Below are positions 1 to 64,000 of a stretch of 64,000 bases of DNA, piece after piece. Source of the DNA: Arthrobacter sp. Edens01 (lineage in GTDB: Bacteria > Actinomycetota > Actinomycetes > Actinomycetales > Micrococcaceae); the NCBI RefSeq assembly GCF_001307035.1, contig NZ_LKIU01000005.1:141664-205663 (forward strand). The letters are read 5' to 3'. The position numbers and the translations under genes were made by a program. The notes beneath the pieces are model-generated. The model worked only from the letters and a program-made list of their open reading frames with translations. It was not told the DNA's origin and searched no databases. The number at the start of each line of letters is the position of its first letter. Position 1 is the stretch's first letter.

Positions 1-412
1 CCACCTTGTAGGCAGAAACGCCTGCCAGGTCACGGTCTTCGAACCTCCATTCTCCGGACTGCGGAGTATCGAAGCCCGTGAGGAGATTGAACAGCGTGGT
101 CTTGCCGGCACCGTTCGGGCCGATGAGCGCTGTGATCTTGTTGCGCGGGATCTCCACATGCTCGACGTCGACGGCGTTGATTCCGCCGTAGGTGCGCGTC
201 ACATTGGAGGCGATCAGGATTGGATCCCGTTTCCTGCAGCCGGGAGCAGCCGTATCTGCTGCAATCGGCCGGTCGTCGGTCATGTACTTGTTCGCGGCCC
301 AGCTCTCTTCGTGGCTGGAAGGAACGCTCTCAACAGCTGTTTCCGGTGCCGGTTCAGCAGCGTGGGCTCCGGGCCGGCGCCCCGGCTGCGGGCTTTGTGC
401 TTGATGGCTCAT
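1..412 (-). CDS. livG: Branched-chain amino acid ABC transporter ATP-binding protein, partial (C-terminus off the left edge)
   Basis: ATPase subunit of a LIV/HAAT-type importer; in the family it hydrolyses ATP in the cytoplasm to drive uptake through LivH and LivM. About 137 residues are visible before the frame leaves the window. The Walker A motif GPNGAGKTT lies near residues 98-106 and is followed by LTGFDTPQSGEW, the typical start of a LivG nucleotide-binding domain. The ABC fold begins near residue 64 (ILIASNVTRTYGG), so there is a polar N-terminal extension of about 60 residues that ordinary LivG lacks. An internal Met at residue 44 is an alternative start. The chosen ATG overlaps the livM stop by 4 bases (ATGA), showing translational coupling in a livH-livM-livG operon. 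The family call is secure; substrate preference is not visible. Confidence 0.93.
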   Translation of the reverse strand, partial: MSHQAQSPQPGRRPGAHAAEPAPETAVESVPSSHEESWAANKYMTDDRPIAADTAAPGCRKRDPILIASNVTRTYGGINAVDVEHVEIPRNKITALIGPNGAGKTTLFNLLTGFDTPQSGEWRFEDRDLAGVSAYKV

Positions 413-1389
413 GCGAATGACAGCTCCTTCTTATTGCCCAGCACGCCCTGCGGCCGGAAGATCATCAGCAGCATCAGTGCCACACCAACAAGGATGTAGC
501 GCAGCTGCCCGGCCTGGGTAGTGTTCAGGAACGTGATGGCTCCGGATTCAATGGCCCCGTAGAGCAGGCCCTGGGTCAGGGAGAGAACTGCCCAGAAGAT
601 CATGGCGCCGATCACCGGGCCAAGCACAGTGGACATACCGCCCAGCAGCAGCGCCGTGTACAGGAAGAACGTCAGCTCGGTGCCGTAGTTGGCCGGCTGC
701 ACCGCTCCGCGGGGGAGGGTGAAGATGATGCCGGCCAGCGAACCAAGCATGCCGCCGATGATCAGTGCCTGCATCTTGTAGGCATAGACGTTCTTGCCGA
801 GGGACCGCACCGCGTTCTCATCCTCGCGGATGCCCTTGACCACACGGCCCCAGGGGCTGCGGACCAGCAGCCAGATGACCACACAGGCCAGCGCGACGAC
901 GGTCCACGCGACCACGCGGATCCACAGGTCGCGTTCGTTAAGGCTAAACGGGCCCAGATTGTAGACCCCGGGTGCGAACGGGTTGAGCGAATAGAACCCG
1001 CCTTCGAAGGCAGCCAGGCCGTTTGCTGAACCGGTTACCTCGGTGAGGCCGTTGGTGGTGACGATGTACCGGACGATTTCCGCCGCGGCGATCGTGACGA
1101 TTGCCAGGTAGTCCGCCCTGAGGCGGAGGGTTGGCAGCCCGAGAATCACAGCGAAGGCCACGGAGGCGAGCATTGCAATCAGCAGCGCCACCGGCAGCGG
1201 AGCGTTGAAGCTCAGCGTAGGTATGGCGAAGCCGTAGGCTCCGATCGCCATGAAGCCGGCCTGGCCGAAGTTCAACAGGCCGGTGTAGCCGAAGTGCACG
1301 GCGAGCCCGAGGGCTGCCAGTGCATAGGCCGCAGTAGTGGGTGTGAAGAATTCGTTGACTGCACCCAGCAGGATGTTTCCAAAGTCCAT
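409..1389 (-). CDS. livM: Branched-chain amino acid ABC transporter permease LivM
   Basis: Second membrane permease of the LIV/HAAT importer, 326 residues, the usual length. Hydrophobic segments run through the chain. Family motifs visible are GLLNFGQAGFMAIGAYG near residues 37-53 and the EAA-like loop around GIREDENAVRSLGKN, which contacts the ATPase. The C-terminus FRPQGVLGNKK is typical of LivM. ATG start. The gene lies 10 bases downstream of livH and overlaps livG by 4 bases, so the three are one operon. The substrate-binding protein is not in the window. Confidence 0.95.
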   Translation of the reverse strand: MDFGNILLGAVNEFFTPTTAAYALAALGLAVHFGYTGLLNFGQAGFMAIGAYGFAIPTLSFNAPLPVALLIAMLASVAFAVILGLPTLRLRADYLAIVTIAAAEIVRYIVTTNGLTEVTGSANGLAAFEGGFYSLNPFAPGVYNLGPFSLNERDLWIRVVAWTVVALACVVIWLLVRSPWGRVVKGIREDENAVRSLGKNVYAYKMQALIIGGMLGSLAGIIFTLPRGAVQPANYGTELTFFLYTALLLGGMSTVLGPVIGAMIFWAVLSLTQGLLYGAIESGAITFLNTTQAGQLRYILVGVALMLLMIFRPQGVLGNKKELSFA

Positions 1390-1399
1390 GTCGAGGCCC

Positions 1400-2785
1400 C
1401 TAACCTATGCGCTCTCGGCGGCCGAGGATACCCTGCGGCCGAACCAGGAGGACGAGAATCATGATGAGCAGCGCGCCGACGTACTTCAGGTCCGCCTCGA
1501 GCCAGAGCGTGGAGATTTCCACGAAGAGTCCCACAATGATTGAGCCGATCAAGGCACCGAAGACCGTGCCGAGTCCGCCCAGGGTCACGGAGGCGAAGAT
1601 CAGCAGGAGAATCTGCTGGCCCATGTTGAAGGAGACACCCGGCCTGTAGTACGCCCACAGGATGCCGCCCAGGGCGGCCAGTGCGCCGCCAGCCATCCAG
1701 ACAATGCGGATCACGCGGTCGACATCGATGCCCGAGGCCGCTGCCAGCGGCGGATTGTCCGCGACTGCGCGGGTGGCCTTGCCGATCCGGGTCCGCAGCA
1801 GGAGGGCAGCCACGATCAGGATGACGACCAGCGAAACTGCCAGGGATACCAGGTTGTTCCGCGAGATCGAGATAGGTCCCAGCTCCAGCATGGGACTCTG
1901 CGAGTTAGGGAGCTGCTGCGTTGCCCCGCCGAAGAAGAAGAGGATGGTGTAGCGGAGGGCAAGTGCCAGGCCGATGCTCACGATCATCATGGGGACCAGT
2001 CCGGTTCCACGCATCCGCAGCGGTTTCCAAAGCCCCGCGTCCTGCACATAGCCAAGGCCGGCGCCGCCGACCACCGCCAGTATCAGTGCCAGCCACAGGG
2101 GCAGGCCCAGCGAGGCGAAACCAAAGGCCAGCACGGCTCCGAAGGTGACCATCTCACCGTGGGCGAAGTTGGTCAGCCCCGTGGTGCCGAAGATCAGGGA
2201 AAGCCCGACGGCGCTGAGCGCCAGCAGCAGCCCGAAGCTCAGGCCTGCAACGGCACGTTCGATGAGCTTGGTGCCGAAGCTGTCCCCCTGGAGCACAATG
2301 CCTTCACCCAGGAGAAAGAGAGTGGTGATGTTCGAGGTTCCGGCGAAAGTCACGGTGCGCGGGTTCTGCTGGCCCTCGGCCAGGGCTACGCCTTCGGGCA
2401 GGGAGGACTCATCCAGCTCAACCTCATAAGCGCCCTGCTCGGGAACTCCGATGGACCAGGATCCGTTCTCGGCGGTTTCCGTTTCGGCTTCGTAGCCGTT
2501 GGCGCTCGCCTTGATTCTCACGCCCGAAACCGGGGAGCCGGCGTTCCGCAGGACGCCGCTGATTCGGTCCTGGTACTCCGCGCCGTCGGTCACTTCGCCC
2601 TCTCCTGCACTGCCGGAGTCCTGCGCTGTTGCTTCGGTACTGCTCTCCGGTGCCGGGGATTCCGACGCCGGGGGTGGAGCTGTCGTTGCATGCACGGCTG
2701 GGGCGGCAAGCAGCAGGCCGGCAAATATGCCAGCCACCGCCACGAGCATCCCCATATACCGGGCGAGTGCCGATATTCTTCCCAA
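1400..2785 (-). CDS. livH: Branched-chain amino acid ABC transporter permease LivH with an N-terminal exported regulatory-like domain
   Basis: LivH-type permease, 461 residues, whereas classic LivH has about 300. Residues 1-33 form a signal-peptide-like helix (MLVAVAGIFAGLLLAAP). A Ser/Pro/Glu-rich linker follows to about residue 70. Residues about 72-155 resemble a small beta-sandwich of the carboxypeptidase-regulatory or CNA-B kind (RISGVLRNAGSPVSGVRIKA, GSWSIGVPEQGAYEVEL). The permease proper starts near residue 170 and carries GTTGLTNFAHGEMVTFGA and the C-terminal LVRPQGILGRRERIG. The TTG start is preceded by GGAGGT eight bases upstream (complement of 2794-2799). The extra domain should lie outside the membrane, where it could meet the substrate-binding protein; that is inference. 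First gene of the liv operon. Confidence 0.9.
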   Translation of the reverse strand: MGRISALARYMGMLVAVAGIFAGLLLAAPAVHATTAPPPASESPAPESSTEATAQDSGSAGEGEVTDGAEYQDRISGVLRNAGSPVSGVRIKASANGYEAETETAENGSWSIGVPEQGAYEVELDESSLPEGVALAEGQQNPRTVTFAGTSNITTLFLLGEGIVLQGDSFGTKLIERAVAGLSFGLLLALSAVGLSLIFGTTGLTNFAHGEMVTFGAVLAFGFASLGLPLWLALILAVVGGAGLGYVQDAGLWKPLRMRGTGLVPMMIVSIGLALALRYTILFFFGGATQQLPNSQSPMLELGPISISRNNLVSLAVSLVVILIVAALLLRTRIGKATRAVADNPPLAAASGIDVDRVIRIVWMAGGALAALGGILWAYYRPGVSFNMGQQILLLIFASVTLGGLGTVFGALIGSIIVGLFVEISTLWLEADLKYVGALLIMILVLLVRPQGILGRRERIG

Positions 2786-3105
2786 AGTGAATTACCTCCG
2801 CCGGGGGTATATATGCGCCGGGTGTCGGCGCATTTTATATGTGACCTTGTGATGTCCGTCACGAATGGTGATCATGCTACCCGGCGTTTGTTTCGGTGGG
2901 GTGACACAATGTGCGAGGTTGTGTCGCGATCAGGTAACGACTCCGCCGGGTGCTTCATTATGGAAGTCCGGAGGCGGATTTGGGCCCCCTGGGTACCAAA
3001 CCGTTACCAAACCCATGGGCCCGAGCGGAATCATCCGCCCCGCCCGAACGTTCCCATTGGTAGGCTGAACTTTAAACCAAGCCCCCCAAGACGGAGGACA
3101 CTTTC
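2786..3105. promoter_or_regulatory. Divergent intergenic region between the liv operon and the Bax-inhibitor-like gene
   Basis: A 320-base gap without a gene. For the minus strand, a TATAAA -10-like hexamer (complement of 2834-2839) lies about 45 bases before the liv ribosome binding site. In the middle is a perfect 7-base inverted repeat, GACACAA (2903-2909) and TTGTGTC (2919-2925), with a 9-base spacer, the size of a dimeric repressor site. A 9-base direct repeat TACCAAACC occurs at 2994-3002 and 3005-3013, an 11-base period. I could not assign a clear plus-strand promoter for the gene at 3106. Confidence 0.5.
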
Positions 3106-3954
3106 ATGGCACTAGGCGGCAACCCGGTTTTCAACGGAAAGAATTTCCGTTCCCAGACCCGCGGCGGAGCGCCCACCGTTCCTGCAGGCGGCCCCTTTGC
3201 GGGTCAGGATCCAATGAGCCCGCAGGATCTGCAGAACCTCTACTCAGCACCGGCGGCCGGCCCGCGCGAGACCGGACGGATGACGTATGACGACGTCATC
3301 ATGAAGACCCTTGGCTGCCTGGCAGTTGTCCTCCTCGGTGCTGCGATCCCCGTGTTCGTGCTTCCCGGCGCGGCCGGCCTGCTCATGATCGTGGGCGCGC
3401 TCGGCGGCTTCGTCCTGGGCCTCGTCAACTCGTTCAAGCGCGAGCCGGTTCCGGCGCTCATCCTGGGATACGCGGTGCTCGAAGGCATGTTCCTCGGCGC
3501 ACTGACCCAGATCCTGGATGCGCTGTACCCGGGCATCGGCCTGCAGGCCGTAGTGGGCACGCTCTCTGTGTTCGCCGTGACCCTGCTCCTGTTCAAGAGC
3601 GGCAAGGTACGTGCCACGCCGAAGGCGATGCGCTTCTTCATGATCGCCCTGATCGGCTACGCGGTCTTTTCCCTGGTGAACGTGGGCCTCATGCTCTTCG
3701 GTGTCGTTGACGATCCGTGGGGCGTGCGGGGCTTCCAAATCGCCGGTATCCCGCTGGGCGTCATCATTGGCCTCCTGGCAGTCGGCCTCGCGGCCTTCTC
3801 CCTGATCATGGACTTCACCTCCATCGAGCAGGGCGTCAAGGCCGGTGCGCCGCAGCGTTACTCCTGGACTGCAGCCTTCGGCCTGACCGTAACGCTGGTC
3901 TGGCTCTACGTGGAAATCATCCGTATCCTCGCCATCCTGCGCGGCGACGACTAG
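3106..3954 (+). CDS. Bax inhibitor-1/YccA family membrane protein
   Basis: A 282-residue polytopic membrane protein of the Bax inhibitor-1/YccA family. The family includes calcium-leak channels in other organisms; the role in actinobacteria is not established. The first 60 or so residues are polar (MALGGNPVFNGKNFRS), and seven hydrophobic segments follow from about residue 70 to 278. The conserved C-terminal stretch around FTSIEQGVKAGAP and LTVTLVWLYVEIIRILAIL is typical. The ATG is preceded by GGAGGA. Transcribed alone, with a strong terminator 37 bases after the stop. The family call is firm, the function is not. Confidence 0.9.
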   Translation: MALGGNPVFNGKNFRSQTRGGAPTVPAGGPFAGQDPMSPQDLQNLYSAPAAGPRETGRMTYDDVIMKTLGCLAVVLLGAAIPVFVLPGAAGLLMIVGALGGFVLGLVNSFKREPVPALILGYAVLEGMFLGALTQILDALYPGIGLQAVVGTLSVFAVTLLLFKSGKVRATPKAMRFFMIALIGYAVFSLVNVGLMLFGVVDDPWGVRGFQIAGIPLGVIIGLLAVGLAAFSLIMDFTSIEQGVKAGAPQRYSWTAAFGLTVTLVWLYVEIIRILAILRGDD

Positions 3955-3990
3955 GGACAAAACGGCATGGGCCCCGGGCCCGTAGCCACA

Positions 3991-4031
3991 GGCGGGACCG
4001 CAGCTGCGAAGCTGCGGTCCCGCCGTTCTTT
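3991..4031 (+). terminator. Rho-independent terminator after the Bax-inhibitor-like gene
   Basis: Perfect 14-base stem (3991-4004 with 4011-4024), a 6-base loop TGCGAA, then GTTCTTT. Confidence 0.9.
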
Positions 4032-4100
4032 AAGCCGTGCCCCCTTATGCCATTCACGGACCACCCGTAGCATCGTGCTTTCACAGATCTAGGGGGAATT

Positions 4101-4820
4101 GTGACCGAGGTACATCCCGAGCCAGCTGCCGTCTTCCAGGACCTTTTACTGGGCGCGGAGGAACTGCAGCCGTATTTGTCCGAGCTGGCCGTAGTGGCGG
4201 TCACCCTCCTTGGCGCGAGCCAGGTGCTGGGCTGTTCGATCCTCATTGACCGTCCCAGGCGGACCCGTGCCGAGGCCCACAGTGATGCCCGCACTGCCCG
4301 AATGGCAAAGGCTGTCTTCGCCCCGGAGGGACCCGGTGCCGTTGGCCTCTCCGGCGGAGAATCCGTGGTGGTAACGGATGCCTGGAACGAGCGGCGCTGG
4401 CATGGTTTCCCGGGCGCCGCCGCAGCGGAAGGTATCCGGTCCCTTGCGTCCGTGCCGCTGAGCCTGGAGGGGACGGCACGCGGAGCGCTGTGCGCCTTCT
4501 CGCCAAGGCCGCATCTGTTCCAGCCCCGGGTACTGCGGCTGGTGGAGCGGACAGCGGCGGAAGCGTCCCGCACGCTGCGCCTGGCCCTTCGGATAGACAA
4601 CCACATGAACCGGGCACACAACCTGCAGGCGGCACTTGAATCCCGGACAGTGGTGGACATAGCGGTGGGGATCATCATGGCGCAGAACAGCTGCAGCCAG
4701 GAGGCGGCCGTAGAGATCCTCCGCAGTGTCTCCAACACGCGGAACATCAAGATCCGGACGGTCGCAGCCGGAGTGGTAGCCGCGGTCAGCGACCGGGTCA
4801 GTACACACTTCGAGGAATGA
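4101..4820 (+). CDS. GAF and ANTAR domain-containing RNA-binding regulator
   Basis: A 239-residue protein with a GAF sensor domain (about residues 20-150) and a C-terminal ANTAR domain (about 165-230). ANTAR hallmarks are LQAALESRTVVDIAVGIIMA followed by AVEILRSVSNTRNIKIRTVA. In this family ANTAR dimers bind paired RNA hairpins and act as antiterminators; many actinobacterial GAF-ANTAR proteins are stress or nutrient regulators. GTG start with AGGGGGA seven bases upstream. A TAGCAT box near 4069 could be the -10 of its promoter. Transcribed alone; the signal bound by the GAF domain and the RNA targets cannot be read from the sequence. Confidence 0.9.
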   Translation: MTEVHPEPAAVFQDLLLGAEELQPYLSELAVVAVTLLGASQVLGCSILIDRPRRTRAEAHSDARTARMAKAVFAPEGPGAVGLSGGESVVVTDAWNERRWHGFPGAAAAEGIRSLASVPLSLEGTARGALCAFSPRPHLFQPRVLRLVERTAAEASRTLRLALRIDNHMNRAHNLQAALESRTVVDIAVGIIMAQNSCSQEAAVEILRSVSNTRNIKIRTVAAGVVAAVSDRVSTHFEE

Positions 4821-4855
4821 CAGCGGCGGCCGCCCAGCCGGAGGCATCCCGGGTC

Positions 4856-4861
4856 TACGCT
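4856..4861 (+). promoter_or_regulatory. Leaderless -10 box for the aldose 1-epimerase gene
   Basis: TACGCT ends exactly six bases before the ATG at 4868, so transcription would start at or beside the A of ATG. No better ribosome binding site exists than the weak TAGAGG. Confidence 0.6.
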
Positions 4862-4867
4862 TAGAGG

Positions 4868-5794
4868 ATGACTTCTGGGACCAAGGACGCGGCCATGCCG
4901 GCAACCGGGCGGCAATACCGCCTCTCACGTGGGAACTCTTCCGCCGTCATCGCTTCGCTGGGTGGAGCCCTGCGCAGCTACACGGTGGGCGGGACCGAAC
5001 TCGTTGAGACCTACCCTGACAGCAGTATCCCGCCGTCGGCTTCGGGCATTCTGCTGGCACCGTGGGCAAACCGGATTGCCGGCGGGCAGTGGACCCTGGA
5101 CGGCACCAAACAGCAGCTCGATATCACCGAGCCCCAGCTAGGCAATGCCATCCACGGGCTGCTGAGGAACACCGGGTATACCGCGCGGGAAAGCTCTGCG
5201 GCCTCGGTAACCCTGGCAGCGGAGATTTTTCCGCAGCACGGCTATCCCTTCCACCTTGTGCACGAGGTCCGTTACAGCCTGGACAATGACGGCGGACTGC
5301 GGGTGCGCCAGGAACTGGCCAACCTCTCCGCCCGAAGGGCACCCTTCGCGCTCGGAGCACACCCGTTCCTTCGCCTCGGCGAGGTGCCCAGCGAGGACCT
5401 GGTCCTCCGGGTCGACGCCGCGGAGAAGCTGACTACGGATGGGGCAATGATTCCGAACGGACGCGTGCCCGCTGAAGGCGCTGACGACCTGAGTTCCGGG
5501 AAACGGGTGGGCGGACTGGACCTGGATGCAGCCTTTACCGGCCTCACTGTGCGGGACGGTGCCTACCGGCACGTCCTCACGGCGGCAGACGGCCGCAGCG
5601 TGCAGCTTTGGGCGGAGCCCGGCTTCGAATATGTGCACGTCTTCGTCACTGACAAGTTCCCCGGCCGGAGCTGTGCCGTGGCCCTTGAACCCATGACCGC
5701 GCCGGCGGACTGCTTCAATTCAGGGGAAGGGCTTCGCTGGCTCGAACCGGGCGGGAAGTTCGGCGCCGAATGGGGCATCCTCGCGGACCTCTAA
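4868..5794 (+). CDS. Aldose 1-epimerase family protein (mutarotase)
   Basis: A 308-residue galactose-mutarotase-like protein, expected to interconvert the alpha and beta anomers of an aldose in the cytoplasm. The family's catalytic pieces are visible: a histidine in NAIHGLLRN (near residue 95), a histidine in ALGAHPFLRL (near 163) and a glutamate in VALEPMTAPADCFN (near 279). LAPWANRIAGGQW is the substrate-binding stretch. The start is set by a TACGCT box six bases upstream. The ATG at residue 12 is a possible alternative. Exact sugar unknown; the protein could also belong to the hexose-6-phosphate epimerase branch. Confidence 0.9.
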   Translation: MTSGTKDAAMPATGRQYRLSRGNSSAVIASLGGALRSYTVGGTELVETYPDSSIPPSASGILLAPWANRIAGGQWTLDGTKQQLDITEPQLGNAIHGLLRNTGYTARESSAASVTLAAEIFPQHGYPFHLVHEVRYSLDNDGGLRVRQELANLSARRAPFALGAHPFLRLGEVPSEDLVLRVDAAEKLTTDGAMIPNGRVPAEGADDLSSGKRVGGLDLDAAFTGLTVRDGAYRHVLTAADGRSVQLWAEPGFEYVHVFVTDKFPGRSCAVALEPMTAPADCFNSGEGLRWLEPGGKFGAEWGILADL

Positions 5795-5867
5795 TGTCCT
5801 TGGCCGGCAGGTTACCGAGCGGCGTAAAGGTCAGGGAACGACCAGCAGAATATGGAAAGATGAGGCC

Positions 5868-7136
5868 ATGAGACCACATGCCCGTAAGGTCGCCGCGCCC
5901 AAAGCGATGCAGGCAGCTGCGGTACGATCCAGCCGGGCCGGCGATGACGTTCCCTATGCCCTGAGGGTGAGCGCCTCCTGGGCCTGGCGGCTGGGAATCG
6001 TCCTGGTGGTCGGCGGCGGACTGGTGTGGCTGCTGGGACACTTCTCCCTGCTGATCATTCCGCTGATGGTCGCTGCCCTGCTGGCCGGGCTGCTCGCTCC
6101 GGTCAGCTCCTGGCTCCGCCGGAACAAGGTGCCGTCCGGACTGGCCGTCGCCGTCACAATCGTCTCTTTCCTCGGCCTGATTGTCGCTGCACTGACCCTG
6201 GTCGGCAGACAGCTTGCACTGGGCTTCCGCGACCTGTGGGACGAGGTCATCAGCGGCTTCGACCAGGTCCAGGGCTGGCTGGCTGACGGCCCGCTCCGGG
6301 TGACCTCCACCCAGATCGACAGCCTCCTCAACGAAGCCACCTCCGCGCTTCAGAACAATTCCGCCAGCATCCTCTCCGGCGCAGTCAGCGTTGGCACCAG
6401 CGCCGGGCATTTCGCCGCGGGCGTCCTGCTGGCACTGTTCGCCCTGGTCTTTTTCCTGCTCGATGGGCGCAGGATCTGGCGCTTCACCGTAGGGCTGATG
6501 CCCCAGCGTGCCCGGGCCGCAGCCTTTGGCGCCGGCATCCGCGGCTGGGAGTCCATGACCAACTACGTCCGGGTGCAGCTGGTGGTGGCCTTCATCGACG
6601 CCGTCGGTATCGGCGGCGGCGCTGCGATCATCGGTGTGCCGCTGGCCCTGCCGCTCTCCGTCCTGGTGTTCCTGGGCTCCTTCATTCCGCTCATTGGCGC
6701 CTTTGTCACGGGCGGGATCGCGGTGCTGCTGGCGCTTGTCGCCAACGGCTGGATCAACGCCGTCGTCATGCTCGGAATCGTCCTGGCGGTCCAGCAGATC
6801 GAATCCCACATTCTCCAGCCCCTCATCATGGGCAAGGCCGTCTCCCTGCATCCACTCGCGGTGATCCTGGGCGTCACCGGCGGCACCCTGGTGGCAGGTA
6901 TTGCCGGGGCACTGTTCGCTGTTCCGCTGATGGCAATCCTGAACGCGACCGTCCGGTATATAGCCGGAAGGAAATGGGAACAGGACCCGATGCTCAGCCG
7001 GGACAGCGAGTTCGGTCCGCCGGGCGCCCCGCCGCCGGACCCGGATGACGGGGACGATGCCGAAGACCTTGAAACCATCCGTACGGGCGCAGGCCCGGAC
7101 GGCGACACCGACACCACAGAAGAGAACCTACGTTGA
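5868..7136 (+). CDS. AI-2E family transporter (PerM/TqsA-like)
   Basis: A 422-residue membrane protein of the AI-2E exporter/PerM family, with about eight membrane segments between residues 40 and 350. The family is named for autoinducer-2 export by E. coli TqsA, but most members have other or unknown substrates (some are sodium/proton antiporters). The diagnostic C-terminal block includes FIPLIGAFVTGGIAVLLAL and QQIESHILQPLIMGKAVSLH. The cytoplasmic tail from residue 365 is acidic and proline-rich. ATG start with GATGAGG upstream. The last codons overlap the TTG start of ilvA by 4 bases, so the two genes are co-translated. Confidence 0.9.
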   Translation: MRPHARKVAAPKAMQAAAVRSSRAGDDVPYALRVSASWAWRLGIVLVVGGGLVWLLGHFSLLIIPLMVAALLAGLLAPVSSWLRRNKVPSGLAVAVTIVSFLGLIVAALTLVGRQLALGFRDLWDEVISGFDQVQGWLADGPLRVTSTQIDSLLNEATSALQNNSASILSGAVSVGTSAGHFAAGVLLALFALVFFLLDGRRIWRFTVGLMPQRARAAAFGAGIRGWESMTNYVRVQLVVAFIDAVGIGGGAAIIGVPLALPLSVLVFLGSFIPLIGAFVTGGIAVLLALVANGWINAVVMLGIVLAVQQIESHILQPLIMGKAVSLHPLAVILGVTGGTLVAGIAGALFAVPLMAILNATVRYIAGRKWEQDPMLSRDSEFGPPGAPPPDPDDGDDAEDLETIRTGAGPDGDTDTTEENLR

Positions 7137-8374
7137 CCGATCTGCCCCACCTGCCAGTAACCCTTGACGACATCCAGGCAGCTGCGAAGCTGCTGGACGG
7201 GGTAATTGCACACACTCCCATTGAGCAGTCCAGGGCACTGGGCCGGCTCACCGGGTCCAACGTCTACCTCAAGTGCGAGAACCTGCAGCGGGCCGGTTCC
7301 TTCAAGGTCCGGGGCGCCTACGTGCGGATGGCCAAACTGAGCGAGGAGCAGAAGGCCCGCGGCGTAGTGGCGGCTTCGGCTGGAAACCATGCCCAGGGCG
7401 TGGCCGTCGCGGCTGCCCGGCTGGGAATCAAGGCCCGGATCTTCATGCCCCTGGGTGTGGCACTGCCCAAGCTGGCCGCCACCCAGGGCCACGGCGCGGA
7501 AGTGGTTCTCCACGGCCACAACGTGGATGAGGCCCTGGCGGAGGCGCAGCGCTTCGCGGATGAAACCGGTGCCGTCTTTGTCCACCCCTTTGACAATGTG
7601 GACATCGTCGCCGGGCAGGGAACGCTTGGCCTGGAACTGCTGGACCAGATCCCGGAGCTGGACACCGTGCTGATGGGCGTGGGCGGGGGAGGCCTGCTCG
7701 CCGGCGTCGCCGTCGCCATCAAGGAACGTGCCAGGGAGCTGGGCCGGGAAGTGCGCATCATTGGCGTCCAGGCCGAGAACGCCGCAGCCTACCCGCCCTC
7801 CCTTGCTGCTGACGCCCTGGTGCCGCTGAGCAAGGTCTCCACGATTGCTGACGGCATTGCCGTCGGCCGGCCGGGCCAGCTGCCGTTCTCCATCATCAAG
7901 GAACTGGTGGACGACGTTGTCACGGTCAGCGAAGACTCGCTGGCACGGGCACTGATTTTCCTGCTGGAACGGGCCAAGCTTGTGGTCGAACCCGCCGGTG
8001 CGGTGGGCGTGGCGGCACTGCTGGACGGGAAAATCGAGAACCCGGGCAACACTGCAGTGATCCTCTCGGGCGGAAACATCGACCCGATGCTTATGCTGAA
8101 GGTAATCCAGCGCGGCCTCGCAGCCGCAGGGCGCTACCTGGTAGTGCGGATGCTGCTGGATGACCGTCCGGGCTCGCTGGCCACGATTTCGCGGATCATC
8201 GCCGAATCGGATGCCAACGTCACCGGGGTGGACCACACCAGGGTTGGAGGATCGATCAGCATGGGAGATGTTGCCATCACCATCAACATGGAGACCAAGG
8301 GGCACGATCACTGTGAAAAGGTGCTGCAGAACCTCCGTGCCGAAGGCTTCCACCCCGTAGTCCTGCACGGATAA
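7133..8374 (+). CDS. ilvA: Threonine ammonia-lyase with C-terminal ACT domain
   Basis: A PLP enzyme of 413 residues that deaminates threonine to 2-oxobutanoate and ammonia, the first step to isoleucine. The Schiff-base lysine lies in SFKVRGAY (K58), the glycine-rich phosphate loop in GVGGGGLLAG (near 180-190), and SAGNHAQG follows the family pattern. Residues about 335-405 form a single ACT domain (VRMLLDDRPGSLATISRIIA). The roughly 400-residue form with one ACT domain is common in actinobacteria and has been called catabolic or anabolic in different species. TTG start, overlapping the stop of the preceding gene. The rhomboid gene follows 3 bases later. Confidence 0.93.
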   Translation: MTDLPHLPVTLDDIQAAAKLLDGVIAHTPIEQSRALGRLTGSNVYLKCENLQRAGSFKVRGAYVRMAKLSEEQKARGVVAASAGNHAQGVAVAAARLGIKARIFMPLGVALPKLAATQGHGAEVVLHGHNVDEALAEAQRFADETGAVFVHPFDNVDIVAGQGTLGLELLDQIPELDTVLMGVGGGGLLAGVAVAIKERARELGREVRIIGVQAENAAAYPPSLAADALVPLSKVSTIADGIAVGRPGQLPFSIIKELVDDVVTVSEDSLARALIFLLERAKLVVEPAGAVGVAALLDGKIENPGNTAVILSGGNIDPMLMLKVIQRGLAAAGRYLVVRMLLDDRPGSLATISRIIAESDANVTGVDHTRVGGSISMGDVAITINMETKGHDHCEKVLQNLRAEGFHPVVLHG

Positions 8375-8377
8375 GCC

Positions 8378-8974
8378 ATGAGGCAGCGGGCAAAGAGCGC
8401 ACTGGTTGTTGCGGCCGGCTTCACCGCCTGCCTGTGGATCATCTACTTCCTGACCCTGCCGTTCCAGGCCACGCTGCTTCCCGGCCTGGGCATTATTCCG
8501 CGCCAGCTGCAGGGACTGGACGGAATTGCGTTTGCCCCGCTCCTGCACGCCGGAACCGGCCACCTGATCAGCAACTCGCTGCCGCTGCTGGCGTTCGCAT
8601 TCCTGGTGCTGCTCGAAGGCCTGCGGCGGTTCGCCGCTGTGCTGGCGATCTGCTGGCTTGCCTCCGGCATCGGCGTGTGGATTTTTGGCGGGGGACTGAC
8701 CATCGGCGTATCCGGCGTCGTGTTTGGGCTGTTCGCCTACCTGATGGTCCGCGGCTTCTACAACCGGGACCTGATGCAGATCCTTCTGGGCGGCGTGCTG
8801 TTCCTGATCTACGGCTCCCTGCTCTGGGGCGTCCTGCCCACCGCAGCGGGCGTGTCCTGGCAGTCCCACCTGTTCGGCGCCGCCGGCGGAGTGGCCGCAG
8901 CGATCCTGCTGCGCCGCCGCGGAAACGGCCCGGAAAACAGGAGCGGGCCCGCCATCAGGCGGACCCGCTCCTAA
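8378..8974 (+). CDS. Rhomboid family intramembrane serine protease
   Basis: A 198-residue polytopic protein. The catalytic serine lies in GVSGVVFGLFAYL (GxSG motif, near residue 111) and the catalytic histidine in WQSHLFGAAGGVAAA (near residue 168). An upstream HLISN (near 65-69) matches the conserved His-Asn region. About six membrane helices, with no extra domains. It begins 3 bases after ilvA, so it probably belongs to the AI-2E-ilvA-rhomboid transcript. Its last dozen codons also form the terminator hairpin at 8940-8971. Substrate unknown. Confidence 0.92.
   Translation: MRQRAKSALVVAAGFTACLWIIYFLTLPFQATLLPGLGIIPRQLQGLDGIAFAPLLHAGTGHLISNSLPLLAFAFLVLLEGLRRFAAVLAICWLASGIGVWIFGGGLTIGVSGVVFGLFAYLMVRGFYNRDLMQILLGGVLFLIYGSLLWGVLPTAAGVSWQSHLFGAAGGVAAAILLRRRGNGPENRSGPAIRRTRS
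8940..8971. terminator. Terminator hairpin built into the 3' end of the rhomboid gene
   Basis: A 14-base stem with one mismatch (8940-8953 with 8958-8971, loop ATCA), lying inside coding sequence just before the stop. Convergent greA ends 20 bases away, so the hairpin may serve both strands. No clear T tract. Confidence 0.6.
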
Positions 8975-8991
8975 ACCACACTTATGGCTGG

Positions 8992-9483
8992 TTACCCGGC
9001 GTACGGGGTGGCTGAAACGATCTCAACGGAGATGCTCTTGCCGTTCGGAGCCGTGTACGAGGTGGATTCACCTGCACGCAGACCGGAGATGGCCGAGCCC
9101 AGGGGCGACTTTTCGCTGTAGACGTCAATGTCGCTGTCCCCGGCGATTTCGCGGCTTCCCAGCAGGAACCGCTCCAGGTCGCCGGCAATCCTGGCTTCCA
9201 CGAGCATTCCCGGTTCGACGACTCCGTCATCAGCGGGAGCTTCGCCGACGTGCGCGTTTTCGAGCAGCTGCGTCAGCTGGCGGATACGGGCCTCAGCCTT
9301 GCCCTGTTCCTCCTTGGCCGCGTGGTAGCCGCCGTTCTCCTTCAGGTCGCCTTCGGACCGTGCCTGCTCGATTCGTGCAACGATCTCGCTCCGGCCGGGG
9401 CCGGAAAGGTGTTCCAGCTCCGCCTTCAGGCGGTCGTAAGACTCTTGCGTGAGCCAGGCGACAGATGCGCTGTTGGTAGACAC
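8992..9483 (-). CDS. greA: Transcription elongation factor GreA
   Basis: GreA stimulates cleavage of backtracked RNA by RNA polymerase. The 163-residue product has an N-terminal coiled coil (WLTQESYDRLKAELEHL; GDLKENGGYHAAKEEQGKAE) and a C-terminal FKBP-like domain ending SPLGSAI and SYTAPNGKSISVEIV. The acidic tip is present in the coil turn. I chose GTG at 9483 rather than the upstream ATG at 9504 because AAGGAGA sits between them at ideal spacing for the GTG and the product then matches other GreA N-termini. The greA-DUF4307-mca order matches M. tuberculosis Rv1080c-Rv1082. Confidence 0.96.
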   Translation of the reverse strand: MSTNSASVAWLTQESYDRLKAELEHLSGPGRSEIVARIEQARSEGDLKENGGYHAAKEEQGKAEARIRQLTQLLENAHVGEAPADDGVVEPGMLVEARIAGDLERFLLGSREIAGDSDIDVYSEKSPLGSAISGLRAGESTSYTAPNGKSISVEIVSATPYAG

Positions 9484-9570
9484 GGGTCTCTCCTTATGTG
9501 ACATCCGAATTCATGAACACAGATTCGGCTTGGCTGAAATTGCCTGGGGCCGGATGGCCTGACAAGCAAA

Positions 9571-9631
9571 GACCCCGCCGGACGGTGACCGGTTGGCTCG
9601 GATTTTGATCCGGTGATCACCTGGGCGGGGC
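9571..9631. repeat. Long imperfect inverted repeat between greA and the DUF4307 gene
   Basis: Outer arms CCCCGCC/GGCGGGG flank inner arms GGTGA/TCACC with a CCGG on each side, giving a hairpin of about 60 nt in the 240-base gap. It lies after the DUF4307 stop and before greA on the minus strand, so it could be a terminator or part of a greA leader. No T tract is evident. Confidence 0.5.
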
Positions 9632-9722
9632 GTAACGTAGCCTCCATACTAATCAGGGACCGGCACAAACCCAAGACGCGCGGCAGGGTTTCTCTGCAAG
9701 CGTTTAGCGCAGCTAGGCAGGA

Positions 9723-10187
9723 TCAGGACTCCGGCTCAACGATCCAGCACGCGTTGACACCGCCGGTGACCCCAAGAGAGTCGGTCCGGACCGTGGTGCT
9801 CAAGGACACGGTTTGGGTCTCCGCCGGAGGAATCCGGACGGTCTTCCAACCCACCACTGCATAGCTTTCGTTCAGGACCTGAACAGCGCAGTCAACGGTG
9901 GTGTCAACAGGTTTGGTGACATTAAAATCGACGACGGCGGTAGTCGCATCCGGGATGGTGAACCCGACGTCCTTCGAAGTCAGGGTCCCTGTTCCGGACG
10001 GGACGGCCATGTACACCACTGCACCGACCGCTGCGGCTCCGGCGAGGGACCCAAGGATGATCTTGGCGCGGCGGCTGAGGCCTGGCTTGGGGGCACCGTA
10101 GCGATTGGCTAATCTTGTCGTGGATGACAAACCGTCCGCGGGGCGCTCGGGAGCCGGTGTGCCGGCAGTATTCTCCTCAGTGCTCAC
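9723..10187 (-). CDS. DUF4307 domain-containing membrane protein
   Basis: A 154-residue protein with one transmembrane segment (about residues 44-64, IILGSLAGAAAVGAVVYMAV) and an external C-terminal domain of about 90 residues that matches DUF4307 (FNVTKPVDTTVDCAVQVLNE; VNACW). Two cysteines, in DCAVQV and NACWI, could form a disulfide outside the cell. Function unknown. The gene sits between greA and divergent mca, as Rv1081c does in M. tuberculosis. GTG start with a TAAAAT box six bases upstream (complement of 10194-10199), consistent with leaderless transcription. Confidence 0.88.
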   Translation of the reverse strand: MSTEENTAGTPAPERPADGLSSTTRLANRYGAPKPGLSRRAKIILGSLAGAAAVGAVVYMAVPSGTGTLTSKDVGFTIPDATTAVVDFNVTKPVDTTVDCAVQVLNESYAVVGWKTVRIPPAETQTVSLSTTVRTDSLGVTGGVNACWIVEPES

Positions 10188-10193
10188 CGTTTC

Positions 10194-10199
10194 ATTTTA
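10194..10199 (-). promoter_or_regulatory. Leaderless -10 box for the DUF4307 gene
   Basis: Read on the minus strand this is TAAAAT, followed by GAAACG and then the GTG start at 10187. The six-base gap places the transcription start at the start codon. Confidence 0.65.
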
Positions 10200-10247
10200 T
10201 CGAACATTCTCGTCGGCGCTTTCCGCCGGCTGTCAGGAGTAACCGCG

Positions 10248-11156
10248 TTGTCCACCGAAACGAGTTCCGTGCCCGGCGAACTGCGCCTGCTGGCCGTTCA
10301 TGCCCACCCCGACGACGAGGCCAGCAAGGGTGCTGCGACCATGGCGAAGTATGCCGCTGAGGGAGTCCGCGTGATGGTAGCCACCTGCACCGGAGGGGAA
10401 CGCGGCGACGTGCTCAACCCTGCGGCCGCAGGCATTCCCGCAGCCAAGCGGGACCTGGCAGGCCTGCGCCGGACTGAAATGGCAGCATCCCAGGCCGCCC
10501 TGGGCATCGAGCACCGCTGGCTGGGGTTCATGGACTCCGGCCTGCCCGAAGGTGACCCGCTGCCGGACCTTCCAGCCGGCTGCTTCGCCCTGCGTCCCCT
10601 CGAGACGGCCGCAGCTCCGCTTGTGAAGCTGGTACGTGAATTCCGCCCGCACGTGATCATCAGCTATGACGAAAACGGCGGCTATCCCCACCCGGACCAC
10701 ATCATGGCGCACAAGGTCGCTGTGGAGGCGTTCCACAGTGCCGGCGACGCCGAAAAGTACCCCGGCACCGGGGACCCCTGGGAGCCGCTGAAGCTCTACT
10801 ATGACCGCGGATTCAATCCGGAACGCTTCCGCGCCCTGCACGAGGCGTTGATTGAGGCCGGGCTGGAATCGCCCTACGCCGAGCGGCTGGCAGCCTGGCT
10901 TGAAGCGGACACCGAAGGCCACCAGCCTCCCGCACCGGTGCACCCCACCACCACACAGGTGGACTGCGGCGGGTACTTCCCGGTGCGCGACGCCGCGCTG
11001 AAGGCCCACCGCACGCAGGTGGATCCTGAAGGTTTCTTCTTTGCGGTCAGCACGGACATGCAGAGCCAGGTCTGGCCGTGGGAAGACTATTCGCTGATTG
11101 AATCCCGCGTACCGGCGCAGGTACCTGAAACCGACCTCTTCGCTGGCATACGATAG
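10248..11156 (+). CDS. mca: Mycothiol S-conjugate amidase
   Basis: Mca cleaves mycothiol S-conjugates of toxins to a mercapturic acid and GlcN-Ins, so it detoxifies electrophiles in mycothiol-making actinobacteria. The product has 302 residues with the zinc-binding AHPDDE motif near residue 20 and the distal zinc histidine in GGYPHPDHIMAH. The length and the C-terminal WPWEDY match Mca better than the paralogue MshB, which deacetylates GlcNAc-Ins. TTG start with CAGGAGT six bases upstream. Divergent from the DUF4307 gene and followed by a small membrane protein, as in Rv1082-Rv1083. This gene is strong evidence for the host lineage. Confidence 0.95.
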   Translation: MSTETSSVPGELRLLAVHAHPDDEASKGAATMAKYAAEGVRVMVATCTGGERGDVLNPAAAGIPAAKRDLAGLRRTEMAASQAALGIEHRWLGFMDSGLPEGDPLPDLPAGCFALRPLETAAAPLVKLVREFRPHVIISYDENGGYPHPDHIMAHKVAVEAFHSAGDAEKYPGTGDPWEPLKLYYDRGFNPERFRALHEALIEAGLESPYAERLAAWLEADTEGHQPPAPVHPTTTQVDCGGYFPVRDAALKAHRTQVDPEGFFFAVSTDMQSQVWPWEDYSLIESRVPAQVPETDLFAGIR

Positions 11157-11209
11157 AGGGTAGATCCGGCGCCTGAGTGCGCCGCCTTCTGCCAAGAGAG
11201 AGAAACTTT

Positions 11210-11563
11210 GTGAACCTGCTGTACAGCCTGCCCCTGACTGTCACCTCACCCATCGAGGGGGACCTGAAGCCCGGCCTCGAGGAAGGTGACATCACCCCTG
11301 GCCTGCTGGGCTTCCTGGCAACCCTGTTCCTGGCGCTGTGCGTGGTCTTCCTGATCCGTGACATGGTGAAGCGGATCCGCCGGGTCCGTTACCGTTCCCG
11401 CATGGCGGGAGAGTTCGACGGCGAGGGCACTGGCATTCCGATCCGGCGCGACGGAGACGAAGCAGCCGACGAAGCCACCGAAGATGCAGCGCTTGACGCT
11501 GCCGAAACCGAGGCGGCTCCCGACCCGGCGCCCAGGCCCTCCGGCACCAACCCGGCGGGATAA
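11210..11563 (+). CDS. Small single-span membrane protein (Rv1083-like)
   Basis: A 117-residue protein of unknown function. A short exposed N-terminus is followed by one hydrophobic segment (about residues 25-45, LLGFLATLFLALCVVFLI), a basic patch DMVKRIRRVRYRSRM at the membrane edge, and an acidic Ala/Glu-rich tail that is probably disordered. I chose GTG at 11210 because it has AGAGAGA upstream; an earlier in-frame ATG at 11177 lacks one. Placed between mca and the YyaL-like gene, with only 3 bases to the latter, exactly like Rv1083. Confidence 0.75.
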   Translation: MNLLYSLPLTVTSPIEGDLKPGLEEGDITPGLLGFLATLFLALCVVFLIRDMVKRIRRVRYRSRMAGEFDGEGTGIPIRRDGDEAADEATEDAALDAAETEAAPDPAPRPSGTNPAG

Positions 11564-11566
11564 GAC

Positions 11567-13672
11567 ATGGCGGAGCGCTTGAAGGACCAGGCCTCCGCTT
11601 ACCTGCGCCAGCATGCCGGAAATCCGGTTGACTGGTGGCCCTTTGGCGACGAGGCATTCGACGAAGCCCGCCGCCGGGATGTTCCCGTTTTTGTTTCGGT
11701 GGGCTATGCGGCCTGCCACTGGTGCCATGTCATGGCACATGAGTCCTTTGAGGACCCGGAAACCGCGCAGATCCTCAACCGGGACTTTGTCAGCATCAAA
11801 GTGGACCGCGAGGAGCGGCCCGACGTCGACTCCGCCTATATGGCGGCAACACAGGCGCTGACCGGCCAGGGCGGGTGGCCCATGAGCGTCTTCACCCTTC
11901 CCGACGGCCGGCCGTACTTTGCCGGCACCTATTTCCCGCCCCGGCAGCTGCAGGGAACACCGTCCTTCCGCCAGGTGCTGGAGGCGGTAGCGTCCGCATG
12001 GCGGGACCGGCGCAGCGAGGTAGAACAAAGCGCCGCCCAGATAGCGGCCCACCTCGCCTCGAACCAGGTCGCCAACCGGAACCTGCTCGGGGACCTCTCC
12101 GCGGTGCATCCGGCACCCGGTGCAGGGAGCGGCGCCGCGGAAGCACTCGAGGCTGCCGTCACGGCCCTTGCCGCGGCCGAGGACACCGAGTACGGGGGGT
12201 TTGGCGGTGCCCCGAAGTTCCCGCCGTCCCCGCTGCTGAGGTTCCTGCTCGCCCACGCCCGCAGCGGTGCGCCCACTGCGGAAACAGCAGCAGCGCTGGC
12301 CAGGCGCACGCTCACCGTGATGGCCCTGGGCGGACTGTATGACCAGGTTGGCGGAGGGTTCGCCCGTTACACGGTGGACAGGCGCTGGCAGGTGCCGCAC
12401 TTCGAAAAGATGCTCTACGACAACGTCCAGCTCCTGCGCGTCTACGCACACTTTTCCCGGCAGGAAGCCGACGGCGACCTGCAGGCACTGGCACTGCGGG
12501 TCACGAGGGAAACCGCCCGGTGGATGGCCGATGAGCTGGGCGTGCCCGGCGGCGCCTTCGCGTCCTCACTGGACGCCGACACGATGGTGGACGGGCACCG
12601 TGTAGAAGGGGCAACCTACGTCTTTACCCGGGCAGAGCTCAGCGACATTCTGGGCGCAGGTTCGCCGGCGCTGGATCTGCTTGATGTTGATGCCGACGAC
12701 GGTGCCTCCCACCGTCTGACGGGCAGCACCCTGCGGCTCAAATCCGTTCCGGACGAAGCCCAGGCCGCGGTCTGGGAAGCCGCGAGAAGCCGTCTGGCAG
12801 CTGTCCGTTCCCACCGGCCGCAACCGGAACGGGACGGGAAAGTGGTTGCCGGCTGGAACGGGCTGGCCGTCGCTGCGCTGGCCGACGCGGCGCTTGCCCT
12901 GGCCGACGCCGGAATGCCCGAGGACTGGATGCTCCCTGCCGCAGAGGCTGCCGCAGGCTACCTCATGGATGTGCACTGGGACGGGCGGATCCTCCGCCGG
13001 GTCTCCAACGAAGGCGCAGCACAGGGTATCGAGGGACTGCTGGAGGACTATGCCGGGGCAGCGGAGGGGCTCTTCGCGCTGTACGCGGCAACCGGCGATC
13101 CACGCTGGCACCGGGACGCACAGCAGCTCACAGCCACCGCCGTCGAACGTTTCCTGGGCCCGGACGGGCTCTCGGACACCGCGCTCGAACCGGAACAGAT
13201 CAGGCAGGCCCAGGGCGGGCAGTCAGCTGCCAACCCCCTGGACGACGCGGTGCCCAGCGGCACGGCGCTCTTTGCCGGCGTGCTGCTGACTTCAGCGTCC
13301 TACGGCGGCCCTGGGCGGCACCGGGAACTGGCTGAGGCCCTGGTGGCGCACGTCCAGCGTGCGGCTCCCGCTATTCCCCAGGCCGTTGGCTGGGCCATGT
13401 CCGTCCAGCAGTCCATCCTGGACGGGCCGCGGGAACTCGCCGTCACGGGAACGGACCCGGGGGCTGTGGCCCGCCTGCTGGCCGCCGCCCGCGGGGCCGG
13501 GGGGCCAGGACTGGTTATCGCCCATGGCCCGGCCGGCGGTGTTCCGCTGCTTGAGGGCCGTGAGACGGACGAACCTGCTCTTGCCTACGTATGCCGCGGG
13601 ATGGTGTGCCGCCGCCCGGTGGCAACAGCGGACGAGCTGCGTGCCGAACTGGCGGCAGGCCAGGCGGACTAA
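11567..13672 (+). CDS. Thioredoxin domain-containing protein, YyaL/DUF255 family
   Basis: A 701-residue protein related to bacterial YyaL and human SPATA20. Residues about 1-165 form a thioredoxin-like DUF255 domain with the CxxC-type motif ACHWCHVM (near 46-53) and [11 protein letters not shown]. The rest is an alpha/alpha toroid resembling GlcNAc-2-epimerase and cellobiose-epimerase folds, with [27 protein letters not shown] and the WNGLAV stretch. The biochemical role is unknown. ATG start 3 bases after the small membrane protein. Its stop overlaps the convergent trhA stop by 4 bases. Same position as Rv1084. Confidence 0.92.
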
Positions 13673-14400
13673 GCCGGGACGGACAGTACGGCCAGCATGA
13701 TGGCGATGAAGTGGCAGGTGAAGCCGGCCAGCGTGAAGGCATGGAAGATCTCATGGAAGCCAAACCAGTCCACTGACGGATTCGGACGCTTCATCGCGTA
13801 GATGACGGCGCCGGCAATGTAGGCGACGCCGCCGGCGATCACCAGGACCGCTGCAGGCATGTTCACGGACCAGAACTCCGGGATATAGAAAACAGCCGCG
13901 CAGCCCAGGGCGATGTAGACGGGGGTATACAGCCAGCGGGGCGCGTGCAGCCAAAGCAGGCGGAACGCGATTCCTGCCAGGGCACCGCTCCAGATAATGA
14001 CCAGCAGCACAATCGCCCTGTCCCGGGGCAGCAGCGACCAGGCCAGGGGAGTGTAGGAACCGGCGATGACCAGCATGATGTTGGTGTGGTCCAGCCGCTT
14101 CAGGACTGTCTTGACCCTGGGGCTCCAGTTGCCGCGGTGGTACACCGCTGAGACGCCAAACAGGAGGATTCCGGTGAGGGCGTACACGGCGGAGGCGATC
14201 CGGGTGCCGGTGGTTGGGGCCAGGACCACCAGGACTATACCGGCGGCCAGGGCCAGCGGTGCAGCTCCGGCATGGAGCCAGCCGCGCAGGCGGGGCTTGA
14301 TGTCCAGGATGTCGGCCGCGGTCTCCACAGCGGATTCCAGCGGCCCCGGCTGCTGGCGGGATTCAGGGTCCCGCTGTGCCGGTACTCGGGAAGAATTCAT
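13669..14400 (-). CDS. trhA: Hemolysin III family protein (PAQR/TrhA)
   Basis: A 243-residue membrane protein with seven hydrophobic segments. Motifs of the PAQR/hemolysin III superfamily are visible: SAVYHRGNW near 90, LDHTNIMLVIAGSY near 109-122, and the zinc histidines in FGFHEIFHAFTLAGFTCHF near 215-233. Bacterial members affect membrane fluidity and lipid homeostasis in some species; haemolysis is not assured. The ATG follows a TAGGAT box at six bases (complement of 14407-14412), and two TTAC-N6-GTAA palindromes overlap or abut that promoter, suggesting a dedicated repressor. Synteny with Rv1085c. Confidence 0.92.
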   Translation of the reverse strand: MNSSRVPAQRDPESRQQPGPLESAVETAADILDIKPRLRGWLHAGAAPLALAAGIVLVVLAPTTGTRIASAVYALTGILLFGVSAVYHRGNWSPRVKTVLKRLDHTNIMLVIAGSYTPLAWSLLPRDRAIVLLVIIWSGALAGIAFRLLWLHAPRWLYTPVYIALGCAAVFYIPEFWSVNMPAAVLVIAGGVAYIAGAVIYAMKRPNPSVDWFGFHEIFHAFTLAGFTCHFIAIMLAVLSVPA

Positions 14401-14406
14401 GCTGCA

Positions 14407-14443
14407 ATCCTAACTTACGACCCGGTAAGTTACCCGCGGGTAA
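14407..14443 (-). promoter_or_regulatory. trhA promoter with two palindromic operator sites
   Basis: The minus-strand -10 box TAGGAT (14407-14412) is six bases from the trhA ATG. Upstream lie two palindromes of the form TTAC-N6-GTAA: 14415-14428 (inner CCGG) and 14430-14443 (perfect, core CCGCGG). Their centres are 15 bases apart. The first extends to 8-base arms, TAACTTAC/GTAAGTTA at 14411-14432. A protein bound here would cover the -10 to -35 region. Confidence 0.7.
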
Positions 14444-14557
14444 GCGCGGCTCGGTGAACGATCTGCACGGGAGCTGCGCTGCTGCGCGGTAGCCTTGTGG
14501 TGAGAAGTTCCAGCGTTCCGCGGAACCCCGTTTCCATTAAAGGCAGGTGAGTCACCC

Positions 14558-15319
14558 GTGCGGTTTCCCGGTGTGGTTTACGCCTATTACGAACGCCGGC
14601 TGCGGCGCAGCCTGGTGAACGACCGGATCCCCGAGCACATCGGTGTGATGGTGGACGGCAACCGCCGCTGGGCCAAGCTGGCAGGGGCACCGACCTCGGA
14701 CGGACACCAGGCCGGGGCCGACAAAATCCTGGAGTTCCTGGGCTGGTGCGAGGAACTGGGTGTCCGCGTAGTGACGCTCTACATGCTGTCCACGGACAAC
14801 CTCAACCGGGACCCCGATGAGCTTGAGCCCCTCCTGGGGATCATCGCCAACACACTCGACCGCCTGGGCGAAAAGGGGGACCTGCAGGTCCAGCCGGTCG
14901 GTGCCCTGGACATCCTTCCGCCGGAACTCTCCGGACAGCTTGCACGCCTGGGTGAGGCAACGGCGTCGGCAACGGGACTGCATGTAAACGTGGCCATTGG
15001 CTACGGAGGCCGCCGGGAGATTGTCGATGCGGTGAAGGAACTCCTGCGCGATGCCCACGCCCAGGGCAAGGCGATAGAGGAAATCACCAGCGAACTCTGC
15101 GATGCCCAGATCTCCGAGTACCTCTACACCCGGGGCCAGCCGGATCCGGAACTGGTGATTCGAACGTCCGGAGAGCAGCGGCTGTCCGGCTTCCTCATGT
15201 GGCAGAGCGCCTACAGCGAGTTCTATTTCTGCGAGGCCCTGTGGCCCGACTTCCGCCGGGTCGACTTCCTGCGGGCCCTGCGGGACTACGCCAGCCGCCA
15301 GCGCCGGTTCGGATCCTAG
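14558..15319 (+). CDS. uppS: Short-chain cis-prenyl transferase (isoprenyl transferase, Rv1086-like)
   Basis: A 253-residue cis-prenyltransferase that adds isopentenyl diphosphate units in Z configuration. The catalytic aspartate lies in VMVDGNRRWAKLAG (near residue 30), with LYMLSTDNLNRDPDE and the C-terminal RTSGEQRLSGF and FYFCEALWPDFR blocks. The N-terminus VYAYYERRL resembles M. tuberculosis Rv1086, which makes a short Z,E-farnesyl product used by the long-chain enzyme; long-chain UppS is the alternative. GTG start, with AGGTGAG about six bases upstream. Gene order from greA to here matches Rv1080c-Rv1086. Confidence 0.9.
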   Translation: MRFPGVVYAYYERRLRRSLVNDRIPEHIGVMVDGNRRWAKLAGAPTSDGHQAGADKILEFLGWCEELGVRVVTLYMLSTDNLNRDPDELEPLLGIIANTLDRLGEKGDLQVQPVGALDILPPELSGQLARLGEATASATGLHVNVAIGYGGRREIVDAVKELLRDAHAQGKAIEEITSELCDAQISEYLYTRGQPDPELVIRTSGEQRLSGFLMWQSAYSEFYFCEALWPDFRRVDFLRALRDYASRQRRFGS

Positions 15320-15334
15320 CCGGCTCGAAGTCCC

Positions 15335-15985
15335 ATGCTGACGCACACCCGCTCGGAAATTGCCCTGGCCTCCGGCCTGGCCTGGACGGCCGGCTATGTG
15401 GACGCAGTTGGTTTCCTTCACCTGGGCGGGTACTTCGTTTCCTTCATGACGGGCAATTCAACGCGGGCAGGGGCCTCGGTTGCCGACGCTTCGCTGAGCG
15501 GCTTCCTGCAGGCCTTTGGACTGATTGCGGCTTTCTTCATCGGCGTCGTTGCGGCATCCACACTGCGCCGCACCCTTTCCCGGCACCGGCGCCCAGCCAT
15601 CTGCCTCCTGTCCGGCGCGGTTTTGGGCGCTGCCTGGGCCAGCACGGCTGTGCCGGGCGCCGAAGGAGTCCTGGCACCGGCGCTGGCGGCTTCCATGGGG
15701 CTGCTCAATGCCGTCTTCGAACGCGGCGGCGAGGTTTCAATCGGCATTACGTACATGACCGGGACCCTGGTCAAACTCGGCCAGAAAGTCACGGCAGCGC
15801 TGTTCGGTGAGCGGGGTAACGGCTGGCACCGGTACCTCCTGCTGTGGTGTGCCCTGACCCTTGGCTCACTCTGTGGAGGTGCCGGCTATCTGCTGCTGGG
15901 CCTGGCCGCACTTGGGCCGGCCATCGTCGCGCTGCTGTCCGCGGCCGCCGCCTCATGGGGGCACCCGGGCCATGTGAACGGCTGA
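15335..15985 (+). CDS. YoaK family (DUF1275) membrane protein
   Basis: A 216-residue membrane protein with about six hydrophobic segments and the DUF1275 hallmarks GYVDAVGFLHLGGYFVSFMT and GNSTR near residues 17-42. No function is established for the family. ATG start 15 bases after the prenyl transferase stop, so probably co-transcribed with it. No clear terminator follows before the phoH leader. Confidence 0.88.
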   Translation: MLTHTRSEIALASGLAWTAGYVDAVGFLHLGGYFVSFMTGNSTRAGASVADASLSGFLQAFGLIAAFFIGVVAASTLRRTLSRHRRPAICLLSGAVLGAAWASTAVPGAEGVLAPALAASMGLLNAVFERGGEVSIGITYMTGTLVKLGQKVTAALFGERGNGWHRYLLLWCALTLGSLCGGAGYLLLGLAALGPAIVALLSAAAASWGHPGHVNG

Positions 15986-16076
15986 AGGGCACACCGCCGT
16001 CGAACGGGCCCGTAAATAGTGTGTGAACAATCCAAACACCGTCGTGTCCCTGTGTCCTGCAACGCAGGCTCGGGCG

Positions 16077-16237
16077 TAGCTTGTACGTATCGATCAGCCC
16101 CATGCTGATGGAACCGGAGGCCGGATGCTCACACACTGTGTGCTCGCAGGGAGGCCGCAGTCCGGCACCCCGCGCCGGACTGCGGACAACCACACTTCTA
16201 GCTATTCGGGGCCTTCGGTCCCTGACTGGAGTTCTAA
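16077..16237 (+). ncRNA. Structured 5' leader of the phoH-like gene
   Basis: A TAGCTT -10-like box at 16077-16082 would start a leader of about 150 nt. Four hairpins fit in it: 16093-16109 (6-base stem), 16130-16142, a strong 12-base stem at 16155-16185 (CCGCAGTCCGGC with its complement, 7-base loop) and 16208-16222 (6-base stem, 3-base loop). The last ends a few bases before the ribosome binding site GGAG (16228-16231). No T tract follows the strong stem. It matches no riboswitch I recognise; a cis-regulatory RNA is possible. Confidence 0.4.
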
Positions 16238-17578
16238 GTGGCCGTAACCAAGAAATCCGTGCCAGCACATACCGGTACCTCCGGGAAACCTCAGGGGTTC
16301 GTGCTGGACACTTCCGTCCTGCTCTCCGATCCGAAGGCAATCCTGCGCTTCGCCGAACATGAAGTGATCCTGCCGCTGGTGGTCATCAGCGAACTCGAAA
16401 GCAAGCGCAGTGACCCGGAGCTGGGCTACTTCGCCAGGGCGGCCCTGCGCCTGCTCGACGACCTGAGGGTCCAGCACGGCGGTCTGGATAAGCCGGTGCC
16501 GATCGGCGATGCCGGCGGGACACTGCGGGTGGAGCTGAACCATGTTTCGCTCGAGGTGCTGCCGCTGGGCATCCGGGGATCCGAGAATGACAACCGTATC
16601 CTCGCAGTGGCCCGGAACCTCGCCGACGAAGGCCGGACCATCACCGTGGTGTCCAAGGATTTGCCCCTGCGTGTGAAGGCCGCTGCAGTGGGGCTGACCG
16701 CCGATGAATACCGCAACGAGCTGGTCCGGGACACGGGCTGGACCGGGATGGTGGAGCTGGAGGTGGGCGACGCCGACGTCAGTTCCCTGTACGACCACCA
16801 GCCCGTGTTCGTTCCTGAAGCGGCCGAACTGCCGGTCAACACCGGGCTGGTGCTGCTGGCCGGACGCTCCTCGGCGCTCGGACGCCTGGGTGCGGACAAA
16901 CAGGTCCGGCTGGTGCGCGGGGACCGGGATGTCTTTGGGCTGCACGGACGCTCGGCCGAACAGCGGCTGGCAATCGACATGCTGATGGACCCGGAGGTCG
17001 GGATTGTCTCGCTCGGCGGACGCGCCGGGACAGGTAAATCCGCCCTGGCCCTGTGCGCCGGACTCGAGGCCGTCCTGGAGCGCAGGGAGCACCGGAAGGT
17101 GGTGGTCTTCCGGCCGCTCTACGCCGTCGGCGGCCAGGAGCTGGGCTACCTTCCCGGCAGCGAAGCGGACAAGATGGGGCCGTGGGGCCAGGCAGTGTTC
17201 GACACGCTGGAGGCGCTGGTTTCCAAGGAAGTCGTGGAGGAAGTCCTGGACCGCGGGATGCTCGAGGTGCTGCCGCTGACCCACATCAGGGGACGGTCAC
17301 TGCATGATTCATTCGTCATTGTGGATGAAGCGCAGTCGCTTGAAAAGAACGTGCTTCTTACGGTCCTCTCCCGGATCGGGCAGAACTCCAAGGTTGTCCT
17401 GACGCACGACGTCGCGCAGCGGGACAACCTGCGGGTGGGCAGGCATGACGGGATTGCTGCCGTTGTGGAGACGCTTAAGGGCCATCCGCTCTTCGGCCAC
17501 ATGACGCTCACACGCTCCGAACGCTCCCCAATCGCCGCGCTGGTAACGGATCTCCTGGAAGAGGGCGCGATCGGCTAG
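16238..17578 (+). CDS. phoH: PIN-PhoH fusion protein (PhoH2/YlaK type)
   Basis: A 446-residue protein with an N-terminal PIN ribonuclease domain ([12 protein letters not shown] near 21-32, with further acidic residues such as SENDNRIL and the VSKDLPLR loop) and a C-terminal PhoH ATPase (Walker [13 protein letters not shown] near 263-274, Walker [14 protein letters not shown]). PhoH2 proteins of mycobacteria are sequence-specific RNA helicases and ribonucleases. In M. tuberculosis phoH2 lies near fum and glpX (Rv1095, Rv1098c, Rv1099c), and the same neighbourhood is kept here. GTG start with GGAG at six-base spacing. No antitoxin gene directly precedes it; a structured leader does. Confidence 0.93.
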
Positions 17579-17640
17579 TTCGTCCACAGGCACCGTGCCC
17601 TGCGGTACGCCGGGACAACCCGTGGCGTACCGTAGGGCGC

Positions 17641-18153
17641 ATGTGGGGGATCGTGGGGGAGTACTGGGACCAATCCCGTCTGGCCGCGTGGCTGGTGCTG
17701 GTGGCACTTGGCTACTTTGCCGTGCTGGCCTGGAAACTGGCGCGGACGGACATCCAAAGCAGGCGGCTGCCGGACCGCCTGGTGCTGCCTGCCTATCCTG
17801 CCGCCGCGGTGCTGCTGGGATCCGCGGCCCTGGTAGGCGGCGACGCCGGGCGCCTGGCCGGTATGGCGGGCGGCGGATTCCTGCTGCTCGCCGGTTACTT
17901 CCTGCTGCGGGTCCTGTCGCCGTCCGGGCTGGGGCTGGGAGACGTCAAGCTTGCCGGTGTGCTGGGCCTTTATCTCGGTTTTGCGGGGTGGAGCCATGTG
18001 CTGGCAGGTGCAGCGGCGGGGTTCGTGCTGGGTGGCCTGTGGGGGCTGGGGCTGGTCCTGACCGGGAAGGGGACCGGCAAGACCCGTATCCCCTTTGGCC
18101 CGTTTATGCTCGCAGGAACGGCCCTGGCGCTCGCGGTCCCTGGCCTAGAGTAG
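17641..18153 (+). CDS. A24 family peptidase (prepilin peptidase-like)
   Basis: A 170-residue membrane aspartic protease with only the A24 catalytic domain and no N-terminal methylase domain. The two aspartates are in ARTDIQSRRLPD (near residue 38) and GLGLGDVKLAG (GxGD, near residue 101). Expected to cut type IV or Flp prepilin leaders at the membrane. No pilin or secretion genes are in the window, so its substrates must be encoded elsewhere. ATG start; a TACCGT box seven bases upstream suggests near-leaderless transcription. The last codon overlaps the promoter of the Nudix gene. Confidence 0.9.
   Translation: MWGIVGEYWDQSRLAAWLVLVALGYFAVLAWKLARTDIQSRRLPDRLVLPAYPAAAVLLGSAALVGGDAGRLAGMAGGGFLLLAGYFLLRVLSPSGLGLGDVKLAGVLGLYLGFAGWSHVLAGAAAGFVLGGLWGLGLVLTGKGTGKTRIPFGPFMLAGTALALAVPGLE
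18146..18151 (+). promoter_or_regulatory. Leaderless -10 box for the Nudix gene
   Basis: TAGAGT ends six bases before the ATG at 18158 and overlaps the stop codon of the preceding peptidase gene. Confidence 0.6.
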
Positions 18154-18157
18154 TGCC

Positions 18158-18628
18158 ATGCCCACACCAGACTTCATCCTTTCCCTGCGCGAAAAAGTGG
18201 GCCACGACCTGCTGTGGCTTCCCGGGGTTGCCGCCGTCGTCTTCAATCCGGCAGGCGAAGTGCTGCTGGGCCGCCGCGCGGACAACGGCCGCTGGACCAT
18301 CATCACGGGCATTCTTGAACCGGGAGAAGAGCCCGGTCCCGGCCTGCTGCGGGAGGTCGAAGAGGAGACCGGTGTGCGGGCGAAGCTCGAGCACCTCATC
18401 CACGTGGGCACCACTGACCCGATCATGTTTCCCAACCAGGACCGCTGCCAGTTCCTGAACCTGGCGTTCCGGTGCGCCTGGGTTTCCGGTACCGCGCGGG
18501 TGAACGACGACGAGTCCTCCGAGGTGGGCTGGTTCGCACTGGACGGGCTTCCGGAGCTGAACGCCCGGCACCGGATGCTCATCGAGCTGGCCCGCACGTC
18601 CACCGGTGTGCCGGTTTTCGAGGTCTAG
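18158..18628 (+). CDS. Nudix hydrolase
   Basis: A 156-residue cytoplasmic Nudix protein. The Nudix box runs GILEPGEEPGPGLLREVEEE then TGV near residues 49-71 and fits GX5EX7REUXEEXGU with all acidic metal ligands present. Family members cleave nucleoside diphosphates linked to another group; substrate unknown. Bulk features (WFALDGLPELN) suggest an ADP-ribose or mutator-like hydrolase without deciding. The ATG is fixed by the TAGAGT box six bases upstream. A perfect 16-base hairpin follows the stop. Confidence 0.92.
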   Translation: MPTPDFILSLREKVGHDLLWLPGVAAVVFNPAGEVLLGRRADNGRWTIITGILEPGEEPGPGLLREVEEETGVRAKLEHLIHVGTTDPIMFPNQDRCQFLNLAFRCAWVSGTARVNDDESSEVGWFALDGLPELNARHRMLIELARTSTGVPVFEV

Positions 18629-18648
18629 GGTCTTCGACGCCTGGATAA

Positions 18649-18690
18649 GGCAGGAGGGTGCACCACCTGCCGGCGGTGCACCCTCCTGCC
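18649..18690 (+). terminator. Strong hairpin terminator between convergent Nudix and MFS genes
   Basis: Perfect 16-base stem (18649-18664 with 18675-18690) and a 10-base loop. The bases after it are GGGCGTTCCTT, a weak T tract. Likely works for both converging transcripts. Confidence 0.8.
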
Positions 18691-18727
18691 GGGCGTTCCT
18701 TAGCCCGGGCGCCTGTTGGAGCCCCTG

Positions 18728-21087
<2,360 letters not shown>

Positions 21088-21097
21088 GAAGTAAACT

Positions 21098-21124
21098 TTT
21101 GCACGCTGCGGAGCTTAGTGCAAA
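21098..21124 (-). promoter_or_regulatory. Probable TetR operator upstream of the tetR-MFS operon
   Basis: Perfect inverted repeat TTTGCAC (21098-21104) and GTGCAAA (21118-21124) with a 13-base spacer, placed just before the tetR start. Size and place suit a TetR dimer. Confidence 0.6.
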
Positions 21125-21159
21125 CAGGTCATCGATGCCGTAAAAACTGGCAGCAAAAA

Positions 21160-21185
21160 GGGGCCGCCGGCAACCCGGCGGCCCC
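21160..21185 (-). terminator. Rho-independent terminator of fumC
   Basis: Perfect 11-base stem (21160-21170 with 21175-21185), loop CAAC. On the minus strand it is followed by TTTTTG, so it ends the fumC transcript just before the tetR promoter. Confidence 0.9.
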
Positions 21186-21202
21186 TCATTGAATCCGAAA
21201 GA

Positions 21203-22624
21203 CTAAGCCTGCGGGGGCTTGGTCATGGAGAGGACGTCCAGAGCGGCGTCGAGCTGTTCCTCGGTGACCTCGCCGCGCTCGACGAAACCGAGTTCGACGA
21301 CGGCCTGGCGGATGGTCTTGCCTTCCTTGACCGCGAACTTGGCGATCTTGGCGGCGTTCTCGTAGCCGATGTACTTGTTCAGCGGAGTAACGATCGAAGG
21401 GGAGGCCTCGGCGAGGTAGCGGGCACGCTCCACGTTGGCTTCGATGCCGTCGATCATCTTGTCCGCCATGATCACGGAGGAGTTGGCCAGCAGGCGGATG
21501 GACTCGAGCAGGTTCGAGGCGATGACGGGGATGCCGACATTCAGCTCGAAGTAGCCGAACGTACCGGCCCAGGCGATGGCGGCGTCGTTGCCCACAACCT
21601 GTGCGGCAACCTGCATAACGGCCTCGGAGATGACCGGGTTGACCTTGCCCGGCATGATCGAGGAGCCCGGCTGCAGGTCGGGGATGGCAATTTCGCCCAG
21701 GCCGGTGTTGGGGCCGGAGCCCATCCAGCGCAGGTCGTTGGCGATCTTGGAGAAGGACACTGCAATGGTGCGCAGCATGCCGGAGACCTCAACGAGGGCG
21801 TCGCGGTTGGCCTGGGATTCGAAGTGGTCCCGGGCTTCGGTCAGCGGCAGGCCGGTGTCGGCAGCGAGCAGTTCGATCACACGCTGCGGGAAGCCGGCCG
21901 GGGTGTTGATGCCGGTGCCGACGGCGGTGCCGCCCAGGGGAACCTCGGCAACGCGGGGCAGGGAGGCCTGGATGCGCTCGATGCCGTAGCGGACCTGTGC
22001 GGCGTAGCCGCCGAATTCCTGGCCCAGGGTCACCGGGGTGGCGTCCATGAGGTGCGTGCGGCCGGACTTGACGACGTCCTTGAACTCTTCGGCCTTGCGC
22101 TCCAGGGAGGCAGCCAGGTGCTCCAGTGCCGGGATCAGGTTGTTGATCAGGGCGGAGGTGGCGGCAACATGCACGGAGGTCGGGAAGACGTCGTTCGAGG
22201 ACTGCGAGGCGTTGACGTGGTCGTTCGGGTGAACAGAGGTCTCGCTGCCGGCAGCCTTCAGGGCACGGGTGGCGAGCTCCGCCAGGACCTCGTTGGTGTT
22301 CATGTTCGAGGACGTGCCGGAACCGGTCTGGAACACGTCGATCGGGAACTGGCCGTTGTGCTTGCCTGCTGCCACTTCGTCAGCAGCAGCAGCGATCGCC
22401 TTGGCGCGCTCGTCGTCGAGCACTCCCAGTTCTGCGTTGGCGGTTGCGGCAGCCTTCTTGATGCGGGCCAGGGCTTCGATGTGCGCGTCATCCAGCGGCT
22501 TGCCGGAGATCGGGAAGTTCTCGACGGCGCGCTGGGTCTGGGCGCGGTAAAGGGCGTTTACCGGGACGCGGACCTCACCCATCGTGTCATGTTCAATGCG
22601 GTATTCAGCGGAGTTGGAAGTCAT
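21203..22624 (-). CDS. fumC: Class II fumarate hydratase
   Basis: Iron-independent fumarase of the TCA cycle, which hydrates fumarate to malate; 473 residues, normal length. The superfamily signature [11 protein letters not shown] lies near residue 319, with [16 protein letters not shown] near 137-152 and [19 protein letters not shown] near 190. ATG start with a TAGGCT box seven bases upstream (complement of 22632-22637) and no ribosome binding site, so probably leaderless. Next to carbonic anhydrase, DUF4245 and glpX, close to the fum-glpX-Rv1100 neighbourhood of M. tuberculosis. Confidence 0.97.
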
Positions 22625-22696
22625 GGCTACCAGCCTAGTCGGCGCGCCCGCCGGCGCTGAAACGCGTGTCGGATTGGGGCGGGCAGCCTGGCCCTG

Positions 22697-23362
22697 CTAT
22701 CCGGCTGCGAGGTCCGGAGCGCCGGCTTCCAGCTGGCCGATGCTGGACACCAGGTCCGCCCGGCCTTCAGCCAGCCGGTAGGAGAGCCCGACGACGGCGG
22801 TCGACCCGGAAGCGACGGCGTCGGAAATCAGGCGCGAACTTTCCACCAGGCGCTCAGCTGTCTGCCGCGTGTGCTCCACAACCATGTCGTTGACATCCTC
22901 GAGGCCGTTCCGGCGCGCAGCGAGGACGGACGGGGTAATCCGCTCAACCAGGTTGCGCACGTAGCCCGACGGCATTGAACCGGTGTCCACCGTGTGCTTG
23001 GCGGCCGTCACCGCACCGCAGCTGTCATGGCCCAGGATTACGATCAGCGGAACGCCCAGGACGCCGACGCTGTACTCGAGCGAGCCCAGGACGGCGTCGT
23101 CGGTGACCTGCCCGGCGGTGCGGACCACAAAAACGTCGCCCAGCCCAAGGTCGAAGATGATTTCAGCGGCCAGCCGGGAGTCCGAGCAGCCAAATATGAC
23201 CGCGAAGGGATTCTGCTCGTTGACCAGGGAACTGCGGCGCGGGGCATCCTGGTTTGGATGCCGTGAAGCGCCGGAGACAAAACGCTCGTTTCCTTCTCGG
23301 AGCCGCTGCCATGCTTCGGCCGGCGTCAGGGGAGCAGTAAGGGGGCTGTTCAATTCGGTCAC
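22697..23362 (-). CDS. Beta-class carbonic anhydrase
   Basis: Zinc enzyme that interconverts CO2 and bicarbonate, 221 residues. Zinc ligands and partner residues are present: Cys and the Asp-Arg pair in FGCSDSRLAAEIIFD (near 56-70), and His and Cys in ILGHDSCGAVTAA (near 107-119). GTG start with a TATTCT box exactly six bases upstream (complement of 23369-23374), a good leaderless promoter. Bicarbonate would feed carboxylases and pH balance; the link to neighbouring fumC is likely only positional. Confidence 0.94.
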   Translation of the reverse strand: MTELNSPLTAPLTPAEAWQRLREGNERFVSGASRHPNQDAPRRSSLVNEQNPFAVIFGCSDSRLAAEIIFDLGLGDVFVVRTAGQVTDDAVLGSLEYSVGVLGVPLIVILGHDSCGAVTAAKHTVDTGSMPSGYVRNLVERITPSVLAARRNGLEDVNDMVVEHTRQTAERLVESSRLISDAVASGSTAVVGLSYRLAEGRADLVSSIGQLEAGAPDLAAG

Positions 23363-23449
23363 TGTTCAAGAATACGGCGCATTGGGAGCCGAACCGTTCC
23401 TGCACTGCTTGTGTTACCGCCGGAGTTCCACCCGCGGCGGGAGTCCCTG

Positions 23450-24037
23450 CTACTGCTGCTGGGTATTGATGTCGGCCAGCACTGCTTCGGCCAGTTCGTC
23501 CACAGTTGCCAGGTCCGCTTCGGAACTGAGGATCACGGTCATGCCGTTGACCTCGGTGACTAGGTGGCCTTCTCCGTTGGCGCTGTCCCGCAGCTGCCAG
23601 GTGGCACCGCCTGCGGTGCGCTCACCTGCCACCAGTGAATCCTTGGTGGTCTGGGAGATCCATGTGGGGTTGGCTGTATTGGTCTGGGTCAGCCGGATGA
23701 ACTGGGTGTCCGGAGTGAGATATCCCACTTCCCAGGTCGGGACTCCGGTGTTGACGCCGGAATCCCAGCGGGCGTAATTGGCGGTCCAGCCCTCGGGCAG
23801 ATCCGGAGCCAGCGGCGGGTACCCGGCGTCGTCGGCTGCTTCCGAGGCAATTGCCTGGACATCCACGTTGCGCGGCTGCATCTTCTGGTACGGGTTCAGC
23901 AGCACCGGCACCAGTACGATCGCCAGCGTGATTCCGGTGGCGATAAGCATTCCAATGACCGTCGCGTTGGCGCGCTTGGCCTGCTTTGCGGTCAGGGTAG
24001 GGGTAACGGGCTCTTCGGGCTGCTGCTGCTCACTCAC
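23450..24037 (-). CDS. DUF4245 domain-containing membrane protein
   Basis: A 195-residue protein of unknown function matching DUF4245, with a cytoplasmic N-terminus, one transmembrane segment (about residues 28-48, TVIGMLIATGITLAIVLVPV) and an external domain containing LPEGWTANYARWDSG, YLTPDTQFIRLTQT and MTVILSSEADL. Divergent from glpX, like Rv1100 in M. tuberculosis. GTG at 24037 is chosen over a GTG ten codons earlier because homologous proteins begin near the Ser-Glu-Gln stretch. The ribosome binding site is weak for both, so the start is uncertain. Confidence 0.85.
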   Translation of the reverse strand: MSEQQQPEEPVTPTLTAKQAKRANATVIGMLIATGITLAIVLVPVLLNPYQKMQPRNVDVQAIASEAADDAGYPPLAPDLPEGWTANYARWDSGVNTGVPTWEVGYLTPDTQFIRLTQTNTANPTWISQTTKDSLVAGERTAGGATWQLRDSANGEGHLVTEVNGMTVILSSEADLATVDELAEAVLADINTQQQ

Positions 24038-24249
24038 TCTTCCATGATCGCCTATCCGGGGCGGCAAGTCCTATTCGCGCACAACGGGACACCGGCGGCG
24101 CATGGGGCCCTGTGAATTCCAAATTGCCCGGTGCCAGCAGTGGCGCCGGCCACTTGGCGACTATGATCAGATCAAGGAACAGCAGGCGGCGTACTGTTCG
24201 GGACCCAGTTCCGGAGAGTTCTGCCCGAATTTCAAAGATGAGGTTAGAC

Positions 24250-25278
24250 GTGTCCCAAGGTGCCCAGTATTCAACTCTTTCACCCGCGCTGGCAGTCGGC
24301 GACGACGAGCCGGACCGCAACCTCGCGCTGGAACTTGTCCGCGTAACTGAAGCCGCCGCCATTGCAGGCGGACACTGGGTTGGCTTCGGCGACAAGAACG
24401 CCGCTGACGGCGCGGCAGTGGACGCCATGCGTTCGCTGATCTCCACCGTCCACTTCAACGGCGTTGTGGTCATCGGTGAGGGCGAGAAGGATGAAGCGCC
24501 CATGCTTTACAACGGCGAGCACGTTGGCGACGGAACCGGGGCGCTCTGCGACGTGGCAGTGGACCCGATCGACGGCACCCGCCTGACCGCCCTGGGTATC
24601 AACAATGCCCTGGCCGTACTGGCAGTCGCCGAACGCGGAACCATGTTCGATCCCTCCGCAGTGTTCTACATGGAGAAGCTGGTCACCGGGCCCGAAGCCG
24701 CAGACATGGTGGACCTCCGCCTGCCGGTCAAGCAGAACCTGCACCTGATCGCCAAGGCCAAGGGCAAGAAGATCAACCAGCTCAACGTCATGATCCTTGA
24801 GCGCGACCGGCACAAGCCGCTGGTCCAGGAAATCCGCGATGCCGGTGCGCGTACCCGGATGCTGATGGACGGCGACGTCGCCGGCGGCATTGCAGCAGCC
24901 CGCGAGGGTACCGACGTCGACGCCCTGATGGGTATTGGCGGCACGCCTGAGGGCATTATCACCGCCTGCGCGGTCAAGACCCTTGGCGGAGTCATCCAGG
25001 GCCGCCTGTGGCCGACCTCGGACGAGGAAAAGCAGAAGGCCATCGACGCCGGCCACGACCTGGACCGGGTGCTCTCCACCAACGACCTGGTTACCAGCGA
25101 CAACTGCTACTTCGCAGCTACCGGCATCACCGACGGCGACCTGGTGCGCGGCGTCCGCTACAAGAAGGACCGGGTGCTCACCCAGTCCATCGTGATGCGT
25201 TCCAAGTCCGGGACCATCCGCATGGTTGACGGCGAGCACCAGTCACACAAGTGGGAGTCCTACGCCCGGCTTCGCTAG
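24250..25278 (+). CDS. glpX: Class II fructose-1,6-bisphosphatase
   Basis: Gluconeogenic enzyme that removes the 1-phosphate from fructose-1,6-bisphosphate, 342 residues. Metal and substrate motifs: GEGEKDEAPMLYNGE near residues 77-91, the DPIDGTRLTALG motif near 103-114, and GIGGTPEGIITACAVK near 233-248. I chose GTG at 24250, since GAGG lies six bases upstream and the product then begins like other actinobacterial GlpX; an open frame continues upstream without support. A TATGAT box at 24162-24167 could be the -10, giving a leader of about 75 nt. A strong terminator follows. Confidence 0.96.
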   Translation: MSQGAQYSTLSPALAVGDDEPDRNLALELVRVTEAAAIAGGHWVGFGDKNAADGAAVDAMRSLISTVHFNGVVVIGEGEKDEAPMLYNGEHVGDGTGALCDVAVDPIDGTRLTALGINNALAVLAVAERGTMFDPSAVFYMEKLVTGPEAADMVDLRLPVKQNLHLIAKAKGKKINQLNVMILERDRHKPLVQEIRDAGARTRMLMDGDVAGGIAAAREGTDVDALMGIGGTPEGIITACAVKTLGGVIQGRLWPTSDEEKQKAIDAGHDLDRVLSTNDLVTSDNCYFAATGITDGDLVRGVRYKKDRVLTQSIVMRSKSGTIRMVDGEHQSHKWESYARLR

Positions 25279-25305
25279 GCGGGAATTCGCCCCTAAGGCA
25301 TAAGC

Positions 25306-25343
25306 AAAGGGAGGGTCCGGCATCCGGACCCTCCCTTTCGTTT
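25306..25343 (+). terminator. Rho-independent terminator of glpX
   Basis: Perfect 15-base stem (25306-25320 with 25324-25338), loop CAT, then CGTTT. The stem has AAA/TTT ends, so it can act on both strands and would also serve the convergent TspO-like gene. Confidence 0.9.
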
Positions 25344-25379
25344 GCCTCCTGCCCGGAGTTATCAGTGATCAGCCACGGC

Positions 25380-26225
25380 TCAGCCCCGGCGGATTGCTGC
25401 CACTCGAGCGCCGGCCGTCGCGATCACTACGATGGCGGCTGCCGCTGCCGCCGCGACTGCGGTGGGAGTGGAGAGCAGTTCGCCGTTTACCCGGGAAACA
25501 GCGATCCAGGACAGGCCCCAGGCCAGAGCCGCCGCGGGAGCAAGGCGTCCTCGGCCGTAGAGGGCCAGCCCAACACCCACGGCTGCCGCTGCGGCCAGCA
25601 CAATGAAGGCCCAGATAACCGGGTCCAGGCCGAATCCGTTGAAACCGCCGGAGGTCAGTGCTGAAGCAATGTTGGCGCAGATCGCCACGCAGACCCAGCC
25701 GAGGTACAGCCCCAGCGTGCCGTCCACAACGACGGCGCCCAGCAGGCTGTCCGGACGGCTGCGGGAGTAGCGCTTGAAAATGATCGCCAGAACCACCAGC
25801 AGTGCCGCGATCACCACAACGGAGAGGGGGACGGATCCTGCCTGCACACTCAGGATCCAGGCCGCGTTCAGGATCAGGGACGCGGCCACCAGCCAGCCCA
25901 GGCTGCGCTGGCGGGGCGTAGCCCGCTGGGAGGGGAACCACTGGTAAATGGTGTAGGCGCCCAGGCCGGTGTAGATCACGGACCAGATGGAGAACGCCGG
26001 GCTGGCAGGGGCAAGGTAGGTGGCGTCAGCGCTCAGCGCCCCGCCGGCGGCTTCGGCGATGCGGGTGCCGCCGAAGACCCCGACGCCGATCACCGATCCG
26101 ATGATGCAGACGATGAAGGAGACTGTGACCGTCAGCTGCCGGGCCAGGTCGCTGCGCTGATAGGAACCCGCGACCGCCGGATCCGCAGGCGAATGACTGG
26201 ATGTGTTGGGAGTCGAAGTAGCCAT
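25380..26225 (-). CDS. Tryptophan-rich sensory protein (TspO/MBR-like), enlarged
   Basis: A 281-residue polytopic membrane protein resembling the TspO/MBR family in its tryptophan-containing motif region (AFSIWSVIYTGLGAYTIYQW and LNAAWILSV), but with about nine hydrophobic segments against five in classic TspO of about 160 residues. TspO binds tetrapyrroles or cholesterol; whether this version does is unknown. ATG at 26225 is preferred. The frame remains open upstream but would then overlap the divergent FemAB gene. A TACGCT box five bases before the ATG suggests a leaderless start; no ribosome binding site is seen. Confidence 0.8.
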   Translation of the reverse strand: MATSTPNTSSHSPADPAVAGSYQRSDLARQLTVTVSFIVCIIGSVIGVGVFGGTRIAEAAGGALSADATYLAPASPAFSIWSVIYTGLGAYTIYQWFPSQRATPRQRSLGWLVAASLILNAAWILSVQAGSVPLSVVVIAALLVVLAIIFKRYSRSRPDSLLGAVVVDGTLGLYLGWVCVAICANIASALTSGGFNGFGLDPVIWAFIVLAAAAAVGVGLALYGRGRLAPAAALAWGLSWIAVSRVNGELLSTPTAVAAAAAAAIVVIATAGARVAAIRRG

Positions 26226-26355
26226 ATTCGAGCGTAACAAAGCCTGCTTACTAATTTCCCGGGTATTTTCCGGTCCGTGGGTTTCGGCTCTATAACATCC
26301 GTGCGAGATCCCGTGCGTTCGGAGGCGGTGCCGGCTTCCACGTAGGCTAGTTGAT

Positions 26356-27381
26356 ATGACATTGAGCGTTACTCCCTGCACCGATCCGTCCCGCTGGAAC
26401 GGCTTCGTTAACCAGTTCAACGGGCACCCGCAGCAGCTGTGGGGCTGGGGCAAGACCAAGGCGGAACACGGCTGGAGCGCGGAGCGGCTCCTGCTTTCCG
26501 ACGGCGGGCAGGTGGTTGGAACGGCGCAGCTGCTTCTCCGGCGCCTGCCTTTCCCGTTCCGCGCACTGGCGTACATCCCGCGCGGGCCGCAGGGGGAACC
26601 CGGACGCGAAACGCAGCTGCTTGACGCCGTCGCCGGCTATGCCAGGGACAAGCATCATGCCGTGGCGCTGACCACCGAACCGGACTGGGAAGCTTCCTCC
26701 GACGCTGCCGGCCTGCTCCCCGCCGCCGGTTTCCGGCAGAGCACGAACACCATCCTGATCCCGCGCACGCTGATCCTGGACCTTCGCCTCAGCGAGGAGG
26801 ATCTGCTGGCCGCGATGAGCAAGAAGCACCGCCAGTACATCCGGAAATCCGGCAGGGAAGCGCTGGAGTACCGCGCGGTGCGCCGGGAAGAAATCCCGCA
26901 GTGCCTGGCGGTGTACAAGCAGACCGCTGAGCGGGCCGGCTTCGGTATCCACGAAGACGGCTACTACCTGGACATCTTCGACAACCTCGGTGCTGATTCG
27001 CCCGTCTACGCAGCCTTCAAGGGCGATGACGTGGTGGCTTTCCTCTGGCTTTCGGCCAGCGGCTTCACCGCATTCGAACTGTACGGCGGCATGAGCGAGG
27101 AAGGCGAACGCCTGCGCGCCAATTACGCGCTGAAGTGGCTGGCCATCCGCGAGATGAAGGAACGCGGTATTACCCGCTACGACTTCAACGGCCTGCTCAA
27201 CGACGGGGTATCCAAGTTCAAGATGGGCTGGGCCCAGCACGAGGACCTGCTGGCAGGAACCTGGGACAAGCCGCTCTCCCCGCTCTATCCGCTGTACAAC
27301 TCCGCCCTCCCGCTGGCCAAGACGGCGCTGCGCAAGGTTCGCGGAGCTGTTGCCGGTGTCCGGGAACGGCTGGGCCGGTAG
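26356..27381 (+). CDS. FemAB/FemX-family peptidoglycan bridge aminoacyltransferase
   Basis: A 341-residue peptidyltransferase with twin GNAT folds. Typical blocks are QQLWGWGKTKAEHGW near residues 25-40, SKKHRQYIRKSGREAL near 155-170, and GGMSEEGERLRANYALKWLA followed by YDFNGL. The family adds the first or later amino acids to the lysine side chain of lipid II using aminoacyl-tRNA. Micrococcaceae have lysine-type peptidoglycan with interpeptide bridges, so a bridge-building role fits; which residue it adds cannot be read. ATG start with a TAGGCT box seven bases upstream. Transcribed alone. The alternative is a tRNA-dependent lipid aminoacyltransferase. Confidence 0.88.
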   Translation: MTLSVTPCTDPSRWNGFVNQFNGHPQQLWGWGKTKAEHGWSAERLLLSDGGQVVGTAQLLLRRLPFPFRALAYIPRGPQGEPGRETQLLDAVAGYARDKHHAVALTTEPDWEASSDAAGLLPAAGFRQSTNTILIPRTLILDLRLSEEDLLAAMSKKHRQYIRKSGREALEYRAVRREEIPQCLAVYKQTAERAGFGIHEDGYYLDIFDNLGADSPVYAAFKGDDVVAFLWLSASGFTAFELYGGMSEEGERLRANYALKWLAIREMKERGITRYDFNGLLNDGVSKFKMGWAQHEDLLAGTWDKPLSPLYPLYNSALPLAKTALRKVRGAVAGVRERLGR

Positions 27382-27425
27382 ATTCCAGCTCCGGCACATC
27401 CCGGCCGCCGCGTATCCCGGCCGCC

Positions 27426-27465
27426 GCGTCTCCCGGCCGGGCGTAACCGCCCGGCTGGGAGACGC
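27426..27465. terminator. Bidirectional hairpin between femX-like gene and manA
   Basis: An 18-base stem with a single G-T pair (27426-27443 with 27448-27465), loop TAAC, between convergent genes. No T tract, so termination efficiency is uncertain. Confidence 0.7.
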
Positions 27466-27466
27466 G

Positions 27467-28792
27467 CTAAAGCTGCAGGGTCGGCGCGTCCGGATCCGCT
27501 GCCGGGGCAAGCGAACCGGCAGTAACGGCGAAAGCCAGCGCGCCGTCGTCGTGCTGGGCTGAGTGGGACGCGAGTTTGGCGATCACCGGCGCCTCATCGG
27601 CGCCGATAAATGCGCAGTCGCCCGGATTGAGGATGAGATCCTGTTTTGGGGAGTCCAGCACCAGCGAGCCGCGCAGTGCCATGACGAGGGTGGGCCCGTT
27701 CTGCAGCAGGGGCACATCCGCGGCTGACATGCTGCCGGGCTCCGCGCTTTGTGCGAGTTCAAGGCGCTGCAGTGAGAACTCTGAGAACGGCGGACGGTAG
27801 ATTTCCTGGCCCAGGCCTGTGCGCTGTGCCTGAAGGCGGGGGACGCCCAGCGCCTGGAAGTCGATGGTTTTCAGCAGCTCAGGCAGGTCAATGTGCTTGG
27901 GCGTCAGGCCGCCGCGCAGCACATTGTCCGAGGAAGCCATGACCTCTACGCCCAGGCCGCGCAGGTAGGCGTGGACGTTTCCCGCGGGAAGGTAGATCGC
28001 TTCGCCGGGGGAGAGGGAAGCCCTGTTCAGCAGCAGGGAAATCAGCACGCCGGGATCACCGGGGTAGTAGCCGTGAAGTTCATCCAGCTCAGCGATTGCG
28101 GGGTCCAGCTCGGATCTCTCCGCGGCGTCGAGACTGCGCACTGCGTCCGCGGCGGCCGCAACCGCTTCACGCACGTCGTCACCACCGCTGATGAGGCGGC
28201 GGAAAACCCCCTCCAGCCGTTCGGCTTCCGGACGTCCGGACTCGAGGTCCGAGGCTGTTTCGCTGAAGAGCGCGGGTACCGGCTGGCCGGCTGCGTCCAC
28301 CAGCCGCGCCACGGAGCGGAACAGCCGGGCCGAATCGTCCGGCTCCCGGAAACCGCAGAGGGCCTCGAAATCAGTGAGCGCGAAGATCATCTCCGGCTTG
28401 TGGTTCTCATCCTTGTAGTTCCGGTCCGGTGCAGAGCGGTCGACGCCGGCGGCCTCCTCGGCCGCGAATCCTGCCGCGGCCTGTTCGCGTGTGGGATGAA
28501 CCTGGAGCGAGAGCGGCGAGCCGGCGGCGAGGACCTTGGCAAGGAACGGCAGGGCAGGGCCGTGGACTGCCACCGTTTCACGGCCCAGCATCAGCTCCGG
28601 ATCCCTGGCAATGAGCTCATCCAGGGTGGCCGCCTCCCCGCCTTTGGTGAGGACGGGAGAGGGAGCTGCGGGGTGGGCACCGAACCAGAGCTCGGCTTCC
28701 GGTTCGCCGCTGGGGTCGCGGCCGAAGAGCTCAGCCATGGCTGTACGGGATCCCCAGGCATAGGGGCGGAGGGTGCCGGAAAGCAGGTACAT
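27467..28792 (-). CDS. manA: Mannose-6-phosphate isomerase, class I
   Basis: Zinc enzyme that interconverts fructose-6-phosphate and mannose-6-phosphate, feeding GDP-mannose for glycoconjugates; 441 residues. Zinc-site motifs are LSLQVHPTREQAAAGF and NHKPEMIFALTDFEALCGF, and GEAIYLPAGNVHAYLRGLGVEV in the cupin. I took ATG at 28792, with GAAGAGAG upstream, rather than TTG 24 bases earlier. In M. tuberculosis manA is adjacent to the manB-DUF3499 cluster; here it lies 12 kb away, beside the LCP gene. It may be the last gene of the purK-purE-LCP transcript. Confidence 0.95.
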   Translation of the reverse strand: MYLLSGTLRPYAWGSRTAMAELFGRDPSGEPEAELWFGAHPAAPSPVLTKGGEAATLDELIARDPELMLGRETVAVHGPALPFLAKVLAAGSPLSLQVHPTREQAAAGFAAEEAAGVDRSAPDRNYKDENHKPEMIFALTDFEALCGFREPDDSARLFRSVARLVDAAGQPVPALFSETASDLESGRPEAERLEGVFRRLISGGDDVREAVAAAADAVRSLDAAERSELDPAIAELDELHGYYPGDPGVLISLLLNRASLSPGEAIYLPAGNVHAYLRGLGVEVMASSDNVLRGGLTPKHIDLPELLKTIDFQALGVPRLQAQRTGLGQEIYRPPFSEFSLQRLELAQSAEPGSMSAADVPLLQNGPTLVMALRGSLVLDSPKQDLILNPGDCAFIGADEAPVIAKLASHSAQHDDGALAFAVTAGSLAPAADPDAPTLQL

Positions 28793-28866
28793 GTTTCTCT
28801 CTTCGGTGCCGTTCAAGCTGCGGACCGGTTACCTGGGCCCGCAGCTTTTGGAGGAGGTCGTCCTGG

Positions 28867-30483
28867 TCAGCCTGCGCTGCAGACGCCGTTGTTGTCCAGC
28901 AGCATGCTCAGCGTAGCCGTGTCCCCAATAGTGGCGAGTTCCTGAAGATACTCTTCGGTGATTTCCGGCTGGGCCGGCGCCGCCGGCTCGGGGACCTCAG
29001 GTTCCGCGGGAGCCTGCTGGCTGTCGGGGTTCTCCGGGCTGTCCTGTCCGATTGCACCGTCCTCGACGGGGGCCGGGGCCTCCTGCTCGGCTGTGGCTTC
29101 GGCCGCGGCGTCGGTCTCGGCGAGCATTTCCTGCACCCTGGCGTGAATGAGGGCGAAGTCGGGATAGGTGACAAAGTTGTCCGCTGCGGTGCCGAAGTCG
29201 GGAGGACCGATGGTCATCCGTTCCACCTCGTGGTTCTTGGACTTCAGGGCGAGGTCAACAAAGCTGCCCAGCTGGTCCTGCGGGATGTCTGTATGGACTA
29301 CCTGCTCACCGGCGGAGGCAATTGCCTGGAAACGGGTGAGCAGCGTCGCCGGGTCCAGCTGTGCAACCATCGCCTGCTGCACACACTGCTGCCGGGCGAT
29401 GCGGTGGTAGTCAGTGACGAACTCGCGCGAACGGGCATACCAAAGCGCCGTGTAGCCGTCCATGGTCTGCAGGCCGGGGGCAATCCATCCGTCCGGCGGA
29501 TAGTGCCGGTTGGTGCCCGGGATTTCAGCGGCGGTGATGGGAACCCATCCTCCGACGTCGATCTTCACGCCGCCCATGGCATCAATCAGGGAGGAGAAGC
29601 CCTCCATGTCCACGATCACATAGGACTGGATTTCAAGCCCCAGGATGCCGCCGGCGGCATCCATCATTGCTTCCGCTCCAGGATCCTCCGAACCCGGGTA
29701 AAGGTCCGGGTACTGCTCGGTCACTACGGGGTAGAGGCTGTTCAGGATGCACTCGTCGCCGCAGCTGTAACCGTCGGGAAAGACCTGCCAGAGCGGGGAG
29801 TCCTGCGTGAACCGGGCGTTCTGGAAGTTCCGCGGAAGGCCAAAGGTGACGATCTGCCCGGTGTCCGCGTCGACGCTGAACACGGACATGCTGTCCGGCC
29901 GGAGGCCTGTGCGGTCGGCGCCGGCGTCTCCGCCGAGGAGCAGGAAGTTGTAGCGGCCGTCCACCGGGTCAAAGGCGGGCCCGGAAGCGAAGATGCTGTC
30001 GAAGGTCTGCCGGCTGACGTTCAGCAGCCAGGCTCCGTAACCCAGCCCGCCGCTGGTGAGTGCCATCAGCACGACCATGGCGGCTGCCACTGCCGGACGC
30101 ACGTTCCGTTCCAGCAGGGGCGGGCGGATGATGCGGAAAGTGTTGAGGAAAAGCAGCGCCCAGCCCACGGCCAGCAGGGCCAGGACTGCCATGATCAGGA
30201 AGGAGCCCCAGTTGTTGGTGAAGATATTCACCAGCAGGATCCTGTTGGTCAGCGCCAGGACAGCCACGGCAATGACTGCCGCCCAGACCAGGAAAGTAAC
30301 GCGCAGGGCCGTGCGGCCCAGCCGCCGGTCCCCAGCCACAATCTGTGCTGACCCGGGCAGTACCAGGGTTAGGAAGAGCAGCAGGAAAGCGCGCCTGTTG
30401 CGCAGCCGCGGCGATGCGGACTGGGGGTAGCGGACCGGGTCGGTGTACACGGAACCCGCTGCTGAAGCCGCTGTCCTGCTCAT
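28867..30483 (-). CDS. LytR-CpsA-Psr (LCP) family cell-wall ligase
   Basis: A 538-residue membrane-anchored protein that in this family transfers lipid-linked glycopolymers to peptidoglycan. Residues about 30-155 hold four hydrophobic segments instead of the usual one. The LCP domain spans about 180-420 with FLLLGGDAGADRTGLRPDSM, FGLPRNFQNARF and YARSREFVTDYHRIARQQ, carrying the conserved arginines and aspartates. Two cysteines in DGYSCGDECIL suggest a disulfide. The tail is Pro/Ala/Glu-rich and ends in NNGVCSAG. Starts 7 bases after purE. The same gene grouping (LCP, TIGR03089, GtrA, purE/K) exists in M. tuberculosis around Rv3267-Rv3277. Confidence 0.92.
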   Translation of the reverse strand: MSRTAASAAGSVYTDPVRYPQSASPRLRNRRAFLLLFLTLVLPGSAQIVAGDRRLGRTALRVTFLVWAAVIAVAVLALTNRILLVNIFTNNWGSFLIMAVLALLAVGWALLFLNTFRIIRPPLLERNVRPAVAAAMVVLMALTSGGLGYGAWLLNVSRQTFDSIFASGPAFDPVDGRYNFLLLGGDAGADRTGLRPDSMSVFSVDADTGQIVTFGLPRNFQNARFTQDSPLWQVFPDGYSCGDECILNSLYPVVTEQYPDLYPGSEDPGAEAMMDAAGGILGLEIQSYVIVDMEGFSSLIDAMGGVKIDVGGWVPITAAEIPGTNRHYPPDGWIAPGLQTMDGYTALWYARSREFVTDYHRIARQQCVQQAMVAQLDPATLLTRFQAIASAGEQVVHTDIPQDQLGSFVDLALKSKNHEVERMTIGPPDFGTAADNFVTYPDFALIHARVQEMLAETDAAAEATAEQEAPAPVEDGAIGQDSPENPDSQQAPAEPEVPEPAAPAQPEITEEYLQELATIGDTATLSMLLDNNGVCSAG

Positions 30484-30490
30484 CCGGGGC

Positions 30491-31018
30491 CTATGCGCTT
30501 TCCGGTACCGAAGTGCGCAGCCGGGCGCCCTTGGCCATGGCGGTCTGGCGCAGTTCGCCCGCGAAGTCGATCAGTTTCTGCTGCAGGCCCGCGGCAAGGG
30601 GATCGGTGCCGGCAGCAAGCATGCGCACGGCGAGCAGGCCGGCATTGCGGGCGCCTCCAATAGACACTGTTGCTACCGGAACGCCGGCCGGCATCTGCAC
30701 GATCGAAAGCAGCGAATCCATGCCGTCCAGGTACTTGAGCGGAACGGGAACCCCGATGACAGGCAGCGGGGTCACTGAGGCAAGCATGCCGGGCAGATGC
30801 GCAGCCCCGCCCGCGCCGGCAATGATCACACGGAGTCCGCGGCGGTGGGCCTCCTGGCCGTACGAAATCATCTCGGCGGGCATGCGGTGGGCTGAGACAA
30901 CGTCGGCCTCGTAGGGGATGCCGAACTCGGCCAGTGCTGCTGCGGCTGCGTCCATGACGGGCCAGTCCGAATCGGAACCCATCACGATTCCGACCAGCGG
31001 CGTTTTGGCAGTGCTCAT
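30491..31018 (-). CDS. purE: N5-carboxyaminoimidazole ribonucleotide mutase
   Basis: Class I PurE converts N5-CAIR to CAIR in purine synthesis. 175 residues; [16 protein letters not shown] near residues 10-25, [12 protein letters not shown] near 39-50 and [12 protein letters not shown] near 68-79 are the active-site loops. ATG start overlaps the end of purK by 4 bases. The LCP gene follows at once. Confidence 0.97.
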
Positions 31019-32187
31019 GCCTTCTCCTCATTAGGTTCGCGGCCATCGCGGATGATCGCTGCTGCGCGTTCGGCACTGCGCCGGACGGCCGGCAGGTCTG
31101 CCGTGTCCGTTCCGACGACGTTGACGTGGCCGACCTTGCGCCCCGGGCGTACTGCCTTGCCGTAATTATGGACCTTGGCGCTGGGTTCAGCAGCCATTGC
31201 CAGCCGGGTGCCGCGGTAAAGATCAGTGTTGTCAGCGCCAAGGAAGTTCTTCATGACCACAACGCCTCCCAGCACGCCCGTGCCGCCAAGCGGCAGTCCC
31301 AGAACTGCGCGGAGGTGCTGCTCGAACTGCCCGGTGACGGATCCGTCCATGGTCCAGTGCCCCGAGTTGTGGGGGCGCATGGCCAGTTCATTGATGAGGA
31401 AACCAGGCCCGCGGCCCGGGGTTTCGAAGAGCTCCGCAGCCATAACGCCGGTGACCCCTAGTTCGGCGGCGATTCGCAGTGCTGCATCGGCTGCGGCCGA
31501 TGCAGTTTCGGGAGCGAGGTCCTGTGCCGGGGCGATTACCTCGTCACAGACACCGTCCACCTGGATTGAGTGCACCACCGGCCACGCCACGGACTCGCCC
31601 GCAGGAGTCCTGGCGACCAAAGCGGAGAGCTCGCGCGTGAAGGGGACCTTCTCTTCGGCCAGCAGCGGGGAACCGGTGAACCAGTCGGCAGCGGCGGCGG
31701 CAGCTTCGGCGTCGTCAATAATGCGCACGCCCTTGCCGTCGTAGCCGCCGCGCGGCGTTTTCAGGACCACGGGCCAGCCGGCCGCCTTGCCAAAATCAAC
31801 GAGGTCGGCGACCGAAGCCACAGCCGCCCAGCGGGGGTTCGGCAGGCCCAGGCGATCGACGGCAGCGCGCATGACCAGCTTGTCCTGGGCGTGCAGGAGG
31901 GCATCAGGGCCCGGCTGCACGTTAATGCCCTCAGCTTGAAGCGCCTTGAGGTGCTCACCGGGTACATGCTCGTGGTCAAAGGTCAGCACGTCCACGCCGC
32001 GGGCAAACGCGAGCAGCGTCTCATAGTCGGTGTAGTCGCCGACTGCGGCGTGGGCTACGGCTGAAACTGCGGATACGTCCGGGTTTTCTGCCAGGACACG
32101 CAGCTCGAACCCGAGTTCGGTGGCCGCCGGGGCCATCATCCGGGCCAGCTGGCCGCCGCCGACAACGCCGATAATAGGAAATCTCAC
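31015..32187 (-). CDS. purK: N5-carboxyaminoimidazole ribonucleotide synthase
   Basis: ATP-grasp enzyme that carboxylates AIR with bicarbonate to N5-CAIR; 390 residues. [19 protein letters not shown] near residues 9-27, [15 protein letters not shown] near 142-156 and [16 protein letters not shown] near 264-279 are typical. GTG start with a TAACCT box exactly six bases upstream (complement of 32194-32199), so leaderless transcription is likely. First gene of purK-purE-LCP. Confidence 0.97.
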
Positions 32188-32193
32188 GAGTAC

Positions 32194-32199
32194 AGGTTA
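32194..32199 (-). promoter_or_regulatory. Leaderless -10 box for purK
   Basis: Reads TAACCT on the minus strand, followed by GTACTC and the GTG start at 32187. Confidence 0.55.
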
Positions 32200-32365
32200 C
32201 CGAAACCGCGGGAACTTCCTGCCGTGTGTCGCCCGCGGAAGCGGCCGCCCCCGGGGTAATTCCCAAGATTGGCAGGTAAAGTAGGTTCTTTCTGCCGCGC
32301 CATCGCGCGGCAGCGACTTCGTCCGGCGGGGATCCCCGTGCGTACACGATTGGCCGCGGAGGGTC

Positions 32366-32929
32366 ATGATCAGAACATTTATTTCCTGGCTCAGGGGACT
32401 GGCGTCTGCCTTTTGGCGCGAGGTAGCCAAGTTCGGCACTGTAGGTGCCGTCGCTTTTGTGGTGGACAACGGCCTGACCTGGATCTTCATGCACTCGGTC
32501 ATGGAAGGAAGCCCGGCCAAGGCACGTTTCGCGGGCGCCACCATCGCTACCCTCTTTTCCTGGGTTGCAAACCGGTGGTGGACCTTCCGCCACCGCAGGC
32601 AGTCGAACGTGGCCCGCGAATTCGGGCAGTTCATCCTCATCAACGGCATCGGGATCGTCATTTCCACCGGCTTCACCTGGATTGCCCGCTATCCGATGGG
32701 TATCACGGACAACGGAACTCTGTTCATGGCCGGTGTCATAGGCATCGGTGTGGCCACCGTGGTCCGGTTCTTTGCCTACCGGTACTGGGTCTTCAACAAC
32801 TCAGCCAGCGAGGCTGAAGCTGACGAACGTGCCATGGAGCTCACCGTGGACCCGGCGCATACGGCCGTCCCGGAACCCGCTGCGGGGGAGGCCCCGGCGA
32901 AACCGGTCAGGCCTCAAGCCGGGCAGTAA
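32366..32929 (+). CDS. GtrA family membrane protein
   Basis: A 187-residue protein with four membrane helices of the GtrA family, proposed flippases or partners for polyprenyl-linked sugars in cell-surface polysaccharide synthesis. EVAKFGTVGAVAFVVDNGLT near residues 19-38 and ANRWWTFRHRR near 68-78 are typical, as is RFFAYRYWVF near 136-145. The polar C-terminal tail of about 40 residues overlaps the convergent TIGR03089 gene by 23 bases. Equivalent to Rv3277 beside purK. Confidence 0.9.
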   Translation: MIRTFISWLRGLASAFWREVAKFGTVGAVAFVVDNGLTWIFMHSVMEGSPAKARFAGATIATLFSWVANRWWTFRHRRQSNVAREFGQFILINGIGIVISTGFTWIARYPMGITDNGTLFMAGVIGIGVATVVRFFAYRYWVFNNSASEAEADERAMELTVDPAHTAVPEPAAGEAPAKPVRPQAGQ

Positions 32930-33608
32930 CCCTTTCTGCCTGCAGCATCCGCTCAGTGGGCTCCACCCCGTCTCCGGTGAGTACAACCGCCCCGCCGCCT
33001 GCCCAGACCGAAAGCGCCTTCGCCAGGATCCCCGCAGTTCCTGCTTCAGCCGGGAGCAGCACAACCTGCCGTCCGGTCTCCGGTGCCTCCCCGGCATCAA
33101 GACCGAACCCAAGGACCCCGGCGTCCCCCGCCACGGGCTGCGCCGGTTCGCTGCGGTAGAGCGGCCCTGCCCAGGTGTCAGCGAAGGATCGGACCTCGGC
33201 GGAGTAGTCGCTCGTCCCGGCGGGCAGCGCACCAGGCCACGCCATCGCAAGTGCCGGCAGCGCTACTGCCGCAACCAGCTCTGCGCCCTGCGGCTCAGGG
33301 TTTTCGGCCGTTACCCTTACATCCACCCCCGGCACAGCCGATAGGGCAAGTGTGCAGCCGGACTGCCAGACGGCCAGGGCCCACACCAGGGTTTTCCAGT
33401 GCGCTGGAAGATCCAGCTGCACTATGGTTCCCGGTTCGGCATCAAGTTCTTCGGTCAGATAGTTGGAAGTCTTGGCAACCCAGTTGTCCAGCACCTTGCC
33501 TGAGAGCTCGACCCGTTCGGACCCGGGACCGTACCAGATCAGGGCAGGCGAGGTTGCCTGCTCGCTGCGCAGCGTGGACAGTATGTTGGGAACTGGGTTT
33601 TCCGTCAT
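32907..33608 (-). CDS. TIGR03089 family protein (truncated AMP-ligase-like)
   Basis: A 233-residue member of TIGR03089, an actinobacterial family that looks like the N-terminal part of an AMP-dependent ligase without its catalytic half. YGPGSERVELSGKVLDNWVA near residues 26-45 and QLDLPAHWKTLVWALAVWQSG near 64-84 are characteristic. No ATP-binding STGTTGxPKG motif occurs, so it is unlikely to adenylate. Neighbour of the LCP gene in M. tuberculosis (Rv3267-Rv3268). ATG start; a TATAGAGT box about 95 bases upstream on the minus strand may be its promoter. Overlaps the end of gtrA. Confidence 0.88.
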   Translation of the reverse strand: MTENPVPNILSTLRSEQATSPALIWYGPGSERVELSGKVLDNWVAKTSNYLTEELDAEPGTIVQLDLPAHWKTLVWALAVWQSGCTLALSAVPGVDVRVTAENPEPQGAELVAAVALPALAMAWPGALPAGTSDYSAEVRSFADTWAGPLYRSEPAQPVAGDAGVLGFGLDAGEAPETGRQVVLLPAEAGTAGILAKALSVWAGGGAVVLTGDGVEPTERMLQAERVTARLEA

Positions 33609-33732
33609 GGAATTCGCTTTCGCTTGGAAATGGATCGTGCCTTGGCGGGCAACGCCGGCGCGTCGGGAGCAAAATTCACGGCGTGGCGCGGCGCCGTGGA
33701 ACGGTTCCGACTCTATAGGATGCCGAAACAGC

Positions 33733-33761
33733 TTGACGTGACCGTATTACACGCGTGTAAT
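33733..33761 (+). promoter_or_regulatory. whiB2 promoter with an overlapping palindromic operator
   Basis: TTGACG (33733-33738), a 17-base spacer, and TGTAAT (33756-33761): the best sigma-70-type promoter in the window, one mismatch in each hexamer. A perfect 16-base palindrome (33746-33761, core TTACACGCGTGTAA) covers the spacer and the -10, so a bound regulator should block the promoter. The predicted transcript has a leader of about 108 nt. Confidence 0.75.
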
Positions 33762-33875
33762 TAGGGAACGGATTTGTTCCAGCAAACCATGACCTACATG
33801 CGTTCACAGCAGGCTGATTGTCGCCTGTGTGAAGCCAGATATCCGCTGCTGGAGCATTTACACCGGGAGGACTCC

Positions 33876-34421
33876 ATGGGGCAAGCAGAGAAGAAGCAGG
33901 GCCGGCCGGACATCCAGGCGCAGGCCTCCAAGAGCTACGGCTCGCGCGGTGTGCCCGGTGACTGGTACGTCGATCCCGCTGATCCCGAAGCTGCGGACCG
34001 CTTCCGGGAAGGCGCAGGGAGCCTGGAAGATGCGGCTACCGCCTTCCTTGCAGCGCATGAAGCCCTTGCCGGCGGCGAGGAGCAGCGCGGGGACGAACTC
34101 CTTGATCCTCCGGTTTCGCTGTTCCCTGCCCCCGCCGAGTCCGAGCAGCGTCCCGTCTGGATCGGACTGCCCGGGATCGGAGACGGCTACGCAGACGAGA
34201 GTGAACTCGGCTGGCAGGCCGACGCCCTCTGCGCCCAGACCGACCCGGAAGCGTTCTTCCCGGAGAAGGGCGGCTCCACCCGCGATGCGAAGAAGGTCTG
34301 CGCAGCATGCACCGTACGCTCCCAGTGCCTCGAATACGCACTCGCCAATGACGAGCGGTTCGGTATCTGGGGCGGACTGTCCGAGCGGGAACGCCGGCGG
34401 CTTCGAAAGCAGGCAGTCTAA
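33876..34421 (+). CDS. whiB2: WhiB family transcriptional regulator (WhiB2-like) with a long N-terminal extension
   Basis: Iron-sulfur protein controlling division and development in actinobacteria. The C-terminal Wbl domain (residues about 112-178) has four cysteines in ADALCAQTDPEAFFPEKGG, VCAACTV and RSQCLEYAL, the GIWGGLSERERRRL turn and a basic DNA-contact end. This domain is nearly the same as M. tuberculosis WhiB2 (Rv3260c), but about 90 polar, acidic residues precede it. I chose ATG at 33876, with GGGAGG five bases upstream; earlier in-frame ATGs have no ribosome binding site. First gene of a whiB2-glycosyltransferase-DUF5719 operon. Confidence 0.94.
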   Translation: MGQAEKKQGRPDIQAQASKSYGSRGVPGDWYVDPADPEAADRFREGAGSLEDAATAFLAAHEALAGGEEQRGDELLDPPVSLFPAPAESEQRPVWIGLPGIGDGYADESELGWQADALCAQTDPEAFFPEKGGSTRDAKKVCAACTVRSQCLEYALANDERFGIWGGLSERERRRLRKQAV

Positions 34422-37400
34422 TTCTTTCGCACGTCCGAGTTATTGCCGTTGTGGTCGCACACAACGGCGCCGAGTACCTCCCCGAAACACTCTCCGCACT
34501 GGCGGCACAGACTCGTCCGGCGGACTTCTGCGTCGGCGTTGACGCGGGTTCCACCGACGCCTCCGCATCCCTGCTGCAGCTGGGCCTTCCGGTGGGAAGC
34601 CCTGTTACCGGTGCGCCCGCCCGCTCCGGATTTGGTGCCGCGGTCAAGGCCGGCCTCGAGCAGCTGCCCCGCCGCACTGAGCCGGACGAAGCGGCCCAGG
34701 AATGGCTCTGGCTGCTCCACGACGATTCCGCTCCGGATCCGGAGGCTCTGGCCCAGCTTCTCCGCGCCGTTGAGCTTGCACCCTCGGTGACGGTAGCCGG
34801 CACCAAGCAGGTCGAATGGGAGAACCCGCGCAAACTGATTGACGTTGGAGTCTCCGTGAGCCGCTGGGCTGAACGGCTGACCATGATCGACGTCGACGAG
34901 CTGGACCAGGGCCAGTACGACTCCCGCAGCGACATCTTCGCGGTCAACTCGGCGGGCATGCTGATTCGCCGCGATGCCTGGGACGCCCTGGGCGGATTCG
35001 ACCCCGCGCTTCCCGGCACCGGCGACGACATTGACCTTTGCTGGCGCAACCGGCTTGCGGGCCACAGGGTGGTGGTGGTGCCGTCCGCGCGAATCAGGCA
35101 CGCCGGAAGCCGCCCCAACTCCGCGGCCACCGCACGGGCCGCGCGGAAGGCCGAAGTCTTCCTGCGCCTGAAACATGCCCCCGGATGGCAGGTGCCGTTC
35201 CTGGCGCTGGGCGCCGTGCTGGGCGGTTTCGGCAGGTTCTTCCTCGGCATGCTCGCCAAGGATCCGGGCTACGCCGCGGGTTCGCTGGTCTCGAGCATCG
35301 CTGCCGTGCTTCGGCCGGTGGACCTCTACCGGTCCCGCCGCCGGGCTGCGGCTACCCGGAAGCTCCCGCGCAGCACAGTCCGCGGGCTGGTCACCAGTCC
35401 CCGTGAGGTTCGAGAGCACCGCCGCTCGGTCCACGAATCCGATGCCGCGGCTAACGCCTACCGGACCGACGTGCCGTCCTCCGGACCCTCCTATGAGCCA
35501 AGCGGCGACTCCCACGACGATTTCACAGCCCTTTCCGGTCCCGGGCGGACATGGTCCGGTGCCGGAGCGCTGGCCGCCGCCCTGATTCTGGCAGCCGCGT
35601 CCCTGGCCGGGCTCCACCGGCTCGTCGGAGCGCCTGCATTGACCGGAGGGGCACTGCTGCCCGTATCCGGCACGCTTGGCGAAGTCTGGGCCAGCGCCAC
35701 TGGCTGGTGGGCTGAGGTGGGCGCCGGATATCCCGGACATGGAGACCCCTTCGACTACGTTCTGTGGCTGCTCGGTGCCGCCGGTTTTGGAAATGCCAAC
35801 GCTGCGGTGGTGGTGCTGGTCCTCCTGGCGATGCCTCTGGCGGGACTTGCAGCGTGGTTCGCCTCGGGTGCGCTTACCCGGCGGCAAGGCCCCCGGTTCT
35901 GGGCAGCCATGGTCTGGGGCTCGCTGCCTGCGCTCCAGGTCTCCCTGGGCGAAGGACGCCTCGGCGCGCTGATAGCCCATGTGGTGCTGCCGCTGACGGT
36001 GCTGGCCATGGCACGCGCTGTCGGCGCCGGAGCACCTGCCTCCGCGGAACGGGCGGCCACAGACCCCTCGAACGCACCTCGCAAACCCGGCGTGCACGGT
36101 GTCCCCAGCTGGACCGCCGCCGCTGCAGCGGGTTTGCTCCTCGCCGTGCTCACCGCCAGCGCCCCTGCGCTGCTGGTCCTGGGCGTGCTGCTGGTCCTGG
36201 TCCTGTCACTTCGGATGGGAACCCGCGCGCGCACCCTCTGGTGGTCGTTGCTGGCACCCGCGGCACTGCTGCTTCCCGTGGTGCTCTCTGCATCCCAAAA
36301 CCTCCGTGCCGTTGCCGCTGACCCGGGCGTACCGCTGGCCTTTGAACCGGCAGCCCTGTGGCAGCAGCTGCTCGGCTACCCGTCAGCCTTCGGAATCAGT
36401 GATCCCGTTGCCGGGCTGGATTTCCTCCCGGCAGGCGGACCGTGGGCACTGGTCCTGGCCGTGATCGTCGGCGGCCCGCTGGTGGCTCTTTCAGCAGCCG
36501 GCCTGTTCCTTTCCCGGCGCAGCGGAACAGCGCGCCTGGCCTGGCTCATTGCCATCGCCGCGCTGGCCCTTGCCGCAGCTTCGGGTTACCTGGCTACCGG
36601 CAGCGCAGCAGCAGCACTGGTGACTCCGTTCCCCGGCCCGCTGGTGTCCGCGGCCGTGTTTGCACTGGTATGTGCCGCCCTGCCGGCGCTGGACACACTT
36701 CTTTCTGCACGCACATCGGACTCAGGCCAGCAGCGCCGGCCGGTTACCGCCGCCGTCGTGACCCTCGCGGTCCTGCTGGGAGCAGGCCCCGCTGCGAGCC
36801 TGGCTGCCTGGACGATTCCGCAGGCAACCGGGGCAGCAACGGCTGAGGGAAGCGGGGGAGCGCAGCCCGGCCGGCAGCTCGCCGTGCGCGCCACGGAACC
36901 CCGTGTTCTTCCGGCTACGGCCGCAGACCGGGGCAACAGCCCCGACCAGACCCGTTCGCTGGTCCTCTCCGCTGGTCCCGAAGATGATGTAACGGCGACC
37001 CTTATGCGCTCGGGCGGCAGCACCCTTGACGGCCTGAACGCCGCCTATGCCGCCCGATCGGTCCAGGGTGAGCCCGGAAGCGAGACACTGGGTGCTGACG
37101 ACGAAGCCACCGCAGCGCTCCGGAACGCTGTTGCCGTGATTACTGCAGGCACAGGGGTCGACCCGCGGGAGGACCTGGCCCGCCTGGGCGTTGGATTCGT
37201 AGTCCTGCAGTCCTCGGACACCGCGGCCGAACTGCTGGCGGACCGGCTGGACGCTGTTCCGGGCCTGACCGCTGTGGGCGAAACCGGGTCCGGCTGGCTG
37301 TGGAGGGTCACCGGTGCACTCGACGATCAGGGAACCGAAACGGTTGAGGGGCAGACAGCCCGCGTACGGATCGTGGACGGGGATGGCCGGACGCTGGCGC

Positions 37401-37951
37401 TGGTTCCGTCCCGGGCTTCCGGCGTTGACGCGGAGATCCCGGAGGGCCCCGAAGGGCGGCGCCTCGTCCTGGCTGAGCGTGCCGATACCGGCTGGCAGGC
37501 CAGCCTGAACGGGAACCGGCTCAGCCCGGCGACCGACGGCTGGGCACAGGCTTTCGACCTTCCGCCCGAGGGCGGGAACGTCACGGTCAGCTATGGCAGC
37601 GCCTGGGGACCCTGGACCGGGATCGTGCAGGTTGTCGTGTTCGGCCTGACGCTCCTCCTGGCCATCCCGACGCCGGCCCGCTCCGGCATCATCCGGCTCC
37701 CGGGCAGGCAGGGGCCGGTCCGTTCACCGGCTCCCGCCGGGAACCATGACGGTGAACCGGACAAGGACCCGGGCTCAGGCACCGGCAAAACGAAGACTGA
37801 ACCTGCCCTGACCAGGGACGGACGCACCGGGGCCCGGGCACGCCGGGACAAGCCATCCCGCGGCCGGACCCGGTCCCGGGCCTCGTCGGAGAGTAAGTCC
37901 GGAACCCCGGGCGTGCCTGCCGCCAAGAACTCGTCTGAAGGAGTGCGCTGA
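34421..37951 (+). CDS. Very large family 2 glycosyltransferase fused to a multi-span membrane region
   Basis: A protein of about 1,176 residues. Residues 1-260 are a GT-A glycosyltransferase (VIAVVVAHNGAEYLPETLSA; DAGSTDASASLL; the DxD-like LHDDSAPDPEAL; GDDIDLCWRNRLAGHRV). From about 380 to 790 come roughly ten membrane helices, then an external domain of about 300 residues, a last helix (GIVQVVVFGLTLLLAIPTP) and a basic Arg/Ser-rich tail. It probably builds a cell-envelope glycan. The start is odd: no ATG, GTG or TTG precedes the first beta strand. I place it at an ATT in TAATT overlapping the whiB2 stop; a GTG at 34451 would remove part of that strand. The DUF5719 ATG overlaps the stop by one base. 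Confidence 0.85.
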   Translation: MLSHVRVIAVVVAHNGAEYLPETLSALAAQTRPADFCVGVDAGSTDASASLLQLGLPVGSPVTGAPARSGFGAAVKAGLEQLPRRTEPDEAAQEWLWLLHDDSAPDPEALAQLLRAVELAPSVTVAGTKQVEWENPRKLIDVGVSVSRWAERLTMIDVDELDQGQYDSRSDIFAVNSAGMLIRRDAWDALGGFDPALPGTGDDIDLCWRNRLAGHRVVVVPSARIRHAGSRPNSAATARAARKAEVFLRLKHAPGWQVPFLALGAVLGGFGRFFLGMLAKDPGYAAGSLVSSIAAVLRPVDLYRSRRRAAATRKLPRSTVRGLVTSPREVREHRRSVHESDAAANAYRTDVPSSGPSYEPSGDSHDDFTALSGPGRTWSGAGALAAALILAAASLAGLHRLVGAPALTGGALLPVSGTLGEVWASATGWWAEVGAGYPGHGDPFDYVLWLLGAAGFGNANAAVVVLVLLAMPLAGLAAWFASGALTRRQGPRFWAAMVWGSLPALQVSLGEGRLGALIAHVVLPLTVLAMARAVGAGAPASAERAATDPSNAPRKPGVHGVPSWTAAAAAGLLLAVLTASAPALLVLGVLLVLVLSLRMGTRARTLWWSLLAPAALLLPVVLSASQNLRAVAADPGVPLAFEPAALWQQLLGYPSAFGISDPVAGLDFLPAGGPWALVLAVIVGGPLVALSAAGLFLSRRSGTARLAWLIAIAALALAAASGYLATGSAAAALVTPFPGPLVSAAVFALVCAALPALDTLLSARTSDSGQQRRPVTAAVVTLAVLLGAGPAASLAAWTIPQATGAATAEGSGGAQPGRQLAVRATEPRVLPATAADRGNSPDQTRSLVLSAGPEDDVTATLMRSGGSTLDGLNAAYAARSVQGEPGSETLGADDEATAALRNAVAVITAGTGVDPREDLARLGVGFVVLQSSDTAAELLADRLDAVPGLTAVGETGSGWLWRVTGALDDQGTETVEGQTARVRIVDGDGRTLALVPSRASGVDAEIPEGPEGRRLVLAERADTGWQASLNGNRLSPATDGWAQAFDLPPEGGNVTVSYGSAWGPWTGIVQVVVFGLTLLLAIPTPARSGIIRLPGRQGPVRSPAPAGNHDGEPDKDPGSGTGKTKTEPALTRDGRTGARARRDKPSRGRTRSRASSESKSGTPGVPAAKNSSEGVR

Positions 37952-39552
37952 TGGCCGAAGCCAACGAGGCCACGCGTGCCGGTAACCGGATCCGCCGGTC
38001 CGCCGGCCGGAAGGCGGCTTACACCGTTTTCTCCGGCACTGTGCTGCTCGGCGTCGCCGGAGGGCTCGTAGCCGCGTCCGCCATTGCGGCTCCGGAGCGT
38101 TCGGACCTGTCTGTGCCGCCTCCGCGGACAGAAGTGCCGGCCGGAGTCCTCACCGGAGTATGTCCCGAACCCCTGCGTCTCCTTTCCGGTAGCGGTGACG
38201 GAACCGACGCCGAGTTCAGCCCGGTTTCGGAATCAGCAGCCACCGCCGTTACCACCGCCGTGGTGGGCGGAACCGGAGCAGCGCTGCCTGCTGCGGAACT
38301 CTCCGTCCTTGGGGGAGGGGAGTCCGTTGCGGCCCTGGAACCCGGAGCCGACGTACCGCTCGCAGGAGCGCGCCTCGCCGGGGTCCTGGCCAAACAAGCG
38401 GTTACCAAAGTGACGGCCTTCGAAGCTGCCCCCAGCGGCGGGCAGCAGGCGACCGCCAATGCGGTTATGGGCTACACCGCGAACGACGGCGATCTGGCCG
38501 GGCTGGCTGCCGCGAACTGCCAGACACCGGCTAATGACATGTGGCTCGTTGGGGCCAGGACGACTGTCGGTGCAACGGCCGTCCTGCGGCTCAACAATCC
38601 GTCCGGCACGGCTGCAACCGTGGACCTGGAGATCTACGGAGCCGACGGCCGGGTGGAGACCGGCGGCAGCCGCGGAATCGTGGTTGCGCCCGGTGAGACC
38701 CGGTCCATCATCCTGGCGGGCCTGGCCTCGAACCAGGAATCCGCGGCCGTGCGTGTGCGCAGCTCCGGCGGCCCGGTCAGCGCCTTCATCGAACAGACAA
38801 TTCTCCGGGGACTCACCGCCGGCGGCGTCGAAATTATCGAACCGACCGCCGCGCCGTCCCCGCGCCAGGTGATCACCGGCGTCGCGCTCCAGAAGGCTGA
38901 GGACACACGCAAACTCGCGGAGCAGGACGGCTACAGCTCTGTTTCGCCGGTGCTGAATGTTGCGGTTCCAGGAACCTCGGACGCATCGGTTCACCTGCGG
39001 GTCTTTGGCCCCAAGGGAGAGGTGGAGCTCCCCGGCGGGGGAATCTTCAGCGTTCCGGCAGGGACAGTCGGGAAGATCCCGCTGGCAGAGCTGCCCGAAG
39101 GAACCTATTCCCTGGACCTCTCAGCCGACGTGGCTGTTGCAGCTGCGGCTGTGTTCAGCCGGGGCACCGAACCGGGCGAACGTGTGGAACTCGCTGTGGC
39201 CTCCGCGGATACCAGACTGGGAAGTGAACACCTGGCGGTGGCCGTTCCCGGGGGAGATTCCTCGCTGGTCTTCACCGCCCCGGACGGGGCTGCAGAGGTC
39301 AGTGTCCGCGGAATAGGAATGAACGGGACAATCCAGGAAGCCAGGACCGTGCAGGTCCCCGAGGGCCGGACGCTCACGCTGCAGCGCGGGGACATCGGCA
39401 AGGGAGAGCTCGCAGCCGTGCTGGTGAGTGCCGCCGGAGAAGCTGTTTACGGTGCCCAGCTGGTGACCGGCGAAGGCCCCGGCATCTCTGTGCTGCCGCT
39501 TCCGGACGGGGCATCCGGAACCCGCTCGGTCCAGGTTGGCATCGGTTACTAG
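37951..39552 (+). CDS. DUF5719 family exported protein
   Basis: A 533-residue protein with an N-terminal membrane anchor or signal segment (about residues 25-47, YTVFSGTVLLGVAGGLVAAS) and a large external domain rich in beta-strand patterns, matching DUF5719. Repeated motifs such as AVLRLNNPSGTAATVDLEIY and NVAVPGTSDASVHLRVFG suggest tandem immunoglobulin-like folds. Unknown function. Co-translated with the giant glycosyltransferase (TGATG overlap), so it may assist the same envelope glycan step outside the membrane. Convergent with the next gene, 22 bases apart. Confidence 0.85.
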   Translation: MAEANEATRAGNRIRRSAGRKAAYTVFSGTVLLGVAGGLVAASAIAAPERSDLSVPPPRTEVPAGVLTGVCPEPLRLLSGSGDGTDAEFSPVSESAATAVTTAVVGGTGAALPAAELSVLGGGESVAALEPGADVPLAGARLAGVLAKQAVTKVTAFEAAPSGGQQATANAVMGYTANDGDLAGLAAANCQTPANDMWLVGARTTVGATAVLRLNNPSGTAATVDLEIYGADGRVETGGSRGIVVAPGETRSIILAGLASNQESAAVRVRSSGGPVSAFIEQTILRGLTAGGVEIIEPTAAPSPRQVITGVALQKAEDTRKLAEQDGYSSVSPVLNVAVPGTSDASVHLRVFGPKGEVELPGGGIFSVPAGTVGKIPLAELPEGTYSLDLSADVAVAAAAVFSRGTEPGERVELAVASADTRLGSEHLAVAVPGGDSSLVFTAPDGAAEVSVRGIGMNGTIQEARTVQVPEGRTLTLQRGDIGKGELAAVLVSAAGEAVYGAQLVTGEGPGISVLPLPDGASGTRSVQVGIGY

Positions 39553-39574
39553 CCGCAGCCCCGGCACAAATGCG

Positions 39575-40081
39575 CTAGAGCGGGCGGAAACGGCCGTAAG
39601 TAGGGTCGATCGACTCCGGATCCAGTCCCATGAGGGACGCCAGCTGTTCTACCACGACGTCGTGGATGAGTTCGTTTACCGGAACCAATCCCCGGGCCGT
39701 TGACTCAACGGGTCGCCGGTAGATGGTGATGACGGGGGGCTTGGGGCCGTTGCCCGGAGCCGAGGCTGCGAGGGGAACGTTGCCGCCGCGCCGGACCAGG
39801 TCTTCCAGCCCGTCCGGGATCTCCTGCACAACGAACTGGTAAGACTGGATGTCCTCTCCCCACAGCCTTTCCAGCCGCTGAGCAGATTCCATGACCCAGT
39901 CATCGAACCGCTCGGCCCGCGTCCGGGAACCTGCCAGGTGTGCCGGCAGCAGTTCTCCGCGCAGTCCGCGTCCGTGCCGGTTGCGCCGTCGCCTGCGGAA
40001 GGGGCGCGCTGCAGCAGGGTCCGGCTCACCTGCGCCGGACCCGCCGTCGAGCCTTATCCGATAGGAAGATCCTGGAGGCAT
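39575..40081 (-). CDS. Metallopeptidase-like family protein (Rv3259-like) lacking a canonical HExxH motif
   Basis: A 168-residue protein of the actinobacterial family annotated as metallopeptidase (zincin-like DUF1025). The body contains FDDWVMESAQRLERLWGED, VPLAASAPGNGPKPPVITIY and NELIHDVVVEQLASLMGLDP. Where related zincins have HExxH, this protein has HDVVVEQ, so zinc-dependent catalysis is doubtful. ATG at 40081 is fixed by a TAGAGT box seven bases upstream (complement of 40089-40094). Divergent from DUF3499, the same pairing as Rv3259 and Rv3258c. N-terminal half is arginine-rich (RPFRRRRRNRHGRGLRG). Confidence 0.8.
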   Translation of the reverse strand: MPPGSSYRIRLDGGSGAGEPDPAAARPFRRRRRNRHGRGLRGELLPAHLAGSRTRAERFDDWVMESAQRLERLWGEDIQSYQFVVQEIPDGLEDLVRRGGNVPLAASAPGNGPKPPVITIYRRPVESTARGLVPVNELIHDVVVEQLASLMGLDPESIDPTYGRFRPL

Positions 40082-40193
40082 GGCACCTACTCTAGCCCGC
40101 ACCGTCCGCCACGGGGAGCCCGTCCCGCAGGTCGCCAAGGGCCCCGGCGTGGCTGCGGTGGGAGGAGAGGGCAGCGGGGTAGAGTATTGCTCC

Positions 40194-40589
40194 GTGGGAT
40201 CCTTACGTCTTTGTTCACGTTCAGCGTGCCGGCAGGCCGCCGTCGCTACTTTGACGTACGTTTACGCCGATTCCACCGCCGTACTCGGCCCGCTGGCCAC
40301 CTACGCCGAACCGCATTGTTACGATTTGTGCGAGCTGCACGCCCAGCGGCTTACCGCTCCCCGCGGATGGGAAGTCCTCCGCCTGGATCTCGGCACGCTT
40401 CCCCGCAGCCCCGGCCCCGATGAGCTCTCCGCCCTGGTGGACGCCGTGCGGGAAGCCGAGGAACAGGCCCCTGCCGAAGAACCCGCCCGGCGCAGCGGGA
40501 AACACGCCCTGGAACCACCCGCAGACCTGGCCGGCAGCCGCCGTTCCCACCTGCGCGTGCTGCGCGAAGAAGTCAGCGAACCCAGCTGA
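40194..40589 (+). CDS. DUF3499 family protein
   Basis: A 131-residue protein of an actinobacterium-specific family with unknown function. Four conserved cysteines (LCSRSACRQAA near residues 6-16 and CYDLCELHAQRL near 44-55) look like a zinc ribbon. The C-terminal half is charged and probably flexible. GTG start at 40194 is chosen because TAGAGT (40180-40185) lies eight bases upstream and homologues begin here; the frame remains open farther upstream but overlaps the divergent gene. Next to the Rv3259-like gene, as in M. tuberculosis. Confidence 0.85.
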   Translation: MGSLRLCSRSACRQAAVATLTYVYADSTAVLGPLATYAEPHCYDLCELHAQRLTAPRGWEVLRLDLGTLPRSPGPDELSALVDAVREAEEQAPAEEPARRSGKHALEPPADLAGSRRSHLRVLREEVSEPS

Positions 40590-40688
40590 CCTGCGGCTCA
40601 CGGCTTCGCACGCTATAGGCTGGAGGAATCAGCCGGGGACGAACCGCGGCCTGACCCGTCAACCGTTTCGCAAGGAAGTGCCGTAGCC

Positions 40689-40883
40689 ATGGCTAACCTG
40701 ACCGCAGATCTTTTGGACACCCTGCGCTGCCCGCAGACCCACTCCCGCCTCTTGCAGGAGGGAAACGAACTCGTTTCCTCTGCTCCGGGCCCCGATGGCA
40801 AGCCGGTGCGCTACGCCATTGAGGAAGGCATTCCGGTGCTGCTGCCGGCTGCAGGGACCACGGCCGAGAACACACCGAACTGA
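40689..40883 (+). CDS. Trm112 family protein
   Basis: A 64-residue protein. [16 protein letters not shown] near residues 8-23 and [12 protein letters not shown] near 42-53 are the Trm112 hallmarks. Eukaryotic Trm112 activates several SAM-dependent methyltransferases; bacterial copies are small zinc-ribbon-like proteins of unclear role. Only one cysteine remains here, so zinc binding is unlikely. ATG start with AAGGAAGTG upstream. Followed 13 bases later by sahH, which removes the SAH made by methyltransferases; a functional link is plausible but unproven. Confidence 0.88.
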
Positions 40884-40896
40884 GGATCCAAATCCA

Positions 40897-42381
40897 GTGA
40901 GCATCGACTTCAAAGTAGCTGACCTGTCCCTGGCCGAAGCCGGCCGCCACCAGATCCGCCTGGCTGAGCACGAGATGCCCGGGCTTATGGCACTGCGGCG
41001 GGAGTTCGGTCCCAGCCAGCCCCTCGCCGGTGCCCGCATTGCCGGTTCCCTGCACATGACGGTGCAGACCGCTGTTCTGATCGAGACGCTGACCGCGCTC
41101 GGCGCTGAGGTCCGGTGGGCTTCCTGCAACATTTTCTCCACACAGGACGAAGCCGCCGCCGCCGTTGTGGTGGGCTCAGGTACCCCTGAGGACCCGCAGG
41201 GTGTGCCCGTCTTCGCCTGGAAGAACGAAACCCTCGAGGAATACTGGTGGACTGCAGAGCAGATCCTCACCTGGCCCGAAGGCTCCGGCGGACCGAACAT
41301 GATCCTGGACGACGGCGGAGACGCCACCCTGCTGCTGCACAAGGGCGTTGAATTTGAGGCTGCAGGTGCTGTCCCGGCAAACCCGGATGAAGACGACCCG
41401 GACTACGCCTACGAGTACACGGTCATCCTGGACACCCTTCGCCGGTCACTGGCCGAGGCGCCGGGGAAGTGGACCGAAATCGCCAAGGGCATCCGCGGCG
41501 TCACCGAGGAGACCACCACGGGCGTGCTCCGGCTCTACCAGCTTGCCGCAGACGGCCAGCTGCTCTTCCCCGCGATCAACGTGAACGACTCGGTCACCAA
41601 GTCCAAGTTCGACAACAAGTACGGCATCCGCCACTCGCTGCCCGACGGCCTGAATCGTGCCACGGACACACTGATTGGCGGCAAGGTCGCCGTCGTCTGC
41701 GGCTACGGTGACGTGGGCAAGGGCGCAGCCGAAGCTCTCCGCGGCCAGGGTGCACGGGTGATCGTCACGGAGATCGACCCGATCTGCGCGCTGCAGGCGG
41801 CGATGGACGGCTACCAGGTTGCCCGCCTGGAATCAGTGGTGGGCCAGGGAGACATCTTCATCACCACCACCGGGAACAAGGACATCATCATGGCCTCCCA
41901 CATGGCACAGATGAAGCACCAGGCGATCGTCGGCAACGTTGGCCACTTCGACAACGAGATCGACATGGCAGGCCTTGCCCGTGTGCCGGGGATCCGCAAG
42001 GTTGAAATCAAGCCGCAGGTCCACGAATGGATCTTCGACGAAGGCAAGGACACCCAGCGCAGCATCATTGTGCTCTCCGAGGGCCGACTGCTGAACCTGG
42101 GCAACGCCACCGGCCACCCCTCCTTCGTTATGTCCAACTCCTTCGCGAACCAGACCATCGCGCAGATTGAGCTGTTCACCAAATACGGGCAGAACAAGGA
42201 AGACGGAACGCCGGAGTATGCCAACCAGGTGTACGTGCTGCCCAAGATCCTGGACGAGAAGGTTGCCCGCCTGCATCTGGGCGCACTCGGCGTCGAGCTG
42301 AGCGAACTGACCAAGAGCCAGGCCGAGTACCTCGGTGTGGACGTGGCCGGGCCGTATAAGCCGGACCACTACCGGTACTAA
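40897..42381 (+). CDS. sahH: Adenosylhomocysteinase
   Basis: NAD-dependent hydrolysis of S-adenosylhomocysteine to adenosine and homocysteine, relieving product inhibition of methyltransferases. 494 residues, the long actinobacterial form. NAD motif [20 protein letters not shown] near residues 266-285, [12 protein letters not shown] near 347-358, and C-terminal KPDHYRY. GTG start at 40897 with GAGGAT upstream. A perfect 19-base terminator hairpin follows directly. Confidence 0.97.
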
Positions 42382-42387
42382 GACCGA

Positions 42388-42436
42388 AACAGCCGCGCCG
42401 TCTCCCTGCAGGGAGACGGCGCGGCTGTTTTGTTTA
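42388..42436 (+). terminator. Rho-independent terminator of sahH
   Basis: Perfect 19-base stem (42388-42406 with 42411-42429), loop TGCA, then TTTGTTT. The strongest terminator in the window. Confidence 0.95.
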
Positions 42437-42476
42437 GGGGTTTGTCCTGCCGGGCCGGGGCTGGCGGCCGCCGGGC

Positions 42477-43289
42477 CTAGCCTTCATCGGTGAACGGCAG
42501 GCGGTGCAGCCGCTGTCCCAGCTGGTCGGTCCGCCGGTGCTGGGTGCTCAGGCGGACGTAGTCGCGTTCCCTCCGCTGGGAGACGACGGCGCGCAGATAG
42601 GTTTCTGGGAGGGTGCCGGCAGGAGGCGGCGGGGAAACAAAGGCGGAGACCTCGGTAGCCAGGGAAGCAGCCATTGAGGCGCGGGCCTGGGGAGCCATCC
42701 GTCCGGACTGGGCCAGGAAGCGCGAGACCCGGCGGGACAGCGGGTCGGGCAGGCGTCCAATGTCTGCCAGGCCGGCCCACGGCTCCAGCTCCGCTGGCAT
42801 TGAAACCGTTGGGGGAGGCGGAGCCTTGACCCGTTCCCGCATGGCATACGTTCCGGCCAGCATGTCACCCAGCCGCTTGGACTTCTCATTGAAGACGGCA
42901 ACCACAAAAGCCAGCGAACCAGCCAGCATGTAGATTTCCAGCACGGCCAGGATTCCACGCGTGAAGGCCTGCCGGAACCGAATCGCGCCGCCGTCGTCCC
43001 GCACGATCCGCAGGCCCATGATCCACCTGCCCAGCGACTTGCCGCGGGTCAGCGTCTCCACGGTCACCGGGATCACCAGGATCAGGAGCACCACGGAAAC
43101 CAGCAGCAGCGCCCGGCTCAGCGCCGGATCCAGTGCGCCCTCCAAGGCATTGCCGAGTACCAGGAAAAACAGTAGAAGCAGCACCAGGACCTGCGAAACG
43201 ACGTCGATCAGGACGCTCAGCGCACGGGCCGCAAACGACGCAGGGCGCAGCTCCAGGACAACGGCCTCACCAGTCACTACCGTGCTCAT
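42477..43289 (-). CDS. RDD family membrane protein
   Basis: A 270-residue protein with an RDD domain in residues about 12-150 (three membrane segments; RALSVLIDVVSQVL, GKSLGRWIMGLRIVRDDGG and KSKRLGDMLAGTYAMRERV). The remaining 115 residues form a soluble tail without a recognised domain. Function unknown; some RDD proteins are sodium/proton antiporters. ATG at 43289 is set by AGGACAGG upstream. Divergent from the SpoIIM-like gene, the pairing seen in Rv3694c-Rv3695. Confidence 0.9.
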   Translation of the reverse strand: MSTVVTGEAVVLELRPASFAARALSVLIDVVSQVLVLLLLFFLVLGNALEGALDPALSRALLLVSVVLLILVIPVTVETLTRGKSLGRWIMGLRIVRDDGGAIRFRQAFTRGILAVLEIYMLAGSLAFVVAVFNEKSKRLGDMLAGTYAMRERVKAPPPPTVSMPAELEPWAGLADIGRLPDPLSRRVSRFLAQSGRMAPQARASMAASLATEVSAFVSPPPPAGTLPETYLRAVVSQRRERDYVRLSTQHRRTDQLGQRLHRLPFTDEG

Positions 43290-43403
43290 GCCTGTCCTGC
43301 TCCCGCTCCGGTACCACCCTGCATCTGTCCGGACCCACTTTACCCATGCGCACCGGACGACGCCGCGGCCGGCCAGGCACCCACCAGCAGCGGCCGCTCC
43401 GGT

Positions 43404-43409
43404 TAGGGT
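43404..43409 (+). promoter_or_regulatory. Leaderless -10 box for the SpoIIM-like gene
   Basis: TAGGGT ends exactly six bases before the GTG at 43416. Confidence 0.6.
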
Positions 43410-43415
43410 GGAAGC

Positions 43416-44411
43416 GTGGACTTGGATGCCTTCGCCGCCGTACACAGCCAGGACTGGAAGCGGCTTGATGAACTGATTGCCCGGCGCCGCCTCAGCGGAG
43501 CCGAAGCAGATGAGTTGCTTCAGCTATATCAGCGTGCCTCCACACACCTGTCCGTGATCCGCTCCGTGGCGCCGGAAGGTGCGCTTTCTGCCGCCCTTTC
43601 AATGCGGTTGTCCCGGGCCAGGACAAGGTTCACCGGTGCCCGTTCGAACTTCTTCGAGGACCTGGCCGGCTTCTTCGTCTATTCACTTCCGGCTGCGTTC
43701 TACCGTGTCCGGATCATGACCGTGGTGATTGGAGCCGTGTTCATCCTCGTCACGGTCCTGAGCGCGCTCTGGGTGGTGAATACCCCCGGCGTGCTGGCCG
43801 CCATGGGCACCGACGCCCAGCTGCGCCAGTACGTTGAATCCGACTTCGTCAGCTACTACTCCGAGAACCCTGCGGCGTCCTTTGCCGGCATGGTGTGGAC
43901 CAACAACGCCTGGATTGCGCTTCAGGCGGTGGCCTTCGGCGTCACCGGCATCTGGGGACCCTACATCCTGTACCAAAACGCCGTAGGGGTGGGCACCGCC
44001 GCGGGAACCATGGCGTCCTTTGACCAGCTGGGTGTGTTCTTCACCTACATCCTTCCGCATGGCTTTATGGAGCTGACGGCCATCTTCATCGCTGCCGCCG
44101 CCGGCCTGCAGATCTTCTGGGCCATGATTGCCCCCGGGCCGCGCACCAGGATCTCGGCACTGGCCCAGGAGGGCCGGTCTCTGATGACGGTGGCCCTGGG
44201 CCTGGTGGTGGTCCTGTTCATCTCGGGACTCGTGGAGGGTTTCGTGACCCCCAGCGCACTGCCCGCCTGGCTGCGCATCAGCATCGGTGCACTGGTCCTT
44301 GCCGCGTACTGGGCGTACACGCTGATCCTGGGAAAACGCGCCTACCAGGCCGGCCACCGGGGCGACCTGCTGGCCCGGGACGCCGGCGAAGCCACCGTCC
44401 GGTCAGCCTAG
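43416..44411 (+). CDS. Stage II sporulation protein M-like membrane protein
   Basis: A 331-residue member of the SpoIIM/DUF95 family, with a cytoplasmic N-terminus of about 90 residues and five or six membrane helices. FFVYSLPAAFYRVR, FVSYYSENPAASFAGMVWTN and ILPHGFMELTAIFIAAAAGL are the conserved blocks. No sporulation is implied in this lineage. In M. tuberculosis the SpoIIM-RDD pair (Rv3694c-Rv3695) lies next to MoxR-DUF58 genes; here those genes are 9 kb away. GTG start fixed by TAGGGT six bases upstream. Confidence 0.9.
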   Translation: MDLDAFAAVHSQDWKRLDELIARRRLSGAEADELLQLYQRASTHLSVIRSVAPEGALSAALSMRLSRARTRFTGARSNFFEDLAGFFVYSLPAAFYRVRIMTVVIGAVFILVTVLSALWVVNTPGVLAAMGTDAQLRQYVESDFVSYYSENPAASFAGMVWTNNAWIALQAVAFGVTGIWGPYILYQNAVGVGTAAGTMASFDQLGVFFTYILPHGFMELTAIFIAAAAGLQIFWAMIAPGPRTRISALAQEGRSLMTVALGLVVVLFISGLVEGFVTPSALPAWLRISIGALVLAAYWAYTLILGKRAYQAGHRGDLLARDAGEATVRSA

Positions 44412-44548
44412 GGCGCCTGGCGAACAGAAAGCAGTTGGCAGGACTCGCCGGGTACTCCTTCGGCTCAGGGACCGGTGGCCGGTAGTGTCTATGAAGGACG
44501 AAACCGGACACACCCCCACCACACCCGGTGACTTCAAACAGGATTGGG

Positions 44549-46075
44549 ATGAGAGACGAAGCAGTGGCAAGCCAGGACCATGACCCCACCACGGAAGGCG
44601 CCTCCACGGGCGAGACGCCGGACGGGCGCGGCACAGGCCCGTCCGACGCCAGCGAGACGATAGTCAGCGGCAGCCATGCCGCCGCCACGACCGGCGGCCC
44701 CCAGGATCCGGCCCAGCACGACGACTGGGATGCGGAGTTCGCAGGCCTGGCCGGCGCTGCCCCGGAAGATTCCAAAGCCGCGGCCGGTTCCGAAGCTCCG
44801 GACCAATCCAAAGCCGCGGCCGGTTCCGAAGCTCCGGCTGAAGAAGCGGCCGGAAAGCCGGTAGCCGGTGATTTGGAAGGTGCAGAAGGCTCAGCCGGCG
44901 GCATGGCCGCCGCGGGCAAGGATATGGCCGACGCCGGTGCCCGCCGGCGGGCAGCTGAGCCCGAGCCACTTGCCGAGACCGGCACGGGCGAAGGAGCCAC
45001 CGCAGCCAAACCCGGCTCCAAACGCGACGAAGTCCCCGGCGGACATCCGTCCCTTCCGCAGCGCAGCACCCTGCCCATGCGGGCGGCAAGCACCATGCCG
45101 GACCTCAACCGGTTCAAGGGCGAGGATAAGTCTGACGCCGTCGGGAGCACGCCGGAACCGGAAGCAGAACACACTCAGCCAGCCCCGCATCCCACAGAGG
45201 CAGCGGGAGGCCCGTGGTACGGTCCCGGCGACGCCGCTGAAGCTGCCGCGCCGAAAGCCCCTGCCGCGGACCCGGTTGCAGAGGATCCCGCCATTTCGAC
45301 TGAGGAAGCTGCACGCCGCAGTGCCGAGCGGGAACGCGCTGCCACAGCCAAGCCGGTTTTGGGCAGGGTTATCCAGGTGGCTATCGCCGTCTTCTTCCCG
45401 GTCATGCTCCTTGCCGCAGCCATCCGTGCCGTCGCTACCCCGCTCTTCCTCTGGGTTGAGTACAACCGGCCCGGTTTCCCGGTGGACAGCTTCGGTTTCA
45501 GCTCCGAGGACCGCCTGACGTACGGCTCCTACGCCGTGGATTACCTGCTGAACTTCGCCTCACCGCGGTACCTGGGCGACCTTGTAACGCCCGACGGCGA
45601 TCCGCTGTACCTCGCCAGCGAGGTCTCCCACATGGCCGACGTCAAGACCGTGCTGACCATCGCTTTTGTCACAGCGCTGGGCATGGCCCTGCTCAGCCTT
45701 GCAGGCGGGGTGTACCTGGCCCGCCGCTGCCCGGGCGGCATCCGCCGTGCGCTGTTTGCCGGCGCCGTCGCCACGCTGGCGCTCATCGCAGGACTGCTCG
45801 TGGCCGCTGTGCTGGCCTGGGAAGAGTTCTTCACCATGGTGCACACCATCTTCTTCTCGCAGGGCAACTGGACCTTCCGGCTCGATGACACGCTGATCCG
45901 GCTTTTCCCGGCACAGTTCTGGATGGACGCCGGAGGCGCCATTGCAGGCATTGTGCTGCTGGTGTGTGTGCTGGTCATGATCTTTACCTGGCCCACCAGG
46001 AAACGCCGGGAGCGTTCCCGCCTGGCGCGCGAAGAGGCCCGGCGCCGATACCTCGAGTCACTCGAGGGGATCTAG
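44549..46075 (+). CDS. TIGR01906 family membrane protein with a long disordered N-terminus
   Basis: A protein of about 508 residues. The C-terminal 230 residues match TIGR01906/DUF1461, a four-helix membrane family of unknown function (VEYNRPGFPVDSFGFSSEDR; SEVSHMADVKTVL; FTMVHTIFFSQGNWTF). The first 270 residues are acidic, rich in Ala, Glu, Gly and Pro, and contain two copies of SKAAAGSEAP. Start ambiguous: GTG 44528, ATG 44549 (AGGA upstream, chosen) or GTG 44564. A TAGTGT box near 44483 would give a leader of about 55 nt. Confidence 0.82.
   Translation: MRDEAVASQDHDPTTEGASTGETPDGRGTGPSDASETIVSGSHAAATTGGPQDPAQHDDWDAEFAGLAGAAPEDSKAAAGSEAPDQSKAAAGSEAPAEEAAGKPVAGDLEGAEGSAGGMAAAGKDMADAGARRRAAEPEPLAETGTGEGATAAKPGSKRDEVPGGHPSLPQRSTLPMRAASTMPDLNRFKGEDKSDAVGSTPEPEAEHTQPAPHPTEAAGGPWYGPGDAAEAAAPKAPAADPVAEDPAISTEEAARRSAERERAATAKPVLGRVIQVAIAVFFPVMLLAAAIRAVATPLFLWVEYNRPGFPVDSFGFSSEDRLTYGSYAVDYLLNFASPRYLGDLVTPDGDPLYLASEVSHMADVKTVLTIAFVTALGMALLSLAGGVYLARRCPGGIRRALFAGAVATLALIAGLLVAAVLAWEEFFTMVHTIFFSQGNWTFRLDDTLIRLFPAQFWMDAGGAIAGIVLLVCVLVMIFTWPTRKRRERSRLAREEARRRYLESLEGI
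44771..44837 (+). repeat. Perfect 31-base direct repeat inside the TIGR01906 gene
   Basis: Copies at 44771-44801 and 44807-44837, identical base for base, period 36 (12 codons). They encode repeated SKAAAGSEAP. The absence of any synonymous change points to a recent duplication. Confidence 0.85.
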
Positions 46076-46098
46076 CCGGCGCAGCGCAAAACTGCCGA

Positions 46099-46133
46099 GT
46101 ACAAGACACAAACAACCAGTACAAGACACAAAA
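46099..46133. repeat. 15-base direct repeat with 20-base period
   Basis: AGTACAAGACACAAA occurs at 46099-46113 and 46119-46133, just before the terminator. AT-rich relative to its surroundings. Confidence 0.7.
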
Positions 46134-46136
46134 CAA

Positions 46137-46176
46137 GCAGGGCCTGTATTCGACCGAATACAGGCCCTGCCTGTTT
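46137..46176. terminator. Bidirectional terminator between TIGR01906 and acyl-CoA ligase genes
   Basis: Perfect 15-base stem (46137-46151 with 46156-46170), loop GACC, then CTGTTTTG on the plus strand and CTTGTTTTG on the minus strand. Confidence 0.9.
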
Positions 46177-46188
46177 TGGGCGGGGGTG

Positions 46189-48003
46189 CTACTTCGTGTA
46201 GAGCTTCTCCACCTCAGCGCTGAAATCGGCGATGACAGCCTGGCGCCGGAGCTTCAGGGTGGCCGTGACGTGTCCTCCTGCCAGGGAGAAGTCCTGCGGC
46301 AGGACGGTGAACCGGCGGATCTGTTCGGCGCGGGACACCGTCGCGTTGGCGGCATCAACGGCTTCCTGGACCTGGGCCAGGACCAGGGGGTGGTCCGCCG
46401 GCGGGGTCTTAGCCGGGTCGACGCCGTTTTCACGCGACCACGCGGCCAGAGCCTCGTCGTCGAGGGTTACCAGGGCACCCACGAACGGGCGGCCTTCACC
46501 GACCACCACAACCTGGGAGACCAGCCGGTGTTCCCGGACTTTCTCCTCCAGCGGGCCGGGGGCAACGTTCTTGCCGCCCGCCGTGACCAGAAGGTCCTTC
46601 TTGCGGCCCGTGATGGTGAGGAACCCGTCGCCGTCGAGCTCCCCGATGTCCCCGGTGTGGAACCACTCACCGCTGAAAGCGGCAGCCGTGGCGTCGGGAT
46701 TGCGGTGATAACCGCTGAAGACTCCGACACCGCTGACCAGGACTTCTCCGTCCTCCGCGATGCGGACTGCGTTGCCCGGCATCGGCAGGCCCACGGAACC
46801 CACACGGGTGAGGGGAATTGTGTTCACCGATGCCGGGGCGGTGGTTTCCGTCAGGCCGTAGCCTTCCAGGACGGCTATCCCGGCACCCCGGAAGAAGTGT
46901 GAGAGCTGGGGGCTCAGCGGACTGGCTCCGGAAATGGCAATGTCCATCTGTCCGCCGAAAGCGGCGCGGACCTTGGGATACAGGAGGCGGTCGAAGGCAG
47001 TGTGGCGCAGCCTCAGGGCCAGGGACGGGCCGCGGCCGCCGCGCGCTTCACTGTCCAGTGCGCGCGAGTACGCAACGGCAGTGGCAGCGGCAGACTCAAA
47101 CAGCTTGCCCTTTCCTGCGGCCTGGGCCTTCTCTTCGGCTCCGGCATAGATTTTCTCGAAGACCCGCGGCACCGCGAGCAGGAACGTCGGCCGGAAGGTA
47201 CGCATATCCTCGGCCAGGGCAGCGGCTCCGGAGCTGTGGCCCACCGTCACTCCGGCGGCGAGGCAGCCAACCTGCACTGCGCGGGCCAGGACATGGGCCA
47301 GGGGCAGGAACATGAGTGTCCGGGCACCCGGGCGTTTCAGCATTTCCGGCAGCAGCTCAATGACATTGACGGCGAACAGGGCGAAGTTGCCATGGGTGAT
47401 GCCGCATCCCTTGGGCCTGCCGGTGGTCCCGGAGGTGTAGACCAGGGACGCGGTGTCGCTCAGGCGCCGGGAGGAACGGACCGCTTCGAGTTCCGCATCC
47501 GTTACTCCGGTACCGGAGGCCGCCAGAGCCGAAAGCGAATCGGTGCTGTTTCCGCCCGTGAGCATCCAGACCTGCACCGAACGCTCGGCAGCCGCAGCAC
47601 CGGCAGCAACAACGGCGGCCTTGTTCCCGTCACCGGCGAAGACGATCCGCGCGCCGGAGTCGGACAGGATCCACTGGACCTGGCTGGGGGAGGACGTCTC
47701 GTAAATGGGAACCGTCACGGCACCGGCGAACCAGATGGCCAGATCCACAACGGTCCATTCGTACCGGGTTCCGGACATAACCGCGACGGTGTCACCGGGA
47801 CGGACGCCCTGGGCGATGAGGCCCTTGGCGGTCTCGGTGACCTGCGCCAGGAAATCGGCCGCGCGTACGTCTTCCCATTCGGCACCGTTCTTCCTGGCAT
47901 ACAGCGCCAGATCCGGGGTCCGGGCAGCCGTAGCCAGAAGCAGATCGGTGATATTGGAGTCTTCCGGGAGCTCCACGAATAATCCGGTGGAGGATTCGCG
48001 CAC
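46189..48003 (-). CDS. Long-chain acyl-CoA synthetase (AMP-dependent ligase, FadD15-like)
   Basis: A 604-residue adenylate-forming enzyme that would activate fatty acids to acyl-CoA with ATP. The phosphate loop is VYTSGTTGRPKGCGITHGN near residues 188-206, with GYGLTETTAPASVN near 390 and FHTGDIGELDGDGFLTITGR near 455-474, and the C-terminal lysine in VTATLKLRRQ. Length and layout fit the FadD15/long-chain branch. GTG at 48003 is chosen because AAGGGAGGT lies just upstream. Transcribed alone; terminator shared with the converging gene. Confidence 0.93.
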   Translation of the reverse strand: MRESSTGLFVELPEDSNITDLLLATAARTPDLALYARKNGAEWEDVRAADFLAQVTETAKGLIAQGVRPGDTVAVMSGTRYEWTVVDLAIWFAGAVTVPIYETSSPSQVQWILSDSGARIVFAGDGNKAAVVAAGAAAAERSVQVWMLTGGNSTDSLSALAASGTGVTDAELEAVRSSRRLSDTASLVYTSGTTGRPKGCGITHGNFALFAVNVIELLPEMLKRPGARTLMFLPLAHVLARAVQVGCLAAGVTVGHSSGAAALAEDMRTFRPTFLLAVPRVFEKIYAGAEEKAQAAGKGKLFESAAATAVAYSRALDSEARGGRGPSLALRLRHTAFDRLLYPKVRAAFGGQMDIAISGASPLSPQLSHFFRGAGIAVLEGYGLTETTAPASVNTIPLTRVGSVGLPMPGNAVRIAEDGEVLVSGVGVFSGYHRNPDATAAAFSGEWFHTGDIGELDGDGFLTITGRKKDLLVTAGGKNVAPGPLEEKVREHRLVSQVVVVGEGRPFVGALVTLDDEALAAWSRENGVDPAKTPPADHPLVLAQVQEAVDAANATVSRAEQIRRFTVLPQDFSLAGGHVTATLKLRRQAVIADFSAEVEKLYTK

Positions 48004-48041
48004 GGGACCTCCCTTTCTGTGCGAGCACATTGCGTTGAGAC

Positions 48042-49655
48042 CTAGATCCAGCTCGGCATCCAGATGCGGAGCCGCCAATCAGAATAGGGGATGATTTCCG
48101 CCGTCCAGACTGGATAGAAGAAAGCCGAGACAAGAACCACAGCCAGCAGGAACAGCGCTGTGATAAGTGCCCCGCGACGCCTCCGCAGCGGTGGATCAGC
48201 TGCCCGGCCCAGAACGAGGCCCAGGGTGAAAGTCAGCGCCAGGACCAGGAACGGCAGGAAAGAGACGGCATAGAAGTAGAACATGGTCCGGTCCGGAAAA
48301 GCGAACCATGGGAGGTAGCCGGCAGCAATGCCGGACAGTACCGCGCCGGCACGCCAGTCCCGGCGGCCCAGCCAGTAGGCCAGCAGCACACCCAGGCAGA
48401 GCAGAGCAGCCCACCAGATCAGGGGGTTGCCCACAGACGTGATGGCGGAGGTGCAGGTGTCCGCGCCGCAGACGGCGCCGTCCGGACTCTCATAGAAGAA
48501 GGACGTAGGGCGGCCCAGGAACAGCCAGGTCCAGGCACTGGCCTCATAGTTGTGTTCCGAGCTCAGCGAATTGTGGAAGCTGTAGGCGCTGCGGTGGTAT
48601 TCGGCCAGTGACCGGAGGGGATCCGGGACCCAGCCCAGCGCCCCTGCCGGGTTGGATTCCGCCCATTGCCTCCCGTAGCCCCCGCTGGAGACAAGCCAGC
48701 CGGTCCAGGTGGCCACATAAGTGCATGCTGCCAGCGGAATGAGGGTGAAGAAGGCAGGGACGCCGTCCTTGAGCAGCCCTGCGGGCCAGTTCCGGATTCC
48801 CGCGGTCCGCCGGGCGCTGACGTCCCAGAGCACAGTCATCAGGCCGAAGACGGCCACAAAGGCCAGTGCCGACCATTTGGTGCCGACTGCAAGCCCCAGG
48901 CAAACTGCCGCAACGAGCCGCCAGGGCCGCCAAAGCAGCCATGGGCCGGTCCGCAGCACCGCTGCATCGGGGATGCTGCCCGGGGGCCGGGCCAGCTTCC
49001 GCGCCAGTCTGCGTCTGCCGTCGTCGCGGTCCAGCAGCAGGGCACCGAAGGCAGCCAGCAGCCAGAACGTCAGGAAGATATCCAGCAGGGAGGTGCGGGA
49101 GAGGACAAGATGGTGACCGTCGACGGCGAGCAGCAGCCCGGCCACTCCGCCAAGCAGCGGCGACTTAAACAACCGGTAGGCGATCAGCGCCAGCAGGAGG
49201 ACTGTCAGGGTGCCGGTCAGGGCCGCTGAAAACCGCCAGCCGAAGCTTGAATCGCTGCCAAACAGGGCCATGCCGAAGGCGATCATCCATTTGCCCACCG
49301 GAGGATGCACTACATATTCGGGGCCTTCCAGCAGTACGTCCTGCCGGCCGGAGGTGAAGGATTCGTTGGCGCCGTCGGGCCAGGCCCGTTCATAGCCGGA
49401 GACCAGATAGGAATAGGCGTCCTTGACGTAATAGGTTTCGTCGAAGACCAGAGTGCCCGGCTCATCCAGCCGGACAAAGCGCAGGACGCCGGCCAGCAGG
49501 GCCGCACCGAGTGCCGCGCCCCAGGCCCAGTAGCGCGACGGAAGTGCGGCACCCAGGAGCCGCTCACGAAGGGACTGTTCGGTGAAAGCCTGTGCCGGTG
49601 CCTGAACCCGGGCTGCCCTCTCGGGGGCCGGGGCAGAAGGCAGGGACACGGTCAC
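48042..49655 (-). CDS. pmt: Protein O-mannosyltransferase (Pmt/GT39 family)
   Basis: A 537-residue polytopic GT39 enzyme that transfers mannose from polyprenyl-phosphate-mannose to Ser/Thr of secreted proteins. The catalytic acidic pair is in LVFDETYYVKDAYSYL near residues 64-79; WRFSAALTGTLTVLLLAL and a second loop with FHNSLSSEHNYEASAWTWL are typical of actinobacterial Pmt (Rv1002c). GTG at 49655 is set by TAGAGT seven bases upstream (complement of 49663-49668). Divergent from rsmI, as Rv1002c-Rv1003. No ribosome binding site, so probably near-leaderless. Confidence 0.94.
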   Translation of the reverse strand: MTVSLPSAPAPERAARVQAPAQAFTEQSLRERLLGAALPSRYWAWGAALGAALLAGVLRFVRLDEPGTLVFDETYYVKDAYSYLVSGYERAWPDGANESFTSGRQDVLLEGPEYVVHPPVGKWMIAFGMALFGSDSSFGWRFSAALTGTLTVLLLALIAYRLFKSPLLGGVAGLLLAVDGHHLVLSRTSLLDIFLTFWLLAAFGALLLDRDDGRRRLARKLARPPGSIPDAAVLRTGPWLLWRPWRLVAAVCLGLAVGTKWSALAFVAVFGLMTVLWDVSARRTAGIRNWPAGLLKDGVPAFFTLIPLAACTYVATWTGWLVSSGGYGRQWAESNPAGALGWVPDPLRSLAEYHRSAYSFHNSLSSEHNYEASAWTWLFLGRPTSFFYESPDGAVCGADTCTSAITSVGNPLIWWAALLCLGVLLAYWLGRRDWRAGAVLSGIAAGYLPWFAFPDRTMFYFYAVSFLPFLVLALTFTLGLVLGRAADPPLRRRRGALITALFLLAVVLVSAFFYPVWTAEIIPYSDWRLRIWMPSWI

Positions 49656-49662
49656 GCGCTCA

Positions 49663-49686
49663 ACTCTATAGCCTGTCGCGTAGGGT
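49663..49686. promoter_or_regulatory. Back-to-back leaderless promoters for pmt and rsmI
   Basis: Minus strand: TAGAGT (complement of 49663-49668), seven bases before the pmt GTG. Plus strand: TAGGGT (49681-49686), six bases before the rsmI GTG. The two -10 boxes are 12 bases apart, so the polymerases probably compete for space. Confidence 0.6.
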
Positions 49687-49692
49687 TGAAGG

Positions 49693-50604
49693 GTGAACTT
49701 CAGCAATAACGACTCCCCGGAACCCACCAGTGCTGACCGCGCGGACTCGGGGCGGGGGGCCGGAGCAGGGCAGATCGTTCTGGCGGCGACGCCCATCGGG
49801 AACATGGGTGACGCGACGGTCCGCCTGATTGACCTGCTGCAGCACGCCGATGTCATTGCTGCCGAAGACACCCGGCGGCTGCACCGCCTGGTCAGTGCGC
49901 TGAAGATCAGCACCACCGGCCGGATCATGAGCTACCACGAACACAACGAACAGTCCCGCACCCCGGAACTGCTGGAACTGGTGCGCGGCGGAGCCACCCT
50001 GCTGATGGTCACCGATGCCGGCATGCCTTCGGTCTCGGACCCCGGGTACCGGCTGGTTGAGGCGGCAGCCGCAGAGGGCATCGCCGTGACGGCAGCGCCC
50101 GGACCCTCGGCCGTCCTGACGGCCCTGGCCCTTTCCGGCCTGCCAACGGACCGTTTCTGCTTTGAGGGGTTCCTTCCCCGCAAGTCCGGCGAACGGGCAT
50201 CACGGCTGTCTGAGCTGGCGGGGGAACAGCGCACGATGGTCTTCTTCGAAGCCCCGCACCGGCTTGAAGCGATGCTCCGTGCATTGGACACGGCGTTCGG
50301 AGGGGACCGGCCAGCCGCCGTCGCCCGTGAACTCACCAAGCTGCATGAACAGGTGCTGCGTGCGCCGCTGCGCGAGCTGCTGGAATGGGCTGAGGCAAGC
50401 GAAGTGCGCGGCGAGATTGCCGTGGTGGTCGGAGGTGCCGGCGAAGCGGCTCCGGAGGCTCCGGAAGACCACGTTGGCGCTGTCAACGAGCTGATCGCGC
50501 AGGGCTCCCGCCTGAAGGACGCCGTAGCAACAGTGGCCAGTGACGCCCGCATCAGCAAGCGGGAGCTTTACGCTGCAGTCCTCGCGGCCCGCGGCAGCAA
50601 GTAG
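49693..50604 (+). CDS. rsmI: 16S rRNA (cytidine(1402)-2'-O)-methyltransferase
   Basis: SAM-dependent enzyme that methylates the ribose of C1402 at the ribosomal P site. 303 residues; LAATPIGNMGDATVRLIDLL near 28-47, IAAEDTRRLHRL near 55-66 and VTDAGMPSVSDPGYRLVEAA near 104-123 are family signatures. The C-terminal small helical domain ends AVLAARGSK. GTG start, fixed by TAGGGT six bases upstream. Followed by a 146-base gap with several GTGCA repeats and then gabD. Confidence 0.96.
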   Translation: MNFSNNDSPEPTSADRADSGRGAGAGQIVLAATPIGNMGDATVRLIDLLQHADVIAAEDTRRLHRLVSALKISTTGRIMSYHEHNEQSRTPELLELVRGGATLLMVTDAGMPSVSDPGYRLVEAAAAEGIAVTAAPGPSAVLTALALSGLPTDRFCFEGFLPRKSGERASRLSELAGEQRTMVFFEAPHRLEAMLRALDTAFGGDRPAAVARELTKLHEQVLRAPLRELLEWAEASEVRGEIAVVVGGAGEAAPEAPEDHVGAVNELIAQGSRLKDAVATVASDARISKRELYAAVLAARGSK

Positions 50605-50750
50605 CTTTCGCGGGCCCTGGCCAAGTGCACAGGGGATGGTGCATGTCATTGTGCAGCGGTGCATTTACACTGGTCGGCGCTGCCTTTACGGTGAATTCAG
50701 CACCGGGCTGATTGTGATCCGGAAAACCCGCACACTTTGGAGGCACACCC

Positions 50751-52229
50751 ATGGCTGTTAGCGCTGAACGCGAAGCCGAACTGCTGGCGCAGGTTCCCAC
50801 CGGACTGCTGATCGACGGAGAGTGGCGCGAGGCCGCCGGCGGCAAGACCTTCGAAGTCGAGGATCCGGCAACAGGCAAGGTCCTGCTGAGCATCGCCGAC
50901 GCGAGCACAGAAGACGGCGCCGCTGCCATGGACGCAGCCGCCGCAGCCCAGGAGTCCTGGGCAGCCACCCCGCCGCGTGTCCGCGGCGAAATCCTGCGCC
51001 GTGCGTTCGAGCTTGTCACCGCCCGTGCGGAGGACTTCGCACTGCTGATGACGCTGGAAATGGGCAAGCCACTGGCCGAAGCCCGCGGCGAAGTGGCCTA
51101 CGGTGCCGAGTTCCTGCGCTGGTTCTCGGAAGAAGCTGTCCGCGTAACCGGCCGCTACGGAACTGCTCCGGACGGCAAATCCCGCATCATGGTCACCAAG
51201 AAGCCGGTTGGTCCCTGCCTGCTGATCACGCCGTGGAACTTCCCGCTGGCCATGGCCACCCGCAAGATCGCTCCCGCGGTCGCCGCAGGCTGCACCATGG
51301 TGCTCAAGCCGGCGAAGCTCACTCCGCTGACCTCGCAGCTGTTCGCAGCCGTCATGATGGAAGCCGGCCTCCCCGCTGGCGTCCTGAACGTCGTCTCGAC
51401 CACGAAGGCAGGCGAAGTCACAGGTCCGATCATGCAGGATGACCGACTGCGCAAGGTTTCCTTCACCGGTTCCACACCCGTGGGCCAGGGCCTCATCCGG
51501 GACGCCGCAGACAAGGTCCTGCGTACTTCCATGGAACTGGGCGGCAACGCCCCGTTCCTCGTCTTCGAAGATGCGGACATCGACAAGGCCGTTGAGGGCG
51601 CCATGGCCGCGAAGCTGCGCAACATGGGCGAGGCCTGCACGGCTGCGAACCGCTTCATTGTCCACGAGGACATTGCGGACGAGTTCTCCGAGAAGTTCGC
51701 TGCCAAGGTCAGCGCCATGACCACCGCACGCGGCACCGAAGACGAATCCAAGATCGGCCCGCTGATCGATGCCAAGTCCCGTGACAAGGTGCACTCCCTC
51801 GTCGAAGACGCGATCGACGCCGGTGCCACCGCCGTTGTTGGCGGCTCACCGGTGGATGGTCCGGGCTACTTCTACGCTCCCACCGTGTTGAAGAACGTTC
51901 CCGCAGGCGCCCGGATCCTGAAGGAAGAGATCTTCGGGCCCGTGGCTCCCGTAATTACCTTCTCCACCGAAGCGGAGGCCGTGAAACTGGCCAACGCCTC
52001 TGAATACGGTCTGATCGCCTACGTCTTCACCGAAGACCTGAACCGCGGCCTGCGGATCGGCGAAAAGCTCGAGACTGGCATGCTGGGCCTGAACGCCGGC
52101 GTCGTTTCCAACGCGGCCGCTCCGTTCGGCGGCGTCAAGCAGTCCGGCCTGGGCCGTGAAGGCGGCGACGAAGGCATCGAAGAGTACCTGTACACGCAGT
52201 ACATCGGCATCGCTGACCCCACAGCGTAA
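50751..52229 (+). CDS. gabD: NAD(P)-dependent succinate-semialdehyde dehydrogenase
   Basis: Aldehyde dehydrogenase superfamily enzyme, 492 residues, expected to oxidise succinate semialdehyde to succinate. Catalytic glutamate in MELGGNAPFLVFEDADID near residue 263 and cysteine in MGEACTAANRFIVHED near residue 297; nucleotide motif SFTGSTPVGQGLI near 239. LITPWNFPLAMATRKIAPA and FGGVKQSGLGREGGDEGIEE are typical of GabD. ATG start with GGAGG upstream. No 4-aminobutyrate transaminase is nearby. Other short-chain aldehydes are possible substrates. Confidence 0.9.
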   Translation: MAVSAEREAELLAQVPTGLLIDGEWREAAGGKTFEVEDPATGKVLLSIADASTEDGAAAMDAAAAAQESWAATPPRVRGEILRRAFELVTARAEDFALLMTLEMGKPLAEARGEVAYGAEFLRWFSEEAVRVTGRYGTAPDGKSRIMVTKKPVGPCLLITPWNFPLAMATRKIAPAVAAGCTMVLKPAKLTPLTSQLFAAVMMEAGLPAGVLNVVSTTKAGEVTGPIMQDDRLRKVSFTGSTPVGQGLIRDAADKVLRTSMELGGNAPFLVFEDADIDKAVEGAMAAKLRNMGEACTAANRFIVHEDIADEFSEKFAAKVSAMTTARGTEDESKIGPLIDAKSRDKVHSLVEDAIDAGATAVVGGSPVDGPGYFYAPTVLKNVPAGARILKEEIFGPVAPVITFSTEAEAVKLANASEYGLIAYVFTEDLNRGLRIGEKLETGMLGLNAGVVSNAAAPFGGVKQSGLGREGGDEGIEEYLYTQYIGIADPTA

Positions 52230-52242
52230 CTGCATAGCTGAC

Positions 52243-52289
52243 AGCGGGTCCCGTCCGGGGAGCACAGTCTCCCTGCACGGGACCCGCTG
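52243..52289. terminator. Compound hairpin between gabD and the transglutaminase gene
   Basis: Outer 13-base stem (52243-52255 with 52277-52289) with an inner GGGAG/CTCCC stem; followed by CTTTAAG. Lies between convergent genes. Confidence 0.75.
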
Positions 52290-52291
52290 CT

Positions 52292-54664
52292 TTAAGCTGC
52301 CGGTGATGCGGCGTCGGCCTGCCTCCGCGAAGAGGGCAGGAATGAAGCCGGGAAAAACCGGGCACGCAGCCGGACTCCGGTGGACACAGAGGATCGCAGG
52401 GCGCGGTGGAGCGTGTCCACGTCCGCCCAGTCTGCGGGGTTCCGGCCAGGACCATTCCGATCAGGGGAGGCAGGGCCGGCGTACGCTTCGGTCTCATAAG
52501 CGGCCCGCAGACGGGCCAGCGCAGCCGCAGCGGGCGGCGGGAAGGCAGCCTGGACGGCAAGGCGGTCTGAGTAGGAGCGGGGGCTGTCAGCCGTACGGGC
52601 ACGGTAACCAAAGTCCTGGGCCAGATCAGTGACCTCCGCCCACGCCGGTGCCGCGCTGCCTGAACGGGTACTCTCCAGCCGACGCAGGGAGCTCCGGCGG
52701 CGCCGTACCGCCCACGGCGCCAGCACAGCCGCTGCGGCCACCAGCACACCGATTCCGACGCCGGCCCACGGTGCCCCGGCGGTCTCTTCCGGGTTCAGCG
52801 CCTCGGTTTGCGAACCCGGTGCGGGTGAAGCCGCCGGCGGCACAGCGGGCAGGGGATTCTGCAGTTCACGCGGATCGGCGTCGGCCTGTGCCGCGGAGGC
52901 GGCGTTCTGCTGCCGTTGGACGGCGTAGGCCGGCACCACGCCGCGGGACGGGGTGGGTTCGAACCGGACCCAGCCCACGCCTTCGAAATAGAGCTCGGGC
53001 CAGGCATGCGCGTCCCGCGCATCCACCGCGAACTCGTTGAGTTCGGTGCCGTCTTCCGACTCGATAGTCTCGCCCGTTGCCCGGCCGGGCGCGTAGCCCA
53101 GCCCCATGCGGCTGGGGATCCCTACCTCGCGGGCCATCACAGCCATGGCCGACGCGAAGTGGATGCAGTACCCCGAGCGCTGTTCAAGGAACCTCGCCAG
53201 GACGTCGATGCCATTGCCGTCGTAGCCGCCCTCGACCGGGGCCTCGAGGGAGTAGTCAAACTGGGCGCCGCGCAGATAGGACTGCAGGGCCAGCGCCTGG
53301 GCGTAGGGGGTCTCGGCGCCGGCGACAGCCTCCTGCGCAGTGTCACGGATGATCTGGGGCAGGTTGTCCGGCAGGCTGGTAAACATCGGTTCCACGGAGT
53401 CCGGGGACGCAGCAGGCAGTCCGGAGAGAGTCTCGCTGGTCACAACCGGGGTCTCACTGAGCACCCGGTAGCCGGCCCGCGGCTCGGAGCTGCCGCTGGC
53501 GGACAGGATGGTCATTGTTGCCGGGTCCCATGTCCAGGATCCGCTGAGCTCCGAGACCTCCGAGGGTGCATATGGAGCCAGCAGCCAGGGACTGGCATAA
53601 CTAGGGGAGCTGACCACAGTGGTGACGGTATCCGTGGGGATAGCCGAATCCAGTGCTTCCGGCGGCTCCATCCCGGAGATCCCGGACCGCCGTTCCTGAT
53701 TGCGGGGGTCCGGCGCCCAGCGGCTGCCGGAAAAGTCCTCGAGCGTGGTTGAGCGTAGGTACACCGGGCGCGTGGAATCGGTTGCGTAGGTGATCCGGCC
53801 CGTGGCCGTGGGCTGACGCAGGTCATTTCCAAGCGTGACGACCGGGTTCAGGCCCGTGGAACCGCTGAAGATGGTGAAGCGGGCACCCTGGGGGAATGCG
53901 CCGGTGGTAAAACCCGGGATTGCCAGCGAAACCAGCAGTGCGGCCACCAGCGCTGCGGCCCCGATCCCGGCTGCTCCGGCGGCTTGGGGACCCGTGGGCC
54001 GGGCAACGCTGGTTTCGGCTGAGCGGTCCCTCCGGTCCTGCCAGGTTCCCGCTGCCAGGACGAGCAGGTACCCGGCTGCTGCGGCCGTGAAACCCGCGAC
54101 CCCCACACTCTGCGGCTTGATTACAGCCGGGACCAGCAGGAGGGTGAAAAGCCCCAGGCCGCTGGCAGCCGGCATGCGCAGTGTGACCGCCAGGGTATCC
54201 ACCAGTACGGCGACGAGACCGACGGCGAGGCAGGCGATAAACACGACCCCCGCATCCGGGACTACGGGGATGACCTGAGTGATTACGGTGGTCTGGGCAC
54301 CCGCAAGCAGCTCGCCGCCACGGGCCAGGGTCCCGCCGGTGGGAATGACGCCGAGAAAACTTTCGTCCGCGGCGAACATCAGGGTCAGTGCCATGGCCAG
54401 CGCAGCCAGCCCGGCCGCGGGAACAAGCGCAGTCGGGAACCGAAGCCACCTGGCCAGGGCGGCACCTCCGGCCACAGCACCCACCGCCATGCCCAGCGGC
54501 CAGATCCAGGCGGAGCCTTCGACGACGCCGTGGATACTCATGGCACAGAGCATTACGGCCGCTGCGGACACGGCGCCAAACAGCCATTGGGAGTTGCCGG
54601 TGCGGCGAGTCCTTATTGGCGGGCCGGCCCGGGGCGGACGCGGCGGGGCAAGTGTTGCGGTCAT
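52292..54664 (-). CDS. Transglutaminase-like membrane protein (TgpA/DUF3488 type)
   Basis: A 790-residue protein with about seven N-terminal membrane helices to residue 240, an external region with a transglutaminase-like core, one more helix near 665-685 and a cytoplasmic DUF4129-like tail. Catalytic triad visible: Cys in RSGYCIHFASAMAVMAREVG, His in DARDAHAWPELYFEG and Asp or Glu in WVRFEPTPSRG. Third gene of a MoxR-DUF58-TgpA operon; its ATG overlaps the DUF58 stop by 4 bases. Related operons are linked to envelope integrity; the substrate is unknown. Confidence 0.92.
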   Translation of the reverse strand: MTATLAPPRPPRAGPPIRTRRTGNSQWLFGAVSAAAVMLCAMSIHGVVEGSAWIWPLGMAVGAVAGGAALARWLRFPTALVPAAGLAALAMALTLMFAADESFLGVIPTGGTLARGGELLAGAQTTVITQVIPVVPDAGVVFIACLAVGLVAVLVDTLAVTLRMPAASGLGLFTLLLVPAVIKPQSVGVAGFTAAAAGYLLVLAAGTWQDRRDRSAETSVARPTGPQAAGAAGIGAAALVAALLVSLAIPGFTTGAFPQGARFTIFSGSTGLNPVVTLGNDLRQPTATGRITYATDSTRPVYLRSTTLEDFSGSRWAPDPRNQERRSGISGMEPPEALDSAIPTDTVTTVVSSPSYASPWLLAPYAPSEVSELSGSWTWDPATMTILSASGSSEPRAGYRVLSETPVVTSETLSGLPAASPDSVEPMFTSLPDNLPQIIRDTAQEAVAGAETPYAQALALQSYLRGAQFDYSLEAPVEGGYDGNGIDVLARFLEQRSGYCIHFASAMAVMAREVGIPSRMGLGYAPGRATGETIESEDGTELNEFAVDARDAHAWPELYFEGVGWVRFEPTPSRGVVPAYAVQRQQNAASAAQADADPRELQNPLPAVPPAASPAPGSQTEALNPEETAGAPWAGVGIGVLVAAAAVLAPWAVRRRRSSLRRLESTRSGSAAPAWAEVTDLAQDFGYRARTADSPRSYSDRLAVQAAFPPPAAAALARLRAAYETEAYAGPASPDRNGPGRNPADWADVDTLHRALRSSVSTGVRLRARFFPASFLPSSRRQADAASPAA

Positions 54665-56130
54665 GGGCGGTGTCCCGGGTTCGCCAGGGAAGCGGCATGC
54701 TCGGCAGCCCCTGCCCACGCTGCCGCGACTGCTTGTGACGGGGATGCGGCAACGGCAGTCCAGCCGGCGGAACGCAGAACCGCCAGCTGAGCCGAGAGAG
54801 AGGCTGGGCGTTCAGTTACGACGAGGGCGAGGGCGGAAGGCACATAATCGGCCATCGGCGCCAGGCGTGCGGCATCTTCTTCGGTGAGCGCGCCGGTGAT
54901 CACTGCCAGGGGTCCCCGGTGCCGGCCATCCTGCAGCGCCTGCAGCAAGCTGTCACCGAACGGCCCCCGTTCAGCCTGGGCCGCAGACGGAGTCCGCTCC
55001 GGATACGGATGCGCTCCCGCCGGGGGAGCGCTTCCGGACCGTCGCCACGGCCTGGAACGCAGGGGCAGCGGCCCGCCCGCGCCGGAGGACGCGGCTGCCT
55101 CCAAACCCAGTGCAGCCAGGCCCTCACCAAGGTCCGCCACGGCAGCGGTTCCGCTGAAGAGATCAACGTCAGGCAGCACTGCGGAGGGCGAACGCTGCAG
55201 GCCGGGGCGGGCAAGGGCATCCAGGATCCGGACTTCGAATCCGTGCTCAAGCAGGTGCGCTCCCACCGACATCAGCGCCGAGACTGCCCATTCGAATGCC
55301 TCGGAACTGGCCGGCGCGGAGTCGTCTGCGCTCTCTGCCCAGAGCGAGGAAAGGAATCCCTGCTCGTAACTGGATTCGCGCTGGTCCAGTACCAGGGTCG
55401 CCCGGGGAGCGGCCACGGTTTCCTCCTGCCGGACCATCAGCTCCCCGTGCCTGGCCGTGGCTGACCAGTGCACCCTGCGCATAGGGTCCCCGTGCCGGTA
55501 CTCCCGCGTGGTGACGTCATCCTGGCTCGGGTTTCCCTGCACGCGGGTGGGGACAGAGCCGTCGCTTCCCCGCAGCCCTTCCAGTACGGCCGGCGGCAGG
55601 TCCAGGGGAGCCGGCGTCACGACCAGTTCGGCTGTGCCGCCGATTGTATGCCGGGCCACGGCCAGGCCAAACGGGTCCGGGAAGCCTGCGCTGACCGGAC
55701 CGATGCGGTACAGGCCCCGGCGGGTGGAACGCAGCCGGTATGAATACCGGCTGGCCCGCGAACTGTCAGTCTGGGCCGCGGGATAGTGGAACTCGGGACT
55801 GGCCCCAAAGCGTGCCGGGAGTTCCTCCTTCATCCGTGCGGTGCCTGCGAATGGCCGAACCGGCTGCACAGCCAGCGTGATGCCCACTGCGGTTCCAGCC
55901 TCGGCAGTTGAGGGGCTGAAGGTCCGCTGTACGGTGAACTGCGGCTTCAGCAGCCGCAGCGCCAGGACGGATATCAGCGGCACCAGGATCAGGAAAACGC
56001 CCAGCAGCAGCAGGTCCCTGCGGCCCAGGATTTGGGCTCCGAGCAGCGCTGCCACGCCTGCGGCCACCAACCCCCAGCCGCGGGTGGTCAGCGCAGGCCT
56101 GCTCACCTTGAACTGTGCCGGCTTCCGCAT
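54661..56130 (-). CDS. DUF58 domain-containing protein
   Basis: A 489-residue protein with two membrane helices near residues 20-60 and a DUF58/vWA-like domain. The hallmark VTTREYRHGDPMRRVHWSAT near residues 205-224 is followed by ARHGELMVRQEE. Members work with MoxR AAA+ ATPases, perhaps as their adaptor or substrate. A Pro/Ser/Gly-rich insertion around residues 350-395 is probably flexible. Starts 3 bases after moxR and overlaps the transglutaminase gene by 4 bases. Confidence 0.92.
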   Translation of the reverse strand: MRKPAQFKVSRPALTTRGWGLVAAGVAALLGAQILGRRDLLLLGVFLILVPLISVLALRLLKPQFTVQRTFSPSTAEAGTAVGITLAVQPVRPFAGTARMKEELPARFGASPEFHYPAAQTDSSRASRYSYRLRSTRRGLYRIGPVSAGFPDPFGLAVARHTIGGTAELVVTPAPLDLPPAVLEGLRGSDGSVPTRVQGNPSQDDVTTREYRHGDPMRRVHWSATARHGELMVRQEETVAAPRATLVLDQRESSYEQGFLSSLWAESADDSAPASSEAFEWAVSALMSVGAHLLEHGFEVRILDALARPGLQRSPSAVLPDVDLFSGTAAVADLGEGLAALGLEAAASSGAGGPLPLRSRPWRRSGSAPPAGAHPYPERTPSAAQAERGPFGDSLLQALQDGRHRGPLAVITGALTEEDAARLAPMADYVPSALALVVTERPASLSAQLAVLRSAGWTAVAASPSQAVAAAWAGAAEHAASLANPGHRP

Positions 56131-56133
56131 GGG

Positions 56134-57189
56134 CTACGTCCGCGCCAGGCCGGGCCGTGCTGCCGGTGGCCTGGGCACCGGGACCTTGGCAAGAATGGCC
56201 GAAAGCAGGGAAGCAGGAGTCTCGCCGGAGCTGAGTGCCTTTCGCTCCAGGATCAGCCGGTGCGGCAGAACCGATCCGGCGAGCCTCGCGACGTCGTCGG
56301 GCAGGACAAAATCCCGTCCCTCCAGCGCTGCACGGGCCTTGGAAGCCCGTAGCAGCTGCAGCAGCGCGCGGGGACTGGCTCCGAGGCGGACCTGGGGGTG
56401 TTCCCGGGTCGCTGCTCCGATGGCAACCGTGTACTCCTTCACGGCACCTGAGACGTACACATCCCGGACACGGGCGGTCATCGCGGCGATGTCCCGCACT
56501 GAGACCACTGGAACAATCGAATCAAGCGGGGAGACCGACTGGTGTGTTTCCAGCATTTCGATTTCCGAGACCGTATCCGGATAGCCAAGGGAAATGCGTG
56601 CCATGAACCGGTCCCGCTGTGCCTCCGGCAGGGCGTACGTGCCCTCCATCTCCAGCGGATTCTGTGTGGCAACCACCATAAAAGGCTCTGCCAGGCGGTA
56701 AGTGCCGCCGTCGACCGTCACCTGTCGTTCCTCCATGCATTCCAGGAGGGCGGACTGCGTCTTCGCTGACGCCCGGTTGATCTCATCCCCGATCACGATG
56801 TTGGCGAAGACCGGACCCTGGCGGAACTCGAACCGGTGGGCATCCTGGTTGTAGATCGACACCCCAGTCACGTCCGAGGGCAGCAGGTCAGGAGTGAACT
56901 GGATGCGTGTCACGGAACAGTCCACTGCCCGGGCCAGTGTCTTGGCGAGCATGGTCTTCCCGACGCCCGGAACATCTTCAAGCAGCACATGGCCCTCAGC
57001 CAGCAGCACCGTCAGTACCAGGCGGGCAGCTTCATCCTTGCCGTCTATGACCGTGTTGATCGCGTTCAGGATGCGGGCGCTGGAAGCCAGGAACGTATCC
57101 GCTTCCTCTGCCGGTCCTCCGGCGAAAGGGGCTCCGGCCCCCGGAGCATCGAATCCGGTGGTGGCAGCGGATGTATTGCGAGTGTCCAT
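56134..57189 (-). CDS. moxR: MoxR family AAA+ ATPase
   Basis: A 351-residue AAA+ chaperone-like ATPase. Walker A EDVPGVGKTMLAKTLARAVD near residues 70-89, Walker B/sensor region IVIGDEINRASAKTQSALLE near 134-153, and ATQNPLEMEGTYALPEAQRD. MoxR proteins are thought to help assembly or metal loading of partner complexes. ATG at 57189 is chosen because GGAAGG lies upstream; an open frame continues 28 codons earlier. First gene of MoxR-DUF58-TgpA. A TACCCT box on the minus strand near 57259 may be its promoter. Confidence 0.94.
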   Translation of the reverse strand: MDTRNTSAATTGFDAPGAGAPFAGGPAEEADTFLASSARILNAINTVIDGKDEAARLVLTVLLAEGHVLLEDVPGVGKTMLAKTLARAVDCSVTRIQFTPDLLPSDVTGVSIYNQDAHRFEFRQGPVFANIVIGDEINRASAKTQSALLECMEERQVTVDGGTYRLAEPFMVVATQNPLEMEGTYALPEAQRDRFMARISLGYPDTVSEIEMLETHQSVSPLDSIVPVVSVRDIAAMTARVRDVYVSGAVKEYTVAIGAATREHPQVRLGASPRALLQLLRASKARAALEGRDFVLPDDVARLAGSVLPHRLILERKALSSGETPASLLSAILAKVPVPRPPAARPGLART

Positions 57190-57287
57190 GGATACCTTCC
57201 AAGCCTCGGCACAGTCAGCCCGGGGCAGGAGCAGGCCCGGCTGGTGGTTAGTACGTACAGGGTACAAGCTCACTTAGGCTTAAAGAC

Positions 57288-58205
57288 ATGAGTATTGACA
57301 GCGTCTATGTTCCGGGGGAAATACCGCAGACCTACCTTGCGCAGGGACACACCCAGCGGGAGGATTCCCCCGGCACGAAGAAATCCTGGGCTCCGGCGCC
57401 CGAACCGCTGCCCGTACCGGTGATGGACAACCACACGCACCTGGACTTTGGGGTCCCGGGTGCCGGCACTGCCGCGGCAGCGCTCGACGCCGCCCAGGCA
57501 GCGGGCGTCCGCGGCGCCGTCCAGGTGGGTACGGACCTTGAATCCTCCCGGGAAGCGGTCCGGCTCGCGGAAGAGGAGCCACGCCTCCTGGCCGCCGTTG
57601 CAATCCATCCCAACGACGCACCGGAACTGGCAGCTGCCGGAACCCTGGATTCGGCGCTTGAGGAGATCGGGGCGCTCGCCGCCCGGCCGCGGGTACGTGC
57701 CGTGGGGGAGACCGGACTGGACTATTTCCGCACCGGCCCGGAGGGCATGGACGCGCAGCAGTACTCCTTCCGCCGGCACATCGGGATTGCCCGCCGGGCG
57801 GGCGTGGCGGTGCAGATTCACGACCGCGACGCGCACGATGACGTGGTCCGGATCCTGAAGGAGGAACCCCTGCCGCCCGCGGTGGTCTTCCACTGCTTCT
57901 CCGGCGACGCTGGCCTGGCCCGGATCTGCAACGAAAACGGCTGGTACATGTCCTTCGCCGGAACGGTGACCTTCCGCAACGCCCAGGGGATCAGGGACGC
58001 CCTGGCGATCGCAGATCCGTCCCTGATCCTGGTGGAGACCGACGCGCCCTTCCTGACCCCGCACCCCTTCCGGGGACGTAACAATGCCAGCTACATGATC
58101 CCCTACACGGTGCGCGCCATGGCAGAAATCCGGAACGCCGACCTGGCGGAGATCTGCACCTCGATTGCCGCGAACACGTCTGCCGTCTACGGGTCCTGGG
58201 ACTAA
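57288..58205 (+). CDS. tatD: TatD family metal-dependent hydrolase
   Basis: A 305-residue TIM-barrel nuclease-like hydrolase. Metal ligands are visible: HxH in VMDNHTHLDFG near residues 46-50, Glu in VGETGLDYFRTGP near 142, His in VQIHDRDAHDD near 181, FHCFSGDAG near 205, and Asp in LVETDAPFLTPHPFRGRNN near 251. TatD enzymes act as 3'-5' DNases. An N-terminal stretch of about 45 residues precedes the barrel. ATG start with TAGGCT seven bases upstream. Upstream of rpfB, as in Rv1008-Rv1009; the metG gene usual in that neighbourhood is absent here. Confidence 0.94.
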   Translation: MSIDSVYVPGEIPQTYLAQGHTQREDSPGTKKSWAPAPEPLPVPVMDNHTHLDFGVPGAGTAAAALDAAQAAGVRGAVQVGTDLESSREAVRLAEEEPRLLAAVAIHPNDAPELAAAGTLDSALEEIGALAARPRVRAVGETGLDYFRTGPEGMDAQQYSFRRHIGIARRAGVAVQIHDRDAHDDVVRILKEEPLPPAVVFHCFSGDAGLARICNENGWYMSFAGTVTFRNAQGIRDALAIADPSLILVETDAPFLTPHPFRGRNNASYMIPYTVRAMAEIRNADLAEICTSIAANTSAVYGSWD

Positions 58206-58416
58206 GTGTCAATACCGCCCGCCGAAACCGGAGTTTGCCCGCAGGTCACGGTTCGGTTACGGTAGGGACCTATTAGCCGGGGTCGGGGAAGGCTTCCGGA
58301 CTGATAACCACCGCCTTAGCGAACCATGCCCTGCTCCGGCAGCAGGCGAACCACGAAGGCGATGGTCCCTGCCTGCGCGCGCCGGCACTCCGTGAGACCC
58401 GGAGCCCTGTCCTGGT
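58206..58416 (+). promoter_or_regulatory. rpfB leader region with hairpins
   Basis: A TACGGT box at 58258-58263 could be a -10, giving a leader of roughly 145 nt. Hairpins are 58330-58346 (CCTGCT/AGCAGG) and 58388-58404 (CTCCG/CGGAG); the latter would hide GGAG at 58401-58404, the only ribosome-binding-like sequence before the GTG at 58417. Resembles no riboswitch class that I know. Confidence 0.35.
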
Positions 58417-59598
58417 GTGCGCCCAAGTCCCCGTGCCCGGAAGCTCGAAAAGTCTGGAATTGGCGTGGCAACTGCAATCGTGAGGCGCGGGCTGAAGCTC
58501 GGAGGCCAGGCGGCCGTAATGGTGGCCCTTATCCTGGGACTCGTGGCCTTTGTTGGCACCAACAAGTCCGTCGTCCTGAACGTGGACGGCGAAACCAGTG
58601 ACATCATTACCTTCGGCGGCACCGTTGAGGATGTACTGGCAAAGGCCGACATCCAGCTCGCGGCAGCAGACCGCGTTGTTCCCGCGGCCTCCACCGAGGT
58701 GCAGGACGGCACCACAATTGAAGTGACCACTGCCAAGACCGTTGACGTCAACGTAGACGGCACCGGGCATACCATCCAGACCACCGGTGCCACGGTGGCG
58801 GACCTGATCTCCGAACTCCGGGTCTCCGCGAAGTCCTCCGTGTCCGCGTCACTGGACACCTCCCTGCTTTCACTTCAGGGCCTTTCCATCTCCACCCCCA
58901 AGACAGTCACCCTGCTGGCTGACGGTCAGACCCGCCAGCTGGAGACCACCGCCGGCACCGTCGGGGAAGTCCTGGCTGAAGCCGGCATCGCTGTCGGCTC
59001 CTCCGACCGGCTGTCCGTCCCCGCCCGGGCAGACGTGGCGGACGGTATGACGCTGAAGGTCACCCGCGTGGTTTCCGGCACCGAGGACACCGTTACCGAA
59101 CCTGTGCCCTTCGAAACCCGCAGCGTTGAGGACGCGGAACTCTTCGAAGGCGAAAAGAAGGTCACCGAAGCCGGAGCTGCCGGCGAACGCATCCTGGTCT
59201 TTGACACAGTGGTCGTCGACGGTCGCGAGGTCAACCGGGTACTGGTCCGGGAAGACGTCACGCGGGAGCCCGTAACCGAGACAGTCGCCGTGGGAACCAA
59301 GAAGCGCCCCGCACCTGCCCCGGCGGCAGCGCCCGGAGGCACTGCGCCTGCCGGCGGTGCCTGGGCCGCACTGGCCCAGTGCGAGTCCGGCGGAAACTGG
59401 CACATCAACTCCGGCAACGGCTACTACGGCGGCCTGCAGTTCAGCACGCAGAGCTGGCTCGGCGCAGGCGGCGGGGCTTACGCCCCGGTGGCCAGCGACG
59501 CCACTCCGGAGCAGCAGATCGCCGTCGCGGAGAACCTGCGGGCGAACGGCGGCTGGGGCCACTGGCCTTCCTGCGCACGCAAGCTTGGGCTGCTCTAG
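58417..59598 (+). CDS. rpfB: Resuscitation-promoting factor RpfB
   Basis: Secreted or membrane-tethered muralytic enzyme that stimulates growth of dormant actinobacteria. About 393 residues: an N-terminal membrane segment (VMVALILGLVAFVGTNKSVV), three DUF348 repeats (each with a pattern like TFGGTVEDVLAKADIQLAAA), a G5 domain (residues about 210-290), a Pro/Ala linker and a C-terminal transglycosylase domain with the catalytic Glu in LAQCESGGNWHINSGNGYYG. Start uncertain: GTG 58417 or GTG 58465. Between tatD and, after an inserted regulator, rsmA-ispE. Confidence 0.95.
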   Translation: MRPSPRARKLEKSGIGVATAIVRRGLKLGGQAAVMVALILGLVAFVGTNKSVVLNVDGETSDIITFGGTVEDVLAKADIQLAAADRVVPAASTEVQDGTTIEVTTAKTVDVNVDGTGHTIQTTGATVADLISELRVSAKSSVSASLDTSLLSLQGLSISTPKTVTLLADGQTRQLETTAGTVGEVLAEAGIAVGSSDRLSVPARADVADGMTLKVTRVVSGTEDTVTEPVPFETRSVEDAELFEGEKKVTEAGAAGERILVFDTVVVDGREVNRVLVREDVTREPVTETVAVGTKKRPAPAPAAAPGGTAPAGGAWAALAQCESGGNWHINSGNGYYGGLQFSTQSWLGAGGGAYAPVASDATPEQQIAVAENLRANGGWGHWPSCARKLGLL

Positions 59599-59618
59599 CC
59601 CTCACTGCACTGCAAACA

Positions 59619-59652
59619 CGGAAAAGCCGGCCCTTGCGGCCGGCTTTTTCCG
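59619..59652. terminator. Bidirectional terminator between rpfB and the HTH-TPR gene
   Basis: Stem of 14 bases (59619-59632 with 59638-59652, one bulge), loop CTTGC, with TTTTT on the plus strand and TTTT on the minus strand. Ends both converging transcripts. Confidence 0.9.
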
Positions 59653-59654
59653 TC

Positions 59655-60890
59655 CTACGGGATCCTGCGGTATCGGGCCAGTGAAGCTGAAAGAGCCCGG
59701 ACATGTCCCCTCCGGTCAACCGCACCGGCCGTGTTGAACAGGGATTCGCTCTCTTCCAGCCGATCCGCTGCCGCCTGGGTCTGTCCCAGGGACGCCAGGC
59801 TGAGCGCCAGCTGCAGCGCCACTTCGGCCGCTGTCTGGGGTGGAAGCGAACTGCGCTGGGCGTACGCCTCGGAGAGCAGGTCAACGGCATGCTCATAGTT
59901 GCCGCTCAGCTGCTCCCAGCGCCCGTGCGTATGGATCAGGTCCACCGTGTCGATGCGCGAGGCGCCCACGACGGCGAGAGCAGCCTCCGCCTGCCGGATA
60001 CAGGCGAACGTCTGGTCGTCGTGAAGACCTGAGGACAGCCGCATACTGGCGGAGGCCTTGTTGAACGAAGCCCAAAGTCCCACGTCCAGCCGGGGACTGA
60101 GCAGTGCGCCGGCACGCTGGTGGAATCTCAGGCCGGCGGCGGAGTCGCCGCGGCGGAAAGCCACGTTGCCGACTGTCCAGAATCCCTTGCCGGCCAGCAG
60201 TGTATCCGGCACTGAATCGATGAGCGGCAGGACCATCACCCTGCAGAGTTCCCAGGCCTCCGGCAGCTGCCCGCTCTCAGCGAGCGCTGCGGTGAGGGAC
60301 AGATAGGCTTCCAGGGTTGTTTCGGCCCCTGCCTTTCCATCCTGTGCGGAGACCACTGCAGCCCTGCCGTGCCGGACGGCGTCGGGCAGCTTCCCCGCCC
60401 CCTGGCAGGCACGGGCCGCCAGGCCCTGGGCGCGGGAACGCAGGTCCGGCCTTTTGAGGACCTGCCTGTGACCGGCAAGTTCGGTTGCCTGCCGGATGCA
60501 GCCGCTGTAGTCCTCCAGCTTGAGGCGGGCCTGCCCGGCAAGCAGGGACGAGAGCCACCACTCCTGGGGATCATGTTCGGCCGTCGCTGCCCGGGCAGCG
60601 GCAAGCGCCAGCCCCAGGCAGCCCGAATAGTCCCGTTCATCCCAGGACTGGCAGGCGGCCAGGGCCAGGAACAGTGCGCCGTCGGGACCGCCGGGCCGGG
60701 GGCGGCTCCCGGGAGCTGCCGCCAGGCGCCCGGCAAGGCTGGAGATCAGTTCAATGTCCGGTTCGCGGCGTCCAGCCTCCAACAGTGAGACTTCGCGTTC
60801 ACGCAACCGGGGTGTCCCCAGTTCCCTGCGGCTAAGGAACCTCTCCTGCCGGACTGTTCGAAGCTTTTCACCAAAGATTTTACCCATCAC
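59655..60890 (-). CDS. HTH (XRE-like) and TPR domain regulator, RRNPP-like
   Basis: A 411-residue cytoplasmic protein with an N-terminal HTH (residues about 6-55, FGEKLRTVRQERFLSRREL and EREVSLLEAGRREPDIELIS) and about 350 residues of helical repeats of TPR type (WWLSSLLAGQARLKLEDYSG, LAAGLRF-type and NYEHAVDLLSEAYAQR). This layout and length resemble NprR/PlcR-class peptide receptors of Firmicutes. It separates rpfB from rsmA-ispE, which are adjacent in M. tuberculosis. Divergent from a 21-codon ORF. GTG 60890 or ATG 60887 start, ribosome binding site weak. Ligand and targets unknown; an alternative is a non-sensing TPR regulator. Confidence 0.85.
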   Translation of the reverse strand: MMGKIFGEKLRTVRQERFLSRRELGTPRLREREVSLLEAGRREPDIELISSLAGRLAAAPGSRPRPGGPDGALFLALAACQSWDERDYSGCLGLALAAARAATAEHDPQEWWLSSLLAGQARLKLEDYSGCIRQATELAGHRQVLKRPDLRSRAQGLAARACQGAGKLPDAVRHGRAAVVSAQDGKAGAETTLEAYLSLTAALAESGQLPEAWELCRVMVLPLIDSVPDTLLAGKGFWTVGNVAFRRGDSAAGLRFHQRAGALLSPRLDVGLWASFNKASASMRLSSGLHDDQTFACIRQAEAALAVVGASRIDTVDLIHTHGRWEQLSGNYEHAVDLLSEAYAQRSSLPPQTAAEVALQLALSLASLGQTQAAADRLEESESLFNTAGAVDRRGHVRALSASLARYRRIP

Positions 60891-61000
60891 CGTTACCGCC
60901 GTTCTTCCGGTACGCCAGACTTGGATCAGCCGCGGAGAAAGACGCTACAGTCCGGTTTCCTCCAGCGGCAGAGCAACAGTGAAAGCGCGGAAGGAATCCA

Positions 61001-61066
61001 ATGAGTCTTTTCAAGCTACCGTTCCAGCAGTCGTCCGCCCGTTCCGTGGGGGACTGGCCTGACTAG
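61001..61066 (+). CDS. Candidate 21-residue signalling peptide gene
   Basis: A small ORF, ATG to TAG, with GGAAGGA (60989-60995) five bases upstream, one of the best ribosome binding sites in the window. The product begins MSLFKLPFQQ and ends SVGDWPD; it has one lysine and one arginine near the middle and a Trp-Pro-Asp tail, with no classical signal peptide. Divergent from the HTH-TPR gene, with 110 bases between the two starts. A TACAGT box at 60946-60951 may be its -10. It could be a pheromone precursor read by the neighbouring regulator, a leader peptide for rsmA, or a chance ORF. No homologue is known to me. Confidence 0.5.
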   Translation: MSLFKLPFQQSSARSVGDWPD

Positions 61067-61107
61067 CGCCTTTACCTGCCGACAAGGGCAGAGCCGGTCC
61101 CGGGCGC

Positions 61108-61113
61108 TAGTAT
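61108..61113 (+). promoter_or_regulatory. Leaderless -10 box for rsmA
   Basis: TAGTAT ends exactly six bases before the GTG at 61120, giving rsmA-ispE its own promoter independent of rpfB. Confidence 0.65.
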
Positions 61114-61119
61114 GAGGCA

Positions 61120-61998
61120 GTGACTGAATCTGTTTCCGCGCCCGTTCCCCGGCCCAAACCGCTCCTTGGCGCCTCCGATATCCGGGAGCTCGCAGAAGAG
61201 CTGGGCGTGCGGCCCACCAAGACCCTTGGCCAGAACTTCGTCATTGACGGAAACACAATCCGCAGGATCGTATCCGCCGCGTCCGTGGACCCGGCCGAAA
61301 CCGTCCTCGAAGTGGGGCCGGGCCTCGGCTCCCTCACCCTGGGCCTGCTTGATGCTGCCCGGGAAGTGGTGGCGGTGGAGATTGATCCGGTCCTTGCCGA
61401 AAGGCTTCCTCTGACCGTCCAGACCTGGCGGCCGGAACAGGCCCAAAACCTTCATGTGGTGCTGGCTGATGCCATGCGCGTTACCGATCTTCCGGCAGAA
61501 CCCACGGCCCTGGTGGCCAACCTGCCCTACAACGTGGCCGTGCCGGTGGTACTGCACCTGCTCGAAACTTTCCCGACCCTGCGCCACGGCCTTGTTATGG
61601 TTCAGGACGAGGTTGCCGACAGGCTGGCCGCCCGTCCGGGATCAAAGACCTACGGGGTTCCCTCCGTCAAGGCTGCCTGGTACGGCACCATGCGCAAGGC
61701 CGGCGTCATCGGCATGAACGTCTTCTGGCCCGCGCCCAAGATCGCTTCCGGGCTGGTTGGCTTCGAACGCCATGAGCCGCCGGCAACAACTGCCACGCGC
61801 GAAGAAGTGTTCGCGGTCATCGACGCCGCCTTTGCGCAGCGCCGCAAGACCCTGCGTGCAGCCCTGGCAGGCTGGGCGGGCAGTCCGGCTGCGGCCGAAA
61901 CCGCTCTGCGTGCAGCAGGCGTTGACCCCAGTGCCCGCGGCGAAGTGCTGGATATCAACGCCTACACCCGGATCGCCGAGGCGAAGGCGGCATCGTGA
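61120..61998 (+). CDS. rsmA: 16S rRNA (adenine(1518)-N6/adenine(1519)-N6)-dimethyltransferase
   Basis: KsgA, the SAM-dependent enzyme that dimethylates A1518 and A1519 in small-subunit assembly; its loss gives kasugamycin resistance. 292 residues; [15 protein letters not shown] near residues 37-51, the SAM loop [16 protein letters not shown] near 66-81 and the catalytic NLPYNVAVP near 133-141. GTG start set by TAGTAT six bases upstream. Overlaps ispE by 4 bases (GTGA). Confidence 0.97.
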
Positions 61999-62954
61999 CC
62001 GCTGTGCCTTCCTCCGTTCGCATCAGCGCGCCGGGCAAGATCAATGTCTCGCTGCAGGTTGGTCCGCGGCGCCCGGACGGGTACCACGCCGTGGCGAGCG
62101 TCTACCTGGCAGTGAGCCTGCGGGAAGAGGTTCTTGCTGCCGCCGGAGCGCATCCGGGAATCACCGTATCCGTCACCGGCGGCGGTCCGCTGGGAATCGC
62201 CGTGGACGGGATTCCGCTGGGACCGGACAACCTGGTGGCGCGCGCGGCTGCGGCACTGGCCGAGCATGCCGGGATCCAGGATCCTGCGGTGCACCTGGCC
62301 ATTACCAAACGCGTCCCCGTAGCCGGCGGAATGGGCGGCGGGTCGGCCGACGCCGCCGCTGCCCTGATGGCATGCAACCTTTTCTGGGACACCGGCCTTG
62401 ACCAGACTGAACTTTCCAGGCTGGCGGCAGGCCTTGGCGCGGACGTGCCGTTCGCCCTTGCCGGTGGTGCCGCCGTCGGGCTGGGCGTGGGCGACGAGCT
62501 CACAGCCGTAGCTGCGGACAAAGCGCTGCACTGGGTCCTGGTAGCGTCCGGCGCAGGGCTGTCCACGCCGGCGGTCTACGGACGGCTGGACGCGCTTCGG
62601 GCCGAAGCCGAAACCGTTGGAGCTCCGACGGCTTCCGAACCGCAGGCCGCGGCTCCCCGCGTGCTTGAAGCGGTGCGTTCCGGGAACGCAGCGGCCCTGG
62701 CCGGCGTTATCACTAACGACCTCCAGCCAGCGGCGCTGTCCCTGGCGCCGGAGCTGGAAACGGTCCTGAACCGCGGACGCGAACTGGGTGCCCTGGCCGG
62801 ATTAGTCTCCGGCTCGGGACCCACCCTCGCTTTCCTGGCCGGGGACGCCGGTGCTGCCGCGCAGCTCCAGGCGGCCCTGCGCGCCGAGGGGCACAATGCC
62901 CTGGCCGTCCACGGCCCCGTTGCGGGTGCCGGGATGACGGCAGACAAAACCTGA
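61995..62954 (+). CDS. ispE: 4-(cytidine 5'-diphospho)-2-C-methyl-D-erythritol kinase
   Basis: GHMP kinase of the MEP isoprenoid pathway that phosphorylates CDP-ME at the 2-hydroxyl. 319 residues; [20 protein letters not shown] near residues 9-28 and the ATP loop [19 protein letters not shown] near 104-122 are definitive. GTG start overlapping the rsmA stop by 4 bases. The rsmA-ispE pair follows rpfB in M. tuberculosis (Rv1009-Rv1011). Confidence 0.97.
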
Positions 62955-62977
62955 ATCACCAACGAAAGTAGTTCCGA

Positions 62978-64000
62978 TTGGCACACCTGCTTGGCGCTGA
63001 GAACCTCAGCATCGCCTTTGGCACCCGCACCATCCTCGACGGCGTCTCCCTGGGGCTCGACGAGGGGGACCGGATTGGCATGGTGGGCCGCAACGGCGAC
63101 GGCAAGTCCACGCTGATGCGGCTGCTCGCTGAGCGGCAGAGCGCCGACGGCGGCCGCGTCACCCGCCGCCGCGACGTCACGGTGGGGTACCTGGACCAGT
63201 CCGACGTACTCGACGGCGACCTCACCGTGGGACAGGCAATCGTCGGTGATGCCGCTGACTACGAATGGGCCTCGGACCCGAAAATCCGCGACGTCATGAG
63301 CGGCCTCGTCCAGGAAGTGGACTGGAACGCGCAGGTGTCCTCCCTCTCCGGCGGCCAGCGGCGCCGCGTTGCCCTGGCGAAGCTGCTGATGGGCGACGAC
63401 GACGTAATTATGCTGGACGAGCCCACCAACCACCTCGACGTCGAGGGTGTTGCCTGGCTGGCCCGGCACCTGAAGCAGCGCTGGCGGGCCACCGACGGCG
63501 CGCTGCTGGTGGTCACCCACGACCGCTGGTTCCTGGACGAAGTGTGCACCCGCACCTGGGAAGTGCACGACGCCGTGGTGGAACCGTTTGACGGCGGGTA
63601 CGCCGCCTATGTGCTGGCCCGCGCCGAACGCGACCGCATGGCCGCCGTTGTGGAAGGCAAGCGCCAGCAGCTGATCAAGAAGGAACTGGCCTGGCTGCGC
63701 CGTGGCGCTCCCGCCCGCACCTCCAAGCCCAAGTTCCGGATTGAGGCGGCCAACACCCTGATCGCCGACGTGCCCGAGCCCCGGGACACGCTGTCCCTGA
63801 ACAAGATGGCGACGGCGCGGCTGGGCAAGGACGTGCTGGACCTGGAGAACGTCTCCCTGGAACTGGGGGACACCCAGCTCTTCCGCAACATCACCCTGCG
63901 GCTGGCTCCCGGGCAGCGCCTCGGCATCGTGGGCGTGAACGGTGCCGGCAAGACCACCCTGCTGCGGCTGCTGAACGGCACCGTGGAACCCACATCCGGC
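62978..64000 (+). CDS. ABC-F family ATP-binding protein, partial (C-terminus off the right edge)
   Basis: Tandem ATPase without membrane domains; ABC-F proteins act on the ribosome E site and some protect against antibiotics. 341 residues are visible. First ATPase: Walker A GMVGRNGDGKSTLMRLLAE near residues 34-52, signature SLSGGQRRRVALAKLLMG, Walker B VIMLDEPTNHLDVEG. The linker of about 60 residues contains the ABC-F coiled coil (RQQLIKKELAWLRRGAPART). Second Walker A GIVGVNGAGKTTLLRLLNG near the end. TTG start 23 bases after ispE, with a weak GAAAG upstream. Housekeeping or resistance role cannot be told. Confidence 0.92.
   Translation, partial: MAHLLGAENLSIAFGTRTILDGVSLGLDEGDRIGMVGRNGDGKSTLMRLLAERQSADGGRVTRRRDVTVGYLDQSDVLDGDLTVGQAIVGDAADYEWASDPKIRDVMSGLVQEVDWNAQVSSLSGGQRRRVALAKLLMGDDDVIMLDEPTNHLDVEGVAWLARHLKQRWRATDGALLVVTHDRWFLDEVCTRTWEVHDAVVEPFDGGYAAYVLARAERDRMAAVVEGKRQQLIKKELAWLRRGAPARTSKPKFRIEAANTLIADVPEPRDTLSLNKMATARLGKDVLDLENVSLELGDTQLFRNITLRLAPGQRLGIVGVNGAGKTTLLRLLNGTVEPTSG

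What the first reader, a model, noticed from the sequence alone, without database searches (positions are those of the whole stretch)
59655..61066. Candidate peptide-signalling module: RRNPP-like HTH-TPR regulator divergent to a 21-codon ORF
The sequence shows a 411-residue protein with an N-terminal HTH and helical repeats to the end, the length and plan of NprR/PlcR-type peptide receptors. Facing it is a 66-base ORF (61001-61066) with GGAAGGA five bases before the ATG. Its product is amphipathic at the start (MSLFKLPFQQ) and ends SVGDWPD, a Trp-containing tail that recalls the C-terminal pheromones of streptococcal ComS/SHP systems. RRNPP systems are well known in Firmicutes and phages; I know of no described actinobacterial case with this layout. 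The pairing is inference from position and architecture.
Basis: partly seen in the sequence, partly recalled or inferred. Interest (0 to 1): 0.82.

Follow-up and report, generated by a model that had tools for sequence, protein, structure and literature searches.

The report
Actinobacterial peptide signal with its receptor
A tiny gene next to a DNA-binding receptor in a soil bacterium belongs to a large, apparently undescribed family of short Trp-Pro peptides with partner receptors, which suggests that actinobacteria use peptide messages of a kind so far described from Firmicutes.

Summary
The 21-codon ORF (61001-61066) is very probably a real gene: in 15 of 29 genomes of the window's GTDB genus (Arthrobacter, strict sense) its start, Shine-Dalgarno and C-terminal V-G-[D/N]-W-P-D-stop are kept, with changes almost only at silent positions. 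The other 14 keep the regulator without an intact ORF (3 changes on the tree). In related genera, regulator homologues face a divergent precursor with a signal-peptide-like start and 1-6 copies of the same motif ([VI]GNWPDPM and variants): 76 of the best 80 named loci have the motif; the 4 without are Arthrobacter losers. An HTH-less, Rap-like paralogue in this genome faces a signal-peptide-bearing peptide ending VGWWPN; 29 of 29 genus genomes have such a pair. The regulator is HTH plus TPR; PlcR is its nearest two-domain match in the PDB listing. Best reading: a W-P peptide/TPR-receptor family in Actinomycetes that works like RRNPP systems. In strict Arthrobacter the peptide lacks a signal sequence and no EcsB-family exporter was found, so export or action inside the cell is open. 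Binding, processing and targets are untested. I found no description in the open library searched (no preprints held).

The parts
61001..61066 (+). 21-codon gene for the putative signal peptide MSLFKLPFQQSSARSVGDWPD
   Evidence: intact in 15 of 29 genus genomes; codon-level constraint
61046..61063 (+). codons of the conserved C-terminal hexapeptide VGDWPD, the likely active core
   Evidence: 15 sequences: distinct-nucleotide changes 1 / 0 / 8 at codon positions 1 / 2 / 3
60989..60995 (+). Shine-Dalgarno GGAAGGA; a purine-rich site precedes all 15 intact ORFs
60921..60973 (+). promoter/operator-like region: TTGGAT, 17 nt, GCTACAG, 16 nt, GGCAGAG; GCTA[CG]NN-N16-GG[CG]AGRG kept at fixed spacing in 29 of 29 genus loci, also where the ORF is lost
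   Evidence: off-locus matches not above the reversed-pattern control; promoter role inferred
59655..60890 (-). HTH-TPR regulator, putative receptor (probable start ATG 60887; 410 aa)
61108..61122 (+). TAGTAT six nt before the GTG of rsmA: apparently an own, leaderless rsmA promoter, so the small ORF need not be an rsmA leader
   Evidence: inference from spacing and conservation
61120..61998 (+). rsmA/ksgA, conserved neighbour
   Evidence: Pfam RrnaAD 4.9e-44; beside the regulator in 29 of 29 genus loci
58417..59598 (+). rpf-like gene (DUF348-G5-transglycosylase), convergent with the regulator; found in 29 of 29 genus loci

Best explanation
The small ORF encodes a ligand peptide whose C-terminal core (about VG[D/N]WPD) is read by the adjacent cytoplasmic HTH-TPR regulator, a receptor of RRNPP type. 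Peptide in the concave TPR groove would change the regulator's DNA binding at the shared divergent promoter and possibly elsewhere. SHOWN by comparison: the ORF is under coding constraint at its C-terminus; the regulator has HTH-TPR architecture; the same W-P core recurs as single or tandem copies in signal-peptide-bearing precursors divergent to homologous regulators; an HTH-less TPR paralogue has its own W-P peptide. INFERRED: that the peptide binds the regulator, that it autoregulates the locus, and that in relatives the core is cut from a secreted precursor and re-imported (7 oligopeptide-binding SBP_bac_5 proteins are encoded in the window's genome). In strict Arthrobacter the signal sequence is absent, so the peptide either leaves by an unknown route or works inside the producing cell. 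Target genes are unknown.
For: Codon-level constraint on VG[DN]WPD in 15 genomes and a unique, locus-specific occurrence. Motif ORF divergent to the regulator in 17 of 20 homologues sampled in other genera and in 76 of 80 named loci, 64 of 80 with at least 2 copies; 0 of 80 on the opposite strand; other tile-strands 0 of 1576 with 2 or more and 19 of 1576 with 1 or more. HTH-less paralogue with a signal-peptide-bearing small ORF in 29 of 29 genus genomes, 26 with WP and 3 with FP in the tail. Paralogue and regulator share the GNVAF and FNKAS helices. PlcR is the only one of the 60 PDB sequences shown (of 95) whose best stretch spans HTH and TPRs, E 8.9e-10. Confident HTH plus helical-repeat model. 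N241 is invariant in 30 of 30 peptide-bearing receptors and changed only in rows that lost the ORF, apart from the frame-broken fragment L080. W-P peptides beside some more distant homologues. SBP_bac_5 importers.
Against: 14 of 29 genus genomes keep the regulator without an intact ORF. No evident signal peptide in the Arthrobacter ORF, and no EcsB-family match. Operator-like sites are single copy per genome, so no regulon was found. 3 of 20 homologues outside the genus show no precursor, and 23 of 39 distant homologues show neither a W-P nor a C-C peptide. Foldseek ranks eukaryotic TPR proteins above PlcR and Rap. The RNPP_C Pfam domain does not hit the window protein. The N241 association rests on 3 changes on the tree and cannot be significant. 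No binding, expression or secretion data.
Confidence: 0.74

Rival explanations
1. In strict Arthrobacter the peptide is a purely intracellular co-regulator: a cell-autonomous feedback signal that reports its own expression to the regulator and never leaves the cell. It descends from a secreted pheromone that lost its signal peptide.
For: All 15 intact ORFs are 19-23 codons with no hydrophobic signal stretch that I can see; the precursors of related genera have one; no EcsB-family match in the window's genome; losses show that the signal is dispensable.
Against: A leaderless peptide is secreted in Streptococcus pyogenes (LCP/RopB; PMC10518010, start of abstract in the listing only). Other exporters were not surveyed.
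Confidence: 0.35
2. The W-P peptides are effectors (antimicrobial, surface or RiPP-like products), and the TPR regulator only controls their expression without binding them.
For: Tandem cores with spacers resemble multi-core RiPP or toxin precursors (recalled); in 10 of 10 genomes of one related genus the operator-like site occurs only at the precursor promoter.
Against: No modification enzyme among 8 neighbouring ORFs examined (of 16 listed at two loci); the Arthrobacter version is a bare 19-23-mer between rpf and rsmA; the HTH-less TPR paralogue with its own peptide fits receptor-ligand pairing better.
Confidence: 0.1
3. The ORF is a translated leader or attenuator, or an RNA element, for rsmA, not a ligand gene.
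For: It ends 53 bases upstream of rsmA on the same strand.
Against: rsmA has its own TAGTAT six nt before its GTG, conserved in the genus; conservation is at the amino-acid level; no Rfam family near its gathering score; in other genera the motif travels with the regulator, with no rsmA match in 20 of 20 loci of about 4-5 kb.
Confidence: 0.03
4. The ORF is a decaying relic of a secreted precursor, still constrained in some species but on its way out in the genus.
For: Not intact in 14 of 29 genomes; signal peptide already gone.
Against: In the 15 intact cases the core shows 8 third-position changes and 1 first-position change, i.e. active constraint.
Confidence: 0.07

Closest known systems
PlcR-PapR / NprR-NprX (RRNPP family, Bacillus cereus group)
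   Same: HTH followed by a TPR superhelix; adjacent small peptide gene; peptide core at the C-terminus; PlcR is the only two-domain match in the PDB listing; repeated cores are reported for NprR propeptides (PMC9765709, passages).
   Different: Phylum Actinomycetota; peptide gene divergent, not downstream; W-P core; up to 6 copies; in strict Arthrobacter no signal peptide; sequence match covers only residues 4-196; no binding data.
Rap-Phr
   Same: The paralogue at G000:C5:299831-300793 is an HTH-less helical-repeat protein (model pLDDT 93.9, pTM 0.87) with its own signal-peptide-bearing peptide; 5 of the top 50 Foldseek rows are Rap chains, the first at rank 26; a conserved Asn anchors the peptide main chain in Rap (PMC11343458, passage), compare N241/N276 here.
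   Different: No Rap among 18 PDB sequences matched by the paralogue profile; eukaryotic TPR proteins rank higher by fold; target of the paralogue unknown; equivalence of the Asn residues not tested.
ComRS, Rgg-SHP and the leaderless communication peptide (RopB-LCP)
   Same: Short peptide without a classical signal sequence beside an HTH-TPR-like receptor (recalled); ComR chains match in the HTH.
   Different: W-P core; no EcsB-family exporter match (that PptB belongs to that family is recalled); homologues elsewhere have signal-peptide-bearing precursors.
NsdA-family TPR regulators
   Same: Weak NCBIfam match in the TPR part (E 1.9e-4, 21.1 bits).
   Different: Far below the curated cut-off of 75 bits, and covers 64 residues only.

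Membership tests
RRNPP(A) | N-terminal HTH plus C-terminal superhelix of 5-9 TPRs (definition: PMC9765709, passage) | tested here: met
   AlphaFold model with HTH and 18 further helices, pLDDT 95.0, Foldseek matches are TPR proteins; homologue L116 hits HTH_31, HTH_3 and TPR_12 over cut-off
RRNPP(A) | Sequence relation to RRNPP members | tested here: inconclusive
   PlcR E 8.9e-10, 40-bit alignment over 4-196; Pfam RNPP_C not reported for the window protein and E 0.17, below cut-off, in L116
RRNPP(A) | Propeptide gene next to the receptor gene | tested here: met
   15 of 29 genus genomes; 76 of 80 named loci
RRNPP(A) | Peptide exported (Sec signal or dedicated exporter) | tested here: inconclusive
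   No evident signal in the Arthrobacter ORF and no EcsB match; crude signal-peptide pattern positive for the precursors of related genera, with one false positive
RRNPP(A) | Mature peptide binds the TPR groove and changes regulator activity | not testable with these tools
   only indirect: invariant N241/N276 and their change in some ORF losers
RRNPP(A) | Re-import through an oligopeptide permease | tested here: inconclusive
   7 SBP_bac_5 matches over cut-off in the genome; specificity unknown
Multi-core RiPP precursor | Maturation enzyme encoded nearby | tested here: not met
   8 of 16 neighbouring ORFs listed at two loci were scanned: ABC transporters, purine genes, asparaginase, PBP; window neighbours tatD, rpf, rsmA
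Phage arbitrium (AimR-AimP) | Carried by phages | tested here: not met
   no match in 50,697 phage records; no relative confirmed in viral contigs

The most novel reading that the evidence does not exclude
Actinomycetes possess their own large peptide-signalling superfamily: HTH-TPR receptors and HTH-less, Rap-like TPR proteins, each paired with a small, often multi-copy, Sec-exported W-P (and in other families C-C) peptide. Strict Arthrobacter has turned one of its two signals into a leaderless 19-23-mer, a step from intercellular pheromone to cell-autonomous or non-classically exported signal, followed by three losses.
Probability: 0.5. Interest if true: 0.92.

Novelty: new variant of a known kind. 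Interest (0 to 1): 0.86.

Why it matters
Published surveys treat RRNPP systems as a Firmicutes speciality, and one says that actinobacterial signals typically are small molecules (PMC9765709 and PMC10075063, passages); an older review speaks of cyclic or modified peptides and butyrolactones in Actinobacteria (PMC4748050, passage). A linear W-P peptide family with intracellular receptors across Micrococcaceae, and hints in other Actinomycetes families, would open peptide communication in soil and plant-associated actinobacteria to direct test: the peptides can be synthesised, many receptors sit in named public genomes, and tandem precursors give natural sequence variants. The Arthrobacter loci also form a natural series from intact pair to lost ligand, useful for asking how receptors evolve without their signal.

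Tried and rejected
rsmA leader/RNA element: rejected (own promoter-like site, amino-acid-level conservation, no Rfam family). Phage or mobile origin: no phage or viral relatives; 7 Streptomyces plasmid records hold 28-30% homologues; the annotation of three was read and no peptide was assigned. RiPP precursor: no maturation enzyme among the neighbours scanned. Regulon search: the 20-bp operator-like motif of a related genus, up to 2 mismatches, has one site per genome in 10 of 10 genomes of that genus and none in 3 others, with 1 reversed-control match in the 13; the Arthrobacter promoter element has 11 off-locus matches against 27 for the reversed control in 29 genomes. A first version of that pattern had the wrong spacing (17 instead of 16) and is disregarded. 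N241 as ligand anchor: suggestive only; the sign test cannot reach significance with three losses; counts of changed invariant positions in losers (0-4; L028: 10) otherwise overlap the leave-one-out control (0-3) and the three receptors without a precursor (1-4).

Dropped rows and selections: L027 and L029 (regulator read in two frames), L031/L032 (same sites as L048/L049) and L067 were left out of the tree; L017, L020, L022, L026 are not in alignment A1. The 20 other-genus loci are L030 plus 19 chosen by me from the listing for genus spread; the listing itself was cut. In one search the looser motif also rang in L077 and L078 on unrelated ORFs; the stricter motif drops them. The crude signal-peptide pattern passes L074, a leaderless Arthrobacter ORF: one false positive. 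Counts of peptide types were made by eye from the printed ORFs; no signal-peptide predictor was at hand.

Full report
What is there. Window 61001-61066 (+) is a 21-codon ORF, MSLFKLPFQQSSARSVGDWPD, with GGAAGGA five bases before its ATG. Divergent to it, 59655-60890 (-) encodes a 411-codon protein; most homologues start at its second Met. The neighbours are an rpf-like gene (58417-59598) and rsmA (61120-61998). rsmA carries TAGTAT six bases before its GTG, conserved in the genus, so it probably has its own leaderless promoter. Rfam finds nothing near a gathering score.

Is the small ORF a gene? A protein search of 59 relatives found the regulator in all 29 genomes of the window's GTDB genus and 33 of 59 in all. 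Contigs of named records with the same lengths show the genus to be Arthrobacter in the strict sense (A. citreus, A. koreensis, A. luteolus, A. gandavensis). In 15 of 29 the ORF is intact (19-23 codons, purine-rich site, ATG) and ends V-G-[D/N]-W-P-D-stop. In those 15, the last six codons show 1, 0 and 8 distinct-nucleotide changes at positions 1, 2 and 3: all four Val codons, all four Gly codons, three Pro codons, one D/N exchange, and three different stop codons behind. Mean pairwise mismatch in the core is 0.09, 0.00 and 0.32 by codon position, against 0.50, 0.58, 0.59 in codons 2-6 and 0.66, 0.64, 0.62 in the 21 bases after the stop. The back-translated pattern occurs once in each of the 15 genomes, only here, never in the 30 other genomes, and the reversed control gives none.

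Loss. The other 14 of 29 genomes keep the regulator but have no intact ORF: by eye, start codon replaced, W or stop codon altered, or no recognisable motif. On the regulator tree (47 rows) these are one clade of 12 plus L013 and L028, i.e. 3 changes. The count alone cannot tell loss from gain; the remnants in L013 and L028 speak for loss. L028 sits on a long branch (1.35, against a median end branch of 0.12). The promoter-like element GCTA[CG]NN-N16-GG[CG]AGRG keeps its exact spacing in 29 of 29, losers included. Since the regulator's own promoter lies in the same interval, the element may be an operator that serves the regulator too; this is unexplained.

What the peptide is. In other genera of the family, regulator homologues (34-39% identical in alignment A1) face, in the same divergent position, a precursor with an apparent signal peptide followed by the same core: 17 of 20 loci. 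Among the best 80 of 322 named loci, 76 have the motif [VIPTAS][GWS]xWP[DNHE] in the divergent 900 nt and 64 have two to six copies. The same 900 nt on the other strand give 0 of 80; other 900-nt tile-strands give 0 of 1576 with two or more copies and 19 of 1576 with one or more. The four without are Arthrobacter losers (L075-L078). Eight of the 76 are the leaderless Arthrobacter ORFs (L068-L074, L080). Typical precursors run signal peptide - spacer - [VI]GNWPDPM - spacer - [VI]GNWPDPM (Pseudarthrobacter, Paenarthrobacter, Sinomonas). Variants include GNWPN, GIWPD, GEWPH, GDWPH and VGIWPN. Their promoters share a TTTTACAATNNNTGTCAACA-like site (61 of 68 loci by pattern), which occurs once per genome, just upstream of the regulator, in 10 of 10 genomes of one genus.

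A second pair in the same genome. About 98 kb away on the same contig the genome encodes a TPR protein of 362 aa, 35% identical to the regulator over residues 80-392 but without the HTH. The open frame before its start is 36 codons or less in 30 of 32 copies examined, and its model is one helical-repeat array without a separate HTH domain (pLDDT 93.9, pTM 0.87). It faces a 47-mer with an apparent signal peptide that ends VGWWPN. All 29 genus genomes have such a pair; 26 peptides carry WP near the end and 3 carry FP. This is a Rap-like arrangement; Foldseek puts five Rap chains in its top 50, the first at rank 26, below eukaryotic TPR proteins. Regulator and paralogue share two highly conserved helices with the motifs W-x-[VI]-G-N-V-A-F and W-A-x-F-N-K-A-S.

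The receptor. Pfam sees only weak TPR_12 in the window protein but clear HTH and TPR domains in a homologue. A profile of 43 regulators reaches 95 PDB sequences at E up to 1; of the 60 shown, only PlcR has a best stretch spanning HTH and TPRs (E 8.9e-10, residues 4-196). Three designer pentatricopeptide chains rank above it by summed short repeats, none passing on its own. The AlphaFold model is confident (pLDDT 95.0, pTM 0.91). Foldseek ranks eukaryotic TPR proteins first, with PlcR-PapR-DNA at rank 42 and a Rap at rank 43: the fold is a TPR array, and fold comparison alone would not single out RRNPP. Sixty-one residues are invariant in 30 peptide-bearing receptors. One of them, N241, is N in 108 of 109 rows not labelled as losers (the exception, L080, is a 190-residue fragment broken by a frameshift) but is changed in 8 of 14 loser genomes, by 3 changes on the tree, too few for a test. 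In Rap a conserved Asn anchors the peptide backbone (PMC11343458, passage); whether N241 is its equivalent was not tested.

How it most likely works. Peptide core in the TPR groove alters DNA binding of the regulator at the shared promoter (inferred). Outside Arthrobacter the signal would be secreted, cut from tandem precursors and re-imported; 7 oligopeptide-binding proteins are encoded in the window's genome. In strict Arthrobacter the signal sequence is gone, and the EcsB family, to which the streptococcal exporter part PptB belongs (recalled), gives 0 matches in this genome while the control rings in B. subtilis and L. lactis. The peptide may be exported by another route or act in the producing cell. 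The regulon is unknown.

Wider distribution. A profile search matched 34 of 297 order genomes at E 1e-10 and 35 of 394 class genomes at 1e-14, home family included. Of 39 distant homologues read for small neighbouring ORFs (15, 24; crude test, by eye), 6 have W-P peptides (GGSWPT x3, DTWPA, DIEWP x2, DISWP x3, DWPWI, GWGWPG), 10 have peptides ending in a C-C motif (one of them downstream rather than divergent, two identical), and 23 have neither. These are leads; no control was run.

Literature. Ten searches of the open PMC library were made. Arthrobacter with RRNPP: 0 papers; 'RRNPP-like' with Actinobacteria: 0; six W-P core strings: 3 unrelated papers. Arthrobacter with 'peptide pheromone' or 'quorum sensing peptide' gave 10 and 6 papers, of which I opened passages of one (PMC4748050); the rest were seen as listings and do not look relevant. 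Papers seen in passages: PMC10075063, PMC9765709, PMC4748050, PMC11343458. Preprints and most subscription papers are not held, so a description could exist.

Novelty. It works like, and by architecture and a PlcR-level profile match is probably related to, RRNPP receptors; but the phylum, the divergent layout, the W-P core, the high copy number and the leaderless version are new relative to what I could find. I file it as a new variant of a known kind.

Noticed in passing
L067 (G000:C5:297800-302800), about 98 kb downstream of the window locus: HTH-less, Rap-like TPR paralogue of the regulator facing a signal-peptide-bearing peptide ending VGWWPN; such a pair is present in 29 of 29 genus genomes, with WP replaced by FP in three.
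   Followed up: yes
window 60944-60973 and L013, L015-L026, L028: The promoter-like element with fixed 16-nt spacing is kept in 29 of 29 genomes even where the small ORF has decayed, so it may serve something else too, perhaps regulator autoregulation.
   Followed up: partly
L167-L169, L174-L177, L265, L267, L269: Distant HTH-TPR homologues in other Actinomycetes families lie beside small signal-peptide-like ORFs ending in a Cys-Cys motif (e.g. NANYACCAP, GPGPACCTT): a possible second class of peptide signal.
   Followed up: no
L027 (G005) and L029 (G014): Two Arthrobacter genomes have the regulator split over two reading frames while the small ORF is intact; real frameshift or assembly error.
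   Followed up: no
L279-L281 (Streptomyces plasmids): 28-30% identical HTH-TPR regulators on large Streptomyces plasmids, some near aminoglycoside-phosphotransferase-family or SARP genes; no peptide assigned.
   Followed up: partly
window 61108-61122: rsmA appears to have a leaderless promoter (TAGTAT, six nt, GTG) conserved in the genus.
   Followed up: partly
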